DNA from: Lentilactobacillus laojiaonis
GTDB taxonomy: Bacteria > Bacillota > Bacilli > Lactobacillales > Lactobacillaceae
Direction: 5' to 3'
NCBI RefSeq assembly: GCF_020616595.1
Contig: NZ_CP085278.1
Span: forward strand, 248,001-312,000
Length of the DNA stretch: 64,000 nt
This document shows positions 1 to 64,000 of the stretch, piece after piece. Below the pieces are notes generated by a model that searched no databases, had not been told where the DNA came from, and was given only the letters and a program-made list of their open reading frames with translations. A program made the translations under genes and the position numbers. How positions within the stretch are numbered: position 1 is the stretch's first letter; the number at the start of each line of letters is the position of its first letter.

Positions 1-1
1 A

Positions 2-358
2 TCAACTGTTGTTGCTTCAATTTTACGAGGTAAAAACAAACCAACATTTACACCTAACGTAGATACAGGTGATAATGTTATCGTTATTAATGCAAGCAAA
101 GTGGCTTTAACTGGTAAGAAGGCTAAAGACAAGATTTACTACCGTCACAGTAAGTTTATCGGTGGTTTAAAACAAAGAACTGCTGGTGACTTCCGTGACA
201 AGAACCCTGAAGGCTTGATTGAAAAATCAGTTAAGGGAATGCTTCCTCATGGAACATTAGGTCACAAGATTGGTTTGAAATTACACGTTTATGCTGGTGC
301 TGAACACGAGCAACAAGCACAAAAACCTGAAGTATTAGACATTAGTAACCTAATTTAA
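2..358 (+). CDS. rplM: 50S ribosomal protein L13, 5' end outside window
   Basis: The reading frame is open from base 2 to a TAA at 356-358 and has no start here, so the N-terminus lies to the left of the window. The visible 118 residues include [23 protein letters not shown] and [12 protein letters not shown], which are characteristic of the C-terminal two thirds of bacterial L13, an early-assembling protein of the large ribosomal subunit that binds 23S rRNA. rpsI follows after 13 bases, the usual rplM-rpsI pair. The ATG at 101 is internal to the protein and is not a real start. Confidence 0.97.
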
Positions 359-371
359 GGAGGAAATTGCA

Positions 372-764
372 TTGGCTCAAGTACAATATTACGGCACAGG
401 CCGTCGTAAAGATTCAGTTGCTAGAGTACGTTTAGTACCTGGTACTGGAAAAATTATCATGAATGACAAAGCTATCGAAGAATACATTCCATTTGCTAAC
501 TTACGTGAAGTTGTTATGCAACCATTCAACGTTACTGAAACTCTTGGTAACTATGATGCATTAGTTAACGTTAACGGTGGTGGTTTCTCTGGACAAGCTG
601 GAGCAACTCGTCACGGTATTGCACGTGCATTACTAGAAGTAGACCCAGATTTCCGTGGACCATTAAAACACGCTGGTTTATTAACACGTGATGCTCGTAT
701 GAAAGAACGTAAGAAACCAGGTCTTAAGAAAGCTCGTAAAGCTTCACAATTCTCAAAACGTTAA
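372..764 (+). CDS. rpsI: 30S ribosomal protein S9
   Basis: This 130-residue protein has the normal length and signatures of bacterial S9: [16 protein letters not shown] at the N-terminus, [19 protein letters not shown] in the middle, and the basic tail ending SQFSKR that reaches toward the P-site tRNA. The start is a TTG at 372 placed eight bases after AAGGAGG (357-363); it gives the expected [10 protein letters not shown] beginning. It is cotranscribed with rplM and closed by a strong terminator hairpin at 793-822. Confidence 0.98.
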
Positions 765-792
765 TATATATTCTATATTTAGTTTTGAATTC

Positions 793-822
793 AACACCTT
801 TCCTTTGGGAAGGTGTTTTTTT
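793..822 (+). terminator. Rho-independent terminator after rplM-rpsI
   Basis: A perfect stem of AACACCTTTCC with GGAAGGTGTT is followed by a run of T residues, 28 bases after the rpsI stop. Confidence 0.9.
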
Positions 823-919
823 GTGGCTAAAATTAACGGATAGGTAACTTAGTGGGCAAATTATTTTATGAAGGCGATGTCTTGCAGTAAGGTAAAAAAT
901 ATAAAAGGAGGGTAAAAAG

Positions 920-1813
920 ATGGAAAAACCAGTTTTGAAAGATCCTAGAAAATTATACTTTACTGATAAATTTAAAGAACAAGATCAAGCTGCGCCTGCA
1001 CTTCAATCTAAGATGGATCCCGTACCTGATTGTGGAGAACATAGTTATGTTGGTAATCATAGATTGGAAAATCGCCGGGTACTGATTACGGGTGGTGATT
1101 CCGGAATTGGCCGTGCAGCTGCCATTGCGTTTGCTAGGGAAGGAGCAGATGTTGCACTTCAATTTTTACCGGGTGAAGAAGCTGATGCTAAACAAGTCGC
1201 TCAATATATCCAAGATGCCGGCAGAAAAGCGGTTTTACTACCTTATGATTTAAAAGATGACTCAACTCCACATACTATCGTGGAAAAAGCCGTTAAAGAA
1301 TTAGATGGTCTGGATACTTTAGTTTTAAATGCGGCTCATCAAATCTCACAGCCATCAATTGAAGATTTACCCGTTCAACAAATAAAAGATACCTTTAACA
1401 TCAATATTGTTGCTATGTTTGCGATTGTTCAAGCAGCATTGCCACATTTACCAGCTGGTAGCAGTATTATTACTACTACTTCAGTTCAAGCCTTTAAACC
1501 TAGTCCTCATTTAATGGATTATGCAGCTTCTAAGGCAGCGATTGCCAATTTTACTGTTAATTTAGCCCAAGAATTGTCGGCCAAAGGCATTCGTGTAAAT
1601 GGGGTTGCTCCAGGTCCGGTTTGGACACCATTGCAATTAGCTGGAGGCCAACCAGTTAGCGCCTTACCAAACTTCGGCCAAAAATCCTTAATGCAACGCG
1701 CCGGTCAACCTGCGGAATTAGCTCCAGTTTATGTATTTTTGGCTTCCAATGAAGCTAGTTATGTTACTGCCCAAATTTATGGAGTAACGGGTGGCCAACC
1801 AATTAATCTATAG
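920..1813 (+). CDS. SDR family oxidoreductase (general stress protein 39 / YdaD-like)
   Basis: A 297-residue short-chain dehydrogenase/reductase, long for the classical family because of a 50-residue N-terminal extension (KDPRKLYFTDKF) typical of the YdaD/YghA subgroup. The Rossmann fold begins at residue 53, with the cofactor loop TGGDSGIG at 57-64. NAA at the end of beta4 and Tyr201-x3-Lys205 (YAASK) form the catalytic set. This subgroup is usually annotated as a glucose or ribitol dehydrogenase-like or stress protein and the substrate is unknown; reduction of aldehydes or ketones with NAD(P)H is inferred. AGGAGGG at 906-912 supports the ATG at 920. It is monocistronic, with a terminator at 1816-1856. 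Confidence 0.9.
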   Translation: MEKPVLKDPRKLYFTDKFKEQDQAAPALQSKMDPVPDCGEHSYVGNHRLENRRVLITGGDSGIGRAAAIAFAREGADVALQFLPGEEADAKQVAQYIQDAGRKAVLLPYDLKDDSTPHTIVEKAVKELDGLDTLVLNAAHQISQPSIEDLPVQQIKDTFNINIVAMFAIVQAALPHLPAGSSIITTTSVQAFKPSPHLMDYAASKAAIANFTVNLAQELSAKGIRVNGVAPGPVWTPLQLAGGQPVSALPNFGQKSLMQRAGQPAELAPVYVFLASNEASYVTAQIYGVTGGQPINL

Positions 1814-1815
1814 TA

Positions 1816-1856
1816 AAAAATCATTCATTGCCTAACTAGGTTAATGGATGATTTTT
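1816..1856 (+). terminator. Terminator after the SDR gene
   Basis: The imperfect long stem AAAATCATTCATTG / GTTAATGGATGATTTT is followed by a T-rich tail directly after the stop codon. Confidence 0.8.
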
Positions 1857-1872
1857 ATTATTAAATCCTATA

Positions 1873-1901
1873 TTTACACGCTTCGGCTTTAATGCTATCA
1901 T
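1873..1901 (+). promoter_or_regulatory. Promoter of the asnS T-box transcript
   Basis: TTTACA at 1873-1878 and TATCAT at 1896-1901 are separated by exactly 17 bases and sit immediately upstream of the T-box leader. Confidence 0.6.
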
Positions 1902-1907
1902 TATAAA

Positions 1908-2112
1908 AAATACAGTTTTACGAGTAAGACGAGTAAAATATTAGCCAATTGTTAGCGAATTGAGGATAGTGGAAGCTCAATCAATTGAGATATTTGAAAA
2001 ACACCTTACTTGATCATTTAAATAATACAAAAGTGGTTTATTAATAAACAATTTGGGTGGTACCGCGAAGGAAATCTTTCGTCCCTTTTTTAGGGATGGA
2101 GGATTTTTTATT
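1908..2112 (+). promoter_or_regulatory. T-box riboswitch leader of asnS
   Basis: The 330-base gap before asnS is filled by a tRNA-sensing T-box leader. The diagnostic T-box sequence GGGTGGTACCGCG lies at about 2055-2067. It is followed by the terminator, whose arms are CGTCCC and GGGATG with outer AAATC/GATTT and a T run near 2104-2109. The T-box base-pairs with either the antiterminator or the terminator. The base of stem I is probably GAGTAAG (near 1921) with CTTACTT (near 2005). An AAC triplet followed by A at 2000-2002, just before the 3' arm of stem I, is a plausible specifier and agrees with an asparaginyl-tRNA synthetase target. Uncharged tRNA-Asn would promote readthrough. The T-box is certain; the specifier assignment is inference. 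Confidence 0.92.
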
Positions 2113-2144
2113 TGCATAAAACTGTAATCATAGGAGGCAACATA

Positions 2145-3536
2145 ATGGATAACTTACGTGTTAAAGACTTATACAAAGATCCAGCTAGCTTTGCGGATAA
2201 AAATATTACCATTAGTGGTTGGATTAAAACTATTCGAAGCTCTAAAAAAGTTGGTTTTATTGAAATTAACGATGGAACTTACATGAAAAATGTTCAGGTC
2301 GTATTTACTCGTGATTTGGAAACTTTTGATGAAATTGCTAAATTCCCACTTAGTGCAACAATTAAGGTTACTGGAGAATTTGTATATACTCCCGATGCTA
2401 AACAACCTTTTGAAATTCATGCCAATGAAGTGGTATTAGAAGGTAATTCAGATATTGATTATCCGCTACAAAAGAAAAAGCATTCATATGAATATCTAAG
2501 AACTATTTCACATCTTAGACCTCGTACTAATACCTTTTACGCCGTCTTTAAGATTCGTTCTTTAGCTTCTTTTGCGGTTCATCAATATCTCCAACAAAAT
2601 GATTTTGTATATGTAAATACTCCAATCATTACTAGTAGTGATGCTGAAGGAGCCGGTGAAATGTTTAAAGTGACTACTTTAGACTTAGAAAACTTACCAA
2701 AAAATGATGAAGGTAAAGTAGATGCTACGAAAGACTTCTTTAAGAAAAATACTAGTTTAACAGTTAGTGGCCAGTTAACTGCAGAAGCTTTTGCATTATC
2801 ATTTGGCAATGTTTATACCTTTGGACCAGCCTTTAGGGCAGAAGATTCTCATACCCCACGTCATGCTTCCGAATTTTGGATGATTGAACCCGAAATGGCA
2901 TTTGCCGATCTAAATGATGTGTTAAATGTATCAGAAGGCTTACTAAAATACGTAGTTGATTACATTTTAGAAAATGGTCGTCCAGAATTAGAATTCTTAA
3001 ACGATGCTGTGGATGATACTTTAATCGAACGTTTAACTAATACTAGCCAAGCCGACTTTGCTAGAATTACTTATACTAAAGCTATCGAACTTTTAGAACA
3101 AGCTGATGTTGAATTTGAATATCCTGTTAGTTGGGGAATTGATTTACAAACTGAACACGAACGCTACTTAAGTGAAGAAGTTTATAAAAAACCCGTCTTT
3201 ATTACCGACTATCCAAGAGATATTAAGGCCTTTTATATGCGTGATAACGCTGATGGTAAAACCGTTGCCGCTGTAGATTTATTAGTTCCTGGCATTGGTG
3301 AACTAATCGGTGGTAGTCAACGTGAAGAACGTATTGAAGAATTAACTGCTAAAATTAATGAATTTAATTTAGATCCAGAAGAATATCAATGGTACTTAGA
3401 ATTACGTAAGTATGGTGAAACGATGCATTCAGGATTTGGAATTGGGTTTGAACGTTTAGTAATGTATGTTACTGGTATGACTAACATTCGCGATGTTATT
3501 CCATTCCCAAGAACTCCCGGTAACGCAGAATTTTAA
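2145..3536 (+). CDS. asnS: Asparagine--tRNA ligase
   Basis: A class IIb aminoacyl-tRNA synthetase that activates asparagine and charges tRNA-Asn. It has an N-terminal OB-fold anticodon-binding domain (about residues 1-110, [25 protein letters not shown]) and a catalytic domain with motif 2 ([21 protein letters not shown]) and motif 3 ([15 protein letters not shown]). I place the start at the ATG at 2145 ([10 protein letters not shown]), behind AGGAGG at 2132-2137, rather than the upstream in-frame TTG at 2112, which lies in the T-box terminator region. The 463 residues are slightly above the family length of about 430-465. A gatCAB operon at 19.3 kb could provide an alternative route to Asn-tRNA or, more likely, Gln-tRNA. 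Confidence 0.97.
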
Positions 3537-3537
3537 T

Positions 3538-3568
3538 AAAAAAGACTCCTTTAAGGGGTCTTTTTTAT
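3538..3568 (+). terminator. Terminator after asnS
   Basis: The stem AAAAGACTCC / GGGGTCTTTT with a five-base loop is followed by a T run. Confidence 0.85.
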
Positions 3569-3614
3569 TATTTACTGGTAGAATGAAATTAAATAACATG
3601 TTAGGAGAATCTTT

Positions 3615-3926
3615 ATGCTAATAACAACAACTGAAAATATTTCTGGTAAACAATACGAAGTTATCGGAGAAGTCTTTGGAGTTACCACTCAATCAAGAAA
3701 CATCGTTAAAAATGTGGGCGCCACTTTAAAAAATATTGTAGGTGGCGAGATTAAAACTTATACTAAAATGCAAGAAAATGCTCGTAATTTAGCAATTCAA
3801 CGTCTAGAAGAAAGTGCTCAAGCTAAAGGTGCCGATGCGATTGTTTGCATGCGATTTGATTCTTCATCAATTAGTAACGATATGCAATCAGTAGTAGCTT
3901 ACGGCACAGCCGTTAAATTTGTTTAG
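3615..3926 (+). CDS. YbjQ family protein (UPF0145, putative heavy-metal-binding domain)
   Basis: A 103-residue protein of normal length for the YbjQ/UPF0145 family. Family-typical pieces are the N-terminal [21 protein letters not shown], the central [22 protein letters not shown] and [13 protein letters not shown] near residue 75. Related proteins form a pentameric beta-barrel-like assembly and are annotated as heavy-metal-binding, but the role is not established. It carries its own ribosome site (AGGAG at 3603-3607) and stands alone, with no evidence that ties it to metal resistance here. Confidence 0.88.
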
Positions 3927-3942
3927 GATCAGGTCATTTCAA

Positions 3943-3971
3943 TTGACAAAGACTAGTATTTAAAATAATAA
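3943..3971 (+). promoter_or_regulatory. Probable promoter of the TMEM175-type gene
   Basis: TTGACA at 3943-3948 and TAATAA at 3966-3971 are spaced by 17 bases, 24 bases before the ATG at 3995. Confidence 0.5.
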
Positions 3972-3994
3972 TTACCCTAATGAGGTGATTATTT

Positions 3995-4585
3995 ATGAAT
4001 AAAGAGCAATTAGAACCTTTTACAGACGGGGTAACGGCGATTATCATGACCATTATGGTCTTAGAAATTAAGACACCGGAAGTTGATGACATTTCAGCCT
4101 TATTTAAAGAAAGCACTCATTTTATTGCTTTTATAATTAGCTTTTGTTTTATTTGTGCGGCTTGGTATAATCATCGCTACTTATTAAATAATTCCGAAAA
4201 TATTTCTAAAAAAGTTTTTTGGATTAATAATTGGTGGTTATTAAGTATGGCGATTATTCCGGTTTCAACTAGCTGGGTAAGTAGCTTTCCTTTGGCGAAA
4301 GCTCCAGAATATTTTTACTTTTTTGTTTTTTTAATTTGGACCTTTGCTTATCATACTTTAGATAAGGTGGTTTACGATGAGAATAAGAAACTCATTGATG
4401 ACCAATTTAAGGATAAAGAAGTAACTAAGATCCGCAATTTTCACTATTTATTTGATTTAGGAGTGGGCTTAGTAGGCTTAATTGGAATTTATTTTTTACC
4501 AGTAGTTGGCTTAGTTTTAATTGTAATTCAGATAATTAGTTGGGTAATCATTAACCCTACTAACTATAATATTAGTGAACTATAG
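3995..4585 (+). CDS. TMEM175 family membrane protein (DUF1211), putative potassium channel
   Basis: A 196-residue polytopic membrane protein with about five or six hydrophobic segments. Residues 5-25 (LEPFTDGVTAIIMTIMVLEIK) match the TMEM175/DUF1211 signature, an F-(S/T)-D-x3-A-I-x2-T helix that lines the pore of bacterial TMEM175 tetramers and sets cation selectivity. The Ser of the usual FSD is Thr here. A potassium leak conductance in the cytoplasmic membrane is inferred from characterised bacterial members. AGGTGAT precedes the ATG, and the gene converges on the AraC gene with a shared terminator. Confidence 0.85.
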   Translation: MNKEQLEPFTDGVTAIIMTIMVLEIKTPEVDDISALFKESTHFIAFIISFCFICAAWYNHRYLLNNSENISKKVFWINNWWLLSMAIIPVSTSWVSSFPLAKAPEYFYFFVFLIWTFAYHTLDKVVYDENKKLIDDQFKDKEVTKIRNFHYLFDLGVGLVGLIGIYFLPVVGLVLIVIQIISWVIINPTNYNISEL

Positions 4586-4591
4586 TTAGCA

Positions 4592-4622
4592 AAAAAAGAG
4601 GCTTAGAATAAGCCTCTTTTTT
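4592..4622. terminator. Bidirectional terminator between the TMEM175-type and AraC genes
   Basis: The stem AAAAGAGGCTTA / TAAGCCTCTTTT is flanked by A and T runs on both sides and so can serve both convergent genes. Confidence 0.85.
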
Positions 4623-5502
4623 ATTGGTTTAAAGCGTTATTTTTTCGATATGCTTTAGGAGTTAGGTTATTGGTCTTTTTAAAGATTTTACTAAAATAAG
4701 CACTATCGTTAAAACCAGTCATCAGAGCAATATTAGTAATAGGAAGATCGGTTTCTCTTAATAAAGTTTTAGCCTGTTTAACGCGATAACTGGTTAAATA
4801 TTCCATCGGAGTTTGGTGGAAAGTGGCTTTAAAAATTCTGATAATTTCTCGTGAACTCATGCCAATCAATTCAGCAAGATCATCAAGATAAATTTTTTGT
4901 GCATAGTTTTGATGAATAAAAGCCAGCATTTTCTTAGCTTGCTCATTAGGATATGAATTATTAAACAATTCATTGGGACGATTGTCTGCCTTTTTCATAA
5001 TAATTAACCAAGCTTCAGATAGTAAATTTCTAATTTTAAAAGCTTCATTTTGATCTAGCTTATTTAATTGATTAAGGATATCGATATATTCTTTAGTGTA
5101 AGGTTCGCCCTGTTTAAAAATTAATACTTCAATAGATTGATTTTTTAGAATTGGGTTTAAATATCGGGTTTCGAAAATGCTCCGATAATGTCCCGTTAGT
5201 AAAACGGGATGAAATAAATGAGCATACTCAATCGCAGCTTGATCATCGTTAGCGCTACGTTTGGTGTTTATAACGTTAGTATTAATAAAATAACCGTCGC
5301 CTGGCTGGATGGTATAAATTTGATGCGTGGTTTCAATAATAATGGGACCCTTATAAGCAAAATTAAACTCGAGTTCTTCGTGCCAATGCCAAGGAATATC
5401 GTCATTACTTAAATTACGATGGTGCATTGTGTAGGGAAATTCATAAGTAATGCCACTAATACTTTCTATGCCATTTTCATCTTGTATAAACGGTATTTCC
5501 AT
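4621..5502 (-). CDS. AraC family transcriptional regulator
   Basis: A 293-residue two-domain regulator. The N-terminal ~150 residues look like a cupin sensor (HHRNLSNDDIPWHWHEELEFNFAYKGP, with the HWHxE metal-or-ligand motif). The last ~100 residues hold two helix-turn-helix motifs of the AraC/XylS type (IYLDDLAELIGMSSREIIRIFKATFH and LPITNIALMTGFNDSAYFSKIFKKTNNLTPKAYR). It is divergent from the alcohol dehydrogenase/aldo-keto reductase pair and probably regulates it. The 222-base intergenic region contains a 12-base direct repeat of the sort AraC dimers bind. The ligand is unknown. GGAGATG lies upstream of the ATG. Confidence 0.9.
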   Translation of the reverse strand: MEIPFIQDENGIESISGITYEFPYTMHHRNLSNDDIPWHWHEELEFNFAYKGPIIIETTHQIYTIQPGDGYFINTNVINTKRSANDDQAAIEYAHLFHPVLLTGHYRSIFETRYLNPILKNQSIEVLIFKQGEPYTKEYIDILNQLNKLDQNEAFKIRNLLSEAWLIIMKKADNRPNELFNNSYPNEQAKKMLAFIHQNYAQKIYLDDLAELIGMSSREIIRIFKATFHQTPMEYLTSYRVKQAKTLLRETDLPITNIALMTGFNDSAYFSKIFKKTNNLTPKAYRKNNALNQ

Positions 5503-5521
5503 TTTTGAATCATCTCCGTAA

Positions 5522-5573
5522 AATAATTATACAATTAGTAATAATTTGTCATTTTAATCATAATAATTATACA
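5522..5573. promoter_or_regulatory. Direct-repeat candidate operator for the AraC regulator
   Basis: AATAATTATACA occurs at 5522-5533 and again at 5562-5573, in the same orientation and 40 bases apart, about four helical turns. It lies just upstream of the AraC start and in the divergent promoter region, the layout expected for AraC-type half sites. The DNA is very AT-rich, so chance is not excluded. Confidence 0.4.
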
Positions 5574-5649
5574 TCATATTATATTTTTGTTAATTTAAAG
5601 TTGCTATCATATTTATGTAATTATTAATATGAAATTTGGAGTTACCTTA

Positions 5650-5706
5650 ATGTTTAAACGATTAAAGAAAATTATCATAAAACTATATCAACGACCATTA
5701 TTTTAG
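5650..5706 (+). CDS. Possible 18-residue leader peptide
   Basis: An ATG at 5650, ten bases after TTGGAG, opens a frame of 18 codons ending in TAG at 5704-5706. The peptide is strongly basic and hydrophobic (MFKRLKKIIIKLYQRPLF). It ends 18 bases before the alcohol dehydrogenase start. It may be a translated leader, a tiny membrane-active peptide, or chance; no similarity is claimed. Confidence 0.3.
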   Translation: MFKRLKKIIIKLYQRPLF

Positions 5707-5724
5707 TGGAGTAAGAGAGGTAAA

Positions 5725-6909
5725 ATGATGAATAATTTTGATTATTATGCACCTACTGAAGTTGTATTTGGTAAACAAACTAAAAATGAAGTGGGAAACT
5801 ATATCGATAAATATGGTGGTAAAAATGTGTTAATTGTTTTTGGTAGCGATCGAGTTATCAAAAATGGGTTAATAGATGAAGTTAAAGAATCTTTAAACCA
5901 AGAAAATATTAAATATACCCTATTAGGGGGCGTCGTACCTAATCCGCAATTATCCAAAGTATATGAAGGGATTGAATTAGGTCATCAACATAATATTGAT
6001 TTTATTTTAGCGATTGGTGGTGGCTCGGCCATTGACACTGCTAAAGCCATTGCTTATGGAATTGCAGAACCTGATAAAGATGTATGGACCTTATATGAAC
6101 ATACGCGACAAGCGGTTAGCTGCTTACCAGTAGCCTCAATTTTAACGATTGCAGCAGCTGGTAGTGAAACCAGTATGGGATCTGTAATTACTAATGAAGT
6201 TACGCATGAAAAACGTGCTTATGACGATAATTTAGCCCGACCTAAATTTACGATTATGAATCCTGAACTAACCTTAACTTTACCTAAGTATCAAACTAAT
6301 AGTGGAATTACCGATATTATGATGCACACAATGGAAAGATATTTTACTAATGGTAGTCATATGGAACTGACTGATGCTATTGCTGAAGGATTATTAAAAA
6401 CGGTAATGAAAAATGCTAAGATCCTTCAAGCAGATCCAACAAACTATGAAGCCCGGGCTGAAATTATGTGGGCCGGTTCATTATCACATAACGACTTAAC
6501 GAGACTAGGAACCGATGGTGGTGATTTCGCTACCCATATGTTAGAACATGAAGTTAGTGGTATGTATGGAGTAACGCACGGGGCCGGGTTAGCAGCTATT
6601 TGGCCAAGTTGGGCTCGCTATGTTTACCAAAATAATTTATCTAGATTTGTTAAATTTGCAATAAACGTGATGAAAGTAGATTCAACAGGAACAGAATCTG
6701 AAATTGCCCTAAAAGGCATCGAAGCAATGGAAGATTTTTATCATTCAATTGAAATGCCTATTAATTTAAAAGAATTAAAAGTCTCTCCAACTGATGATGA
6801 AATTGAAATTATGGCCAATCGTTTCGTAGCATCTACGGGTGGATTTAAGGGTTCGATTAAAAAGATTTTTGGCAATGATGCTAAACAAATTTATTTAATG
6901 GCTCGCTAA
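5725..6909 (+). CDS. Iron-containing alcohol dehydrogenase (YqhD/butanol dehydrogenase type)
   Basis: A 394-residue group III alcohol dehydrogenase, normal length for the NADPH-dependent butanol dehydrogenase/YqhD branch. The dinucleotide-binding motif GGGSAIDTAKAIA lies at about residues 98-110. Metal-ligand segments are GITDIMMHTMERYF, THMLEHEVSGMYGVTHGAGLA and the HGAGLA histidine. It would reduce aldehydes to alcohols in the cytosol. It lies 81 bases before an aldo-keto reductase and opposite an AraC regulator, which suggests an inducible carbonyl-reduction unit. Two adjacent ATGs exist (5725 and 5728); the second is better spaced from AGAGAGG. Confidence 0.93.
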   Translation: MMNNFDYYAPTEVVFGKQTKNEVGNYIDKYGGKNVLIVFGSDRVIKNGLIDEVKESLNQENIKYTLLGGVVPNPQLSKVYEGIELGHQHNIDFILAIGGGSAIDTAKAIAYGIAEPDKDVWTLYEHTRQAVSCLPVASILTIAAAGSETSMGSVITNEVTHEKRAYDDNLARPKFTIMNPELTLTLPKYQTNSGITDIMMHTMERYFTNGSHMELTDAIAEGLLKTVMKNAKILQADPTNYEARAEIMWAGSLSHNDLTRLGTDGGDFATHMLEHEVSGMYGVTHGAGLAAIWPSWARYVYQNNLSRFVKFAINVMKVDSTGTESEIALKGIEAMEDFYHSIEMPINLKELKVSPTDDEIEIMANRFVASTGGFKGSIKKIFGNDAKQIYLMAR

Positions 6910-6990
6910 TGTATAGGCACTTATAAGTACCTTATTGTTATTACAAGCTGATAGATTTATTATATAAATAAACCGTAGGGAGGTATAATT

Positions 6991-7833
6991 ATGGAACAAT
7001 ATAAATTAAATGATGGTAAAATGATTCCACAATTAGGCTTAGGAGTTTACTTAATAGAAGATGCTAACGAATTGAAAGATTCAATTTCTAATGCTTTAAA
7101 AGATGGCTATCGACACTTCGATACAGCTGCTATTTATCATAATGAAGAATTAGTGGGTGAAGCCTTAGCTGATAGTGACGTAAAACGTGAAGATTTATTT
7201 ATTACATCAAAAGTATGGAATAATAACACCACTTATGATGAAACAATTGCAGCGTTTCATGAATCATTAAAGAAATTGAAAACTGATTATTTAGATTTAT
7301 ACCTAATTCATTGGCCTAGTGAAGGTTATCAAGAAAAATGGCGTGCCTTAGAAAGTCTATATAATGATGGTTTAGTTAAGTCAATTGGGGTTTCTAATTT
7401 TGAAAAACCTCAAATGGATAAATTATTAACAACCGCTAAAATTAAACCAGCAGTTGATCAAGTTGAAACTAATCCTTACTTCCAACAAAAAGAATTACAT
7501 GAATATTTAACTAACTTAGATATTGCTCACGAAGCATGGGGTCCTTTAGGACAAGGTAAAGGTGCGGTATTAGAAGACCCAACTTTACTTAAAATTGCTC
7601 AAGCTCATCATAAGAGTGTGGCACAAGTAATCTTGCGCTGGAATATCCAAAGAGATGTTATTGTAATACCAAAATCAATTCACGCTAATCGAATTGCTGA
7701 AAACATTGATATTTTTGATTTTGAATTAAGTAATGATGAAATGTTAGCCATTGCCAACATTGATAAAAACCAACGTGGATCAGAAAATCCTAACGATAAC
7801 GATTGGTTAAATGAATCATTAAATATGAAATAA
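6991..7833 (+). CDS. Aldo/keto reductase
   Basis: A 280-residue (beta/alpha)8-barrel reductase of the AKR5-like group. The catalytic tetrad is visible: Asp and Tyr in GYRHFDTAAIYHNEELVGEAL, Lys in FITSKVWNNN, and His in LYLIHWPSE. The NADPH site is seen in IVIPKSIHANRIAENIDIFDFEL. It would reduce aldehydes or keto compounds. The ribosome site is AGGGAGG at 6976-6982. It lies downstream of the alcohol dehydrogenase, probably in the same transcript, since only a weak hairpin (near 6911-6932) separates them, and it ends with a strong terminator. Confidence 0.93.
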   Translation: MEQYKLNDGKMIPQLGLGVYLIEDANELKDSISNALKDGYRHFDTAAIYHNEELVGEALADSDVKREDLFITSKVWNNNTTYDETIAAFHESLKKLKTDYLDLYLIHWPSEGYQEKWRALESLYNDGLVKSIGVSNFEKPQMDKLLTTAKIKPAVDQVETNPYFQQKELHEYLTNLDIAHEAWGPLGQGKGAVLEDPTLLKIAQAHHKSVAQVILRWNIQRDVIVIPKSIHANRIAENIDIFDFELSNDEMLAIANIDKNQRGSENPNDNDWLNESLNMK

Positions 7834-7865
7834 AAAAGATCTTCCCAATAGGGAAGGTCTTTTTA
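7833..7865 (+). terminator. Terminator after the aldo/keto reductase
   Basis: The stem AAAAAGATCTTCCC / GGGAAGGTCTTTTT has a four-base loop and ends in a T run. It overlaps the tail of the convergent small gene at 7863. Confidence 0.85.
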
Positions 7866-8042
7866 TTTATTGTAGGTATCTAATTGTTCTTCATTGTAAT
7901 ACATTTCTCGGTTTTTATCGCTTTGTTCAAATTTAACTAAATATTTTCCACTGTCTTGGTCGTAACCTTCAATAGTACCCATATCGGTAGTATTAGGTTC
8001 ATCTAGGATTGTAACTTTATCGCCAACTTTAAATTTAAGCAT
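7863..8042 (-). CDS. Small SH3-like protein, 59 aa
   Basis: This gene is read on the minus strand from the ATG at 8040-8042 to TAA at 7863-7865. AGGAGG at 8051-8056 (complement of CCTCCT) gives it a strong ribosome site. The product begins MLKFKVGDKVTILDEP and continues with short beta-rich stretches (GTIEGYDQDSGKYLVKF), which suggests a small SH3/KOW-type barrel like those found in other Lactobacillaceae hypothetical proteins. The function is unknown. It lies downstream of the ABC exporter but is separated from it by that gene's terminator, so it probably has its own promoter. Confidence 0.75.
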   Translation of the reverse strand: MLKFKVGDKVTILDEPNTTDMGTIEGYDQDSGKYLVKFEQSDKNREMYYNEEQLDTYNK

Positions 8043-8109
8043 TAGAAATACCTCCTAAATATAATTTGATTTCATGGAAATCTTAACACCAAAAATATAT
8101 TTTTGCATG

Positions 8110-8138
8110 AAAAAAGGATTGGCAAAAACCAATCCTTT
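8110..8138 (-). terminator. Terminator of the MarR-ABC exporter operon
   Basis: Read on the minus strand, the stem AAAGGATTGG / CCAATCCTTT is followed by a T run, 43 bases after the ABC gene stop. Confidence 0.85.
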
Positions 8139-8180
8139 ATTTATATTAACCTCTGTGTTTATTACCATTAAACTATAAAA

Positions 8181-9950
8181 TTAGTTTACCATTTGTTCAT
8201 TAACATATTTCGCATAAAGCTCATGGGAATTGATAAGTTCCTGGTGAGTCCCATGACCAGTTACGGAACCTTTTTCAATAAAGTAAATTTGATCGGCATC
8301 AACGATCGTTGATAAACGATGCGCAATAACTAGGGTGGTTCGGCCAACCATTAATTTATTTAAAGCTTGTTGAACCTTTTCCTCAGATTGAGAATCTAAA
8401 CTAGCAGTGGCTTCGTCTAACATTAAAATCTTTGGATTTCTTAAGAAAGCTCTAGCAATAGCAATTCGTTGCTTTTGACCACCAGATAATTTAACGCCAC
8501 GTTCACCAATCTGGGTATCAAGTTGTTCAGGGAAATCCTTAACAAATTGATCGGCATAAGCTAATTGCAATCCTTGCCATAATTGATCATCGGACAAGCT
8601 ATTGGCTAATCCATATTGAAGATTATCTCGAATAGTTCCGGCAAAAACAGCACTATCTTGAGAAACTAAACCGATTTGGGAACGCCAATTATCTAGATCG
8701 ACGTTTTGAATGTTTTGATCACCAACCATAATTTTTCCTTGGGTGGGTTGGTAGAATCGTTCGATAAGTGAAAAGATGGTTGATTTACCACCGCCACTTG
8801 GTCCCGCAAAAGCAATTACAGAATTGGGTTTTGCTTCAAATGAAACATCTTGAATGATGGGATGATTTTCATCGTAACTAAAGTATAGGTGTTGAGCTGA
8901 AATGTTTTGGCCTTCAACATCGATATAATCATTGGCATGATTTAATTGAGTTTCTACTGGAGTTTCTAGAATTTCATTAATTCGTTCCGTAGATCCCATG
9001 GCCTTTTGAACTTGAGAGAAGAAGGTGGCAAAGGTAGCCACTGGAGAAATTATATTAAATAAATAAAGTAGAAAAGCTACTAAGGAACCACTGGTTAAAG
9101 TACCTGCTTGTACTCGAATAGCTCCATAGCCTAAAATTCCCACAAAAATACCTAACATAGCGGTCATCATGATGGGTTGTAAGACCGCTTCAACTTTGGC
9201 ATCTTTGATACCTAATGAGAAAATTTTGCTAATGAAGTTTGCTCCGGAAGCTTCTTCACTTTTTTCACCATTACTGGCTTTAATTAAACGAACCTCTGAT
9301 AATTTTTCCGTAGCATCCGCATTAAAATCAGCTGTGGCTGCTTGAAGTTGGCGACCTAATTTAGACATTATTTTTCCAATTGGTAACATGATGATGGCAA
9401 AAATCGGAACGGTGATAAACATGATAGAAGCCATTTTCCAATCCATGAAAAATAAAATAACAATTGATCCGGCTAACTGGAGGGCTCCCGTAATAAAATT
9501 AGGAAATTGTGATGTCACCAAATCTTTAATGATTGAGGTATCATTAACTAAACGAGAACTAATTTCTCCGGATTTGTGATCGTCAAAATATTTAATCGGA
9601 AGTTTTAGTAAATGATTCCATAAAATTTCTCGTAAATTTTTAACGGCACTTTCACCAACGTATCGGAGAATAAAACCACTAATGGTTCCGACACCTAATT
9701 GAATAATAAAGGCTAAAATTAAAATAGTTAAAGTAGACATGCTAATCTTAGCTAAATGACTAGTATCAATTAAACCTTTAGTTAATTGTGGAACGATTAA
9801 ACTAGCCACAGTAGTAACTAAACTTAAAATGATGCCTAAAATAAATAGGGATCTTTTAGGATTAACGCGATCAATTAGGCGAATAAAGTCTTTAAATTTA
9901 AAAGTTCCTTTGGACCTAGGAGCTTCATTAAAATCGGGATGATTATGCAT
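8181..9950 (-). CDS. ABC transporter, fused permease/ATPase (multidrug exporter type)
   Basis: A 589-residue half-transporter of the LmrA/BmrA/MsbA architecture. About 330 residues with six membrane helices come first, then a nucleotide-binding domain with Walker A GPSGGGKST, signature LSGGQKQRIAIARAF, Walker B ILMLDEATASLD and the switch histidine in IAHRLST. It would work as a homodimer exporting lipophilic compounds or lipids. It follows the MarR gene by 11 bases on the same strand, so the MarR protein most likely controls both. The substrate cannot be read from sequence. An AAGGAG site precedes the ATG. Confidence 0.92.
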   Translation of the reverse strand: MHNHPDFNEAPRSKGTFKFKDFIRLIDRVNPKRSLFILGIILSLVTTVASLIVPQLTKGLIDTSHLAKISMSTLTILILAFIIQLGVGTISGFILRYVGESAVKNLREILWNHLLKLPIKYFDDHKSGEISSRLVNDTSIIKDLVTSQFPNFITGALQLAGSIVILFFMDWKMASIMFITVPIFAIIMLPIGKIMSKLGRQLQAATADFNADATEKLSEVRLIKASNGEKSEEASGANFISKIFSLGIKDAKVEAVLQPIMMTAMLGIFVGILGYGAIRVQAGTLTSGSLVAFLLYLFNIISPVATFATFFSQVQKAMGSTERINEILETPVETQLNHANDYIDVEGQNISAQHLYFSYDENHPIIQDVSFEAKPNSVIAFAGPSGGGKSTIFSLIERFYQPTQGKIMVGDQNIQNVDLDNWRSQIGLVSQDSAVFAGTIRDNLQYGLANSLSDDQLWQGLQLAYADQFVKDFPEQLDTQIGERGVKLSGGQKQRIAIARAFLRNPKILMLDEATASLDSQSEEKVQQALNKLMVGRTTLVIAHRLSTIVDADQIYFIEKGSVTGHGTHQELINSHELYAKYVNEQMVN

Positions 9951-9961
9951 AAGAGTTCTCC

Positions 9962-10621
9962 TTAATCATTGTCTTCTTTAAATGGACGACGACTCCAAAA
10001 ACCATTTCTAAAAAAGTCATTACGAGGATCGAAGTTGGCGTGGTGCATGTGATGATGCATATCGTGGCGCATTTGTTTATGGATGTTTTTTAAATCAGCA
10101 TCGGTTTGAGCATCAGTTAATTTTTCAAAATAACTATCGCGCAGATCTTGCATGTATTTTAGCCGATCAGTTGGATCAACAAAGTGTTCCGCCATTTTCT
10201 TAAAATCAGCACTCCAACCGTCAGCTATTTTACTCAAATATTTATCAAATTGTTGCTGTTCTTCTAAAGATAATCCAGCAAAAAAATTATTTTCAGGAAT
10301 ATCTTTATTTTTAAGATTATCTTGGGCTTTCATAGTGCCTTGTTCTGTTAAATAAACGTGTTTAATCCGTTTATCATTAGTATCTTCTTTACGAACAATG
10401 TCACCATTGTTTTCCATTTTTTTAAGTAATTCTGCTAATGAACTAGGTCTTAGATCTAAAATCTTGGCTAAATAGCTTTGATTTAAACCATCTTCAATGC
10501 CTAAAATAGCTAATACTCGTTGCTGTCCCGTAAATTTTTGGTTATTTTGACGCATAAAAGTATTACTAGCTTGACTAATAAAGTGGAGATGTTTCATTAA
10601 TTCCTCGTTAAAATTATCCAT
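9962..10621 (-). CDS. MarR family regulator with histidine-rich tail
   Basis: A 219-residue protein. The winged-helix MarR domain covers about residues 10-110 (KFTGQQRVLAILGIEDGLNQSYLAKILDLRPSSLAELLKKMENNGDIVRKED, then wing and VYLTEQG). A further 100 residues follow, which is long for MarR, ending in a His/Met-rich segment (HKQMRHDMHHHMHHANF). The ATG at 10619-10621 is preferred over the upstream TTG. Its promoter carries two copies of a GGTACC-centred operator, so autorepression of marR-ABC is likely. The tail could bind metal or be an ordinary dimer extension; that is not settled. Confidence 0.9.
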   Translation of the reverse strand: MDNFNEELMKHLHFISQASNTFMRQNNQKFTGQQRVLAILGIEDGLNQSYLAKILDLRPSSLAELLKKMENNGDIVRKEDTNDKRIKHVYLTEQGTMKAQDNLKNKDIPENNFFAGLSLEEQQQFDKYLSKIADGWSADFKKMAEHFVDPTDRLKYMQDLRDSYFEKLTDAQTDADLKNIHKQMRHDMHHHMHHANFDPRNDFFRNGFWSRRPFKEDND

Positions 10622-10642
10622 CAACTAATCCTTCTTTCTAAA

Positions 10643-10695
10643 ATAATTCGGTACCTAACTTTTTAACGTCTGCTATTATAATTCGGTACCTAACT
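10643..10695. promoter_or_regulatory. Twin MarR operators
   Basis: The 18-base sequence ATAATTCGGTACCTAACT occurs identically at 10643-10660 and 10678-10695. Each copy holds a pseudo-palindrome, TTnGGTACCnAA, typical in size of MarR-dimer sites. The upstream copy fills the -35/-10 spacer of the marR promoter, and the downstream copy lies in the leader, so binding would block initiation and elongation. Confidence 0.8.
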
Positions 10696-10704
10696 AATTG
10701 TCAA
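10675..10704 (-). promoter_or_regulatory. Promoter of the marR-ABC operon
   Basis: On the minus strand, a perfect TTGACA (10699-10704) and a perfect TATAAT (10675-10680) are 18 bases apart, with a MarR operator between them. Confidence 0.85.
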
Positions 10705-10793
10705 ATAGTTTTTAAAATAAATTTATAAAGGGTTAATCTTATAATTAGTTAGTGTATAATTAACCCAATTATTAAGGAGAAAGTGAATGTATT

Positions 10794-11393
10794 ATGAAAA
10801 AAAACCAGGCTTTTCGTTTTAATTTATTAGCTATGTTTATTGCCATTATTATTTTACAAACCACTGTACCTTTACTAGGCTTAATTCCAGTGGGACCCTT
10901 GAGTATTACGATCATTCCAGTAACCGTTACGATTGCTACAGTCGTTTTAGGAATGAAAGATGGAGCTATCATTGGGGGTGTTTGGGGATTTATAACGTTT
11001 ATTAGAGCATACATATGGCCTACGAGTCCGTTAGCGACCATCGTATTAGTTAATCCAGTTATTTCGATCATCCCAAGAATCATGATTGCTGTGGTAGCTG
11101 GTTGGATTTTTAATTTACTTAAAAATCGTTTCAAAAATAAGAAAATTTCAATTTCTATTGCAGCGATTGGTGGGACATTAACTAACACCATTTTAGTTCT
11201 GGGATTAATCTATATTTTTTATCGTTCAGATGCCCCCCAATTGTATCAAGTTAACATTAAAGCTTTATTGCCTTACTTATTAGGAGTAGTAGCAACTAAT
11301 GGAATACCTGAAGCTATTTTCAGTGGGATTGTAACACCACTAATTGCTGCGCCTTTATTAAAAATAATGAATAAAAAAAACCAGAACAATTAA
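10794..11393 (+). CDS. ECF transporter S component (PanT/HmpT-like)
   Basis: A 199-residue integral membrane protein with about six hydrophobic segments. The segment LLGLIPVGPLSITIIPVTVTIATVVLG with the following GMKDGAIIGGVWGFITFIRA resembles the substrate-capturing S components of energy-coupling-factor vitamin transporters, especially the pantothenate and hydroxymethylpyrimidine groups. It would work with a shared EcfA/A'/T module that is not encoded in this window. Substrate specificity cannot be assigned and no riboswitch is visible upstream. AAGGAGA at 10774-10780 lies 13 bases before the ATG. The TAA stop lies in the loop of the terminator hairpin. Confidence 0.8.
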   Translation: MKKNQAFRFNLLAMFIAIIILQTTVPLLGLIPVGPLSITIIPVTVTIATVVLGMKDGAIIGGVWGFITFIRAYIWPTSPLATIVLVNPVISIIPRIMIAVVAGWIFNLLKNRFKNKKISISIAAIGGTLTNTILVLGLIYIFYRSDAPQLYQVNIKALLPYLLGVVATNGIPEAIFSGIVTPLIAAPLLKIMNKKNQNN

Positions 11394-11405
11394 ATTGTCC
11401 TGGTT
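11379..11405. terminator. Bidirectional terminator with a stop codon in its loop
   Basis: The stem AACCAGAACAAT / ATTGTCCTGGTT has one mismatch, and its three-base loop is the TAA stop of the ECF S-component gene. A and T runs flank it, and it also serves the convergent gene ending at 11411. Confidence 0.85.
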
Positions 11406-11410
11406 AAAAA

Positions 11411-11695
11411 TTATTTTTTAGTTTTCTTATCAGATTCTTCATCAGTATTTTCAGTATCATCAGTTTCAATAACTGGAGCAGCTTTTATCATAGTAAGGTT
11501 TTTATTATTAATAACAACTTTATTGTGATACTTGTCGATGATGTCGGGATCATCAGATTCAAAGGTAATTAAAAATGAATTTGTATAACCCTTATCGATG
11601 AAGCCACTAAATTTTCTTTTTTCAATGGTAAAAGAAACTTCGTCCCCGACATGAAATTTTGATTGTGCTTCACTAGGTTCTGTGTTTTTAGGCAT
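11411..11695 (-). CDS. DUF2187-like (YkvS-type) small protein
   Basis: A 94-residue protein. Residues 13-70 (KFHVGDEVSFTIEKRKFSGFI, then YTNSFLITF and HNKVVINNKNLTMI) resemble the small YkvS/DUF2187 barrel: a VGDxV start, a short loop and an ending in which a conserved VVN precedes a basic strand. The C-terminal 20 residues are an acidic, Lys-ending disordered tail. The role is unknown. The start has GGAGGTC as ribosome site. The promoter has TTGACA and a 12-base perfect palindrome over its -10 region. Confidence 0.7.
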   Translation of the reverse strand: MPKNTEPSEAQSKFHVGDEVSFTIEKRKFSGFIDKGYTNSFLITFESDDPDIIDKYHNKVVINNKNLTMIKAAPVIETDDTENTDEESDKKTKK

Positions 11696-11721
11696 TTAAT
11701 TGACCTCCAAAAATTAAGTTT

Positions 11722-11758
11722 CATTGTACAATGTACCTAAAAAATATAAGTTTGTCAA
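11722..11758 (-). promoter_or_regulatory. Promoter of the DUF2187-like gene with overlapping palindrome
   Basis: On the minus strand, TTGACA (11753-11758) is followed after 17 bases by TACATT (11730-11735). The perfect palindrome CATTGTACAATG (11722-11733) covers the -10 element and may be a repressor site. Confidence 0.55.
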
Positions 11759-11852
11759 TTAGTATAAGAATGAATTATAGGGATGGAACTTAAAATAATT
11801 TTGATTTAAAATTAAGCATGTAATTAAAAAATAAAGAAAGATTTGATAAATT

Positions 11853-12476
11853 TTGGGGAGAAAAAGATATTATAAAAAGCATCATCGAGGATTATTAATC
11901 GGTCTATGTTTACTGGCAGTATTAGGAGTTGCTTGGACAAATAATGCTAATTTTTTGTCACGAGCTAAAATAATTTTTAGTAGTCACCCAGATCAATCAA
12001 CAACCTTAGAGTTAGCTAATCGGAAAAAGTTTATTTCCCAATTGGCGCCAGATGCTCAGCAACTTTATCAAACTTACCAAGTCTTACCTAGTATTACTTT
12101 AGCACAAGCAATTTTAGAATCTGATTGGGGGAGGAGTACGTTATCCAGTCAGTATCATAATTTGTTTGGGGTCAAAGCTGGTCAAAATGAAACCGGGATT
12201 TATTTAAATACCCAAGAATATGTAAATGGTAAATATGAAACGGTTAGTGCCAAATTTAAAGTCTATAATAGTTGGAGAGACTCGCTAACCGATCATGCCA
12301 AATTATTAGCTTTAGGCACGGATTGGAATTCTCAACAGTACAACGAAGTTATTTCTGCAAGTAATTATATTGAGGCCGCAAACGGGCTACAACAAGATGG
12401 TTATGCTACAGATCCGACCTATACGCAAAAGATTATTAGTATTGTGGAGAAATACCATTTGAATAAATATGATTAA
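11853..12476 (+). CDS. Glucosaminidase domain protein (GH73)
   Basis: A 207-residue peptidoglycan hydrolase. A basic N-terminus (MGRKRYYKKHHRG) and one hydrophobic helix (LLIGLCLLAVLGVAWT) form a signal anchor. Residues 55-205 form the GH73 domain: SITLAQAILESDWGRSTLSSQYHNLFGVKAG carries the catalytic Glu in ILESDWG, and YETVSAKFKVYNSWRDSLTDHAKLL is the conserved second half. It would cleave N-acetylglucosaminyl bonds in peptidoglycan outside the membrane. The start is a TTG at 11853 without a convincing Shine-Dalgarno sequence, so the exact N-terminus is uncertain. No cell-wall-binding repeats are present. Confidence 0.88.
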   Translation: MGRKRYYKKHHRGLLIGLCLLAVLGVAWTNNANFLSRAKIIFSSHPDQSTTLELANRKKFISQLAPDAQQLYQTYQVLPSITLAQAILESDWGRSTLSSQYHNLFGVKAGQNETGIYLNTQEYVNGKYETVSAKFKVYNSWRDSLTDHAKLLALGTDWNSQQYNEVISASNYIEAANGLQQDGYATDPTYTQKIISIVEKYHLNKYD

Positions 12477-12550
12477 TGATTATTAATTGAGAATTTAAAA
12501 TTTAATTGCTAAAATAACTTATTATCTATAAAACAGGAAAGTAGTGAAAA

Positions 12551-13711
12551 ATGACTATGGTAGAAGCCGATGTATTGTATCCGCAATCGACTATTGGGAT
12601 TGTTGGAAATGCATTTAATGATATTAATTTAGTTAATGCGGCCCATTTAATGGGATTTAAAGTTGCTTATTATAGTGATAATCAAAATAATCCAGCTATG
12701 AAATATGCCGATTTTACTTATAATGCTTCATTTTCTAACCATGAAACATTAACTGAATTTGCCCAACAAAGTGACGTGGTTACTTATAATAGTGATACTA
12801 TTGATCCACAAATTGTTCACTTTATCAGTGAATATACTGCCGTACCTCAGGGAAGCAGTATCTTGGATATTATTCAAGATCGAGTTATTGAACGTTCATT
12901 TTTTGATACCTTAAATATTAACACGGTGCCTTATGTCACCATTGTGAATTTAGAAGATGCTTATCAGGCAGTGAGTTCGATCGGTTATCCAGCGCTATTA
13001 AAACCCATTCAACCATTTTTAAATAACGGTAAAGAACTGTTAATTAATAAGGCTAGCGATATTGTTGATGCCGGTAGTCTATTAGATACGGGGACTTATA
13101 TTTTAGAATCCTATGTGGAACATGATGTAGATTATTCAATTATTGTGACTAAAGGTAAAAATGGGAGCAATTTCTTTCCAACTATTGAAACTGTCTATCA
13201 TGATGGCAAGGTAGTGACCGCTTTTTCAGCGGAAAATTTAGACCCAGCTTTTGACACAGAAATGCGAAGAATCAGTCAAGCAATTATTGAAAATTTAGAT
13301 TTTATTGGAACTTTAGAAATTTCATTTTTTATTTCTAAAAGTGGTTCAATTTATATTAATAAAATTACTCCTAAATTAAGTAATGCAGGACTAGTATTGG
13401 AATATAGTAGTAACTCTACACAATTTATTGAACAAATTAAAGCCATTGCTAACTTAGAAATAACAGAATTAGAAGATGGATTTAAGACTGTTCAGCAAAT
13501 GATTAGAAACCGAGATTACGATCGGACTATGACCCAGTTTATCATTAAAAATAACTGGCATTTTGCATTTAACTTTGGCTATGGTGAGAATGATACCGAT
13601 TATGTTGGATATATTTTAATTCCTACTCAATCAGTTAAAAAAACTTTGGAACAAATTGATTCGACTACTATTTGGAATGATCTTAGTTTTAAAGGAAAAT
13701 ATAGTAAATAA
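12551..13711 (+). CDS. Diverged PurK-like ATP-grasp protein
   Basis: A 386-residue protein with the three-domain layout of N5-carboxyaminoimidazole ribonucleotide synthase: an N-terminal Rossmann-like domain, ATP-grasp at about 110-290 (SSIGYPALLKPIQPFLNNGKELLI, GTYILESYVEHDVDYSIIVTKG) and a C-terminal barrel. The PurK signature GGGQLGRM is replaced by GNAFNDINL at residues 19-27 and the usual ENV loop by a SDTID-type segment, so true PurK activity is doubtful. It stands alone before pcrA, not in a purine operon. A paralogous or regulatory ATP-grasp role is possible. AGGAAAG lies before the ATG. Confidence 0.75.
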   Translation: MTMVEADVLYPQSTIGIVGNAFNDINLVNAAHLMGFKVAYYSDNQNNPAMKYADFTYNASFSNHETLTEFAQQSDVVTYNSDTIDPQIVHFISEYTAVPQGSSILDIIQDRVIERSFFDTLNINTVPYVTIVNLEDAYQAVSSIGYPALLKPIQPFLNNGKELLINKASDIVDAGSLLDTGTYILESYVEHDVDYSIIVTKGKNGSNFFPTIETVYHDGKVVTAFSAENLDPAFDTEMRRISQAIIENLDFIGTLEISFFISKSGSIYINKITPKLSNAGLVLEYSSNSTQFIEQIKAIANLEITELEDGFKTVQQMIRNRDYDRTMTQFIIKNNWHFAFNFGYGENDTDYVGYILIPTQSVKKTLEQIDSTTIWNDLSFKGKYSK

Positions 13712-13738
13712 AAAATGTCGACTTAGTCGACATTTTTT
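13710..13738 (+). terminator. Terminator after the PurK-like gene
   Basis: The stem AAAAATGTCGACT / AGTCGACATTTTT is perfect and ends in a T run. Confidence 0.85.
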
Positions 13739-13827
13739 ATTTCTTTAGATTCCTTATAATATCAGAAAAATCATGTAAATTTTGGTATAATTAAAAGGAT
13801 ATTTATCGAGAGGATGGAATGGGTTAA

Positions 13828-16059
13828 GTGGATACAAATAAATTAATTAGTGGTCTTAATAAGGAACAACAGGATGCGGTTTTACATACGGAAGGTCCGT
13901 TGTTAATTATGGCTGGAGCTGGTAGTGGTAAAACAAGAGTTTTAACTCATCGAATTGCTTATATTATTGAAGAAAAACATGCCCTTCCTTGGCATATTTT
14001 AGCGATTACCTTTACTAATAAAGCAGCTAGAGAAATGCGTGAACGAGTGGGTAAATTACTAGGCGAAAGTGGTAATGATGTTTGGGTTTCGACTTTCCAT
14101 GCTTTATGTGTTCGAATCCTTAGAAGAGAAATTGATAAGTTAGGATACAATCGTGCATTTACGATTGCAGATACTAGTGAACAACGAACATTGGTTAAGC
14201 GTATCTTAAATGATCTTAATTTAGACCCTAAGCAATATGATCCTAGAGCCATTTTATCCGCAATTTCTAATGCTAAAAATGACCTTTTAACACCAAAACA
14301 ATATCAACAAGAATTTACGGGACCATTTGAACAAGTAGTTGGTAGGGTATATGAAAATTATCAAAATGAGTTACGTAGAAACCAGTCATTAGATTTTGAT
14401 GATTTAATTATGATGACTATTCAATTATTTGAACAAGAAAAAGAAGTCCTAAGTTATTATCAAGATAAATTCCAATATATTCATGTTGATGAATACCAAG
14501 ACACCAATGAAGCTCAGTATCGCTTGGTCAATATGCTGGCTGACAAATACCGTAATATTTGTGTAGTTGGTGATGCCGATCAAAGTATTTACGGCTGGCG
14601 TGGCGCTAATATGGAAAATATTTTAAATTTTGAAAATGATTATCCCGATGCGCATGTTACTAAATTAGAGCAAAATTATCGTTCAACCAAAGTAATTCTA
14701 GATGCTGCCAATGCCGTGATCGCTAATAACGATAATCGAAGAGATAAAAACCTTTGGACCGAAAATGATCACGGAGAGCAAATTTCATATTATCGAGCTC
14801 AAACTGAAAGTGATGAAGCTAGGTATATCGTGGCTAATATTCAAGAAGAACTTAAAACCGCTGATCGTAACTATAATAGTTTTGCAATTTTATATCGAAC
14901 AAATGCTCAATCGCGAGTTATGGAAGAAACGCTTTTAAAATCAAATATTCCATACAACATGGTGGGTGGACATAAGTTCTACGAACGAAAAGAAATTCGG
15001 GATGTATTAGCATATTTAACTTTATTAGCTAATCCCAATGATTCGATGAGTTTTGAAAGAATAGTTAATGAACCTAAACGAGGAATTGGCCAAGCAAGTA
15101 TTGAAAAATTAAGAATTTTTGCCAATGATAATCGTTGGAGTTTATTAGAAGCCACCCAAAATGTAGTGTTAGCCAATGATATTTCTACCCGGGCTAAAAA
15201 TTCACTTGAGCAATTTGGTAATGTTTTAAGAAGTATTCATGAAAAAGTTAGTGAACTAACAATTACTGAAATGACAGAATTATTATTAGATCAAACGGGC
15301 TACCGAGATGCTTTGAAAAATAATAAATCACTGGAAGCTCAGTCACGTTTAGAAAATATTGATGAATTTATATCAGTAACGCAAAAGTATGATCAAGATA
15401 ATACAGATCAAACTGGCATTGATAACTTAGTTGATTTCTTAAGTGATTTAGCCTTAGTATCAGCTCAAGATGATGTAGATGAACAAACCAGTCAGGTAAC
15501 TTTAATGACATTACATGCTGCCAAAGGTTTGGAATTCCCCGTAGTCTTTATTATGGGTATGGAAGAAGGAATTTTTCCGCTAGGTCGGGCCAATCAAGAA
15601 GAAAGTGAAATGCAAGAAGAACGCCGTTTAGCTTATGTAGGAATTACTCGAGCTAAAGAAAAACTCTTCCTAACTAACGCATTTTCTCGAACTCTATATG
15701 GTCGCCGCCAAAATAATCCGGAGTCACGATTTATTAACGAGATTAAGCCGGAATTATTAAAATATGAAAATCAAAATCGAGGATCTAAATCAAGTCTTCA
15801 AACTCCATTTGATCGTCGAACTAGTCAAGCCAGGGCTACTGCTTACCATCGTCCTAGCCAAATTGTTGAAAAACCTCAAGGATCAGGTGCTGACAAGAAG
15901 TCCTGGAATGTTGGGGATAAGGTCAATCATAAAGCCTGGGGCCAAGGAACTGTAGTTAAAGTTTCAGGAAATGGTGAAGATATGGAATTAGATATTGCCT
16001 TTAGTGAAAAAGGTATTAAACGCTTATTAGCTGCCTTTGCACCAATTACTAAAATTTAA
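13828..16059 (+). CDS. pcrA: ATP-dependent DNA helicase PcrA (UvrD family)
   Basis: A 743-residue superfamily 1A 3'-5' DNA helicase needed for repair and for clearing replication-transcription conflicts. Visible motifs are Walker A MAGAGSGKTRVLTHR (about 29-43), TFHALC, motif II VDEYQDTN, QSIYGWRGA, LEQNYRST and LMTLHAAKGLEF. The C-terminal region ends with the RNA-polymerase-binding Tudor-like domain (VGDKVNHKAWGQGTVVKVSG). The start is a GTG at 13828 with AGAGGATGG upstream. It is the first gene of the pcrA-ligA-camS-gatCAB block, whose order is conserved in many Bacilli. Confidence 0.98.
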   Translation: MDTNKLISGLNKEQQDAVLHTEGPLLIMAGAGSGKTRVLTHRIAYIIEEKHALPWHILAITFTNKAAREMRERVGKLLGESGNDVWVSTFHALCVRILRREIDKLGYNRAFTIADTSEQRTLVKRILNDLNLDPKQYDPRAILSAISNAKNDLLTPKQYQQEFTGPFEQVVGRVYENYQNELRRNQSLDFDDLIMMTIQLFEQEKEVLSYYQDKFQYIHVDEYQDTNEAQYRLVNMLADKYRNICVVGDADQSIYGWRGANMENILNFENDYPDAHVTKLEQNYRSTKVILDAANAVIANNDNRRDKNLWTENDHGEQISYYRAQTESDEARYIVANIQEELKTADRNYNSFAILYRTNAQSRVMEETLLKSNIPYNMVGGHKFYERKEIRDVLAYLTLLANPNDSMSFERIVNEPKRGIGQASIEKLRIFANDNRWSLLEATQNVVLANDISTRAKNSLEQFGNVLRSIHEKVSELTITEMTELLLDQTGYRDALKNNKSLEAQSRLENIDEFISVTQKYDQDNTDQTGIDNLVDFLSDLALVSAQDDVDEQTSQVTLMTLHAAKGLEFPVVFIMGMEEGIFPLGRANQEESEMQEERRLAYVGITRAKEKLFLTNAFSRTLYGRRQNNPESRFINEIKPELLKYENQNRGSKSSLQTPFDRRTSQARATAYHRPSQIVEKPQGSGADKKSWNVGDKVNHKAWGQGTVVKVSGNGEDMELDIAFSEKGIKRLLAAFAPITKI

Positions 16060-18093
<2,034 letters not shown>

Positions 18094-18111
18094 TCTCGAG
18101 GAGGAAATACC

Positions 18112-19251
18112 GTGAAAAAATTTGCTTTAACTTTAGCCTTATTATTGACTGGAATCACTCTTTCGGCTTGTGGTAGTACAGATGGATTGAGTAATTCTAC
18201 TAATAATAAAAGTAGTAAAGGAACTACTCAGCTAACTGGACAAACCAATAATAAGTATTATCAAGGGGTAATTAAAAACGGGCATTACCAAACTAGTAAG
18301 TCTAGCGGGGTAACTTCTCAACAAACTTCTAACGAATACAATACTAAGAGTTTTCAAAATGGTTTAATTGATATCTCTAAAAAAGAATTCTCTACCAAAA
18401 AGTACGCTTTACAAGAAGGTCAATATCTTTCAACGGCAACTGTCGAAAGTTGGCTTGGCCGAAAATCTAAATCTAATCCCAAAGGTTTAAACCCTAAATC
18501 TAATGGTTCAACTACTCCTAATGGCCGTAATCCGCTTTATTTATCACAAATTACGGAACAAGATTTTATGACTCAAAACAATAAGAAATTAAAATTGTCA
18601 GGAGTAACTATCGGTTTAGCAATTAATTCAGTGGATTACTATAAGAAAGAACAATATGGTGCCACTTTTGAAACTGATATTAGCAATGCCACGGTCAAAG
18701 CTGAAGGTAAGAAAATTGCTAATGAAGTGCTAGCACGATTACGTAAAAAAGCTGCGTTTAAAGATGTTCCAATTGTGATTGCACTTTATAAGCAAGCCCC
18801 TAATGATAGCTTAGTAGGAGGAAACTTCTTCTCATACTCAGTTAATAATGGTAAAGCCACTTCTGTAGATAAATGGAATGCAATTGATCAAAAAAATTAT
18901 GTATTTCCAATTTTAGCCGGTAAATCTAGTCCTAATTCTAATGACGTAGATGCCTTTAATAACTTTAAGAGCCAAGTGGAAAACTTCTTCCCTAATTTAA
19001 GTGGAATTACTGCCCAAGTACAATATACTAATGGTTCACTTTCAGGTATGAATGTTAATATTAACACTCAATTCTATAGTCAAACTGAAATCACCAGTTT
19101 TACTCAATATATTCAAGAAGCAGCTCAAAAATACTTACCAGCTAACACTCCAATTGATATCACCATTAAATCAACGGATGAAATGCAAAGTTTCTTAAGT
19201 CGAAATGCTAATGAAAAGAAATTCAACATGCATATTTTTAATAGCTATTAA
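18112..19251 (+). CDS. camS: CamS family sex-pheromone lipoprotein
   Basis: A 379-residue lipoprotein: the signal peptide has lipobox LSAC (about residues 19-22), followed by a low-complexity Ser/Asn/Lys linker and the CamS domain. In staphylococci and enterococci the processed signal peptide of CamS homologues yields a mating pheromone (cAM373); the function of the extracellular domain is unknown. The position between ligA and gatC is the conserved one. The start is a GTG at 18112, behind GAGGAGG, 18 bases after ligA. Pheromone activity of this peptide is not implied. Confidence 0.92.
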   Translation: MKKFALTLALLLTGITLSACGSTDGLSNSTNNKSSKGTTQLTGQTNNKYYQGVIKNGHYQTSKSSGVTSQQTSNEYNTKSFQNGLIDISKKEFSTKKYALQEGQYLSTATVESWLGRKSKSNPKGLNPKSNGSTTPNGRNPLYLSQITEQDFMTQNNKKLKLSGVTIGLAINSVDYYKKEQYGATFETDISNATVKAEGKKIANEVLARLRKKAAFKDVPIVIALYKQAPNDSLVGGNFFSYSVNNGKATSVDKWNAIDQKNYVFPILAGKSSPNSNDVDAFNNFKSQVENFFPNLSGITAQVQYTNGSLSGMNVNINTQFYSQTEITSFTQYIQEAAQKYLPANTPIDITIKSTDEMQSFLSRNANEKKFNMHIFNSY

Positions 19252-19326
19252 AGTTAGCAAACATGAAAAATATTTCTGTGATAAAATGACAGATGATTAA
19301 TTTGATACGAAAGAAGAGGAATTTAA

Positions 19327-19638
19327 ATGAGTTCTAACATCTCTAAAGAAGAAGTTGCTCACGTAGCGGAACTTGCTAAATTAAAATTAGATGACAATAA
19401 GTTAGATTATTTTACTAAGCAAATCGATGATATTGTTGGTATGTTTGAAACCATTGATAAGGTTGATACAACTAACATAGATCCAACTTATAGTGTTACT
19501 GACCAATTAAACACTATGCGAGAAGATATTGCTGACAACTGGAATCAGCGTCAAGCTTTACTAGATACCGCTCCAGAAACTAAGGACGGATTTATTGAAG
19601 TTCCAACTATTATTGATGAAAGTGGGGACGGAGAATAA
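19327..19638 (+). CDS. gatC: Asp/Glu-tRNA amidotransferase subunit C
   Basis: A 103-residue GatC, the small subunit that stabilises GatA and GatB. It starts [21 protein letters not shown] and carries the conserved central LNTMREDIA. It overlaps gatA by one base (TAATG), a sign of translational coupling. AGAGGAA lies before the ATG. The complex makes Gln-tRNA from Glu-tRNA, and possibly Asn-tRNA from Asp-tRNA. Confidence 0.97.
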
Positions 19639-21104
19639 TGAATTACTTTAAAGAGTCAATTGATTCTCTTCACGAAAAATTAGTTAATAAAGAAATTACA
19701 GCTGAAGAATTAACTAAACAAACTTTTGAAAATATCGATCAAACTGATCCTAAAGTGGCTGCTTTTTTAGCTTTAAATAAAGAAGCTGCACTAGCCAAAG
19801 CACGCCAATTAGACCAACAAGGAATTGATCCAAATAATGTACTTTCTGGAATTCCTGTCGCAATTAAAGATAATTTAGTTACTAAAGGACTAACTACTAC
19901 AGCCGCATCTAAAATGCTCGCTAATTTTAACCCGATCTACAGTGCTACTGTGGTTAATAAACTGGATGCTTTAGATACAATTAACGTAGGTAAAACTAAC
20001 ATGGACGAATTTGCCATGGGTGGTTCTACTGAAAATTCTGCCTTTAAGGTAACTAAAAATCCTTGGGATACTACTAAGGTTCCCGGAGGTTCATCAGGTG
20101 GGTCTGCTGCTGCAGTAGCTGCTGGTGAAGTGATAGCTGCAATTGGTACAGATACTGGTGGTTCAATTCGACAACCAGCTGCCTTTAATGGGGTAGTTGG
20201 GATGAAACCTACTTATGGTCGCGTTTCTCGTTGGGGAGTTATTGCGTTTGGATCAAGTTTAGACCAAGTGGGACCAATTACTAGCACGGTTAAAGACAAT
20301 GCTGTTATGTTGAATGCAATTTCTGGTTTAGATAAACATGATATGACTAGTTCTGACAAAGAAGTTCCTGATTTTACTGCTAATCTTGATAAAGATATTA
20401 AAGGTTTGAAGATCGGAATTCCGGAAGAATACCTAGCTGAAGAAATTTCAGCAGATATTAAGCAATCAGTTCAAAAAGCAGCTGACTATTATCGCCAATT
20501 AGGGGCAACTGTAGAAACAATTTCTTTACCTAATACTAGTTATGCGGTACCGGCTTACTACATTATTGCTTCAGCTGAAGCATCATCAAATTTACAAAGA
20601 TTTGATGGTATTCGTTATGGATTTAGAGCCGAAAATGCTAAAAATTTAGATGATTTATATGTAGAAACTAGATCACAAGGATTTGGTGACGAAGTTAAGC
20701 GGCGAATTATGTTAGGAACTTTCTCACTATCATCTAGTTATTATGATGCTTACTTCAAAAAAGCCGCTCAAATTAGAACTTTAATCATCAATGATTTTAA
20801 GGATGCCTTTAAAAAAGTTGATTTAATTTTGGCACCAACTACTCCAACAACTGCTTATGGCATTGGAGAAGATGTTTCTGATCCAATGACTATGTACATG
20901 AACGATGCACTTACTTTACCAGTTAACTTAGCTGGTTTACCAGCGATGTCAGTTCCTGCTGGATTGGATAAAGACGGCATGCCAATGGGAATTCAACTTA
21001 TTGGTAAACCATTTGATGAAGCAACCATTTATCAAGCTGGTTACGCCTTTGAAAAAGAAACTAAATTTAATCAAAACACACCAAAAATGGGAGGAAATAA
21101 CTAA
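19638..21104 (+). CDS. gatA: Asp/Glu-tRNA amidotransferase subunit A
   Basis: A 488-residue amidase-signature enzyme that releases ammonia from glutamine for the GatB active site. The Ser-cisSer-Lys triad is visible: Lys in PVAIKDNL near residue 77, and the Ser residues in [17 protein letters not shown] and [14 protein letters not shown]. The length is standard. Its last base is shared with the first of gatB, so the three subunits form one coupled unit. Because a complete asnS is also present, the main product here is expected to be Gln-tRNA. Confidence 0.98.
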
Positions 21105-22525
21105 TGAATTTTGAAACTGTTATTGGATTAGAAGTCCACGTTGAGTTAAAAACTAACTCAAAAATTTTTAGTCCTTCTCCAGTTGATTTTGGTGCTGAAC
21201 CAAACTTAAATACTAACGTAATCGATTGGGGTTATCCAGGGGTCTTACCTACCACCAATAAAGGGGTTGTGGAAAGTGGAATGAAAGCAGCTTTAGCTTT
21301 GCATGCTGACATTTCTAAAATTCAACATTTTGATCGTAAGAATTACTTTTACCCAGATAATCCTAAAGCCTACCAAATTACTCAATCTGACACACCATTA
21401 GCTCAAAATGGTTGGGTGGAAATTGAAGTAGATGGTCAAACTAAAAAAATCGGCATTCAAGAAATGCATATTGAAGAAGATGCTGGTAAAAATACTCATG
21501 GTGGCGATCACTCTTATGTGGATTTAAACCGTCAAGGTACTCCCTTGGTTGAAATTGTATCTACTTCTGAAATTGCATCACCTGATGAAGCTTATGCTTA
21601 TCTAGAAGAATTACGCCAACAAATTCAATTTACCGGCGTTTCTGACGTTAAAATGGAAGAAGGATCAATGCGTGTTGATGTTAACATTTCAATTCGTCCA
21701 ATTGGTCAAACTGAATACGGTACTAAGGTAGAATTAAAGAACTTAAACTCATTTAACTATGTTAAAAAAGGTTTAGCTTTTGAAGAAGCTCGCCAACGTA
21801 AAATCATTATGGCTGGTGGAGAAATTCAACCTGAAACTCGTCGTTATGATGAAACTACCGGACAAACGATTCTCATGCGTGTTAAAGAAGGGGCAGAAGA
21901 TTACCGTTACTTCCCAGAACCTGATCTTCCCGCTTTAGAAATCTCAGACGCATGGATTGATGAAATTAAAAATAATTTACCAGAGGCACCAAGTAAACGT
22001 CGCGATCGTTACGTAAATGAATTAGGTATTACTGAATATGATGCCATGGTATTGACTCAAACCAAAGAAATGTCTGATTTTTATGATCGTATGATTGAAT
22101 TACATGCTGATCCTAAACAATCAGCCAACTATCTACAAGGAAACGTAAATGCTTATCTAAATGATAATCAAGTGGACTTGCAAGATACTAAAATTACTCC
22201 TGAAAACTTAGCAACGATGGTTAACTTAATTTCTGATGGTACCATTTCATCAAAAATGGCTAAGAAAGTCTTCAAAGCTATTACAGAAGGTAAGGAACCT
22301 AAACAATTTGTTGAAGAAAATGGCATGGTTCAACTCTCTGATCCAAGTCAACTTCAACCAATTATTGATGAAATTTTGTCAGCTAACCCACAATCTATTG
22401 AAGATTTCCATAATGGTAAAGATCGAGCAATTGGTTTCTTGGTCGGTCAAATTATGAAAAAAACTCAGGGTAAAGCAAACCCAACAGTAGTTAATAAACT
22501 GTTAATTGCATCAATGAATAAATAA
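21104..22525 (+). CDS. gatB: Asp/Glu-tRNA amidotransferase subunit B
   Basis: A 473-residue GatB, the tRNA-binding kinase/amidotransferase subunit that phosphorylates the misacylated aminoacyl group and then amidates it. The family signature is clear: N-terminal [53 protein letters not shown] and the C-terminal helical YqeY-like tail ([17 protein letters not shown]). It overlaps gatA at its start and precedes dagK by 15 bases in the same operon. Confidence 0.98.
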
Positions 22526-22540
22526 AAGGTCGGATTTATT

Positions 22541-23554
22541 ATGCGGAAAAGAGCACGGGTAATCTATAATCCCACATCTGGGAGAGAAATCTTAAAACAA
22601 AAAATGATTGGTATTCTAAATGTTTTTGAAAAGGCTGGTTATGAAACTAGTGCCTTTGCAACCACTCCTGAAAAGGATTCGGCTAAAAACGAAGCCACAC
22701 GCGCAGCTTTAGATGGTTTTGAATTGATAGTTGCCGCCGGTGGAGATGGAACGATTAATGAGGTAGTTAATGGAATAGCTCCGCTAGAAAAACGCCCGAA
22801 AATGGCAATTATTCCAGCAGGGACTACTAATGATTATGCTAGAGCCTTGCACATTCCAAGAGAAGACCCAATTGAAGCAGCTAAGATTGTTTTAAAAAAT
22901 CAAACCATTAATATGGATATTGGCAAGGCTAATGATAAATACTTTATTAATATTGCTGCTGGGGGACTTTTAACGGAATTAACTTATGACGTCCCTTCAG
23001 ACTTAAAAACCATTTTTGGGTATTTAGCGTACTTAGTTAAGGGAGCAGAGTTATTGCCACGAATTAAGCCCGTTCAAATGCATTTACAATATGATGGTGG
23101 TGAATTTAAAGGCAAGGCTTCGATGTTTTTCCTAGCCCTTACTAATTCAGTCGGTGGTTTTGAACAAATAGTTCCCGATGCCTCGCTAGATGATGGTAAA
23201 TTTACTATGATTATTGTTAAAACCAGTAATTTAGCAGAAATTTTACACTTAATTTCTAAGGTGCTAAATGGTGGTCGCCATGTTAATGATAGTCGCATTA
23301 TTTACAAAAAAACTAGTAAGGTAATTGCTCAACCCGTTAATAAAAAAGATAAAATGCAAATTAATATTGATGGCGAGTATGGTGGCGACGCTCCTATGAC
23401 CTTTATTGATTTGAAGCAACACATTGAAATGTTTGCTAACACGGATGCCATTCCATCATTGGCCATTTCTGATGCTCCGAGTGAGGAAATTCAACAAGCT
23501 GAAGAGAAGTTTGTTGAAATTGTTAAAGAAATTCCTGATGGAGATAGTAAATAA
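22541..23554 (+). CDS. dagK: Diacylglycerol kinase (DagK/YegS family lipid kinase)
   Basis: A 337-residue soluble lipid kinase. The N-terminal domain has RARVIYNPTSGRE and the glycine-rich catalytic loop AGGDGTINEVVNG (about 66-78); MAIIPAGTTNDYARAL follows. DagK recycles the diacylglycerol released when LtaS transfers glycerol phosphate from phosphatidylglycerol, so it links functionally with the lipoteichoic operon at 57-62 kb. It follows gatB closely, as in many Firmicutes, and ends at a terminator. Confidence 0.93.
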   Translation: MRKRARVIYNPTSGREILKQKMIGILNVFEKAGYETSAFATTPEKDSAKNEATRAALDGFELIVAAGGDGTINEVVNGIAPLEKRPKMAIIPAGTTNDYARALHIPREDPIEAAKIVLKNQTINMDIGKANDKYFINIAAGGLLTELTYDVPSDLKTIFGYLAYLVKGAELLPRIKPVQMHLQYDGGEFKGKASMFFLALTNSVGGFEQIVPDASLDDGKFTMIIVKTSNLAEILHLISKVLNGGRHVNDSRIIYKKTSKVIAQPVNKKDKMQINIDGEYGGDAPMTFIDLKQHIEMFANTDAIPSLAISDAPSEEIQQAEEKFVEIVKEIPDGDSK

Positions 23555-23561
23555 TAGTCTA

Positions 23562-23595
23562 AAATTGCGAGACGAATTTCGTTTCGCAATTTTTA
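23562..23595 (+). terminator. Terminator after dagK
   Basis: The stem AAATTGCGAGACGAA / TTCGTTTCGCAATTT is followed by T residues, eight bases after the stop. Confidence 0.85.
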
Positions 23596-23622
23596 TTTAA
23601 AATATATAGGTGAAAAAATTAT

Positions 23623-24990
23623 ATGAAAAAAACAATTCCAGTAATTAAAAATGAAGAATATACGGTTAAGATAAATGACTTAACTTATGAAGGTATGGGA
23701 GTAGCTAAAATTGATAATTTCCCGATCTTTATTGAGAACACTTTACCTGATGAAGAAGCTGTTATTAAAGTTATTAAAGTTAAGTCAACATATGCTTTTG
23801 GTAAAGTAATGCAATATCTAGTTAAGAGTCCTAATCGAGTAGAAGAAGTTGATCGAGTATATACTCAAACCGGAATCGCACCGCTTCAACATTTAGCATA
23901 CGATGCCCAATTAGCTTTTAAGAAACACCAAGTTGAAATTGATTTTCAAAAATTAGGAATTGAAACAGAAGTTTTAGATACGATTGGTATGGATGATCCT
24001 ACTCATTACCGTAATAAAGCCCAAGTTCCTGTTAGAATGGTTAACGGTAAGCTAGAAACTGGTTTTTATCGTAAACATTCGCATGATGTGGTGCCGATTG
24101 AAGATTTCTATATCCAAGATGAAGAAATCGATAAAGCAATCCTAGCAGTAAGAGATGTTTTAAGAAAATTCCAAGTAACTCCATACGATGAAAGAGTTCA
24201 TAAGGGAACTATTCGTAATGTGATGGTTAGACGTGGTCGTAATAGTCATGAAATGATGATTGTGTTAATTACCCGTACCAATAAATTACCGAATAAGGAA
24301 TTTATCGTGAATGATATCCTTAAACAATTACCTAATGTTGATAGTATTATTCAGAATGTTAATTCCGAAAAAACCAATGCTTTAATGGGACATAAAAACA
24401 TTGTTTTACATGGTAAACCAACGATTAAAGATACTTTATTAGGATTAGAATTTGAAATTTCTGCTACATCATTTTATCAAGTTAATCCCGAACAAACTGA
24501 AAAATTATATAGTTTAGCTGTTCAAAAAGCAGATTTAAAACCAGATGATGTTGTAATTGATGCTTATTGTGGTATCGGAACTATTTCACTTACTTTAGCC
24601 CAACACGTTAAGCAAGTTTATGGAGTCGAAGTAGTTGAAGAAGCTATTGAAAATGCTAAATTAAATGCCCAACTTAATCATATTGAGAATGTTGAATTTG
24701 TAGCTAATAAGGCCGAAGATCAAATGGCTAAATGGCAAGCTGATGGGCTTAAACCGGACGTAATTGTGGTAGATCCACCACGTAAAGGTTTAGATGCTTC
24801 CTTAATTGAAAGTGTAAGTCAAATGGCACCCAAACGAGTAGTTTATGTTTCATGTAATCCAGCTACCCTAGCTAGGGATGTACAAAGATTTATGGAATTA
24901 GGATATTCAATTAAAGATCCAATTCAACCAGTTGACCAATTTCCACAAACTGTGCATATTGAAAGTGTAACGGTTTTAGAAAAAGACTAA
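23623..24990 (+). CDS. 23S rRNA (uracil-C5)-methyltransferase, RlmCD type
   Basis: A 455-residue SAM-dependent RNA methyltransferase of the TrmA/RlmD family. An N-terminal TRAM domain (about 1-65) precedes a central domain and a Rossmann catalytic domain with VIDAYCGIGTISLTLA (SAM binding), VVDPPRKGLDASLI and the nucleophilic Cys in VYVSCNPATLARD. The four cysteines that bind the iron-sulfur cluster in E. coli RlmD are absent: the region reads TGIAPLQHLAYDAQLAF. It may methylate U747 and U1939 like streptococcal RlmCD, but the site specificity is inferred. Confidence 0.9.
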   Translation: MKKTIPVIKNEEYTVKINDLTYEGMGVAKIDNFPIFIENTLPDEEAVIKVIKVKSTYAFGKVMQYLVKSPNRVEEVDRVYTQTGIAPLQHLAYDAQLAFKKHQVEIDFQKLGIETEVLDTIGMDDPTHYRNKAQVPVRMVNGKLETGFYRKHSHDVVPIEDFYIQDEEIDKAILAVRDVLRKFQVTPYDERVHKGTIRNVMVRRGRNSHEMMIVLITRTNKLPNKEFIVNDILKQLPNVDSIIQNVNSEKTNALMGHKNIVLHGKPTIKDTLLGLEFEISATSFYQVNPEQTEKLYSLAVQKADLKPDDVVIDAYCGIGTISLTLAQHVKQVYGVEVVEEAIENAKLNAQLNHIENVEFVANKAEDQMAKWQADGLKPDVIVVDPPRKGLDASLIESVSQMAPKRVVYVSCNPATLARDVQRFMELGYSIKDPIQPVDQFPQTVHIESVTVLEKD

Positions 24991-24991
24991 T

Positions 24992-25028
24992 AAAAAAGCA
25001 TCTAACAATTAGTTAGATGCTTTTTTTA
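24992..25028. terminator. Bidirectional terminator with a stop codon in its loop
   Basis: The stem AAAAAGCATCTAAC / GTTAGATGCTTTTT has a five-base loop AATTA that contains the minus-strand stop of the permease gene. It serves both convergent genes. Confidence 0.88.
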
Positions 25029-26340
25029 TATACCATTTGTGAATGTAATAAATGGGAATGCCAATAGCGGTAATAATTAACCCTACAATGGCTAATCCTA
25101 GTTGGGTAATGATAGTGGTTGAAAGAATAAAGACTCCCCCTAAAATGGCAATTAGAGGCACAATTGGGTAACCAGGAACTTTATAAGGACGTTCTAACTC
25201 TGGCTCCACTCGACGTAATTTAAAGACGGCGATAAAAAGTAGGGTATTAAAGATCCACATAACAAACACTAACATGTTGGTTAACATATCAAAATTACCC
25301 ATAATGACCATAATAGTAGAAATAATAAATTCAAAGATGCCGGCAACATAGGGCACCGAAGTATTAGTAGAAATTTTGGTAAATAGCTTACTAAAAGGTA
25401 ATGAGTTATTATTGGCTAAAGTGAAAGGTACGCGCATTCCTGTTAGAGTATATCCATTAATAGCTCCATAAACGGAAATTAAAATACCGACAGTAACTAA
25501 TTTACCACCTAATTGGCCAAACATTTTAATCGCAGCATCCGAAGCGGCATTTTGATTACCAGCTAATTGATCAAGCGGTAAAGTTTTTAGAAAAGCTACG
25601 TTAATTAGGATATAGATAATCATGATAAAAGTGAGTCCTAAAATAATTGCTAATGGTAAATCTCGTTTAGGATTTTTCATTTCACCGGCGATATTGCAAA
25701 CTCCTAGCCAGCCATCATAGGCAAATAAAGTTGCTAATAATCCTCCACTAAAAGCAGTGATCAGATTAACGTGAGCGTGGGATGAGACCAACGGAATTAA
25801 TGAAATGCTTACTTTACCGGGAATTAGTAATCCCGCAATTGCAATAATAAAAATAGGAATTAATTTGATAACTAGGGTGATTGACTGAACTTGACCACCA
25901 ACTTTAGCTCCTAAAAAGTTAAGAGCGGTAACACTACCGGAACATAATAGAGCAATTAAAATGAGGTAACCACTACTTAAATGAAATAGGTTAATTATTT
26001 GTGTGGCAAATACAATTGATAGGGCGGCAATATTGGCTGGGAAGTAAACCAACATTTGGGCCCAACCCAGTAAAAATCCCCAAATTGATCCATATGTATG
26101 TCCAATTATTTCAATCGGGCCACCAGTTTTGGGCATAGCAGCAGCTAGTTCAGAGACGGATAAACCCGCACAGATTGTCAAAATACCACCAATAAACCAA
26201 ACTAATAGGGATAAGCCAACTCCATGAGTAGCTTGTGTAACAGCGGATGTCTTAAAGAAGATTCCACCACCGATAACTGTTCCCATGACAGTTGAGATAG
26301 CGGCAAATAATCCGATATCCTTTTTTAAATTATTTTCCAT
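25009..26340 (-). CDS. APC family amino acid permease (SteT/LAT-like)
   Basis: A 443-residue permease with twelve predicted membrane segments. The first helix carries the GTVIGGGIFF motif (about residues 19-30), the unwound glycine-rich segment that binds amino-acid substrates in APC transporters. Overall resemblance is to the L-type/SteT branch that exchanges serine, threonine or other neutral residues. Specificity cannot be read. GCGAGGACA precedes the ATG. No nearby biosynthetic or peptidase gene suggests the substrate. Confidence 0.88.
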   Translation of the reverse strand: MENNLKKDIGLFAAISTVMGTVIGGGIFFKTSAVTQATHGVGLSLLVWFIGGILTICAGLSVSELAAAMPKTGGPIEIIGHTYGSIWGFLLGWAQMLVYFPANIAALSIVFATQIINLFHLSSGYLILIALLCSGSVTALNFLGAKVGGQVQSITLVIKLIPIFIIAIAGLLIPGKVSISLIPLVSSHAHVNLITAFSGGLLATLFAYDGWLGVCNIAGEMKNPKRDLPLAIILGLTFIMIIYILINVAFLKTLPLDQLAGNQNAASDAAIKMFGQLGGKLVTVGILISVYGAINGYTLTGMRVPFTLANNNSLPFSKLFTKISTNTSVPYVAGIFEFIISTIMVIMGNFDMLTNMLVFVMWIFNTLLFIAVFKLRRVEPELERPYKVPGYPIVPLIAILGGVFILSTTIITQLGLAIVGLIITAIGIPIYYIHKWYIKKASN

Positions 26341-26401
26341 GTAATTGTCCTCGCTTTATAAGGAATCATATAATTCAATACTAAATATTTTACCACCTAA
26401 A

Positions 26402-26450
26402 AACAAATAAAACGATGACCAAATATTATGATCATCGTTTTATTTGTTTT
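26402..26450 (-). terminator. Terminator of gntK
   Basis: A very long stem, AACAAATAAAACGATGA with TCATCGTTTTATTTGTT, lies 15 bases after the gntK stop on the minus strand. Confidence 0.85.
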
Positions 26451-26464
26451 AATTAAATAACTAA

Positions 26465-28027
26465 TTAGCTGTGGCTAACGTTATTTTTATTAGTAGTTTT
26501 ATGAGTTCTTTGGAACTCAGCAATGTTAGCATATTCAGGTTGAAGTGAACGACTTAATCGAATGTAGATAGGAATTAAATCACGGTATGCTTCAAAGTTT
26601 TCTGGATTTGGATGATGAGTTACAGTATTACCAACAAATTTAGAAACATCACTTAAACTGTCGATGATACCAAGACTGTACATTCCAAGAGTAGCAGCAC
26701 CAAGAGCAGTACTTTCAAAACTTTCTGGAATAGAAACATCTTGTTCAAAAATATCAGTTAGCATTTGACGCCATAGTTCTGAACGAGCAAATCCACCACT
26801 AGCTTGGATGCTACTTGGTTTACCAACAACTTCTTCTAAGGCTAACATAACGGTATATAGGTTATAAATGATACCTTCTAGAGAAGCACGGATCATGTGA
26901 GCACGAGTGTGCGTACGGCTTAATCCGAAGAAGGAACCACGAGCATTAGCATCCCAGATAGGAGCTCTTTCGCCACCTAAGAATGGGAAGAAGATTAAAC
27001 CATCTGAACCTGCTGGAATTTTTGAAGCGATATCAGTTAATAGGTCATAAGGATCGATTTGCATTTGTTCGGCAGTAACTTTTTCTGGAGCACATAATTG
27101 ATCACGAACCCAACGGAATACAACCCCACCATTGTTAACAGGACCACCAATTACCCACATGTCTTTAGCAAGGTAGTAACAGAATACACGAGCTTTAGGA
27201 TCAGTCTTAGGTTTGTCAGTGATAACACGAACGGCACCTGAAGTACCAATAGTTACAGCAACTACGCCTGGCTTAGTTGCGTTAACCCCAAGGTTAGCTA
27301 ATGGGCCATCTGATGCACCAATAATGAATGGGGTATCAATATCAATACCAAGTACTTTAGCGTATTCTTCGTGAAGACCTTTTAATTGATAAGTAGTATC
27401 AACTAATTCTGGTAAACGATCTTTAGTAACTCCGGCAACTTCAAGAGCTTGGTCATCCCAATCAAGGTTATAAATATTAAATAAACCAGTTGCATTGGCG
27501 ATTGAGTAATCTTCTTTTAATTCACCGAATAATTTGTAAAGAACGTATTCTTTAATTCCTACGAACCAACGTGCTTTATTGAATACATCAGCGTGTTCGT
27601 TACGTAACCAAATCATTTTTGAAAGAGGAGTCATTGGGTGAATTGGAACACCAGTTTTTTGGTAAAGTTCCATACCAGTAGGACTTTGTTTTAGTTCATC
27701 AGCATATTTAACTGAACGGTTGTCGCCCCATAAGATGGCACGAGTTAATGGTTTGTAATTTTCGTCTAGTAAGATTAGACTGTGCATAGCACATGAGAAA
27801 GATACACCTTTTAATTCACTACTTTGAATATTAGCTTTTCGAACTACTTCACCAATTCCTTCAGTAATGGCTGAGAAAATTTCTTCGGGATCTTCTTCAT
27901 TCATATCTGGAGTATCTTGATAAAGTGGGTATCCATTGTTTGAATAACCTTTAACTTTTCCATCGGTATCATAAAGAACAGTTTTAACACTGGTTGTACC
28001 GATATCAACACCTAGCATGTATTCCAT
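26465..28027 (-). CDS. gntK: Gluconokinase (FGGY family carbohydrate kinase)
   Basis: A 520-residue FGGY kinase that phosphorylates gluconate to 6-phosphogluconate, feeding the pentose-phosphate/phosphoketolase route. It begins MEYMLGVDIGTTSVKTVLYD (phosphate 1 motif), has MNEEDPEEI, a central GASDGPLANLGVNA and the C-terminal adenosine motif QASGGFARSELWRQMLTDIF. I use the ATG at 28025-28027 behind GAAAGGAAG rather than the upstream TTG frame that begins at 28099. It is divergent from an RpiR-type regulator. A cre-like sequence lies in its leader. No gluconate permease is adjacent. Confidence 0.92.
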   Translation of the reverse strand: MEYMLGVDIGTTSVKTVLYDTDGKVKGYSNNGYPLYQDTPDMNEEDPEEIFSAITEGIGEVVRKANIQSSELKGVSFSCAMHSLILLDENYKPLTRAILWGDNRSVKYADELKQSPTGMELYQKTGVPIHPMTPLSKMIWLRNEHADVFNKARWFVGIKEYVLYKLFGELKEDYSIANATGLFNIYNLDWDDQALEVAGVTKDRLPELVDTTYQLKGLHEEYAKVLGIDIDTPFIIGASDGPLANLGVNATKPGVVAVTIGTSGAVRVITDKPKTDPKARVFCYYLAKDMWVIGGPVNNGGVVFRWVRDQLCAPEKVTAEQMQIDPYDLLTDIASKIPAGSDGLIFFPFLGGERAPIWDANARGSFFGLSRTHTRAHMIRASLEGIIYNLYTVMLALEEVVGKPSSIQASGGFARSELWRQMLTDIFEQDVSIPESFESTALGAATLGMYSLGIIDSLSDVSKFVGNTVTHHPNPENFEAYRDLIPIYIRLSRSLQPEYANIAEFQRTHKTTNKNNVSHS

Positions 28028-28074
28028 ATTTATACTTCCTTTCAGGTAAGAGAAAAAATTTAAAATAGCTTTTT

Positions 28075-28088
28075 TGAAAACGGTTTCT
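28075..28088. promoter_or_regulatory. cre-like site in the gntK leader
   Basis: TGAAAACGGTTTCT matches the CcpA consensus TGWAANCGNTNWCA at all but the last position. It lies 48 bases upstream of the gntK start, where CcpA-HPr(Ser-P) could block transcription. Confidence 0.65.
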
Positions 28089-28154
28089 TTAGAAAGCAAT
28101 AAAAAATATCTAAACCATTATGATATTTAAAAAATAATGGAATCGACTTTCAAT

Positions 28155-28174
28155 GAAGTAATTACGCTTACTTC
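28155..28174. promoter_or_regulatory. Candidate operator of the RpiR-type regulator
   Basis: A perfect inverted repeat, GAAGTAA and TTACTTC with a six-base spacer, lies in the divergent gntK/rpiR intergenic region. The size suits a dimeric helix-turn-helix regulator. Confidence 0.6.
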
Positions 28175-28255
28175 TTGCTATTAACAATTGTAACATATAG
28201 ATATAAAGAAACTCAATTAGAGCTAATTAATACATAACATTATATGAAAAAAATT

Positions 28256-28284
28256 TTCACACTTCAAGTTATTTATTGTAAAAT
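28256..28284 (+). promoter_or_regulatory. Promoter of the RpiR-type regulator
   Basis: TTCACA (28256-28261) and TAAAAT (28279-28284) are 17 bases apart. They lie downstream of the in-frame ATG at 28244, so the translation start must be the later ATG at 28322. Confidence 0.6.
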
Positions 28285-28321
28285 GTGTACAAAAGGCGAA
28301 AATAAACTGGTAGGTGTTAAT

Positions 28322-29167
28322 ATGAGTTCTCCTGTTGAATTATTATCTCAAGATTTTGATAATTTAAGTAAGACTAATAAAAAAATAGCTAATTTTATTA
28401 TTAATGATCCCAAAAAAGCTGCGGAATTAAATATTGAGGAGCTATCAAAAATTACCGATACTTCTACGGCCTCCGTATCGCGGTTAGTTAAAAGTTTAGG
28501 ATACACCAATTTTAGAGAATTTACTTTAGCACTTGCCTATGCTCAATTAAAACCTCAGAATTTACCAATCTTTAAAGAAATTGATGTTACGGATACCTTA
28601 TCAAGTATTGCTAGAAAGGTGTTTGCTGGATCTCAGCAAGCTTTGCAAGACACTTTAAATAATGTAGACGAAACCGAGTTTGCTCGGGCGGTCCTAAGAA
28701 TTATTGATTGTCATCAATTAGGATTCTTTGGTTTAGGCGGGTCATCTATTGTGGCCTTAGATGGTTATCATAAATTTTTACGAACTTCTAAAAATTGTTT
28801 TTATTATACGGATTATGATATCCAATTAATGCAGGCAGTGCGGATGACTAAAGATGATTGTGCGATTTTAATTTCTCATTCTGGTAAAAACCAGCAAACG
28901 TTAAAAATTGCTAATATCTTAAAACAAAAAGGTGTAACCATTATTGGAATTACCAGTAATCGAGATTCGCCATTGGCAAATTTAAGTGATATTATATTTA
29001 TATCTTATAGTGAAGAATCCGATTATCGGTCCGAGGGGATGTATTCCTTATTAGCACAAATTACCATATTAGATACTTTATTTATGATGGTTGCAGTAAG
29101 AATGGGACCAGATAGTGAAACAACTATCCGAAACGTACAAGGGGTAATTGAAAGTACGCGAGATTAG
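28322..29167 (+). CDS. MurR/RpiR family transcriptional regulator
   Basis: A 281-residue regulator with an N-terminal RpiR helix-turn-helix (about 1-75, LSKTNKKIANFIINDPKKAAELNIEELSKITDTSTASVSRLVKSLGYTNFREF) and a C-terminal SIS sugar-phosphate-binding domain (GLGGSSIVALDGYHKFLR; ISHSGKNQQTLKIANILKQKGVTIIGIT). It is divergent from gntK, and 6-phosphogluconate or a related sugar phosphate would be a logical effector. The start at 28322 follows a good promoter and TAGGTG; the upstream ATG at 28244 lies before that promoter. Confidence 0.92.
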   Translation: MSSPVELLSQDFDNLSKTNKKIANFIINDPKKAAELNIEELSKITDTSTASVSRLVKSLGYTNFREFTLALAYAQLKPQNLPIFKEIDVTDTLSSIARKVFAGSQQALQDTLNNVDETEFARAVLRIIDCHQLGFFGLGGSSIVALDGYHKFLRTSKNCFYYTDYDIQLMQAVRMTKDDCAILISHSGKNQQTLKIANILKQKGVTIIGITSNRDSPLANLSDIIFISYSEESDYRSEGMYSLLAQITILDTLFMMVAVRMGPDSETTIRNVQGVIESTRD

Positions 29168-29193
29168 AATACAATAAAAAGAGATGAATTTGT

Positions 29194-29961
29194 TTGCAAC
29201 GTAAAGATATTCAACCAATTTACTCACAAGCATATCGAAAAAAAAGGCGCCGATCATGGGTAATTATCAGCGCTTTTTTGTTGTCTATTTTAATTTTAAT
29301 TTCATTTATCATGATTGGTTCTCGTAATAGAAATTTTGATAAATATCAGGTTAAAGGGGTTATGATTTCCCAACAGGATGGCTACTTGGACTTTAATGAA
29401 TTAAAGAATGGTGAAATTAATTTCGTCTATTTACGAGCATCTCAAGGCTCAAGTTATACGGATGATAATTTTACTTCCAATTATGAAAGAAGTCAGGGAT
29501 CTCAGTTAGCAGTAGGGATATATCATGTGTTTAGTTTTTCAAGTTCTGTTGATAGTCAATTCAATAACTTTATTAAAGAAACTGAATTTAATACGGGGAT
29601 CTTACCAATTTCAATATATGTAGATTACTATGGTGATTATGATGAAGATAATGTTGACTGGAAAGAATATGCTAAGCGGATTAATCAACTAGCTGAAAAA
29701 ATCAATCGTTATTATAATCAATCAGTCGTTATTCAAATGCCACAAGAAATTAAAGGTGAGCTGGCAAAATATTTAGATAGTAATTTTAAAATTTGGATTA
29801 TTGATAATAAATTTAAAAAGCAAAATTCCGAGGTTGAATTTATTTCTTCGGAAAATAAATATAAGATCTCTATGCGAAATAGTAGCGCTTATTTATATCG
29901 AATAGTTTACAACGGTAGTAAACGTCAGTGGAATACTAATATTAATTCACTTGGAAGCTAG
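29194..29961 (+). CDS. GH25-like (lysozyme fold) protein, probably catalytically impaired
   Basis: A 255-residue membrane-anchored protein: a basic N-terminus, one hydrophobic helix at about 21-42, then a GH25-type barrel (VKGVMISQQDGYLDF, FVYLRASQGSSYTDDNF, VGIYHVF). In GH25 muramidases the first strand reads G-(I/V)-D-V-S with a catalytic Asp, and a later strand ends D-x-E; here these are G-V-M57-I-S and V-D-Y-Y. Both key acids are missing or altered, so lytic activity is doubtful and a peptidoglycan-binding role is possible. The start is a TTG at 29194. The gene overlaps the convergent gene by 15 bases. Confidence 0.78.
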   Translation: MQRKDIQPIYSQAYRKKRRRSWVIISAFLLSILILISFIMIGSRNRNFDKYQVKGVMISQQDGYLDFNELKNGEINFVYLRASQGSSYTDDNFTSNYERSQGSQLAVGIYHVFSFSSSVDSQFNNFIKETEFNTGILPISIYVDYYGDYDEDNVDWKEYAKRINQLAEKINRYYNQSVVIQMPQEIKGELAKYLDSNFKIWIIDNKFKKQNSEVEFISSENKYKISMRNSSAYLYRIVYNGSKRQWNTNINSLGS

Positions 29962-30300
29962 TAAGTTAAAAGTTAAATTACTAGCTTCGTCATAATAGGT
30001 AATTGGTCGTACTTCATTGGCCTTAATAATTAGTTGGTAACCAAAGTGATCGATATAGTATAGGGTGTACGGCATTACTTTTGGAGCATTTTGATTAGTT
30101 AGTTGATCATCGATAAATAGATTTAATTGTTTATCAATTACTAATTGGTGCTGAATATTTTTTTGATCAATATAATTCCAGTTACCGATAAAAAGGTCGG
30201 AATTTTTAGAACTGCCTTGATTAGAATTATGCTTTTTATTTAATAAAATAAAACTGCTAATTAATGAAGTAGTGAATAATAATAGGCTACGTTTTTTCAT
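29947..30300 (-). CDS. DUF4828-like secreted or anchored protein
   Basis: A 117-residue protein with an N-terminal hydrophobic segment (LLLFTTSLISSFILL), so secreted or membrane-tethered. The body (FIGNWNYIDQKNIQHQLVIDKQLNLFIDDQ ... YTLYYIDHFGYQLIIKANE) is beta-rich and resembles the DUF4828 family found in Lactobacillales, whose function is unknown. Its 3' end overlaps the GH25-like gene on the opposite strand. The ribosome site on the minus strand is weak to moderate (GGGGGATACAG). Confidence 0.7.
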   Translation of the reverse strand: MKKRSLLLFTTSLISSFILLNKKHNSNQGSSKNSDLFIGNWNYIDQKNIQHQLVIDKQLNLFIDDQLTNQNAPKVMPYTLYYIDHFGYQLIIKANEVRPITYYDEASNLTFNLLASK

Positions 30301-30403
30301 ATTCTGTATCCCCCGTCACGATTTAATTGAAGGTTTAAATTTTAAATTAGTGAAATCATTGGTACAATTATACTATAACCAGAAAGCTAGGGAGGAATAA
30401 AAA

Positions 30404-31399
30404 ATGATTAAACTTGGAATTATCGGAACCAATTGGATTACTCAACAATTTATTGATGCCATTAAATTAAGTGATCAATACCAATTAACTACAGTCTATT
30501 CAAGAAGTATGGAACATGCCACCGAATTTGGTAAACATAACGGAGCTACCGAATTTTATGATGACTTAGAGATGTTCTTTGAACAAGGTATTTTTGATAC
30601 CGTCTACATTGCTTCACCAAATAGTTTGCATTTTGAACAAGCTAAACTAGCTATTAATCATGAGAAAAATGTTATTGTTGAAAAACCGGCCTTTGCTAAT
30701 CAAAAAGAAATGACGCTTATTCAAGAAGAATTGAAAAAATTCCCGCGGGTCTTATATTTTGAAGCTGCTCGCCAAATTCACACAGAAAACTTTAAAGCCT
30801 TAGCTCTACAAGTTAGCAAAATGGACCAAATTTCTGGGGCTAACTTTACCTATGAAAAATATTCTTCACGATATGATGATGTCTTAGCTGGTAAGGTACC
30901 GAATGTTTTTTCACCTAAATTTGCCGGTGGAGCTTTACAAGATTTAGGAGTTTACACGGTATACGATGCAGTTGCTTTGTTTGGTATGCCAGAAGAGGTG
31001 GCCTATTATCCACAACTAATTGATACTGGAGTAGATGGTAAAGGAACTGCAATTTTACAATATCCTGAATTTACAGTTGTCTTAAACTTTGGTAAAATTG
31101 TAAATTCATACATGACTTCAGAAATTTATGGTTTAAAGGATACCATTGAAATTGATGATGCCGGTGAAATCGAAGAAGTTGTTTATATTGATCAAGATAA
31201 GACTAGACATGTGATTGGAAATGTTGATGAATTTAATCCTATGTTTGGTGAAATCAAAGACTTTGCCAAAATTATTAATGATCCACAAGATCCGGATAAT
31301 CAATTAGAGTATGAACGATTAAGAGAACTAAGTATTAACGTAAATAAATTGTTATTTAATTTACGCCAAGATGCACATTTAAAATTTCCAAATGATTAA
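30404..31399 (+). CDS. Gfo/Idh/MocA family oxidoreductase
   Basis: A 331-residue NAD(P)-dependent oxidoreductase. The Rossmann N-terminus has LGIIGTNWITQQFIDAI (about 3-19), the family motif VIVEKPAFANQKE with the EKP lysine lies near residue 95, and the C-terminal alpha/beta substrate domain has GGALQDLGVYTVYDAVALFG. The substrate, probably a sugar or cyclic polyol, cannot be assigned. It is preceded by GGGAGG and followed after about 24 bases by the helicase gene, perhaps in one transcript. Confidence 0.9.
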   Translation: MIKLGIIGTNWITQQFIDAIKLSDQYQLTTVYSRSMEHATEFGKHNGATEFYDDLEMFFEQGIFDTVYIASPNSLHFEQAKLAINHEKNVIVEKPAFANQKEMTLIQEELKKFPRVLYFEAARQIHTENFKALALQVSKMDQISGANFTYEKYSSRYDDVLAGKVPNVFSPKFAGGALQDLGVYTVYDAVALFGMPEEVAYYPQLIDTGVDGKGTAILQYPEFTVVLNFGKIVNSYMTSEIYGLKDTIEIDDAGEIEEVVYIDQDKTRHVIGNVDEFNPMFGEIKDFAKIINDPQDPDNQLEYERLRELSINVNKLLFNLRQDAHLKFPND

Positions 31400-31423
31400 T
31401 TTAATTTGAATGGGAGAATATTA

Positions 31424-32731
31424 GTGTTAGAAGAATTCAAAAATTATGCACAAAAATTAGGCTACCAAAAACAAACTGCAATTCAAGAGGCAGCCTATCC
31501 AGAATTAAAAAACCACAATAGTATTTTAGGGTTATCACCAACTGGATCAGGAAAAACCGTGGCTTTTACGTTACCTTTATTAGAAACCATTGATTTAAAC
31601 TTGGGAACCCAAGTAATTGTTTTAGAACCTACAGCTGAATTAGGTATCCAGACTTCCAAAGTGATGACGACTTGGGGAAATCTAATTGGTGTTTCTGTCC
31701 AATCAATGATTGGGGGAGCAAATGTTAAGCGCCAAATGGAAAAATTAAAAAAACATCCCCACGTAGTAGTAGGTACACCCGGAAGAATTTTAAATTTAAT
31801 TGAGTTGGGTAAACTAAAGACTGATCAAATTTCAGCCATTGTGGTTGATGAGGCTGATAATTTATTAGCTGGTGATACTTTAGATCAAGTTAGAACTATT
31901 GTAGATAAATCTAATCGTGATTTATCAATTGACTTTTTCTCAGCTACTACTAATGAAACCCTTCAAAATGTTAATCGTTGGTTTATACCTGATATTAAAA
32001 CTATTGACGTTCGAGCAATTGATGACACCCAGGGTGTGGTTACGCACAATGTCTTAATCGTTGATAATTTAAAAAAGGCAGCCATGCTACCAAGATTAAT
32101 TCATGATAAAAATTTCAAGGCGTTAGTCTTTTTTAATCAAATGAATACCTTAGAAAAAACTTTTAGTTTTTTAAAGCATCGGAATATAAAAGAAGCCGCT
32201 AAACTTACTAGTGAACAAAAACAAATTGACCGTAGTAAAGCGATTAAAGAATTTAGAACTGGTAAAATTCGCTTATTATTGACCACGGACGTAACTGCTC
32301 GTGGAATGGATATTGATAATTTACCTGCAGTAGTTAACTATGATTTACCTAAGGATGAAAAAACTTACATTCATCGAGTAGGTCGTACTGGGCGAATGGG
32401 GAGATCTGGCCAAGTAATTAACTTAGGTAATGATCATGACATTCGAAATCTCAAGAAGTTGTTAACCGATCAAGATTATACTTTGACTCAAGTTTACTTT
32501 AATGGGAATGTGTTATCGACTACTAAGCCTAAGCCAACGGTTAAGCCAGTAAGCGAAGCTAAAGATAAAACTCAAACTAATAGTCGCGGGTCTAAAAATA
32601 CTCCAGTAAGTAAACCAACTACAAAAATTTCTAAGAATGAAAAATCAGTAAACTCCAAAAAATCGCCGAAATCTAAGAAAAAACATTCTAAACGAAAAGG
32701 AATGCGTAAAAAGAATTCGGAGCGGAATTAA
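31424..32731 (+). CDS. DEAD-box ATP-dependent RNA helicase
   Basis: A 435-residue RNA helicase. Motifs in order are the Q-motif region (GYQKQTAIQEAAYP), Walker A LSPTGSGKTVAFTLPLL, PTAELGIQ, VGTPGRIL, VVDEADNLL, SAT, RGMDIDNLPAVVNYDLP and HRVGRTGRMGRSG. The last ~65 residues are a Lys/Ser-rich disordered tail typical of CshB/RhlB-like proteins in Gram-positives. The GTG at 31424, seven bases after GGGAG, is a better start than the TTG at 31406. A role in mRNA turnover, ribosome assembly or cold adaptation is inferred from the family. Confidence 0.92.
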   Translation: MLEEFKNYAQKLGYQKQTAIQEAAYPELKNHNSILGLSPTGSGKTVAFTLPLLETIDLNLGTQVIVLEPTAELGIQTSKVMTTWGNLIGVSVQSMIGGANVKRQMEKLKKHPHVVVGTPGRILNLIELGKLKTDQISAIVVDEADNLLAGDTLDQVRTIVDKSNRDLSIDFFSATTNETLQNVNRWFIPDIKTIDVRAIDDTQGVVTHNVLIVDNLKKAAMLPRLIHDKNFKALVFFNQMNTLEKTFSFLKHRNIKEAAKLTSEQKQIDRSKAIKEFRTGKIRLLLTTDVTARGMDIDNLPAVVNYDLPKDEKTYIHRVGRTGRMGRSGQVINLGNDHDIRNLKKLLTDQDYTLTQVYFNGNVLSTTKPKPTVKPVSEAKDKTQTNSRGSKNTPVSKPTTKISKNEKSVNSKKSPKSKKKHSKRKGMRKKNSERN

Positions 32732-32776
32732 GACTTTACATTAATTAAATAAAATGAGAAAATAATTCAGTATCTT

Positions 32777-32849
32777 GGCCCTATAGCACAACTGGATAGG
32801 GCACCCGCCTCCTAAGCGGTAGATCCCAGTTCGAGTCTGGGTGGGGCCA
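32777..32849 (+). tRNA. tRNA-Arg(CCT)
   Basis: A 73-base cloverleaf. The acceptor GGCCCTA pairs with TGGGGCC, discriminator A at 32849, anticodon loop CTCCTAA with CCT at 32811-32813, and a perfect five-base-pair T arm (CCCAG/CTGGG) with loop TTCGAGT. CCA is not encoded. The D stem has an A-G opposition at the third pair (GCAC/GGGC) and the first anticodon-stem pair is C-T, both unusual. It reads AGG codons. It stands alone and is followed by a terminator. Confidence 0.92.
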
Positions 32850-32856
32850 TATACTG

Positions 32857-32889
32857 AAAAAACAGACACCTTTTAGGTGTCTGTTTTTA
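32857..32889. terminator. Bidirectional terminator after tRNA-Arg
   Basis: The stem AAAAACAGACACC / GGTGTCTGTTTTT has a five-base loop. It also serves the convergent gene ending at 32887. Confidence 0.88.
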
Positions 32890-33441
32890 TTTTGACATAA
32901 TCATTTTTTCAAAAAGTGGTTGCCAATTATATTTAATTGGATCGGGTCCGTCCGTTGTAAGGTAAGCTTTACCATTATCATCAACGTAAAGTGAAAAATC
33001 CAATTTAGCAATTGTATCAATATGCTGCTTTACCCAATCATTAGCCCAACTAATAGTGAACGAATACAAATCTAGATTTGGATAAAAATTAACATCACGT
33101 TTCAAATCACTGATATTAACTGTTTCAGTATCCACGGATTCGATATATGAACTAGTTTCATCATCGAATTTTTGATAACCAACTAAAGCAGTGTTGTTAT
33201 CGTAGTTTAAGTCTCGGACCACATATATGGCGTCGGCAACCGGTTCAATACTATCGACCCCTAAAATCTCATCCTGAATGTGAAACGGTGTTAAATTAGT
33301 TAATGACAAATTATCATTAACTTTAGATTTATGGGTAGAAACTTCTTCAATAGATTGATTGGGAAGTAATTCCATATTTTCAACCATTTGATCAACGGTT
33401 TTAATTTTTTGGAATTCTGTACGATCATTTAAACTATCCAT
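32887..33441 (-). CDS. Uncharacterised protein, copy A of a duplicated family
   Basis: A 184-residue soluble protein I do not recognise. It is clearly related to the product of 34892-35473: both share an IEEx segment, then N-L-x-P-F-x-I-x-D (an SH3-like strand start), YVVRDLNYDNNTALVGYQK versus FVVSGLDYDHHKVEIQTLE, the stretch LYSFTISWANDWVKQH versus VFSFTSIYDAQWAKNN, then KLDF, and an ending PLFEKM versus PLFKKI. A second module of mixed alpha/beta follows the barrel-like centre. The start at 33441 follows GGAGGG; an upstream in-frame start at 33501 has no such site. The function is unknown. Confidence 0.7.
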   Translation of the reverse strand: MDSLNDRTEFQKIKTVDQMVENMELLPNQSIEEVSTHKSKVNDNLSLTNLTPFHIQDEILGVDSIEPVADAIYVVRDLNYDNNTALVGYQKFDDETSSYIESVDTETVNISDLKRDVNFYPNLDLYSFTISWANDWVKQHIDTIAKLDFSLYVDDNGKAYLTTDGPDPIKYNWQPLFEKMIMSK

Positions 33442-33555
33442 AGTCAGCCCTCCTTTTAAAACTTTAAAAGAAATATCATGACTATTTCTAGTCATGGACA
33501 TTATAATACATTGAAAAAATATTAAACTAATTTTGCCTAGCTTAATTGGGAAAAT

Positions 33556-33583
33556 AAAAACATCGGGATCTCCCGATGTTTTT
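33556..33583 (-). terminator. Terminator of the 56-residue gene
   Basis: The perfect stem AAAAACATCGGGA / TCCCGATGTTTTT has a two-base centre and lies just after the small gene on the minus strand. Confidence 0.85.
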
Positions 33584-33585
33584 AT

Positions 33586-33756
33586 TTATTTTTCACGAAT
33601 ATTTTTAAAAGGGCCAGCGCTTTTAGTAGAATGAACAATTTTACCACTAGCAGCATCAATGGTATTTAACGATTGTGACCTAGAATTATATTCTTGATAA
33701 TATTTAGGTTGGTTAATATCAATTTGGTTACTGAGTTTGTTTGGTTCTGCTTGCAT
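33586..33756 (-). CDS. Uncharacterised 56-residue protein
   Basis: The frame on the minus strand runs from the ATG at 33754-33756 to TAA at 33586-33588, with AAAGAGGGG as ribosome site and a perfect terminator just downstream, so the gene is credible although short. The product is hydrophilic with no signal or membrane helix: MQAEPNKLSNQIDINQPKYY at the N-terminus, then a Ser/Asn-rich middle, IDAASGKIVHSTKSAGP and a basic end. No family is recognised. It lies between unknown genes in the 32.9-36.1 kb island. Confidence 0.6.
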   Translation of the reverse strand: MQAEPNKLSNQIDINQPKYYQEYNSRSQSLNTIDAASGKIVHSTKSAGPFKNIREK

Positions 33757-33931
33757 GATACCCCTCTTTTCTATTTGCTAATTAATAAATAATTTACCTA
33801 TATAAAATTATCATGATCAAATTAGATTTACAATTAAATAGCTTAATAAAATCTTAAGCTTTCCTTTTTACATTAAATTACTTAAAAGTTAAACTTAAAC
33901 TAGGCTATTTTATAAAAGGGTGGGGAATATG

Positions 33932-34861
33932 ATGAAAAATCAGGAGTTATATAATGAAATTTTTGTAAAAGAAAGTGATCAATATCAATTTAAATCCAGT
34001 GATTTAAAATTAAGCGAAGAGCAAGTCGCTTCAATTATTACCGATTTAAATAGTAATTTAGATCCTAATGAAGCAACGAGAGATAAGCTAGCTCAAGCGG
34101 TAGAAAATTTTTATGACCATAGTAAAGATTTACAAATTGCCTTTAATCGTAGAAATATTCATCGACTTTTCTCTCAATTATATGGAACTGGATTTAAAAC
34201 CGATTACCATGATTTTTTTAAATCAAGTGAATATACTGGTCGAATTTTTCCAATCCACATTAATGTAATAGATTTAAAAGCAGCTGATGAAATTGTTGAA
34301 TTTGATTTATCGATGTTTAAACCTACTTTTATTTTAATTCAAAAGCCTATTAATGATGCAGGAAGCCTAGATGAGGTAGAAATATCGTTAATTACTACCA
34401 ATATATTTAATGAATCAATTTTTAACTGTGTAATTGATTGGTTAATGCATCAACCTAATTTTAAACAGTTACCTGTTGGTATGTTGTATGCAGATATTAA
34501 AAAAACGCCATATGATGCTATGCAAGATTACATTAGTGAAACCCAAAAGTTTACTTTTGACCAGTTTGACAAAGCAGTTGAAAATACCGATATTTCTCCT
34601 GAAATATATATGTGTAGCGTAAAAATTCGATATATTAATAAGTATTTTAGAAATGAATTAAGTGAAGAACGTAGTGATGATATCTATATTATTGGTTATC
34701 AAAAACAATTCGATTTAATTATTCTGGGAGTTAAATTGGACGATGGTGACAAATTAAAAACTATTTTAATTGGACGGGACATTTTTAAAAATATTCAATA
34801 TCGAGATGTTTCTAGTGATCGTATTATCGATTATCAAGGTCGAACAATTGCAGAAAAATAA
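33932..34861 (+). CDS. Uncharacterised protein, 309 aa
   Basis: A soluble, acidic 309-residue protein with no signal peptide, membrane helix or motif I recognise. The N-terminal ~110 residues are helical (KESDQYQFKSSDLKLSEEQ; NRRNIHRLFSQLYGTGF) and the rest is alternating alpha/beta (FIPIHINVI-like strands, KPTFILIQKPINDAGSLDEVE, DDIYIIGYQKQFDLIILGVKL). Of the possible starts, ATG 33932 is best spaced from GGTGGGG; GTG 33920 and ATG 33929 are alternatives. It has its own terminator and lies between the two members of the duplicated family. The function is unknown. Confidence 0.7.
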   Translation: MKNQELYNEIFVKESDQYQFKSSDLKLSEEQVASIITDLNSNLDPNEATRDKLAQAVENFYDHSKDLQIAFNRRNIHRLFSQLYGTGFKTDYHDFFKSSEYTGRIFPIHINVIDLKAADEIVEFDLSMFKPTFILIQKPINDAGSLDEVEISLITTNIFNESIFNCVIDWLMHQPNFKQLPVGMLYADIKKTPYDAMQDYISETQKFTFDQFDKAVENTDISPEIYMCSVKIRYINKYFRNELSEERSDDIYIIGYQKQFDLIILGVKLDDGDKLKTILIGRDIFKNIQYRDVSSDRIIDYQGRTIAEK

Positions 34862-34893
34862 AAAAAGATGAAGATAAATTCTTCATCTTTTTT
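34861..34893. terminator. Bidirectional terminator between the 309-aa gene and copy B
   Basis: The stem AAAAAAGATGAAG / CTTCATCTTTTTT lies between the convergent genes and overlaps the last codon of the minus-strand gene. Confidence 0.88.
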
Positions 34894-35473
34894 AGTTTTC
34901 ATGGATTTTTTTAAAGAGTGGACCAAGGTATTCGATTAAGGCGCCTTTGCCGAAGGGATCATCAAAGTATCCTAAAACAATTGTACCGTCAGTATTTTCA
35001 TAAGCCAAAAAATCTAGTTTAACTAATTCATTTAAATTATTTTTAGCCCATTGAGCATCATAGATGGAAGTAAATGAAAAGACATCGACACCACTATAGC
35101 CAGAATGTTTTTGTCTAGTTAATTTATCGATATCTACGGCAATCTTATCACTAGAATTTATTAAATCCGTCCGACCTTGATTATATTCCAGAGTTTGGAT
35201 TTCTACTTTGTGATGATCGTAATCTAACCCTGAAACTACAAAATCATTATGTTCAATTCCCATGGGATTATCCTTGTAAAATACTTGGTCACCAATATCA
35301 AAAGGGATTAAATTAGCCATAACTTTAGATTCGTTATTTAAATTATCAATTTCATGTTTAAAGGGCGTAATTTCTTCGATGTTAACATTACGATACATTT
35401 TAAGAGAATGGATCATCCGCATCGTTCGCTGAATATCAAAAGTTTCTTGAGGCATGTTCTTAGTTCGGATCAT
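34892..35473 (-). CDS. Uncharacterised protein, copy B of a duplicated family
   Basis: A 193-residue soluble protein related along most of its length to the product of 32887-33441. The central block ANLIPFDIGDQVFYKDNPMG has the IGDxV look of a small SH3-type barrel, followed by FVVSGLDYDHHKVEI. The C-terminal half (VDVFSFTSIYDAQWAKNN, VKLDFLAYENTDGTIVLGYF, LIEYLGPLFKKI) matches copy A. The N-termini differ. AGGAGG precedes the ATG. It is divergent from a 151-residue unknown gene. Probably an old duplication; the function is unknown. Confidence 0.7.
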   Translation of the reverse strand: MIRTKNMPQETFDIQRTMRMIHSLKMYRNVNIEEITPFKHEIDNLNNESKVMANLIPFDIGDQVFYKDNPMGIEHNDFVVSGLDYDHHKVEIQTLEYNQGRTDLINSSDKIAVDIDKLTRQKHSGYSGVDVFSFTSIYDAQWAKNNLNELVKLDFLAYENTDGTIVLGYFDDPFGKGALIEYLGPLFKKIHEN

Positions 35474-35647
35474 TGACTAGTCCTCCTTATGTCATTAACT
35501 AATTAAATTATAAGTCATTATTTTGGTATTAATGCTAAATTTGCATTTCACAAGATACAATAGTTAATTTATGTAACATATTTTGATAGTATTTATACAT
35601 AGAGATATTGGTAAGTTGTTGTGGTTTAATTTGAAATGGAGATAATT

Positions 35648-36103
35648 ATGAGTGCATTTTACATTGTTACGATTATTATGTTAGCAGTCGGGGGACTATG
35701 TTTACTTAATAAGCTTCTAAACATGCCTCGTGATGAATTTGTGTATGATAAAAGTTATGATCGAGATATCTTTATCAGTGAGTTTAAAGAAAGCCATGTT
35801 GAAATTATTGATGATATGATTAACAATATCATCTCACAAAAACGAAATTTCACTGATTTTGAAATTAAGGAGTTAGAGTTTATTCTAAAAAAAGTCTTTA
35901 ATAATAAAATTAGTTTTGAACCTCAAATGAACAATTTATGTGTCCGAGCAAATAATAAAGCCTTGTTACTAACTATCGAAAGTGATAATACCGGTTATTA
36001 TTTAGCATTAAATAATGTATGTGTGGATGAAGCTGAAAATTTAATAAAAATCATTAATATGGAATTGTTTGATCAAAGATTTAAATTTACGGTAACCGAA
36101 TAA
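35648..36103 (+). CDS. Uncharacterised single-pass membrane protein, 151 aa
   Basis: The ATG at 35648 lies six bases after GGAG (35638-35641) and opens a 151-residue product; the upstream ATG at 35636 overlaps that site. Residues 2-25 (SAFYIVTIIMLAVGGLCLLNKLL) form one membrane helix. The rest is cytosolic or extracytoplasmic, charged and alpha/beta, with no recognised motif. It is monocistronic, with its own terminator and its promoter in the intergenic region shared with copy B of the duplicated family. Confidence 0.7.
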   Translation: MSAFYIVTIIMLAVGGLCLLNKLLNMPRDEFVYDKSYDRDIFISEFKESHVEIIDDMINNIISQKRNFTDFEIKELEFILKKVFNNKISFEPQMNNLCVRANNKALLLTIESDNTGYYLALNNVCVDEAENLIKIINMELFDQRFKFTVTE

Positions 36104-36136
36104 AAAAAGCTAGGAAAAATTTCCTAGCTTTTTTTA
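36103..36136. terminator. Bidirectional terminator before the L,D-transpeptidase gene
   Basis: The stem AAAAAAGCTAGGAAA / TTTCCTAGCTTTTTT has A and T runs on both sides. Confidence 0.88.
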
Positions 36137-37489
36137 TTAGTAAATAATTACGGGCATATTAGTGTAAGTATATTTCCAAATAATTGGCATTTTTGATGGT
36201 GGGTTATTAATACAACCATGTGAATGATAATTACTACGAGCACTTGGGTTTCCATAAACCGAAGCAGGTTGCCAATCAGAATCATGCAAACCTACACCGT
36301 CTTCGGTAATTGGTACCCAATAGTTAACCTTAGAAGCATATTTAGTCCCATTTGAATTAAGTCCCCTTAATACTGATGGAGATTGTTTATATAAGACATG
36401 GAACAAACCAGTTGGAGTTTCGGAATTTACCAAGCCACTCATGACAGGAATTGTAGCAATTAATTTATGATTTTTATAAACGTATTCATATAGGGTGGTG
36501 AGATTAACTTCAACGTAATTACCGTCGCTTAATTTTGTTCCTGCTTGTAGATAACCAGTACCGGTAATATGTGAGGCTTTATAGGTAGTCTTTTTACTAG
36601 TCCAGGCGTTAATAATAGAGTTGGTTTCAGCAGTTGCATCAGCTGTCCAACCATAATTAGATTCCGCGGAAGTGTTAGTAGTGATTACTTTACCGGAATG
36701 AGTTTTAAATTTAATGGCTTTATGCATGGTTTGATTTTTATTAATAATCTTATTGATTGTGGTTGTTAATTTAGAATGATTAATTTGCCAGCCACCATTT
36801 TTTAAACTTCCACTAATTAAATATTTTTGAGGACTTAGTTTATATGTATGATTATTAATCTTATAAACTAAGGAATGCTGCAACGCCCATTTCATATTGT
36901 TGGCAGCTACTTGATTTTTTTTAGCTTGGACTTTATTTTCACCTAAATATTCAGCCGTAATATTAAGATTTGAAATATTATCTTTTTTCTGATTAATAGC
37001 TTTTTTAAGTGCAGAAACATTAATATAGTTTCCCGGTTGGGCTTTAATTTTTATTAATTTGTTATTTTTAAGCTTATAAGTTTCTGGCTTGGAAATTTTT
37101 CGGTTAAGGTTTACCTGATTAACCCAAGTAATTAATTGACTAGTACCATTTTTAGTAGCTAAATCTATTTGCTTAGTTTGGCTAGCGTTAACGACTAATT
37201 TTTTATTAGTGTGCGATTTTTTAAGTAGGGGTTTAAGCTCTTGCGGACTAATTGTTAGATCAGTTTGGACATCAATTTTTTTAGTTAGATTTTTATCTTT
37301 TAAGATTATTTGACGTTGGTTGGCAGTTTGATTAAGTTTTTTAGCAGCTTGTTTGGCTGTTAAATTGGCCACACTGACGTTATTAATTTTAGTATTGAGG
37401 GCAAAATGATTTTTATACCAAGTGGTATATCCCAGACCGCCAATACCAAGGATAGCGATCGTGCTAACGATTAATGTTTTGATTTTCAT
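36137..37489 (-). CDS. L,D-transpeptidase (YkuD) with peptidoglycan-binding domain
   Basis: A 450-residue enzyme anchored by an N-terminal helix (LIVSTIAILGIGGLGYTTW). Residues ~30-300 form the repeated peptidoglycan-binding region seen in Firmicutes YkuD proteins (vancomycin-resistance-like domain, KINNVSVANLTAKQAAKKLN). The YkuD domain ends the protein with the catalytic His424-Gly-Cys426 in YHSHGCINN and Asp in VGLHDSDWQ. It makes 3-3 cross-links or attaches proteins in the wall outside the membrane. AAGGAG lies before the ATG. Monocistronic. Confidence 0.93.
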   Translation of the reverse strand: MKIKTLIVSTIAILGIGGLGYTTWYKNHFALNTKINNVSVANLTAKQAAKKLNQTANQRQIILKDKNLTKKIDVQTDLTISPQELKPLLKKSHTNKKLVVNASQTKQIDLATKNGTSQLITWVNQVNLNRKISKPETYKLKNNKLIKIKAQPGNYINVSALKKAINQKKDNISNLNITAEYLGENKVQAKKNQVAANNMKWALQHSLVYKINNHTYKLSPQKYLISGSLKNGGWQINHSKLTTTINKIINKNQTMHKAIKFKTHSGKVITTNTSAESNYGWTADATAETNSIINAWTSKKTTYKASHITGTGYLQAGTKLSDGNYVEVNLTTLYEYVYKNHKLIATIPVMSGLVNSETPTGLFHVLYKQSPSVLRGLNSNGTKYASKVNYWVPITEDGVGLHDSDWQPASVYGNPSARSNYHSHGCINNPPSKMPIIWKYTYTNMPVIIY

Positions 37490-37562
37490 GGAAAGCTCCT
37501 TATAATAAATTGAATCTATTACATCATACCAAATTTATTATACGACATTCAAAGTTATTTAA

Positions 37563-37607
37563 AAAAGGATCTGCTAAAACCATGATTAGTTTTAACAGAT
37601 CCTTTTA
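37563..37607 (-). terminator. Terminator of the 48-residue gene
   Basis: A long stem, AAAGGATCTG and TAAAAC with GTTTTA and CAGATCCTTT (one bulge), lies at the end of the small gene and overlaps its stop codon. Confidence 0.8.
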
Positions 37608-37751
37608 CATCATTAGCATCGCAATGCCCGCTAATAAGATTATCATTAAGCAAGCGACAGCTAGTAATTTAACACCAATTTTTTTACTATAAACCCCGTT
37701 AGGAAAACGATGGTGGTTAAAGGGCATAGTATGTAAATGTCTTTGACCCAT
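37605..37751 (-). CDS. Small single-pass membrane protein, 48 aa
   Basis: On the minus strand an ATG at 37749-37751, with GAAAGGAT as ribosome site, opens 48 codons ending in TAA at 37605-37607. The N-terminal half is basic and His-rich (MGQRHLHTMPFNHHRFPNGV); the C-terminal half is one hydrophobic helix (GVKLLAVACLMIILLAGIAM). The family is not recognised. It lies directly behind a structured RNA leader with its own promoter, so its expression is probably controlled by conditional termination. Confidence 0.65.
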   Translation of the reverse strand: MGQRHLHTMPFNHHRFPNGVYSKKIGVKLLAVACLMIILLAGIAMLMM

Positions 37752-37771
37752 ATAAAAATCCTTTCAAATAA

Positions 37772-37879
37772 GAAAACCCCCCACAAATAAATGTGAGGGG
37801 ACAAAGAGCTGTCAAAATAGACCTCTTATGTATTAAGCAAACTAAATCATATGTGTGATAGGAGTTATTCAACTTCTAT
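37772..37879 (-). ncRNA. Structured leader or small RNA with terminator/attenuator
   Basis: Read on the minus strand from an expected transcription start near 37879, three hairpins occur in order. The first is ATAG-AGTT/AACT-CTAT (37858-37879). The second is AAGAG-GTC/GAC-CTCTT (37804-37827). The third is a GC-rich terminator, CCCC-CACA/TGTG-GGGG followed by GGTTTTCTTATTT (37772-37800). The terminator lies 20 bases before the start of a 48-residue gene. The layout is that of a riboswitch or attenuator, or a stand-alone small RNA. It does not match any riboswitch class I recognise. The 30-base linker between hairpins 1 and 2 is AT-rich. Confidence 0.6.
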
Positions 37880-37885
37880 ATTTAC

Positions 37886-37913
37886 AGTATATAATTTTAT
37901 GAATTAATTGCAA
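37886..37913 (-). promoter_or_regulatory. Promoter of the structured leader
   Basis: On the minus strand TTGCAA (37908-37913) and TATACT (37886-37891) are 16 bases apart, between the gtrA stop and the first hairpin. Confidence 0.6.
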
Positions 37914-37922
37914 TTAATTAGC

Positions 37923-38336
37923 CTACTTTTTAAATACTGCTAATTTTGACCAGAAATAATTGATGATAATCACTACAATATTATCGATGATTTTAACAAT
38001 AATTTCGTTACCATCTAATAAAGAAATCCCAACCCACAAGATAATTACTTCAAATCCATACGATAAAACTCGGCCTGCATAAAATGAAAACATTTGTTTT
38101 AATAGGTGGGTAAAAGAGTTAGAGGTTGCATGGAAAACATAGGCTTTATTAGAAATAAAAGCTATGAAGACACTGATAAACCAAGCAATCAAATTATTAA
38201 CTTGGTAATTTAAATTAGTAAAATGCTCTAAAATAGCAAATACTCCAATGTTAATAACGGTGGTAATAACTCCCCAAAATAGATAGGCAATGATTTCATT
38301 ATATTTTTGGTAGCTATCTTTTAGTTTTTGTATCAT
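37923..38336 (-). CDS. GtrA family membrane protein
   Basis: A 137-residue GtrA/DPMS flippase-like protein with four membrane helices (YLFWGVITTVINIGVFAIL; LIAWFISVFIAFISNKAYVF; FYAGRVLSYGFEVIILWVGI; VVIIINYFWSKLAVF), the conserved FxxxKxxVF pattern near the end included. It probably flips an undecaprenyl-phosphate-linked sugar made by the upstream GT2 enzyme. The ATG at 38334-38336 overlaps the stop of the upstream gene; its ribosome site GAGGAAAAG lies inside that gene. The pair resembles GtcA/CsbB-type units that glycosylate teichoic acids. Confidence 0.88.
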   Translation of the reverse strand: MIQKLKDSYQKYNEIIAYLFWGVITTVINIGVFAILEHFTNLNYQVNNLIAWFISVFIAFISNKAYVFHATSNSFTHLLKQMFSFYAGRVLSYGFEVIILWVGISLLDGNEIIVKIIDNIVVIIINYFWSKLAVFKK

Positions 38337-38337
38337 A

Positions 38338-39279
38338 TTATTTCTTTTCCTCAATAATATATTCAGGACGATGCTTAGTTTCTAGATAGATCTTGCCAAT
38401 ATAATTACCTAAAATTCCTAGGAAGAGAAGTTGTACACCACTCATAAATAATAGGATTGAAACAATTGAAGCCCAACCACTAACTGCGTTACCGTAAATT
38501 AAGGCTCTAATTACTACAAAAATTAAGGCAATTAAAGAAATTAAACAAACAATTACTCCACTAAAGGTAGCCATTTTTAAAGGCACGTCTGAAAAATCAA
38601 CTACTGCTTCGAGTGAGTATTGGAATAATTTATAAAATGACCATGAGGTTTCACCAGCTGATCTAGCTACTCCTTCAAATTCAATATACTTGGTTTCAAA
38701 ACCAACCCAAGCAAAGATACCCTTACTAAAACGATTATATTCAGGTAGTGATAAAACAGCATCAACATATTTACGAGTCATTAAGCGGTAATCTCGAACG
38801 TTTTGTTTCATTTTAACTTCTGCCATTTTATTGATCATCTTGTAAAAAGTTGAAGATAGGAATGACTTAAATGATTTTTCATCACGAGTAGTTTGAACAC
38901 AGCCAACACATTCATATTCTTTACTTTCTAGAATAGGAACCATTTGAAGTAAGAGCTCTGGTGGATCTTGTAAATCTACATCCATTACGGCTACATAGTC
39001 GCCTTGGGCATTTTTTAAACCGGCTGAAAGTGCAGATTCTTTACCAAAGTTTCTTGAAAATGATAGGTAGTGGACGGTGTCAGGATGTTGATTGTGTAGA
39101 TTACGCATCACATCTAACGTTTTATCACTAGATCCATCATTAACAAATAAGTATTCCGGTACATAGGTTTCAGTTGATTGATTATTTAGTTTTTCAAAAA
39201 CCTTTTCCGTTGTATCGTAAAAAATGTTGATGGTTGGTTCCTCATTGTAGCAGGGGACAATTAAACTAATTGTTTTCAA
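38338..39279 (-). CDS. GT2 glycosyltransferase (GtrB/CsbB-like, polyprenyl-phosphate sugar synthase)
   Basis: A 313-residue protein: a GT2 catalytic domain with SLIVPCYNEEPTINIFYD at the N-terminus, DxD-type motif VMDVDLQDPPELL (about 93-106) and two C-terminal membrane helices (FSGVIVCLISLIALIFVVI; SIVSILLFMSGVQLLFLGILG), the classic GtrB/Ykc-type topology. It transfers a sugar from a nucleotide donor to undecaprenyl phosphate on the inner membrane face. It is translationally coupled to gtrA. The start is a TTG behind GGAGG. The sugar is unknown; lipoteichoic or wall teichoic acid is the likely acceptor. Confidence 0.92.
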   Translation of the reverse strand: MKTISLIVPCYNEEPTINIFYDTTEKVFEKLNNQSTETYVPEYLFVNDGSSDKTLDVMRNLHNQHPDTVHYLSFSRNFGKESALSAGLKNAQGDYVAVMDVDLQDPPELLLQMVPILESKEYECVGCVQTTRDEKSFKSFLSSTFYKMINKMAEVKMKQNVRDYRLMTRKYVDAVLSLPEYNRFSKGIFAWVGFETKYIEFEGVARSAGETSWSFYKLFQYSLEAVVDFSDVPLKMATFSGVIVCLISLIALIFVVIRALIYGNAVSGWASIVSILLFMSGVQLLFLGILGNYIGKIYLETKHRPEYIIEEKK

Positions 39280-39294
39280 AATAATTCCTCCAAA

Positions 39295-40521
39295 TTATAC
39301 CCAATTACCATTTCGCATAATTGGTATTTTTTGACCGTCTTTAGTAATACCGTCAATATTCATTTTGTTAGATCCAATCATGAAATCGACATGGATTTCA
39401 GATTGATTTAATCCAACTTCTTTTAGTTGGTTGGCATCCATATTAGTACCATTTTGAATACTAAATGGATAAGCGGCACCTAATGCTAAATGATCGGATG
39501 CATTTTCATCGAACAATGTATTATAAAAAATTGTTTTAGTTTTAGCAATAGGAGAATCCTCAGGTACTAGTGCAATTTCACCTAGTGAGCTAGCACCGAC
39601 ATCTGTTTTTATCAATTGATTTAAGAAATCGGCTCCTTGGTCAGCAGTAGCTTTAATTACGTGGCCATCTTTAAAAGTTAATTTAATATTGGTAATTAAC
39701 TGACCATTGTTACTGAGTGGATAAGTTGCAGCTACTACTCCGTCAATTCGGCGATAGTCCGGAGCAGTGAAAACTTCCTCTGTAGGAATATTGGGAACAA
39801 AGAAGTTGCCCGCTTTATCATTAGATCCGGCGCCTTCCCAAAGATGATTTTCGGGTAATCCGATAGTTAAATCAGTTTGGTCTGATCGATAATGCAAGGC
39901 ATCAAATTGATAATCGTTTAACCACTTAGCTCGTTGGTTTAAGAACTTAATATGTTCTTGCCAAGCTCGATTAGGTTCATCTAAGGTAACTCGAGAAATA
40001 GTTAAAATAGATTCCCATAATTTATTAAGTGCTTCTTGATTTGATAAATTAGGATAGACTTTTTGAGCCCATTCCAATGATGCTCCCGCTACTACTAACC
40101 AACTAATATCATTATTCATGGTTGCTTTAGTAACTGGTTGTTTTACTTTAGATTGAGCAGTTTGTGAGATATGTATTCTTTGAGGATCGATTCCGTTTAA
40201 AGCTTCTGGTGAAGCCGATAGTAGGGAAATTCGACTGGCATGTTTATCCATCAATTCTTTAGCGGCAACTTTTTCAAACTCGTAGGGATGTTGTAAACGA
40301 TCCACCGAAGTATTTTGTAAATATTGTCGTTGAATTATCGGATCATTCCATTTTAAAATAACTTCATTAGCTTTTGCCGCATATGCTGCTTCCACAATCA
40401 ATCTAGCTAGTGGAGCTTGATCAACATCTGCATATAAAATAATGGTTTGTCCGGGTTGAACATTTATACCAGTTTTAATAATTAAATCAGCATATTTCTT
40501 TAGTAAGTTATTTAAATCCAT
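39295..40521 (-). CDS. Aminopeptidase, M29 family (PepS/AmpS type)
   Basis: A 408-residue metallo-aminopeptidase. M29 signatures are visible: TDLTIGLPENHLWEGAGSN (metal ligands), NIPTEEVFTAPDYRRIDGVVAAT (ETTP-like region), ALGAAYPF near 345 and the final EIHVDFMIGSNKMNIDGITKDG with His and Asp ligands. It removes N-terminal residues from peptides in the cytosol, part of the proteolytic system of lactic acid bacteria. CGAGGTA precedes the ATG. It lies 15 bases upstream of the GT2 gene on the same strand, so it may share the transcript without a functional link. Confidence 0.92.
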   Translation of the reverse strand: MDLNNLLKKYADLIIKTGINVQPGQTIILYADVDQAPLARLIVEAAYAAKANEVILKWNDPIIQRQYLQNTSVDRLQHPYEFEKVAAKELMDKHASRISLLSASPEALNGIDPQRIHISQTAQSKVKQPVTKATMNNDISWLVVAGASLEWAQKVYPNLSNQEALNKLWESILTISRVTLDEPNRAWQEHIKFLNQRAKWLNDYQFDALHYRSDQTDLTIGLPENHLWEGAGSNDKAGNFFVPNIPTEEVFTAPDYRRIDGVVAATYPLSNNGQLITNIKLTFKDGHVIKATADQGADFLNQLIKTDVGASSLGEIALVPEDSPIAKTKTIFYNTLFDENASDHLALGAAYPFSIQNGTNMDANQLKEVGLNQSEIHVDFMIGSNKMNIDGITKDGQKIPIMRNGNWV

Positions 40522-40662
40522 ATTTTTACCTCGATAATTAAAATCAGTGTTCGTTAATTTTGTGTTAACAATAAAATTATAACATTATTTTTATATTACT
40601 TGGATAAATCAAAAAAATCTTAAGATCATTTGATATAATAGTTTTTGATAAAGGAGAGTTTA

Positions 40663-41784
40663 ATGAAAACACAGATTAAAGTCATGACTATTTTTGGCAC
40701 TCGTCCAGAAGCTATAAAAATGGCACCCATTGTGCTAGAAATGAAAAAAGAACCTGAAACTTTTAAACCAATTACCGTTGTTACCGGTCAACATCGGGAG
40801 ATGCTAGACCAGGTGTTAGAAATATTTAATATTAAACCAGAGTATGATTTAAATATCATGCAAGATAACCAAACCCTAAGCGATATTACTACTCGGGTTA
40901 TTACTAAATTAAATTCAATTATTGAGCAAGAACAGCCAGATATTATTTTGGTTCACGGAGATACTACGACTACTTTTGCCGCTAGTTTAGGGGCATTTTA
41001 TAACCATGTTATGCTAGGTCATGTAGAAGCCGGACTTAGAACCTTTGATAAATGGTCACCATTCCCTGAAGAAATGAACCGTCAATTAACTGACGTATTA
41101 GCTGATCTATATTTTGCACCTACTGAGCTCAGCAAGAATAATCTAATTAAAGAAAATCATAATCAAAATAATATCTATGTTACGGGAAATACTGCTATCG
41201 ATGCCCTTCAACAAACCGTTAGTGAAGATTATGATCACACCGTTTTAAATGAAATCAATCCAAGTCATCGTATTATTTTATTAACGATGCATCGCCGTGA
41301 GAATCAAGGAGAACCTATGCAACGAACTTTTAAGGCGATTAATGAAGTGGTTAGCCAGTATAAAGATGTCGATATTATTTATCCAGTACATCTAAGTCCC
41401 ACTGTACAAACGATTGCGCATCAAGAATTTGATAATAATCCTCAAATTCATTTGGTAGACCCTTTGGATGTGGTTGATTTTCATAATTTATCTGCTAAAA
41501 GCTACTTCATTATGACGGATTCAGGTGGAGTCCAAGAAGAGGCTCCTTCACTAGGTAAACCGGTATTAGTTTTACGAGAACAAACTGAACGTCCTGAAGG
41601 AATTACTGCGGGAACTTTAAAATTGGTTGGCACTGATCCTAAGACTATAAAAAGTAGTATGAAATTATTACTGGACAAACCAGCTGAGTATCAAAAAATG
41701 GCGGAAGCGAAAAATCCTTATGGTGATGGAAAAGCAGCAAAACGGATTTTATCAGCTATTAAAGACCGCTTGGTAAATGACTAG
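40663..41784 (+). CDS. mnaA: UDP-N-acetylglucosamine 2-epimerase (non-hydrolysing)
   Basis: A 373-residue epimerase interconverting UDP-GlcNAc and UDP-ManNAc, the donor for the linkage unit of wall teichoic acid. Motifs: FGTRPEAIKMAPI, VTGQHREMLDQVL, VHGDTTTTFA, GHVEAGLRTFDKWSPFPEEMNRQLTD, TMHRRENQG and TDSGGVQEEAPSLGKPVLVLRE. I choose the ATG at 40663 behind AAGGAGAG; the in-frame upstream start at 40645 overlaps that site. It stands near tagD and a CDP-glycerol polymerase, consistent with wall teichoic acid synthesis. Confidence 0.93.
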   Translation: MKTQIKVMTIFGTRPEAIKMAPIVLEMKKEPETFKPITVVTGQHREMLDQVLEIFNIKPEYDLNIMQDNQTLSDITTRVITKLNSIIEQEQPDIILVHGDTTTTFAASLGAFYNHVMLGHVEAGLRTFDKWSPFPEEMNRQLTDVLADLYFAPTELSKNNLIKENHNQNNIYVTGNTAIDALQQTVSEDYDHTVLNEINPSHRIILLTMHRRENQGEPMQRTFKAINEVVSQYKDVDIIYPVHLSPTVQTIAHQEFDNNPQIHLVDPLDVVDFHNLSAKSYFIMTDSGGVQEEAPSLGKPVLVLREQTERPEGITAGTLKLVGTDPKTIKSSMKLLLDKPAEYQKMAEAKNPYGDGKAAKRILSAIKDRLVND

Positions 41785-41793
41785 GTGAGTTAA

Positions 41794-42723
41794 TTGCTAA
41801 AAAATAATTATTTAAGAGCTAAAAGATATGTTCAATCCTTTCTAAAACATTATAAAAATGGTAATGTTTCGGATTCGGCAGCAGCACTATCTTTTTATCT
41901 TTTGTTTGCATTATTTCCATTAATTATTATTTTTGGTAGTGTGTTACAAATAATGAATTTACATGCTAACGAAATTTTGCTCTATCTTGAACCAATTTTT
42001 CCGGATAGTATTTTCTCAATGCTTAAACCCGTTATTAATTCAACCATTCATGGTTATAGCACGGGGCAATTATCAATTGGATTATTAGTAACGATTTGGT
42101 CAGCTAGTCGAGCGATTGCAGCTTTTCAGCGTTCAATTAATCAATCGTATGATGTGGCGAAAAACCAAACTGCCATTTCTAATCGCATTATTTCGTTTGT
42201 ATGGATGCTAGCGTTACTAGTTTTTGTAGTTTTAATGATTTTAATCTTTATTTTTGGCCAGTGGATCTTAGTATGGATTAAACCAATTATTAATTTCCCG
42301 AAAGATTGGATTGAAATATTCAGTGCAGTTAAATGGCCAACTACTATTATGGTTATTTTAATTTTACTAACTCTGTTATTTTATTTTGTACCCAATGCTA
42401 AGGTTAAATTTAGATATGCCTGGATTGGAGCATTATTTTCATCCCTAGGAATTCTTTTATTAGCACAGGGATTTTCGATCTATATAAAATACTTTGCTAG
42501 TGGAATTACAACCTATAAAACCATTGGGACGTTTATCGCTTTAATGTTTTGGCTAGATTTGTCTGCCTTAATTTTATTAATTGGTGGGGTAATTAATGCT
42601 ACTATCCAAGAGGTTAGACAGGGAGAAATCCAAGAACAACAGGACGCCTTAGAACGAGTAGTTCAAAGAGCTAGACAAGTAAATCAAGCAATTAAGCATA
42701 ATAATAAAAAAAACAATGACTAA
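41794..42723 (+). CDS. YihY/virulence factor BrkB family membrane protein
   Basis: A 309-residue inner-membrane protein with about six hydrophobic helices and the family pattern SDSAAALSFYLLFALFPLIII near residue 27 and YFVPNAKVKFRYAWIGALFSS in the middle. These proteins were once called RNase BN; the role is unresolved. A coiled, charged tail (QEVRQGEIQEQQDALERVVQ) ends it. The TTG start lies nine bases after mnaA, so the two are cotranscribed. The last codon sits in the loop of a bidirectional terminator. Confidence 0.88.
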   Translation: MLKNNYLRAKRYVQSFLKHYKNGNVSDSAAALSFYLLFALFPLIIIFGSVLQIMNLHANEILLYLEPIFPDSIFSMLKPVINSTIHGYSTGQLSIGLLVTIWSASRAIAAFQRSINQSYDVAKNQTAISNRIISFVWMLALLVFVVLMILIFIFGQWILVWIKPIINFPKDWIEIFSAVKWPTTIMVILILLTLLFYFVPNAKVKFRYAWIGALFSSLGILLLAQGFSIYIKYFASGITTYKTIGTFIALMFWLDLSALILLIGGVINATIQEVRQGEIQEQQDALERVVQRARQVNQAIKHNNKKNND

Positions 42724-42736
42724 TTAGTCATTGTTT
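42711..42736. terminator. Bidirectional terminator whose loop holds two stop codons
   Basis: The perfect stem AAACAATGAC / GTCATTGTTT has the six-base loop TAATTA. TAA is the stop of the YihY gene, and TTA read on the other strand is the stop of flavodoxin. Confidence 0.88.
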
Positions 42737-43185
42737 TTTGTTTGGGCTTTGACAATTAAAGCGTCGACAAATTCATCTAGTGCTTCGATATCAATTTCAT
42801 CGGGTTCTAAATTAATTTTAACGCTGTCAGTTCCCTTAGTTGCACCAGCTTTTAAAAAGGCTGATTCGAATTTATCTACAGCTAGGTTATAATATTCTTC
42901 ATAAAAAACGTCTCCTGAACCAGCAACTCCGAAAATTTTTCCGGATAAGTCCATTTCGTTTAGTTCGTCGTAGAAGTCCATACCTTCTTCTGGTAATTGG
43001 CCTTCATCATATGTATATGGACAAACGATACAGATATCCACTTCGTTAAAAACAGTTGGATCAGTTTGAGAAATTTCACTTTGATTTACATCTAGTCCGC
43101 GATCTTCAAAACGTTCAGTTATGATGTCAGCGACATCTTCGTTGTTACCTGTAATTGTTGCAAAAACTACCTGTGCAGTAATCAT
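42724..43185 (-). CDS. Flavodoxin
   Basis: A 153-residue acidic flavodoxin-like protein. The FMN phosphate loop VVFATITGNNEDVADIITERF (about 7-27) follows the T-x-T-G-N pattern, and VCPYTYDEGQLPEEGMDFYDEL and FGVAGSGDVFYEEYYNLAVDKFE are the isoalloxazine-binding loops. It is a low-potential electron carrier; its partner is unknown here. The gene is monocistronic on the minus strand and converges on the YihY gene with no intergenic space. Confidence 0.92.
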   Translation of the reverse strand: MITAQVVFATITGNNEDVADIITERFEDRGLDVNQSEISQTDPTVFNEVDICIVCPYTYDEGQLPEEGMDFYDELNEMDLSGKIFGVAGSGDVFYEEYYNLAVDKFESAFLKAGATKGTDSVKINLEPDEIDIEALDEFVDALIVKAQTKNND

Positions 43186-43284
43186 GTTTTATCATCCCTA
43201 TAATTAAATTTAAATCAAGTATATCAAATTAATAAAATAAAGTGAATTTAACCTACTTAGTTAACTTAGGAGGAAGACTATTAT

Positions 43285-44082
43285 ATGCAAAAAATTACTA
43301 AGATTGAAGCCCAGAAACGTTTAGGTCGCTTTAATGTATATTTAGATGGTAATTATGCGTTTCCCGTTAGTGAAGATGTATTAATTAAGTATAAAATTTT
43401 TAAAGGTATGGAAGTCAGTGAGGAGTTAAAAACCGCTTTAATCCATGCCGATAATTTATCAAAATTATATCAAAAGGCTTTGAATTACCTATCTTATCAA
43501 CTGAGAACGGTCTACGAAGTAAAAGTTAAATTAGCTGAAATTAGTGAGGACGAAGAACAAATTGATCAAGTGATTCAAAAACTAAGAGCACAAAATTTAT
43601 TAAACGATCAAATATATGCTGAAAGTTACGTCCGCACAGTTTTGATGGAGCGACAAAAAGGGCCTAAGTTTATCGATAACCAATTGAAATCCAAACGAGT
43701 GGATAATAATATCATTCAGCAAGCAATTTATGATTTTTATCCTGAAGAATCAATTATTGAAATTGGAACAGAAATCGCTGAAAAACAAATTTTACATTAT
43801 CGCCGAGATTCTCAGCAAATGGCTTTTAACAAGCTTAGACAGTTTTTAAGTCGTCGGGGATTTGATACCAACGCTATTAGCATTATTATGGAAACAATTG
43901 CGGCAAAAAATATCGAAAATCATGATGATCAAATTATTGATAAGCAGGTAAGTAAATATTTAAAAAAATATCAAGCGCTAGATCCATATCAAAAAATTCA
44001 AAAGACCAAGCAAGCTCTATATCGGAAGGGCTTTAGCATGGATGATATTAATTTATCAATTGATAAATTAAATCCAAAATGA
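43285..44082 (+). CDS. recX: Regulatory protein RecX
   Basis: A 265-residue RecX, long as usual for Bacilli because the three-helix repeat is duplicated. The N-terminal KITKIEAQKRLGRFNVYLDGNYAFPVSEDVL is typical of the Firmicutes branch; repeats such as ALNYLSYQLRTVYEVKVKLAEI, QKLRAQNLLNDQIYAESYVRTVL and QKTKQALYRKGFSMDDINLSI follow. It binds RecA filaments and modulates recombination. AGGAGGAAG lies upstream of the ATG. Confidence 0.92.
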   Translation: MQKITKIEAQKRLGRFNVYLDGNYAFPVSEDVLIKYKIFKGMEVSEELKTALIHADNLSKLYQKALNYLSYQLRTVYEVKVKLAEISEDEEQIDQVIQKLRAQNLLNDQIYAESYVRTVLMERQKGPKFIDNQLKSKRVDNNIIQQAIYDFYPEESIIEIGTEIAEKQILHYRRDSQQMAFNKLRQFLSRRGFDTNAISIIMETIAAKNIENHDDQIIDKQVSKYLKKYQALDPYQKIQKTKQALYRKGFSMDDINLSIDKLNPK

Positions 44083-44126
44083 GTATGTTAGAATTAAGCT
44101 AATAGACTATCGGGGAGGCTTACCAA

Positions 44127-45239
44127 ATGCTAAAACGTTTCAAAGATTCTTCGCTAATGTTTTGGTCGTTAGAAATATTAATTGTGGTCGGAATTATTTT
44201 TATTTGTAGTAAAATTAGTTTCGTATTTTCACCAATCGCAATTTTTATTTCTACAGTTTTTATTCCAATTTTAGTAGCGGGAATTTTATTTTATATATTA
44301 AATCCAATTGTTAATTTACTTACAAAGATTAAATTGGGGAAATTTAAAATTGGTCGGACCTTAGCGGTTACGATTGTTTTCTTATTGTTAGCCGGTTTAA
44401 TAACGTTGTCGGTAATATTCTTTGTTCCAAGATTGACTGACCAAATTGTCGCCTTGGTTGATCACTTGCCCAAATTTATGGATAGTATTCAAGATCTATA
44501 TGGTCGAGTTTTTAAGCAAGTTAATAGCCAACAAATCATCAAAAAAACCGATTTAATGAAGATTACCGATAAAATGAGTTCGAATATCACTAATTCAGCT
44601 AATGATATTTTAAATGGCATTTCTAATGGTTTAGGTGGCTTAATCTCAGCAACTGCTAATGCTGTGATTATATTAGTAACCGTACCGGTAGTTTTATTTT
44701 ATATGTTAAAAGATGGTAATAAGTTAGGTAATAATATTCGTAAATTATTACCTAAAGGTTCTCAAAATCAGGTTATGGATCTACTAAATAAAATGAGCGA
44801 TACCCTATCGAAATATATTGGTGGCCAAGTAATTGAATGTCTTTTTGTGGGGACATTTACAGCCATTGGATATTTTATTATTGGGATGCCGTATGCGTTA
44901 CTTTTAGGAGTGATTGCAGGAATTTGTAACATCATTCCTTACTTAGGCCCATACATTGGAATCGCACCGGCTTTAGCAATTTCGTTAACTACTGGAAACT
45001 TGATGAATACCGTTTATAATATTATCGTGGTAGTTATTGTACAACAGATTGATGGAAACCTAGTTTATCCCAATGTAATTGGGAAAACGCTCCAAATCCA
45101 TCCATTAACTATTATTATTATATTGTTAGCCGCAGGAAACATTGCTGGAATTATGGGAATGATTTTAGCAGTTCCACTATATGCGATTGTCAAAGTAATT
45201 GTTAGCTATCTATATAATATCTATCAATTAAGAAATTAA
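44127..45239 (+). CDS. AI-2E family transporter (YtvI/PerM-like)
   Basis: A 370-residue polytopic membrane protein of the UPF0118/AI-2E group with about eight helices. The conserved segments are LVAGILFYILNPIVNLLTK, PVVLFYMLKDGNKL, IIGMPYALLLGVIAGICNIIPYLGPYIG and GNLVYPNVIGKTLQIHPL. Some relatives export AI-2 or act as sodium/proton antiporters; the substrate cannot be assigned. GGGGAGG precedes the ATG. Confidence 0.9.
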   Translation: MLKRFKDSSLMFWSLEILIVVGIIFICSKISFVFSPIAIFISTVFIPILVAGILFYILNPIVNLLTKIKLGKFKIGRTLAVTIVFLLLAGLITLSVIFFVPRLTDQIVALVDHLPKFMDSIQDLYGRVFKQVNSQQIIKKTDLMKITDKMSSNITNSANDILNGISNGLGGLISATANAVIILVTVPVVLFYMLKDGNKLGNNIRKLLPKGSQNQVMDLLNKMSDTLSKYIGGQVIECLFVGTFTAIGYFIIGMPYALLLGVIAGICNIIPYLGPYIGIAPALAISLTTGNLMNTVYNIIVVVIVQQIDGNLVYPNVIGKTLQIHPLTIIIILLAAGNIAGIMGMILAVPLYAIVKVIVSYLYNIYQLRN

Positions 45240-45271
45240 TTGTGAAATTAGTCTAAAATTTAAGATTAACG

Positions 45272-45300
45272 ATTGACGAGCGTTGTCAATATGCTAATAT
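45272..45300 (+). promoter_or_regulatory. tagD promoter with overlapping inverted repeat
   Basis: TTGACG (45273-45278) and TAATAT (45295-45300) are 16 bases apart. ATTGAC and GTCAAT (45272-45277 and 45285-45290) form a perfect six-base inverted repeat over the -35 element, a possible regulator site. Confidence 0.5.
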
Positions 45301-45346
45301 TGAATTATTGATATCATCACAGAGTGTGAAACATATAGGAGATTTT

Positions 45347-45760
45347 ATGAAAAAAGTAATAACTTATGGGACCTTTGATTTAATTCATAAAGGTCACATT
45401 AGACTCTTAAAACGAGCTAGTGAATATGGTGATAACTTAACAGTTGTATTATCAACTGATGAGTTTAACGCTGAAAAAGGTAAAAAAGCTTACACTTCAT
45501 ATGAAGATCGTAAATATATTTTAGAAGCAGTAAAATACGTTGATCAAGTCCTTCCAGAAAGATCTTGGGATCAAAAAATCCAAGACGTAAAAGATAACGA
45601 TATTGATGTATTCGTTATGGGCGATGATTGGAAGGGTAAATTCGATTTTCTTGAGGATTATTGTGAAGTGGTTTATCTACCAAGAACTGAAGGAATTTCT
45701 ACCACTAAAATCAAAAATGATTTAGGTTTAGAGGATTCTAAACATTGGGAAGCTAAATAA
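45347..45760 (+). CDS. tagD: Glycerol-3-phosphate cytidylyltransferase
   Basis: A 137-residue nucleotidyltransferase making CDP-glycerol from CTP and glycerol 3-phosphate, the precursor of poly(glycerol phosphate) wall teichoic acid. Motifs: YGTFDLIHKGHIRLLKRA with the HxGH signature, and the C-terminal LPRTEGISTTKIK. The ATG at 45347, after AGGAG (45337-45341), gives a normal TagD length; the upstream start at 45308 does not. It is followed by a teichoic-acid-related pair of genes. Confidence 0.97.
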   Translation: MKKVITYGTFDLIHKGHIRLLKRASEYGDNLTVVLSTDEFNAEKGKKAYTSYEDRKYILEAVKYVDQVLPERSWDQKIQDVKDNDIDVFVMGDDWKGKFDFLEDYCEVVYLPRTEGISTTKIKNDLGLEDSKHWEAK

Positions 45761-45822
45761 ATATATTTTGATATCCTTAGTATGTTTTAATGCTAGGGAT
45801 ATTTTAATACCAGGAGATAATT

Positions 45823-46671
45823 ATGAAAAAAGTAATTTTTCTTGTAACGTCAATTGATGGTTTAAGAAAGCAAAATTTTATTAAGCAGTTAGGAAATTTA
45901 AACAATCGAAATTTTGAAATCAGTATTTTATTAGCGATGACTAACTTTGATGAGGTTTGGGTTGCTAAAAAAGAACTTAGTTTGCTAGGCAAAAGATACC
46001 ACTTACCTGAAGTTGAAGTAATTACTTTAACGGATATTTTTGGTAATCGTAAAGGTATTGATTTAACTGCGGATGATCTTAAAAAGATTGATTTATCTAA
46101 ATTAGAAAAACGAGTTTCTAAAAATAATAAAGATACCGTTGAAAGATATATTAATTCCGAAGGTGATATTATCGCTGAATCTACTTTGAATAAAGATGGA
46201 GTTCCGTTTGATATTAAGCTTTATGATGATGATAATCAGTTACAACAAATTACCAGTTATGATAAAGATAATCACTTGTTTGGAATACATAAGTATGTTG
46301 GCGGCCATTTGACCGAAACCTTGTTATTAAATAATGAACAGAAGCTAATCTTTAGATTTATTTTGCACGATGAACCAATGCGTACAATGTACTCATTAGC
46401 TAATACTTCAGTTCTTTCAATTCCGCAAACGATTCTAGATGAAGGTGTCATTGATAATTCAGGTGGTTTAATTAATGTAGATTCACAAAGTGATCTCGTT
46501 AGAAGAGAAGTAATTAATTATACTAATTATGATCGTTACTATGACATTAACTCTTTTTATCGAGAGATTTTAAATAGCTTGGATTATGAAAATGCCAGAA
46601 TTTATGTAGATATTGAAGATGTTGTTGATATTACAACGTACCTATCAAATCGAACTATATTTAATTATTAA
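45823..46671 (+). CDS. Stand-alone TarM-N-terminal-like (DUF1975-type) protein
   Basis: A 282-residue protein with no glycosyltransferase core. Residues ~100-175 (DTVERYINSEGDIIAESTLNKDGVPFDIKLYDDDNQLQQITSYDKDNHLFG) resemble the beta-sheet module that forms the N-terminal domain of TarM-type teichoic acid glycosyltransferases (short repeats of Y/D-G/N turns). The GT-B catalytic domain that normally follows is missing. The gene lies between tagD and a CDP-glycerol transferase, so a scaffold or acceptor-binding role is plausible. The sequence is seen; the family link is from pattern recognition only. Confidence 0.55.
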   Translation: MKKVIFLVTSIDGLRKQNFIKQLGNLNNRNFEISILLAMTNFDEVWVAKKELSLLGKRYHLPEVEVITLTDIFGNRKGIDLTADDLKKIDLSKLEKRVSKNNKDTVERYINSEGDIIAESTLNKDGVPFDIKLYDDDNQLQQITSYDKDNHLFGIHKYVGGHLTETLLLNNEQKLIFRFILHDEPMRTMYSLANTSVLSIPQTILDEGVIDNSGGLINVDSQSDLVRREVINYTNYDRYYDINSFYREILNSLDYENARIYVDIEDVVDITTYLSNRTIFNY

Positions 46672-46678
46672 GGAGTAA

Positions 46679-48712
46679 ATGACATTGAGAGCGATTCTAT
46701 CAGGTGTTCATCAAAAAAAAGGCCAACAATCTTTAGAATTTGAATTACTAGATGTTGTTGGTACTCTTGATCATACTTGCTTACTATTTGTAGAAAAAAA
46801 TAGTTTAGCATCAATTATGAAACCCATAACGAAAGTTTTAAGCCATAATATCATTCGAGTTGATATTGATGCCCAAGACTTCCATTTTCCATCAACTATC
46901 GGACAAACTGAATTTGAATGGCAAATGTATTTGGTAAGTAATACCCATACTAGAAAAGTTATTATCCAAGTGGAAAGTGAATACTTAAGTGATCGCCACC
47001 AATTGGAATTAACTAGTTTTTATCAATTTAATAGTGATGCTAAAGGCATGGCACTATTTAATTTAAAAACCGATCAAGCAGAAAATGATTTTATTATTAA
47101 CTCTATTAACTTAACGGATAATGCCTTGGAATTGACGGGTTATAATCAAATTAATGGAACCCAAATCAAAAATCAAAAGCTTATCTTAAAAAATCGCAAA
47201 TCAGAACAACAATTAGAATTTTCTATTGGTGATTCTTTATTTAAAGGGATGTTTGTGTTAACTGTACCTTTAAGTGATATTGAACGTGATAGTACTAATG
47301 AGATTTTTGTGGAATACGAATTAAATGATCAAAAAATTCGCCAAAAAGCAGTTATAACTAAATCTCTAAGTGGTCAATCAACCTTAGCTAATTTACCAGG
47401 TAACCGCCAAGTGGCTATTGAAAAAAATCTAACTAATGGGATTTTGGTTAAGGAATTTTCAGCTGCTAGTTTCGGCGAAAAAGCTGCTGCCGCCGTACAA
47501 AAAGTGGGAAGTGCCTTTGAAGCAGTTAAGATTGTTAATGAAAAAATCAATCTTTTATATATGAAACGACTATTTAAACGGGGGCATTCACCGTTTGAAG
47601 AAAATACTATTATGTTTGAAAGTTTCGGGGGTAGACAGGTTAGTGATAGTCCATACGCTATCTACAATTTATTTAAAAAACTTTATCCCGGAATTCGTTT
47701 GATTTGGTCGATTGATAGTTCCTTAAAAGGATTCTGTAAGGAAAATGGAATTGACTATGTAGTTAAAAATACCGCTAAATGGGTTCGTACCATGAAGAAA
47801 TCTCAATTTTGGATTAGTAATGCGCGCTTCCCAGCTTGGGTTAAAAAGCCTAGTTATGTGACATATATTCAAACTTGGCATGGAACTCCGTTGAAAAAAT
47901 TGGGATTAGATATTGCTAATGTCTCTATGCCGGGTACTACTACTGATAAGTATCACAAAAATTTTGTTAAAGAAGCTAATCGTTGGGATGCCTTAGTTTC
48001 TCCCAATGATTATTCTACGCAAATATTTAGATCAGCCTTTGGGTTTAAAAATCAAATTCTAAAAGTGGGATATCCACGAAATGATGAACTAATTAATACT
48101 CCAGCAGAAGATATCAATTTAATTAAAGAAAAATTGGGGATACCGACTGATAAAAAGGTGGTTATGTACGCTCCAACTTATCGAGATAATCAATTTGCCG
48201 CTAAAGGTAAATATACTTTTGAATTACCATTTGATTTAGAAGACTTTAAAAAGTCTTTTGGTGAAGATACAATCTTGATCTTAAGAATGCATTATTTGAT
48301 TTCCAATGCTTTAGATATTTCTAAGTATTCTGATTTTGTTTATGACTTTTCAAATCACTCTAATATTAGTGATTTGTATTTAGTGTCAGACGTCTTAATA
48401 ACCGATTATTCTTCAGTATTTTTCGATTATGCATATCTCAAACGTCCAATTCTATTTTATCCATATGATTACCATCTATATAAAGAAGAATTACGTGGAT
48501 TTTATCTTAATTACGAAACGGATCTTCCGGGTAAAATTGCCAATAATTCAGAGCAATTATTAGCCGAAATTAATCATGCTCTAAGTCATCCAGATATGAG
48601 CGCTAATGAAAAATTTATGAATTTCTATAACCGTTTCTGTACGATTAATGATGGACTAAGTTCATTTAAAGTTGTAAATTATGTAATGCATCAAATTGAA
48701 AAATCTAATTAA
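46679..48712 (+). CDS. CDP-glycerol glycerophosphotransferase (TagF/TagB family)
   Basis: A 677-residue protein. The C-terminal ~390 residues form the glycerophosphotransferase domain: MKKSQFWISNARFPAWVKKP, IQTWHGTPLKKLGLDIA with the catalytic WHG, LRMHYLI and DVLITDYSSVFFDYAYLKRPILFYPYD. The first ~280 residues are beta-rich and divergent, similar in placement to the N-terminal module of other TagF-like polymerases. It would extend or prime poly(glycerol phosphate) with CDP-glycerol from TagD at the membrane. The start is ATG 46679 or, better spaced from AAGGAG, the in-frame TTG 46685. Only one such gene is present, so polymerase and primase cannot be distinguished. Confidence 0.88.
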   Translation: MTLRAILSGVHQKKGQQSLEFELLDVVGTLDHTCLLFVEKNSLASIMKPITKVLSHNIIRVDIDAQDFHFPSTIGQTEFEWQMYLVSNTHTRKVIIQVESEYLSDRHQLELTSFYQFNSDAKGMALFNLKTDQAENDFIINSINLTDNALELTGYNQINGTQIKNQKLILKNRKSEQQLEFSIGDSLFKGMFVLTVPLSDIERDSTNEIFVEYELNDQKIRQKAVITKSLSGQSTLANLPGNRQVAIEKNLTNGILVKEFSAASFGEKAAAAVQKVGSAFEAVKIVNEKINLLYMKRLFKRGHSPFEENTIMFESFGGRQVSDSPYAIYNLFKKLYPGIRLIWSIDSSLKGFCKENGIDYVVKNTAKWVRTMKKSQFWISNARFPAWVKKPSYVTYIQTWHGTPLKKLGLDIANVSMPGTTTDKYHKNFVKEANRWDALVSPNDYSTQIFRSAFGFKNQILKVGYPRNDELINTPAEDINLIKEKLGIPTDKKVVMYAPTYRDNQFAAKGKYTFELPFDLEDFKKSFGEDTILILRMHYLISNALDISKYSDFVYDFSNHSNISDLYLVSDVLITDYSSVFFDYAYLKRPILFYPYDYHLYKEELRGFYLNYETDLPGKIANNSEQLLAEINHALSHPDMSANEKFMNFYNRFCTINDGLSSFKVVNYVMHQIEKSN

Positions 48713-48744
48713 AAAGGTCCGAACTTTATGGGTTCGGATTTTTT
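48711..48744 (+). terminator. Terminator after the teichoic acid genes
   Basis: The stem TCCGAAC / GGTTCGGA is flanked by an A run and ends in T residues. Confidence 0.8.
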
Positions 48745-48825
48745 ATTAGACTTTAATATAAAAATGAATTGCAAAAATAATTGTGTTAAACTTATAAGTA
48801 TTTAGATGGCTGAAAGGAATTTAAT

Positions 48826-50400
48826 ATGAATAATCAAGAACTAAAAAATGAAGTTGATAAACGTAGAACCTTTGCGATTATTTCTCACCCTGATGCTGGT
48901 AAAACTACTATTACTGAACAATTACTTTTGTTTGGGGGAGTAGTTCGTGAAGCCGGTACGGTTAAAGCCCGTAAAACCGGTAACTTTGCAAAATCTGACT
49001 GGATGGAAATTGAACAAAAACGTGGTATTTCGGTTACCAGTTCGGTAATGCAATTTGATTATGCCGGTAAACGAATCAATATTTTGGATACTCCAGGTCA
49101 CGAGGATTTTTCTGAAGATACGTATCGTACCTTGATGGCTGTTGACTCAGCTGTGATGGTCATTGATTCTGCTAAGGGGATTGAGCCTCAAACTAAAAAG
49201 CTATTTCAAATTTGTAAAATGCGTGGAATTCCAATCTTTACCTTCATGAATAAATTAGATCGTGATGGACGAACTCCTATGGATCTAATTGATCAATTAG
49301 AGGATGTCTTAGGTATAGAAGCCTATCCTATGAATTGGCCAATCGGTATGGGTAAAACTCTTGACGGAATTTACGATCGATTTAATAAACGAGTAGAATT
49401 ATACAAACATGATCAACCTAGTGAGTTTGTACAATTAGATGATGAGGGTAACCCCATTAATGATTCTGAATTAGCTGCTAATGATCAATTCCAAGAAACT
49501 AAAGAAAGTATTGAGTTGTTATCAATGGCTGGAAATGAATTTAGCGAAGAAAAAATTATGAACGGACAACAAACTCCGGTATTTTTTGGTTCAGCTTTAG
49601 TTAACTTCGGGGTTAAGACTTTCTTGGATGCCTATTTACAATTTGCACCGGGACCAAGTGCTCATAAAACTGAAGATGATCAAGTTATTGAAGCTACTAA
49701 TCCGGAATTTTCTGGTTTTGTCTTTAAAATTCAAGCTAACATGAATCCTAAACACCGTGATCGAATTGCGTTTGTTCGAATTTGCTCAGGTGAGTTTACC
49801 AAAGGGATGGATGTTAATTTAACTAGAACTGATAAGAAATTACGTCTATCAAACGTTACTGAATTTATGGCAAATACTCGGGAAAATGTGCAAAATGCGG
49901 TAGCCGGGGATATTATTGGTTTATATGATACTGGTAATTTTCAAATTGGCGATACCATTTGTATTGGTAAAAATAAATTACAATTCGAGAAGTTACCTCA
50001 ATTTACACCGGAACTGTTTGTCCGAGTAGCCGCTAAAAACGTTATGAAGCAAAAGTCATTTCATAAGGGAATTCAACAACTGGTTCAAGAAGGGGCAGTT
50101 CAACTATATACTTCTTATTCAACTAATGATTATATTTTAGGAGCAGTTGGACAACTTCAATTTGAAGTGTTCCAATTTAGAATGCAAAATGAATATAATT
50201 CAGAAGTAACGATGGAGCCAATGGGTCATAAGATGGCACGTTGGATTAATCCTGATCAATTGGATGAAAAAATGTCTTCTTCTAGAAACCTACTAGTTAA
50301 GGATCGTTTTGGTGATCCACTATTCTTATTTGAAAATCAATTTGCATTACGATGGTTCCAAGATAAGTATCCGGAAGTAGAATTGACATCCAAACTATAA
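48826..50400 (+). CDS. prfC: Peptide chain release factor 3
   Basis: A 524-residue translational GTPase that recycles release factors 1 and 2. G motifs: [15 protein letters not shown] (P loop), [14 protein letters not shown]; the RF3-specific insert [20 protein letters not shown] and domain III near the C-terminus. The length and start (ATG after GAAAGG) are standard. The next gene follows after 22 bases. Confidence 0.97.
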
Positions 50401-50422
50401 TTTATTAAGGAGATTTTAATTT

Positions 50423-51856
50423 ATGTTAGATAAACATTTATCAGCTTGTACAACCGTTTTAGTCGGTAAGAAGGCTAGTATTGATGGTTCAACCATGATC
50501 GCTAGAAATGATGACACTTTCTTGCCATTAACTCCTCAAAGATTTGATATGCAACCTGCTGTGCATAACCGCAAAGCAACTTGGGTTTCAAACCAAAATG
50601 GATTTACGGCACCGCTACCTGAATCCGGTTATCGTTATCAAGAAACTCCTAATGTAGTTGTTGAAAAAGAAGGGGTTTATGCTGAAAGTGGTTTTAACGA
50701 AAAAAACGTTGGTATGAGTGCAACTGAAAGTGTCTACGGTAATGAACGCGCCTTAGCCTATGATCCATTAGTAGCTAATGGTTTAGCAGAAGACTCACTT
50801 CAATCAATGGTGTTACCATTTATTGATTCTGCAAGAGATGGTGTTCAATATCTAGGTAATTTAATTAAAGAATATGGATCTCCTGAAGGTAATGGAGTTA
50901 TCTTTAGTGATAAAGATGACGTTTGGTATATGGAAATTGTTACTGGACATCACTGGGTAGCTCAACGAATTCCAGATGATGCTTATGCAGTTGCTGCTAA
51001 CCAAGTTTCTATTCAACAAGTTGATTTCAATGATTCTAAAAACTTTATGTGGTCTGAAGGAATTCAAGAATTTGTTGAAAAATACCATTTAAATACCGAC
51101 AAATCTGGTTGGAACTTTAGACATATTTTTGGAACTAGTAATGAAAAAGATCGTTTTTATAACACGCCTCGAGTTTGGTTTGCTCAACGTTACTTAAATC
51201 CAGAAATTATTCAAGACCCAACTTCTGCTGAAATGCCATTTATTTGTTATACCGATAAATTAATTAGTGTAGAAGATATTGAGTACATTTTAGGTTCTCA
51301 CTATAACGAAACTGAATTCGATCCATTGGGTAAGGGAGATGCTGCAAGCAAGTTGCGTTATCGTCCAATTTCAATGAACCGTACGCAAAACTCACATGTC
51401 TTACAAATAAGAAATGATGTTCCCGAAGAAATGTCAGCTATCATGTGGTTATGTTTCGGAGTACCGGCCTTTACTCCATTTGTTCCATTCTTTGGAAATG
51501 CTAATGATACAGCACCAACTTATTCAACTACTCCAGAACATTGTGATGATGTTAGTGCTTATTGGATGTATCGTAAATTATCAATGTTAGTTGAATCACA
51601 CTATAGTGATTTTATCCAAAATGACATTGACTTTTTAACGGATACGAAACAAGTTTTAAGAACCCACGTTCAAAATACATTTGACCAAGCTATTAAAGAA
51701 AATCTCAGTGGCGAAAAATTAACTGAATTTTTAACTAATCAAAATTATCAAATTGTTGATCAAATGAAAGTTAAAACTACTGACTTTAGTCATGAATTAA
51801 TTGAAAAGGGATTAACTCTTTCTAAACTAACTTATAATATGGATAAAAATCTATAA
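50423..51856 (+). CDS. pepD: C69 family dipeptidase
   Basis: A 477-residue dipeptidase, an N-terminal-nucleophile hydrolase of the PepD/C69 family in lactobacilli. The nucleophile is Cys9 in LSACTTVLVG; the propeptide here is very short. GSTMIARNDDT, ATESVYGNERALAYDP and WRYRPISMNRTQNSHVLQIR-type segments match the family. It splits a broad range of dipeptides in the cytosol. AAGGAG lies before the ATG. It ends in a strong terminator shared with clpE. Confidence 0.93.
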   Translation: MLDKHLSACTTVLVGKKASIDGSTMIARNDDTFLPLTPQRFDMQPAVHNRKATWVSNQNGFTAPLPESGYRYQETPNVVVEKEGVYAESGFNEKNVGMSATESVYGNERALAYDPLVANGLAEDSLQSMVLPFIDSARDGVQYLGNLIKEYGSPEGNGVIFSDKDDVWYMEIVTGHHWVAQRIPDDAYAVAANQVSIQQVDFNDSKNFMWSEGIQEFVEKYHLNTDKSGWNFRHIFGTSNEKDRFYNTPRVWFAQRYLNPEIIQDPTSAEMPFICYTDKLISVEDIEYILGSHYNETEFDPLGKGDAASKLRYRPISMNRTQNSHVLQIRNDVPEEMSAIMWLCFGVPAFTPFVPFFGNANDTAPTYSTTPEHCDDVSAYWMYRKLSMLVESHYSDFIQNDIDFLTDTKQVLRTHVQNTFDQAIKENLSGEKLTEFLTNQNYQIVDQMKVKTTDFSHELIEKGLTLSKLTYNMDKNL

Positions 51857-51897
51857 TAAAAAAAGCCTCTACTTTAATTAGTAGAGGCTTTTTTTAT
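51857..51897. terminator. Bidirectional terminator between pepD and clpE
   Basis: The stem AAAAAAAGCCTCTAC / GTAGAGGCTTTTTTT has A and T runs on both sides. Confidence 0.88.
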
Positions 51898-51900
51898 TAT

Positions 51901-54150
51901 TTAGTTATCATTAGTTTCTGAATTGTCATCTTTAGGTTCTAAATCAACTGATGAAATTACGATATTATCATCTTTATTAACATCGGCCTTAAGATTTACA
52001 GTACTTTCATGATCAAGATAGTAATCTGCAATTCCATCTTCGATCTCTTCTTGAATTACTCGACGTAGTGGACGAGCTCCCATAGAAGGACTGTAACCAA
52101 GTTCTACTAATTTGTCTTTAGCAGCATCGGTTACTTCAATAGTAAGACCTTGATGAGAAAGCATTTCATTAACATCGTTAATCATAAGAGTAACGATATG
52201 AGTTAAATCACCCTTAGTTAATGGATCAAACTCAATAACGTCGTCAAATCGATTTAGTAATTCTGGCTTGAAGTACATGCCTAATTTATCAAGGACAGAA
52301 TGGGTTTTACCCTTTACACTAGCTCCAAAACCAACACTAGCTTCAACATCACCAGTACCGGCGTTACTAGTCATAATAATAATAGTATCTTTAAATGAAA
52401 CGGTTCTACCTTGACTATCAGTTAGACGACCATCATCTAAAATTTGTAAGAACATGTGTAGTACATCGGGATGAGCTTTTTCCACTTCGTCTAATAAGAT
52501 TAAACTATATGGATGACGACGTACTTGTTCGGTTAATTGACCAGCTTCATCATATCCTACATATCCAGGAGGTGAACCGATTAATTTAGCCACTGAATGA
52601 GGTTCCATATATTCCGACATGTCAAAACGAATCATGGCATCTTCAGAACCAAATAGTTGTTTAGCTAATTGCTTAGCCAACTCGGTTTTACCAACCCCGG
52701 TTGGACCTACAAATAAGAAGGAACCAATAGGGCGACCAGTACCGTTAAAGCCAATTCGATTTCGACGAATTGCTCGAGAAACATCATCAACAGCATGATC
52801 TTGACCAATTACGTTAGCCTTTAAATTAGAATCAAGATTCTTAAGTTGTTGTTGTTCTTGAGTTTGCAATTCACCTACAGGAATATCGGTTTTTTCTTCA
52901 ACGATTTTTTCCATATCGTGAGCAGTAACCTTTGGAACTTTAGATTCATTAATACTGCTACCATTATCTTTAGCTTTTTGTAACTTATTAACTTGGTCGC
53001 GATAATAAGCAGCTTTTTCATAGTCTTCTTGTTGTAAAGCAATTTGTTTTTGATCTTCAGCATCTTTCATTTGTTTATCTAAAGTCTTAGGATCAACCAC
53101 GTTAATCGTTAAATTCTTACGAGATCCGGCTTCATCCATTAAATCGATGGCTTTATCAGGTAAATAACGATCTTGAATGTAACGATCTGATAATTTTACT
53201 GCAGCATCGATAGAACCTTCAGTATATTTAACATGATGATAGTCTTCGTAGCGTTTTTGAATACCTTTTAAGATTTTTACGGCTTGACTAGGAGTAGGTT
53301 CTTCCACATTAACTTGTTGGAAACGTCTAGTTAAGGCTGCATCTTTTTCGATATCTCGAAATTCTTTTAGGGTAGTTGCACCAATTAATTGGAATTCACC
53401 ACGAGCAAGTGCTGGTTTCAAAACATTTCCTGCATCCATGCTACCTTCTGCATTACCAGCACCGACAATTTCATGGATTTCATCAATAAATAAAATAACA
53501 TCTGGATTAGCCTGAACTTCTTTAATTAATTGTTGCATTCTTTGTTCAAATTGGCCACGAATTCCAGTTCCTTGAACTAATGAGACTACGTCAAGGCGAA
53601 TAATTTGTTTATTTCTAAGTTTTTGAGGAACTTGGCCAAAAACAATTTGTTGAGCCAATCCTTCAACAACTGCGGTTTTACCAACCCCAGCTTCACCGAT
53701 TAATACGGGATTATTCTTAGTACGACGATTTAAAATTTCAATAACACGTTTAGTTTCTTGATCACGACCAATAACGGGATCAATTTTTCCATCTTTCGCC
53801 ATTTGAGTCATATTGATACCAAATTGATCAAGAAGTGATTGATTATTTCGATTACCATTATTGCCACGGTTACCATTATTAGGTCCGGATGGCTGGGTAG
53901 GTGGAACTTGTCTAGGGTCAGGATTATTGAAATTACCGTTTTGCATGGCACGGAAAATATCATCTAATCCTCCCATTCCAAATGGGTCTTGAGCCATATC
54001 ATTTATACCTCCCGAGTTTGGATTATTTCTTCTTGGACTAGTTAGGAGTTGATAGCAATTTTGACAAAGGTTGATTGTTTTTTGATCACCATTTACACTG
54101 GTGTAAAGGTGAATGGTTGCTTCATTGATGTGGCAATTTTCGCATAACAT
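51901..54150 (-). CDS. clpE: ATP-dependent Clp protease ATP-binding subunit ClpE
   Basis: A 749-residue AAA+ unfoldase that pairs with ClpP. The N-terminal zinc finger ([25 protein letters not shown]) marks ClpE. A Gly/Asn-rich linker follows. Then AAA-1 ([19 protein letters not shown]), a UVR motif in [15 protein letters not shown] and AAA-2 ([46 protein letters not shown]) come in order. Upstream is a perfect CtsR operator, so it is heat- and stress-induced under CtsR. The ribosome site on the minus strand is AGGAGG. Confidence 0.98.
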
Positions 54151-54195
54151 TAATTGCCGTCCTCCTTTATATTAAAAATAAGATCGAAAAAGAAT

Positions 54196-54212
54196 TTTGA
54201 CCTTCTTTGACC
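54196..54212 (-). promoter_or_regulatory. CtsR operator before clpE
   Basis: Two direct repeats of GGTCAAA separated by GAA on the minus strand match the CtsR consensus heptad pair with a three-base spacer. They lie just downstream of the clpE -10 element. Confidence 0.92.
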
Positions 54213-54222
54213 TTTGATAGAT

Positions 54223-54250
54223 ATTATACATCTAAAGTGATAACATTCAA
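54223..54250 (-). promoter_or_regulatory. clpE promoter
   Basis: On the minus strand TTGAAT (54245-54250) and TATAAT (54223-54228) are 16 bases apart, 11 bases upstream of the CtsR operator. Confidence 0.7.
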
Positions 54251-54282
54251 GTAAAAAGTACTATTAAAAGAGGTGAATCAAA

Positions 54283-54462
54283 TTGGATAGCCAATCAAAC
54301 TATACTGCCTTGTTAAATCAATTAGTAAATGAAGAGATTGATCAGTTTAAAATTACACCTAGTCAATTTCAAGAATTTCAAATAGCCTTCATGAATTTTG
54401 ATAAACGCAAGCGAGTGATCGGATCTGCTGAAAAAAATGGAGAAATAGTATATCATTTATAA
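54283..54462 (+). CDS. Uncharacterised 59-residue protein between clpE and ptsH
   Basis: A TTG at 54283, seven bases after AGAGGTG, opens 59 codons to TAA. The product is helical, charged and soluble: MDSQSNYTALLNQLVNEEID, FKITPSQFQEFQIAFMNFDK and a basic end with RKRVIGSAEKNGE. I do not assign a family or function. It is divergent from clpE, with its start inside the clpE promoter region, and lies upstream of the ptsHI promoter, so it may be a separate unit. Confidence 0.6.
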   Translation: MDSQSNYTALLNQLVNEEIDQFKITPSQFQEFQIAFMNFDKRKRVIGSAEKNGEIVYHL

Positions 54463-54492
54463 GAACACTAAATAATGATATTTTTATTAAAA

Positions 54493-54506
54493 TGAAAGCG
54501 TTTAAT
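54493..54506. promoter_or_regulatory. cre-like site upstream of ptsH
   Basis: TGAAAGCGTTTAAT matches the CcpA consensus at 12 of 14 positions (the last two differ). It ends seven bases before the -35 element of the ptsHI promoter, where CcpA would tend to activate. Confidence 0.4.
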
Positions 54507-54513
54507 GAAATGC

Positions 54514-54542
54514 TTGTCTTTTATGAAATATATTGATATTCT
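54514..54542 (+). promoter_or_regulatory. ptsHI promoter
   Basis: TTGTCT (54514-54519) and TATTCT (54537-54542) are exactly 17 bases apart, about 80 bases before the ptsH start. Confidence 0.55.
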
Positions 54543-54623
54543 TAATGTATAAGAAATTTTCTGTTTACGGAATTTTCTCACTAACCGATTTAAATATTGA
54601 TGATAACAAGGAGATTGATTATT

Positions 54624-54890
54624 ATGGAAAAACGCGAATACAAAGTTATTGCAGAAACTGGGATCCATGCACGTCCAGCAACTTTACTTGTTCAAACTGC
54701 AAGTAAATTTAATTCAGACGTTTCATTAAGTTACCAAGATAAATCAGTAAATCTAAAATCTATTATGGGAGTTATGTCACTCGGGGTTGGCCAAAATGCG
54801 GAAGTTACTATTTCTGCTGATGGTGATGACGAAAAAGAAGCTATGGATGCAATCAGTGACACAATGAAACAGGAAGGTCTAATTGATTAA
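54624..54890 (+). CDS. ptsH: Phosphocarrier protein HPr
   Basis: An 88-residue HPr, the phosphate relay of the sugar phosphotransferase system and, when Ser-phosphorylated, the corepressor of CcpA. His15 lies in [11 protein letters not shown] and the regulatory Ser46 in [11 protein letters not shown]. The ATG at 54624 after AAGGAG gives these standard residue numbers; an upstream in-frame frame from 54597 is not used. It is followed after 2 bases by ptsI. Confidence 0.98.
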
Positions 54891-54892
54891 TC

Positions 54893-56620
54893 ATGAAAAC
54901 AATAAAGGGAATTGCCGCAAGTGATGGAATCGCGATTGCCCCTGCTTTTCGATTGGTAGAACCTAATCTATCTTTTGAACAACGAACAATTGATGATCCA
55001 TCCCAAGAAATTGACCGTATCAATGCAGCACTAGAAGCTTCAAAAAAAGAATTAGAAATCATTAAGCAAAAAGCTGAAAAAAACCTGGGAACCGAAGAAG
55101 CTCAAGTTTTTGAAGCACATATTACTATTTTGTCTGATCCTGAAATGATTAAACAGATCACAACTGAAATTCAAGATAAGTTAGTTAATGCGGAACAAGC
55201 TCTTGCTGATGTTACTGATAGTTATATTCAATTATTCCAAGCTATGGATGATAATGAATATATGAAGCAACGTGCATCGGATGTTGCTGATGTAACAAAA
55301 CGCGTTATGAGTCATTTATTGGGAGTAGAACTTCCTGATCCAGCTTTAATTGATCATGAAGTTGTAATTATTGCGCATGACCTTACTCCTAGTGACACCG
55401 CACAATTTGATACTAACCTTGTAAAGGGAATTGTTGCTGATCTAGGAGGTCGCACATCTCATTCTGCCATTATGTCTAGAACTTTAGAAATTCCGGCAGT
55501 AGTTGGTTCAGAAACAGCAACTAATGACATTAAAGAAGATATTATGGTAATTGTTGACGGATTAACCGGTGATGTGATTGTTGATCCAAATGATGATCAA
55601 ATTTCAGAATATAGACAAAAACAAACTAAATACTTAGAAGAAAAAGCAGAATGGCAAAAGCTTAAGACTAAGCAAACTACTTCTGCAGATGGTAAACATC
55701 CAATTTTAGCTGCTAATATCGGTACTCCAAAAGATATGGATGGTGTACTTGAAAATGGTGCTGAAGGTATTGGACTATACCGAACTGAATTCTTATATAT
55801 GGATTCTAATGAATTGCCATCAGAAGATGATCAATTTAAAGCGTATAAAGAAGTCGTTGAAAAAATGGGCGATAAACCGGTAGTTATAAGAACTATGGAT
55901 ATCGGTGGTGACAAAAAGTTGCCATATCTACCATTGCCAGAAGAAATGAATCCGTTCTTGGGCTATCGAGCAATTCGAATTAGTTTAGATAAGGATGATA
56001 TTTTCAGAACGCAATTACGAGCTTTATTACGTGCATCAAGTTTTGGTAATCTTTGGATTATGTTCCCAATGATTGCTACACTTAATGAATTCCGTTCAGC
56101 TAAGAAAATTTACGAAGAAGAACGTGAAAAATTAATTAATAGTGGAGTTAAAGTGGGCGACATTAAACTTGGTATTATGATTGAAATTCCGGCAGCAGCA
56201 GTTTTAGCAGATAAATTTGCTAAAGAAGTTGACTTTATGAGTATTGGTACCAATGACTTGATTCAATATTCAATGGCCGCCGACCGTGGTAATGAATGTG
56301 TTTCATATTTATACCAACCATACAATCCATCTATTCTACGTTTAATTAAACGAGTAATTGATTATTGTCACTTAGAAGGTAAGATTGCTTGTATGTGTGG
56401 CGAAATGGCGGGTGACCAAATCGCCGTTCCATTGTTATTAGGAATGGGCTTGGATGAATTTTCAATGAGTGCTACTTCAATTCTTAGAACTAGATCATTA
56501 ATTAAAGATTTGGATTCTAAAAAAATGGCTGAGTTAGTTAACAAGGTTGTTAATGAAGCAGAAACTAATGAACAAGTTCGTCAAATGGTGATTGATGCCG
56601 TTCCAGAAATTAAGGATTAA
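54893..56620 (+). CDS. ptsI: Phosphoenolpyruvate-protein phosphotransferase (Enzyme I)
   Basis: A 575-residue Enzyme I that moves phosphate from phosphoenolpyruvate to HPr. The phosphohistidine His190 lies in [19 protein letters not shown], and the phosphoenolpyruvate-binding barrel has [46 protein letters not shown] and CMCGEMAGD. The length is normal. It begins 2 bases after the ptsH stop. It ends at a perfect palindrome terminator. Confidence 0.98.
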
Positions 56621-56627
56621 TTAAAAT

Positions 56628-56667
56628 AAAAAGGCAGCTATCTAGATATCTAGATAGCTGCCTTTTT
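56628..56667. terminator. Terminator after ptsHI, 40-base perfect palindrome
   Basis: Twenty bases beginning AAAAAGGCAGC and their exact reverse complement meet with no loop; the centre is ATCTAGAT-like. It should terminate in either direction. Confidence 0.9.
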
Positions 56668-56681
56668 GAGTGATAGACTTA

Positions 56682-56710
56682 TTGCATTGGGTTAAGTAAA
56701 CCAATATAAT
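56682..56710 (+). promoter_or_regulatory. Promoter of the lipoteichoic acid operon
   Basis: TTGCAT (56682-56687) and a perfect TATAAT (56705-56710) are 17 bases apart. Confidence 0.75.
56686..56705. promoter_or_regulatory. Inverted repeat inside the lipoteichoic acid operon promoter
   Basis: ATTGGGTT and AAACCAAT (one mismatch in eight pairs, loop AAGT) fill the -35/-10 spacer, the standard place for a repressor operator. No regulator can be named. Confidence 0.55.
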
Positions 56711-56760
56711 TACATTAATTGTGTGTCAGGAATTAAATCTTATAGAAAGGGGTACTTGCC

Positions 56761-57957
56761 GTGAACATTGGCCTATTTACAGATACATATTTTCCACAGG
56801 TTAGTGGGGTAGCCACTTCTATTAAAACCCTAAAAAATGAATTGGAGCGACGTGGTAATAAAGTATATATATTTACAACCACCGATCCCCATGTTGAAAA
56901 AGATACTTATGAAAGAAATGTATTTAGATTTTCAAGTATTCCGTTCATTTCTTTTTCCGATCGGCGAATCGCCTTTCGAGGATTATTTAGAGCATATGAA
57001 ATTGCTAAAGAGCTTAATTTGGATATTGTCCATACCCAAACTGAATTTTCAATGGGAGTAATAGGTAAATTTGTTGCTAAAAATTTAAATATTCCCTGCG
57101 TTCATACTTACCATACAATGTATGAGGATTACTTGCATTATGTAGCTAATGGTAAGTTATTAAAACCAGTCCACGTTAAAGAAGCTACTTTAGCGTTCTG
57201 CCATAATTTATCGGGAGTCGTAGCTCCTAGTAACCGAGTATTAGATACGTTAACTAATTATGGAGTTAAAAGTACGATGAGAATTATTCCTACGGGAATT
57301 AACGTTGATAAATTTACAACTAAAGGAAAAGACGATATCAGGAAAAAGTATAGTATTAGTCATGATCAACCGTTGATGTTATCTTTAAGTCGCTTATCCT
57401 TTGAAAAAAATATTAGCGGATTGATAGCATTGTTCCCAAGTATCTTAAAACAATTACCTAATACCGTGTTAATGATTGTTGGTGATGGACCATCTAAAGA
57501 TGATCTTGAACGTCAGGTTAAAGTTAGCAATTTAGAGCAAAACGTTATTTTTACGGGAGAAATTAATAATGAATTAGTTAATTCTTATTATCAAGCTGCT
57601 GATGTATTTGCTTCTACTTCCAGTTCAGAATCTCAAGGACTAACTTATATTGAAGCAATGGCTTCTGGATTGCCAGTAGTAGTAGGAGTAACTCCATATA
57701 CTAATGAATTGCTAAATAGGGAATCTCTGGGAGCAACTTATAATAATAACGATGAGTTTATTAGCGAAGTAGTTAATTACTTAAAACATCCGGTGGATAG
57801 AAATGATGTTAATAATCAAAAAGTTTTAAAAGCTAAGTTAGATGAAATTTCAGCGGTAACTTTTGGTGATCGAATAATTGATTTTTACCATGATTTACAG
57901 CTCGATCAGGAATTAAGTCCGGATTACGCAACTAGGTCTAATGATACTAATGAATAG
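56761..57957 (+). CDS. GT4 glycosyltransferase, probable diacylglycerol glucosyltransferase (LafA/BgsB-like)
   Basis: A 398-residue GT-B enzyme. The N-terminus reads MNIGLFTDTYFPQVSGVATSIKTL, the conserved start of glycolipid synthases of this group; HTYHTMYEDYLHYV and the donor-binding ESQGLTYIEAMASGLPVV with the E-x7-E pattern are also clear. It probably transfers glucose from UDP-glucose to diacylglycerol, the first step of the lipoteichoic acid anchor, at the inner membrane face. The start is a GTG at 56761 behind GAAAGGGG. It is the first gene of a four-gene operon. Confidence 0.9.
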   Translation: MNIGLFTDTYFPQVSGVATSIKTLKNELERRGNKVYIFTTTDPHVEKDTYERNVFRFSSIPFISFSDRRIAFRGLFRAYEIAKELNLDIVHTQTEFSMGVIGKFVAKNLNIPCVHTYHTMYEDYLHYVANGKLLKPVHVKEATLAFCHNLSGVVAPSNRVLDTLTNYGVKSTMRIIPTGINVDKFTTKGKDDIRKKYSISHDQPLMLSLSRLSFEKNISGLIALFPSILKQLPNTVLMIVGDGPSKDDLERQVKVSNLEQNVIFTGEINNELVNSYYQAADVFASTSSSESQGLTYIEAMASGLPVVVGVTPYTNELLNRESLGATYNNNDEFISEVVNYLKHPVDRNDVNNQKVLKAKLDEISAVTFGDRIIDFYHDLQLDQELSPDYATRSNDTNE

Positions 57958-57977
57958 GTTAGGAGTAATAATTAATT

Positions 57978-59000
57978 ATGATAAAAATTAACATGTTTTC
58001 TAGTGCTGATAAAGTTAAGGGACAGGGGGTAGGTAGTGCATATCTTGAATTAATTAATATGTTAAAAAAAACCTCTGATAACCAATTTGATATTACAATT
58101 AATCAGTCTGGAACAGCCGATATAACGCACTACCACACCATTGATCCTAAGTTTTATGTTTCCACATTTTCTAAGCAGCGAGGCAAAAAAATTGGCTACG
58201 TTCATTTTTTACCAGAAACATTAGAAGGTAGTTTAAAGATTCCCCAGCCTTTTAGAAATATTTTTTATAAATATGTAATTTCTTTTTATAAGCGGATGGA
58301 CCATTTAGTAGTAGTTAATCCTACATTTATTCCTAAATTGGTAGCTTATGGAATTGATAAAAATAAAATTACCTATATTCCTAACTTTGTTAGTACTGAT
58401 GAATTTTATGCAGTAGACGATGCAACTAAAAATCAATTACGTCAAGAAATGGGATTTAGTAAGGATCAGTTTATTGTTTTAGGTAGTGGCCAAGTGCAAA
58501 CTCGTAAGGGAGTTTTGGACTTTGTTAAGTTAGCTAAAGCTAATCCGGATGTTCAATTTATTTGGACAGGTGGCTTTTCATTTGGAAAAATGACAGACGG
58601 TTATAAGGAACTCGAGAAGGTAGTAAAGAATCCGCCCAAAAATTTGAGCTTTCCAGGCATTGTTGATCGAGATAAATTAGTTAAATATTATAATATTGCG
58701 GACTTATTTTTATTGCCATCCTATAATGAACTATTTCCAATGTCAGTATTAGAAGCATTTTCAACTCACACTCCAGTAATGCTTAGAGACTTAGACTTAT
58801 ATAAATCGATTATTGATGGCTATTATTTACCAGCTAAGGACTTTTTAGAAATGGATTATCAAATTAAGCTTTTATCTAGGGATAAATCTAAATTAGAAAC
58901 CCTAGAAGAAAAATCTAAACAAGCGGCTAATCAATATTCAGAAGAACATTTATCAACTGTTTGGAAAAAATTCTATACGAAACAGATAAGGAATGATTAG
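57978..59000 (+). CDS. GT4 glycosyltransferase, probable diglycosyl-diacylglycerol synthase (LafB/CpoA/BgsA-like)
   Basis: A 340-residue GT4 enzyme, shorter than its neighbour. It begins MIKINMFSSADKVKGQGVGSAYLELINML, has DITHYHTIDPKFY and YIPNFVSTDEFY, and ends with the donor motif NELFPMSVLEAFSTHTPVMLRD. It is likely to add the second hexose to monoglycosyl-diacylglycerol, as CpoA in streptococci does. It lies 20 bases after the first glycosyltransferase and four bases before the UPF0104 gene, all in one operon. Confidence 0.9.
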   Translation: MIKINMFSSADKVKGQGVGSAYLELINMLKKTSDNQFDITINQSGTADITHYHTIDPKFYVSTFSKQRGKKIGYVHFLPETLEGSLKIPQPFRNIFYKYVISFYKRMDHLVVVNPTFIPKLVAYGIDKNKITYIPNFVSTDEFYAVDDATKNQLRQEMGFSKDQFIVLGSGQVQTRKGVLDFVKLAKANPDVQFIWTGGFSFGKMTDGYKELEKVVKNPPKNLSFPGIVDRDKLVKYYNIADLFLLPSYNELFPMSVLEAFSTHTPVMLRDLDLYKSIIDGYYLPAKDFLEMDYQIKLLSRDKSKLETLEEKSKQAANQYSEEHLSTVWKKFYTKQIRND

Positions 59001-59003
59001 GTA

Positions 59004-60032
59004 GTGACTAGAAAAAATAAATTAGCTTTTACAGCTATGGTGATTATTGGTGTTTTAATCCTAGGTTATTCTTTAAAGGATATTAAACTCAGTATTTTGA
59101 TTCGCGATCTAGCCCACATTAATCTTGTTTATTTATTCGTCGCATTTTTATGTATCTGTATCTACTTATTAATAGAAGCTTGTATCACAAAAATTTTAGT
59201 GAGCAGTAGCGTTAAGGGCTTTACTTTTAAAGACGCCCTAAGAGTTCCGTTAGTTGAACAATTATTTAACGGAATTACGCCGTTTTCATCGGGTGGTCAA
59301 CCAGGACAATTATTTGTAATGGTGCAATCCGGTATAGATGGAGGCAAGGCTAGCTCAATTCTATTAATAAAATTTGTAGTTTATCAGTTAATGATTGTAA
59401 TTAATTTTTTTATTAGTTTATTGATCGGATTTAATTTTGTTGCGAAAAAGTTACATTATCTCGCATTATTCTTAATATTTGGTTTTTTAATTCATTTATT
59501 TGTTATTATAGGATTGTTGATGGTAATGTATATTCCTAAGCTAACTAAACGGCTAGTTAATATATTAATTTATCCAATTAAATGGTTTAAATCACCAGTT
59601 AAATTTGATGAATTAGCTACCGTTTTAGATAAAAAAATCGATATTTTATATGCGGAAAGTATTCGATTGGGTAGAAGTCCTAAATTGATTCTAAAAATTT
59701 CAGGATTAACTTTTATTCAATTATTATTTTATTATTTAATTCCTTATTTTATTATGATTTCATTGGGATATACTTCAGCGAATGTAATGTTGGTGGTTAG
59801 TTTACACGTTATTATAGTAATGATAATTTCTTTATTTCCCATTCCAGGAGGATCTGGTGGGGCTGAATTTAGTTTCGAAGCATTATTTAGTAACTATATA
59901 ACTAGTCACAGTAAATTAGTGGTCGCAATGGTTATCTGGAGACTTATTACTTATTATTTTGGGATGATAATGGGAGCAATTGCTTTAATTGTTAAACCTG
60001 ATAAAGTAAAAGATCCAGCTAGAAAAAATTAA
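59004..60032 (+). CDS. UPF0104 (YbhN/AglD/MprF-N-like) membrane protein, possible glycolipid flippase
   Basis: A 342-residue protein with about eight membrane helices and the family signatures PLVEQLFNGITPFSSGGQPGQLFVM near residue 80 and SLFPIPGGSGGAEFSFEALF near residue 275. These are the flippase-like domain motifs shared with the N-terminal half of MprF. Placement between the glycolipid synthases and LtaS makes movement of the glycolipid anchor across the membrane the natural guess; it is inference. The start is a GTG at 59004. The next gene follows closely. Confidence 0.88.
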   Translation: MTRKNKLAFTAMVIIGVLILGYSLKDIKLSILIRDLAHINLVYLFVAFLCICIYLLIEACITKILVSSSVKGFTFKDALRVPLVEQLFNGITPFSSGGQPGQLFVMVQSGIDGGKASSILLIKFVVYQLMIVINFFISLLIGFNFVAKKLHYLALFLIFGFLIHLFVIIGLLMVMYIPKLTKRLVNILIYPIKWFKSPVKFDELATVLDKKIDILYAESIRLGRSPKLILKISGLTFIQLLFYYLIPYFIMISLGYTSANVMLVVSLHVIIVMIISLFPIPGGSGGAEFSFEALFSNYITSHSKLVVAMVIWRLITYYFGMIMGAIALIVKPDKVKDPARKN

Positions 60033-60062
60033 TCTGGATTTAATTTGGAGGAACAAATTGTA

Positions 60063-62132
60063 ATGTCGGGTTTGAAAAATAAATTTAAGCTAAAAAATGT
60101 GCTTAATACTAGGTTGGGATTTTATATCTTTACCGTACTTTTATTTTGTATTAAAACTTATTTAGTTTATAAAACAAAATTTACTCTGGGAGCAAAAGGC
60201 TCACTTCAAGAATTCATTTTAGCGATTAATCCAATTCCTGCCGCACTATTGACGTTTGGATTGGCGTTATATTTTAGCGGTAAATTATCGTATTGGTTGT
60301 TAATGATTATTGATTTTATTGAATCTACTTGGATATTTGCTAATATTGTGTATTATCGTGAATTTTCTGATTTTCTATCAATGGGAATAATTAAGGGTAG
60401 TGGTAATGTCCAAAATAATCTAGGCAAAAGTTTAATGGAAATTATTCATCCTAGTGACTTTTTAGTTTATTTAGATATCATCATACTAATTGTTTTATTG
60501 ATAGTTAAAGCAATTAAAATAGACTACCGTCCGTTTAAAAAGTGGAAGGCAGGAATTGTTTCTTTAATATCATTATTACTGATGGGATCAGAATATAGTT
60601 TAGCTAGTTCAGATCGTTCTGGATTATTGACTAGAACTTTTGATAATAATTATATTGTTAAGTATCTAGGACTAAATGAATATGCAGTTTTTAGTGCTTA
60701 TCAAACACAAAAAGAAACTTCTACACGTTCTAAAGCCAGAGCTAGTGATATGAATAGTGTCTTGAAGTATTTAAAAAATAATCGTGCTAAAGAAAATGTT
60801 CAATATTTCGGTAAAGCTAAAGGTAAGAATGTATTTATTATTCATCTAGAAAGCTTCCAACAATTTTTAGTGAATTATAAAGTAGATGGTAAAGAGGTAA
60901 CTCCAACTATTAATAAGTTCTATCACAATAAAAATACAGTTGGATTTGATAATTTCTACCATCAAGTTGCTCAAGGTAAAACTTCAGATGCTGAAATGAT
61001 GATGGAAAATTCATTATTTGGTTTACCTCAAGGATCAGCTATGGTTACTTACGGTGCACAAAATACTTATCAAGCTGCTCCGGCCATCTTAGATCAAAAA
61101 GGCTACACTACAGCAGCATTTCATGGAGATGTACCAAGTTTCTGGAATCGAGATAGTACCTATAAGTCATGGGGATACCAATATTTCTTTAGTTCAGAAT
61201 ACTATAAACAAAAATCTGCTGATTACAGCATTGGATATGGTTTAAAAGATAAGATCTTCTTTAAAGATAGTGCAAACTATATCCAACAATTACCACAACC
61301 ATTTTATGCTAAGCTAATTACTTTAACTAACCATTATCCATATGAAATTGATAAACAAAATACTGATTTTCCTGCTACCACAACTGGTGATAAAACGGTA
61401 GATCCATATGTTCAAACTGCTCACTATTTAGACCAAGCCTTTGCAGAGTTTATGGATTATCTACAAAAAACAGGTTTATTAAAAGATAGTATGATTGTTT
61501 TATATGGTGATCACTATGGAATTTCGAATAACCATAGGGATGCAATTGCTCAATTATTGAATAAGAAAGAAATAACTTCTTATGATCTAGCACAATTCCA
61601 AAAAGTACCATTTATGATTTATAGTCAGGGACTAAAAGGTGGCATAAATCATAATTATGGTGGCGAGATAGATGCTTTACCAACCCTATTACATTTATTA
61701 GGCGATAAAAACAATGATACAATCCAATTTGGAACTGATTTATTGTCTAAACAACATAAACAAATTGTAGCGTTTAGGAATGGAGATTTTGTAACCCCTA
61801 AATATACAAAAGTTGGTAACGATGTTTATTTAACCAAATCAGGAAATAAAATAGATCCTAATGAAAAACAAAAGTCTGAAATAGCTCAGTTACAAAATCA
61901 TGTAACAACTGAGTTATCTTTATCAGATCGTGTTATTTATGGAGACTTACTAAGGTTTTACAAGCCAAAAGGATTTAAGAAGGTTAATACTAAAGACTTT
62001 ACGTATAAGTACACGACTGCCTTGGATAACCTTAAAAAAATACAGACTGAAAAGCCAACTAGTATTGAAGCTAAAAACGACAATCAGTCTACAATGGATG
62101 AATATAAAACTGATGCCCCAGAATTACAATAA
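60063..62132 (+). CDS. ltaS: Lipoteichoic acid synthase
   Basis: A 689-residue LtaS that polymerises glycerol phosphate from phosphatidylglycerol onto the glycolipid anchor outside the membrane. Five N-terminal membrane helices (to about residue 190) precede the extracellular sulfatase-like domain. The nucleophile is Thr307 in QGKTSDAEMMM; FHGDVPSFWNRDSTYKSWGY, NHYPYE and YGDHYGIS carry metal and catalytic residues. The ATG at 60063, 11 bases after GGAGG, is preferred over the TTG at 60045, which overlaps that site. The last ~70 residues are a charged tail. DagK at 22.5 kb would recycle the diacylglycerol by-product. Confidence 0.95.
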   Translation: MSGLKNKFKLKNVLNTRLGFYIFTVLLFCIKTYLVYKTKFTLGAKGSLQEFILAINPIPAALLTFGLALYFSGKLSYWLLMIIDFIESTWIFANIVYYREFSDFLSMGIIKGSGNVQNNLGKSLMEIIHPSDFLVYLDIIILIVLLIVKAIKIDYRPFKKWKAGIVSLISLLLMGSEYSLASSDRSGLLTRTFDNNYIVKYLGLNEYAVFSAYQTQKETSTRSKARASDMNSVLKYLKNNRAKENVQYFGKAKGKNVFIIHLESFQQFLVNYKVDGKEVTPTINKFYHNKNTVGFDNFYHQVAQGKTSDAEMMMENSLFGLPQGSAMVTYGAQNTYQAAPAILDQKGYTTAAFHGDVPSFWNRDSTYKSWGYQYFFSSEYYKQKSADYSIGYGLKDKIFFKDSANYIQQLPQPFYAKLITLTNHYPYEIDKQNTDFPATTTGDKTVDPYVQTAHYLDQAFAEFMDYLQKTGLLKDSMIVLYGDHYGISNNHRDAIAQLLNKKEITSYDLAQFQKVPFMIYSQGLKGGINHNYGGEIDALPTLLHLLGDKNNDTIQFGTDLLSKQHKQIVAFRNGDFVTPKYTKVGNDVYLTKSGNKIDPNEKQKSEIAQLQNHVTTELSLSDRVIYGDLLRFYKPKGFKKVNTKDFTYKYTTALDNLKKIQTEKPTSIEAKNDNQSTMDEYKTDAPELQ

Positions 62133-62163
62133 AACGCCTAACATATGTTAGGCGTTTTTTATT
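62130..62163 (+). terminator. Terminator after ltaS
   Basis: The stem AAAACGCCTAACA / TGTTAGGCGTTTT is followed by a T run and insulates the rRNA operon. Confidence 0.9.
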
Positions 62164-62174
62164 TAAAAAAGTTG

Positions 62175-62379
62175 TTGACGTATTACAATAACCCATGTAT
62201 TATATATTATGCTGCTTGATTGAAAGACAACTAGATAAATAAAAAAAGTTGTTGACACAAGCAAGTGAGCTTGTTATGATAGATAACGTTGCTTGAGAGA
62301 GATTACTTAATTGGTTGAATTAATTAAGTTAATTAAATTAAAAAAAGTTGTTGACGCAAGCAATTGAATCTGTTATTAT
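62175..62379 (+). promoter_or_regulatory. Three tandem rRNA promoters
   Basis: Each copy follows AAAAAGTTG and has an exact 17-base spacer. P1 has TTGACG 62175-62180 and TATTAT 62198-62203. P2 has TTGACA 62252-62257 and TATGAT 62275-62280. P3 has TTGACG 62351-62356 and TATTAT 62374-62379. The 432 bases between ltaS and 16S hold only these promoters and the leader. Confidence 0.9.
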
Positions 62380-62566
62380 TAAATAGTTGTCAAAACGATA
62401 ATAAATAAGTTATGACAACGAAGTAGATCTTTGAAAACTGAACAAAGTTTCGATTAAACAAATGTGCAGGGCGTCATAAATCATTTCGGTTTATGACCAA
62501 AACATTTGCGAAGTCAATTCGCTAGTAAATAGAACAACAAAATGAGCTTACAAGCTTAATCATTTT
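62380..62566 (+). promoter_or_regulatory. rRNA leader with antitermination-like sequence and hairpins
   Basis: The leader contains GATCTTTGAAAACTGAAC (near 62427-62444), as usual before Firmicutes 16S genes and probably the antitermination box region. It also holds a perfect hairpin GTCATAAA/TTTATGAC (62473-62480 and 62490-62497) enclosed by AAATGT/ACATTT. It would take part in processing of the 16S precursor. Confidence 0.65.

Positions 62567-64000
<1,434 letters not shown>

Follow-up and report, generated by a model that had tools for sequence, protein, structure and literature searches.

The locus described here lies in a 64,000-nucleotide stretch of Lentilactobacillus laojiaonis DNA, which as a whole is called the window, and which stems from a genome of 1.24 Mb that is 88.8% complete (G000 in the comparisons below). 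A gene for a family 2 glycosyltransferase and a gtrA-like gene overlap each other on the minus strand, and a short element, followed by a gene for a small membrane protein, is found behind them. In the order of the minus strand, the features are as follows:

38338 to 39279, minus strand: gene for a family 2 glycosyltransferase (GT2; PF00535, E 2.1e-29), overlapping gtrA
37923 to 38345, minus strand: gtrA-like gene with a GtrA/DPMS transmembrane domain (PF04138, E 1.2e-19), stop codon at 37923-37925
37886 to 37913, minus strand: promoter-like site TTGCAA-16-TATACT by sequence match, with TTGCAA at 37913-37908 and TATACT at 37891-37886
37858 to 37879, minus strand: hairpin 1, with four pairs, one A.C mismatch and four further pairs, at the expected transcription start
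37832 to 37857, minus strand: AT-rich, single-stranded and poorly conserved linker
37801 to 37831, minus strand: hairpin 2, ACAUAAGAG ... CUCUUUGU, arms identical in three species, loop variable
37770 to 37800, minus strand: intrinsic terminator, CCCCUCACA-UUUAUU-UGUGGGGGG followed by TTTTCTT, stem-loop at 37800-37777
37605 to 37751, minus strand: gene for a 48-aa single-helix membrane protein, ATG at 37751, ribosome site GAAAGGA at 37765-37759

A sequence-only reading of this region had already described the promoter, the two hairpins, the AT-rich linker and the terminator, as well as the ribosome site and the start of the 48-aa protein, and the letters of all of them are present at these places. 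The candidate RNA gene comprises about 105 bases directly 3' of gtrA, and 25 nt separate its terminator from the start codon of the 48-aa gene in the window. A YkuD L,D-transpeptidase gene follows downstream, beyond the 48-aa gene and the terminator hairpin of that gene. The latter hairpin (37560-37606) is long and near-perfect, carries A and T tracts, has a folding energy of -25.3 kcal/mol and is likely a two-way terminator. At another site of the window, a run of unnamed genes includes two genes for paralogous proteins (32887-33501 and 34892-35473, both on the minus strand; 26% identity over 177 aa, E 2e-17), and neither of these proteins has a Pfam match.

In the window alone, the terminator is the only part of the element that beats shuffled sequences. 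The whole leader folds better than its shuffles (z -2.76, with 1 of 200 as good), and the leader minus the terminator, which itself folds with -16.3 kcal/mol, is an ordinary fold (z -0.19, with 75 of 200 shuffles as good). The mere presence of a terminator is unremarkable, as one terminator-like site was found in 36000-39500 and shuffles of this region give 1.9 +/- 1.2. Hairpin 1 is weak in the window, where the fold of the first 30 nt is equalled by 91 of 1000 shuffled versions, and the promoter match alone means nothing, because sites of 9/12 quality are at chance level, the 10 observed being rarer than the 18.1 +/- 4.3 of the shuffles. Judged by the genome comparisons described below, it is the conservation in relatives, and not the statistics of the window, that lifts the element above chance. 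The earlier remark that the structure matches no known class was borne out by Rfam 15, which gave no match at gathering score at the element in the window; sub-threshold matches there were at chance level (best E 0.78), and PyrG_leader was rejected as a candidate at 22.8 bits versus the 65 needed, which again is chance level. Also in the loci L117, L121 and L065, no Rfam 15 match was located at the element. The L. senioris locus L121 contains a match to the PyrR binding site at 5172-5277 on the plus strand, which reaches 50 bits versus a gathering score of 54. A description of the element was not found in the literature at the level of titles and abstract beginnings, which is no proof of its absence from print.

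Among 24 Lentilactobacillus genomes, the element pattern is present in three, namely G000 and two relatives (G007 and G015) whose elements are letter-identical to two Lentilactobacillus senioris records. Directly behind gtrA, both relatives have TTGTAA-17-TATTAT, a hairpin, a linker, ACATAAGAGG-loop-CTCTTTGT, a terminator (CCCTCAC-TTCG-GTGGGGG, -12.4 kcal/mol in each) and TTTTCTT. Local alignment of the element with the post-gtrA sequence scored 57 for G007 and 54 for G015, the best of 2000 shuffles scoring 32 in each case, and when 1520 tiles of the 64-kb window were ranked, the two tiles that overlap the element came first, followed by tiles scoring 31 and 32. In the core alignment, 48 of 70 columns are invariant across the three species. 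The neighboring gene gives the scale for this conservation: in gtrA, G007 and G015 have different letters at 51 of 138 third codon positions, and between the window and G007 the differences amount to 79 of 130 third positions and 21 of 30 fourfold sites. Within the element, G007 and G015 differ at none of 58 positions in the hexamers, the hairpin-2 arms, the terminator and the T tract, and they differ at 4 of 19 positions in the linker, 2 of 10 in the hairpin-2 loop and 2 of 18 in the hairpin-1 arms, in a partition that was drawn by hand after the sequences had been seen and that favours structure. None of the 12 hexamer positions of the promoter differ, and 9 of the 17 positions of the spacer between the hexamers do; the hexamer pattern common to the window and the relatives is TTGYAA/TATNNT at the same position. 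At the level of the aligned letters, this pattern of conservation is the expected trace of a promoter plus a structured RNA. The number of independent lineages that carry the element is only two.

Covarying pairs had been proposed as a check on the hairpins, and here the two hairpins part. For hairpin 1, a hand alignment of the window with G007 keeps eight pairs, six of which are changed on both sides, in a pair table that was drawn after the sequences had been seen and that favours structure; the central mismatch is present in both genomes, and G015 lacks one of the pairs but can pair at the mismatch position. The absence of covariation that the sequence-only reading had named as a refutation therefore does not apply to hairpin 1. 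Hairpin 1 is strong in the relatives (0 of 1000 shuffles as good in G007, 1 of 1000 in G015), and since in both of them it follows the -10 at a distance of only 3 nt, its outer pairs may precede the transcription start there. The outer pair of the terminator is C-G in the window and U-A in G007 and G015. Hairpin 2 gave no covariation, its arms being letter-for-letter invariant in the three species; this invariance is silent on pairing, yet it says much for a constraint on the letters. The lowest-energy fold of G015 is without hairpin 2, as another pairing is preferred. G000, G007 and G015 each contain a single copy of the sequence ACATAAGAGG. Inspection by eye revealed no conserved small peptide in the element, as no frame stays open in all three species.

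The distribution of the element appears to be narrow. A DNA search with the whole element gave matches in 57 of 60 genomes at E <= 1, which, the window aside and among the matches listed, were short pieces of at most 36.5 bits. With a covariance model, 105 of 397 genomes of the family matched at E <= 0.1, and strong matches were obtained in three of the 397; these top three scored 92, 91.5 and 75 bits and the next best 34.2 bits (E 9.5e-6), whereby the model had been built from those same three sequences, so that its scores are not independent of them and the shuffle alignment is the independent test. The best of the lower-scoring matches mainly cover the terminator hairpin and were taken as unrelated, and within the genus no further genome exceeded 25 bits. 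The family genomes are an even sample of a larger group, and strict filters were applied in the scoring; distant relatives may therefore be missed. When 84,980 species genomes were scanned for the pattern, nine stretches were found, of which two are from L. senioris and seven lack an element in their surroundings; the same scan of viral contigs found two stretches, both unrelated. A search for GtrA in the species-genome contig collection gave no match.

We consider the element to be, with moderate confidence, a small-RNA gene of about 105 nt that lies in the 3' region of gtrA, has a promoter of its own and shares its terminator with the genes in front of it. The genome comparison establishes that the element is homologous and has the same place in three genomes, that its conservation is selective, and that it is not linked to the small gene. 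From a putative sigma-A-type promoter just behind the gtrA stop codon, transcription would start near 37879, and the candidate RNA would comprise hairpin 1, the linker and the conserved hairpin 2 and would terminate at 37776-37770. Most GT2-gtrA transcripts would end there as well; what the DNA itself offers on this point is one strong hairpin with a T tract that is kept in three species, probably a terminator of the small RNA and the GT2-gtrA transcript alike. In the window, the ancestral small gene would still be located behind this terminator, and polymerase that reads through would transcribe it. The sequence-only reading had named a small RNA with a readthrough gene as one of its options, and this option fits.

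The main rival to the small RNA reading is a plain gtrA 3' UTR, that is, a conserved 3' UTR of the GT2-gtrA mRNA that has no promoter of its own and that ends and protects the mRNA or yields a processed 3' fragment. The terminator is indeed the part with the best folding support, promoter-like matches of the quality seen here are common by chance, and all that G002, which groups with these genomes in one clade, has behind gtrA is a terminator hairpin that is similar in sequence (covariance model score 21.8 bits). However, the hexamers are unchanged between G007 and G015 despite the diverged spacer, TTGYAA/TATNNT is found in the window as well, and the letters of hairpin 2 are kept more strictly than the protection of a 3' end requires. 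We regard the plain 3' UTR as unlikely, albeit as an explanation that has to be taken seriously.

The 48-aa protein is real and belongs to an unnamed family. Its profile matches 21 of the 24 genomes of the genus, the exceptions being G002, G007 and G015, and outside the genus eight weak matches were obtained, the majority of which fall within long or broken frames. NCBIfam gave no match for any of 18 family members, and Pfam gave one weak match for one of the 18 (E 0.038). The family consists of single-helix membrane proteins of 45-50 aa (the window and L002-L016, L019, L021, L022 and L081), and 18 aligned members have in common F16, G19, G26, L29, L30, A44 and a Met as last residue. In 19 relatives, including G017 and leaving out G013, the small gene starts 0-42 nt after gtrA; in the window this gap is 171 nt because the element sits there. 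Element and small gene occur together in one genome (G000), the element alone in two and the gene alone in 20 of 24; correspondingly, of the 21 genus genomes with the small gene, 20 gave no element by either the pattern or the covariance model. The place of the 48-aa gene behind the element is taken in G007 and G015 by a convergent permease gene (PF02133), and there is no ORF of at least 40 aa on the gtrA strand between the element and the end of the permease gene. As the element exists without the small gene and the small gene without a detected element, the element is not the leader of the small gene.

This speaks against control of the 48-aa gene by a riboswitch or an attenuator, which the sequence-only reading had offered as its other option. 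In favour of such control, the terminator of the window does lie 25 nt before the start codon and behind a promoter-like site. Two genomes have the element with the permease gene instead of the 48-aa gene, and in 19 genomes the gene is found right behind gtrA and the element is not detected. Furthermore, pairing of the terminator 5' arm with upstream sequence, which was calculated as anti-terminator for the three species, gains 0.0, -0.8 and -2.7 kcal/mol versus -16.3, -12.4 and -12.4 kcal/mol for the terminator, which is no convincing anti-terminator, and no Rfam class applies. We judge such a control element to be highly improbable, and the interpretation given in the sequence-only reading is, overall, partly supported. 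Still less probable is a regulation at the DNA level, in which inverted repeats at the promoter would be operators and hairpin 1 as an RNA would be incidental: a perfect 18-bp palindrome, AATTAATTGCAATTAATT at 37919-37902, covers the -35 of the candidate small RNA, and in L. senioris, where hairpin 1 starts so close to the -10, an inverted repeat GTCA-GGAA...TTCC-TGAC is positioned at the expected transcription start, but the palindrome is not seen behind gtrA in G007 and G015, hairpin 2 is left unexplained, and operators would add to the small RNA reading rather than replace it.

If the element is indeed a small-RNA gene, then its RNA would probably be a trans-acting one that base-pairs or binds a protein via the sequence-conserved hairpin 2. 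A target search that covered perfect complements of 9-10 nt to the hairpin-2 arms only revealed no perfect complement of the 10-mer ACATAAGAGG in G000, G007 and G015, and for 14 other GCTCTTTGT sites no complement at a start codon that is kept between species. Small RNAs with such a genomic layout have precedents. According to the accessible text of PMC6586332, ArgX of Lactococcus lactis is a small RNA of 66 nt that is encoded immediately behind argR, has its own promoter with the -10 TATACT and a terminator common to the upstream mRNA, was proven by northern blot and by mutation of the -10, and acts on the arc operon; when its authors looked in more distant bacteria, no homologues turned up (PMC6586332). 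The candidate described here resembles ArgX as described in that text in its position directly behind a protein gene, in the letters TATACT of its putative -10, in the probably shared terminator and in the narrow spread, a likeness that concerns the layout and not the RNA sequence. It differs from ArgX in its length (about 105 nt versus 66 nt) and in its unrelated host gene, and it is a candidate deduced from DNA sequence alone. ArgX shows that lactic acid bacteria make use of an own promoter and a shared terminator behind a gene. The same text names DapZ of Salmonella, a 3'-UTR small RNA with its own promoter (PMC6586332), which likewise has its promoter at the end of a coding gene and a terminator that is shared with the mRNA of this gene; DapZ differs from the element here in its known role, the regulation of ABC peptide uptake systems. 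In each of G000, G007 and G015, the candidate immediately follows gtrA and is encoded on the strand of that gene, which is the layout of ArgX and DapZ. As to the host operon, the accessible parts of PMC7389260 and PMC8035078 deal with GtcA/GtrA-type teichoic acid glycosylation operons, and by their domains the neighboring GT2 and GtrA genes belong to this type; unlike the comparison with ArgX, this one concerns the operon and not the RNA. The accessible part of PMC13109727 does not mention GtrA.

A tree of GtrA and GT2 from 22 genomes groups G000, G002, G007 and G015 in one clade with a support of 0.999; G003, which is without GT2 in the stretch examined, and G013, which is without a gtrA match, are absent from this tree. 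The genomes of the clade are small, with sizes of 1.2-1.8 Mb. With this grouping, one gain in the ancestor and one loss in G002 suffice to explain the distribution of the element. By parsimony, the ancestor of the clade would have gained the element between gtrA and the small gene; G002 and L. senioris would later have lost the small gene, and G002 the RNA part as well. A more elaborate history, which we put forward as a speculation with little probability, would be that a lineage-specific RNA arose in the gtrA operon, that its terminator cut the ancestral membrane-protein gene off from gtrA, and that this gene was then lost in three of the four species, with the RNA partly controlling cell-wall glycosylation.

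If the element is transcribed, Rfam 15 lacks an entry for this small-RNA gene. The kind of RNA is already known, and the surprise would therefore be moderate. The genus offers a natural comparison, as there are relatives with the RNA only, relatives with the small gene only, and one with both. The 48-aa protein, being encoded directly behind gtrA across the genus, is a plausible accessory part of the glycosylation system.
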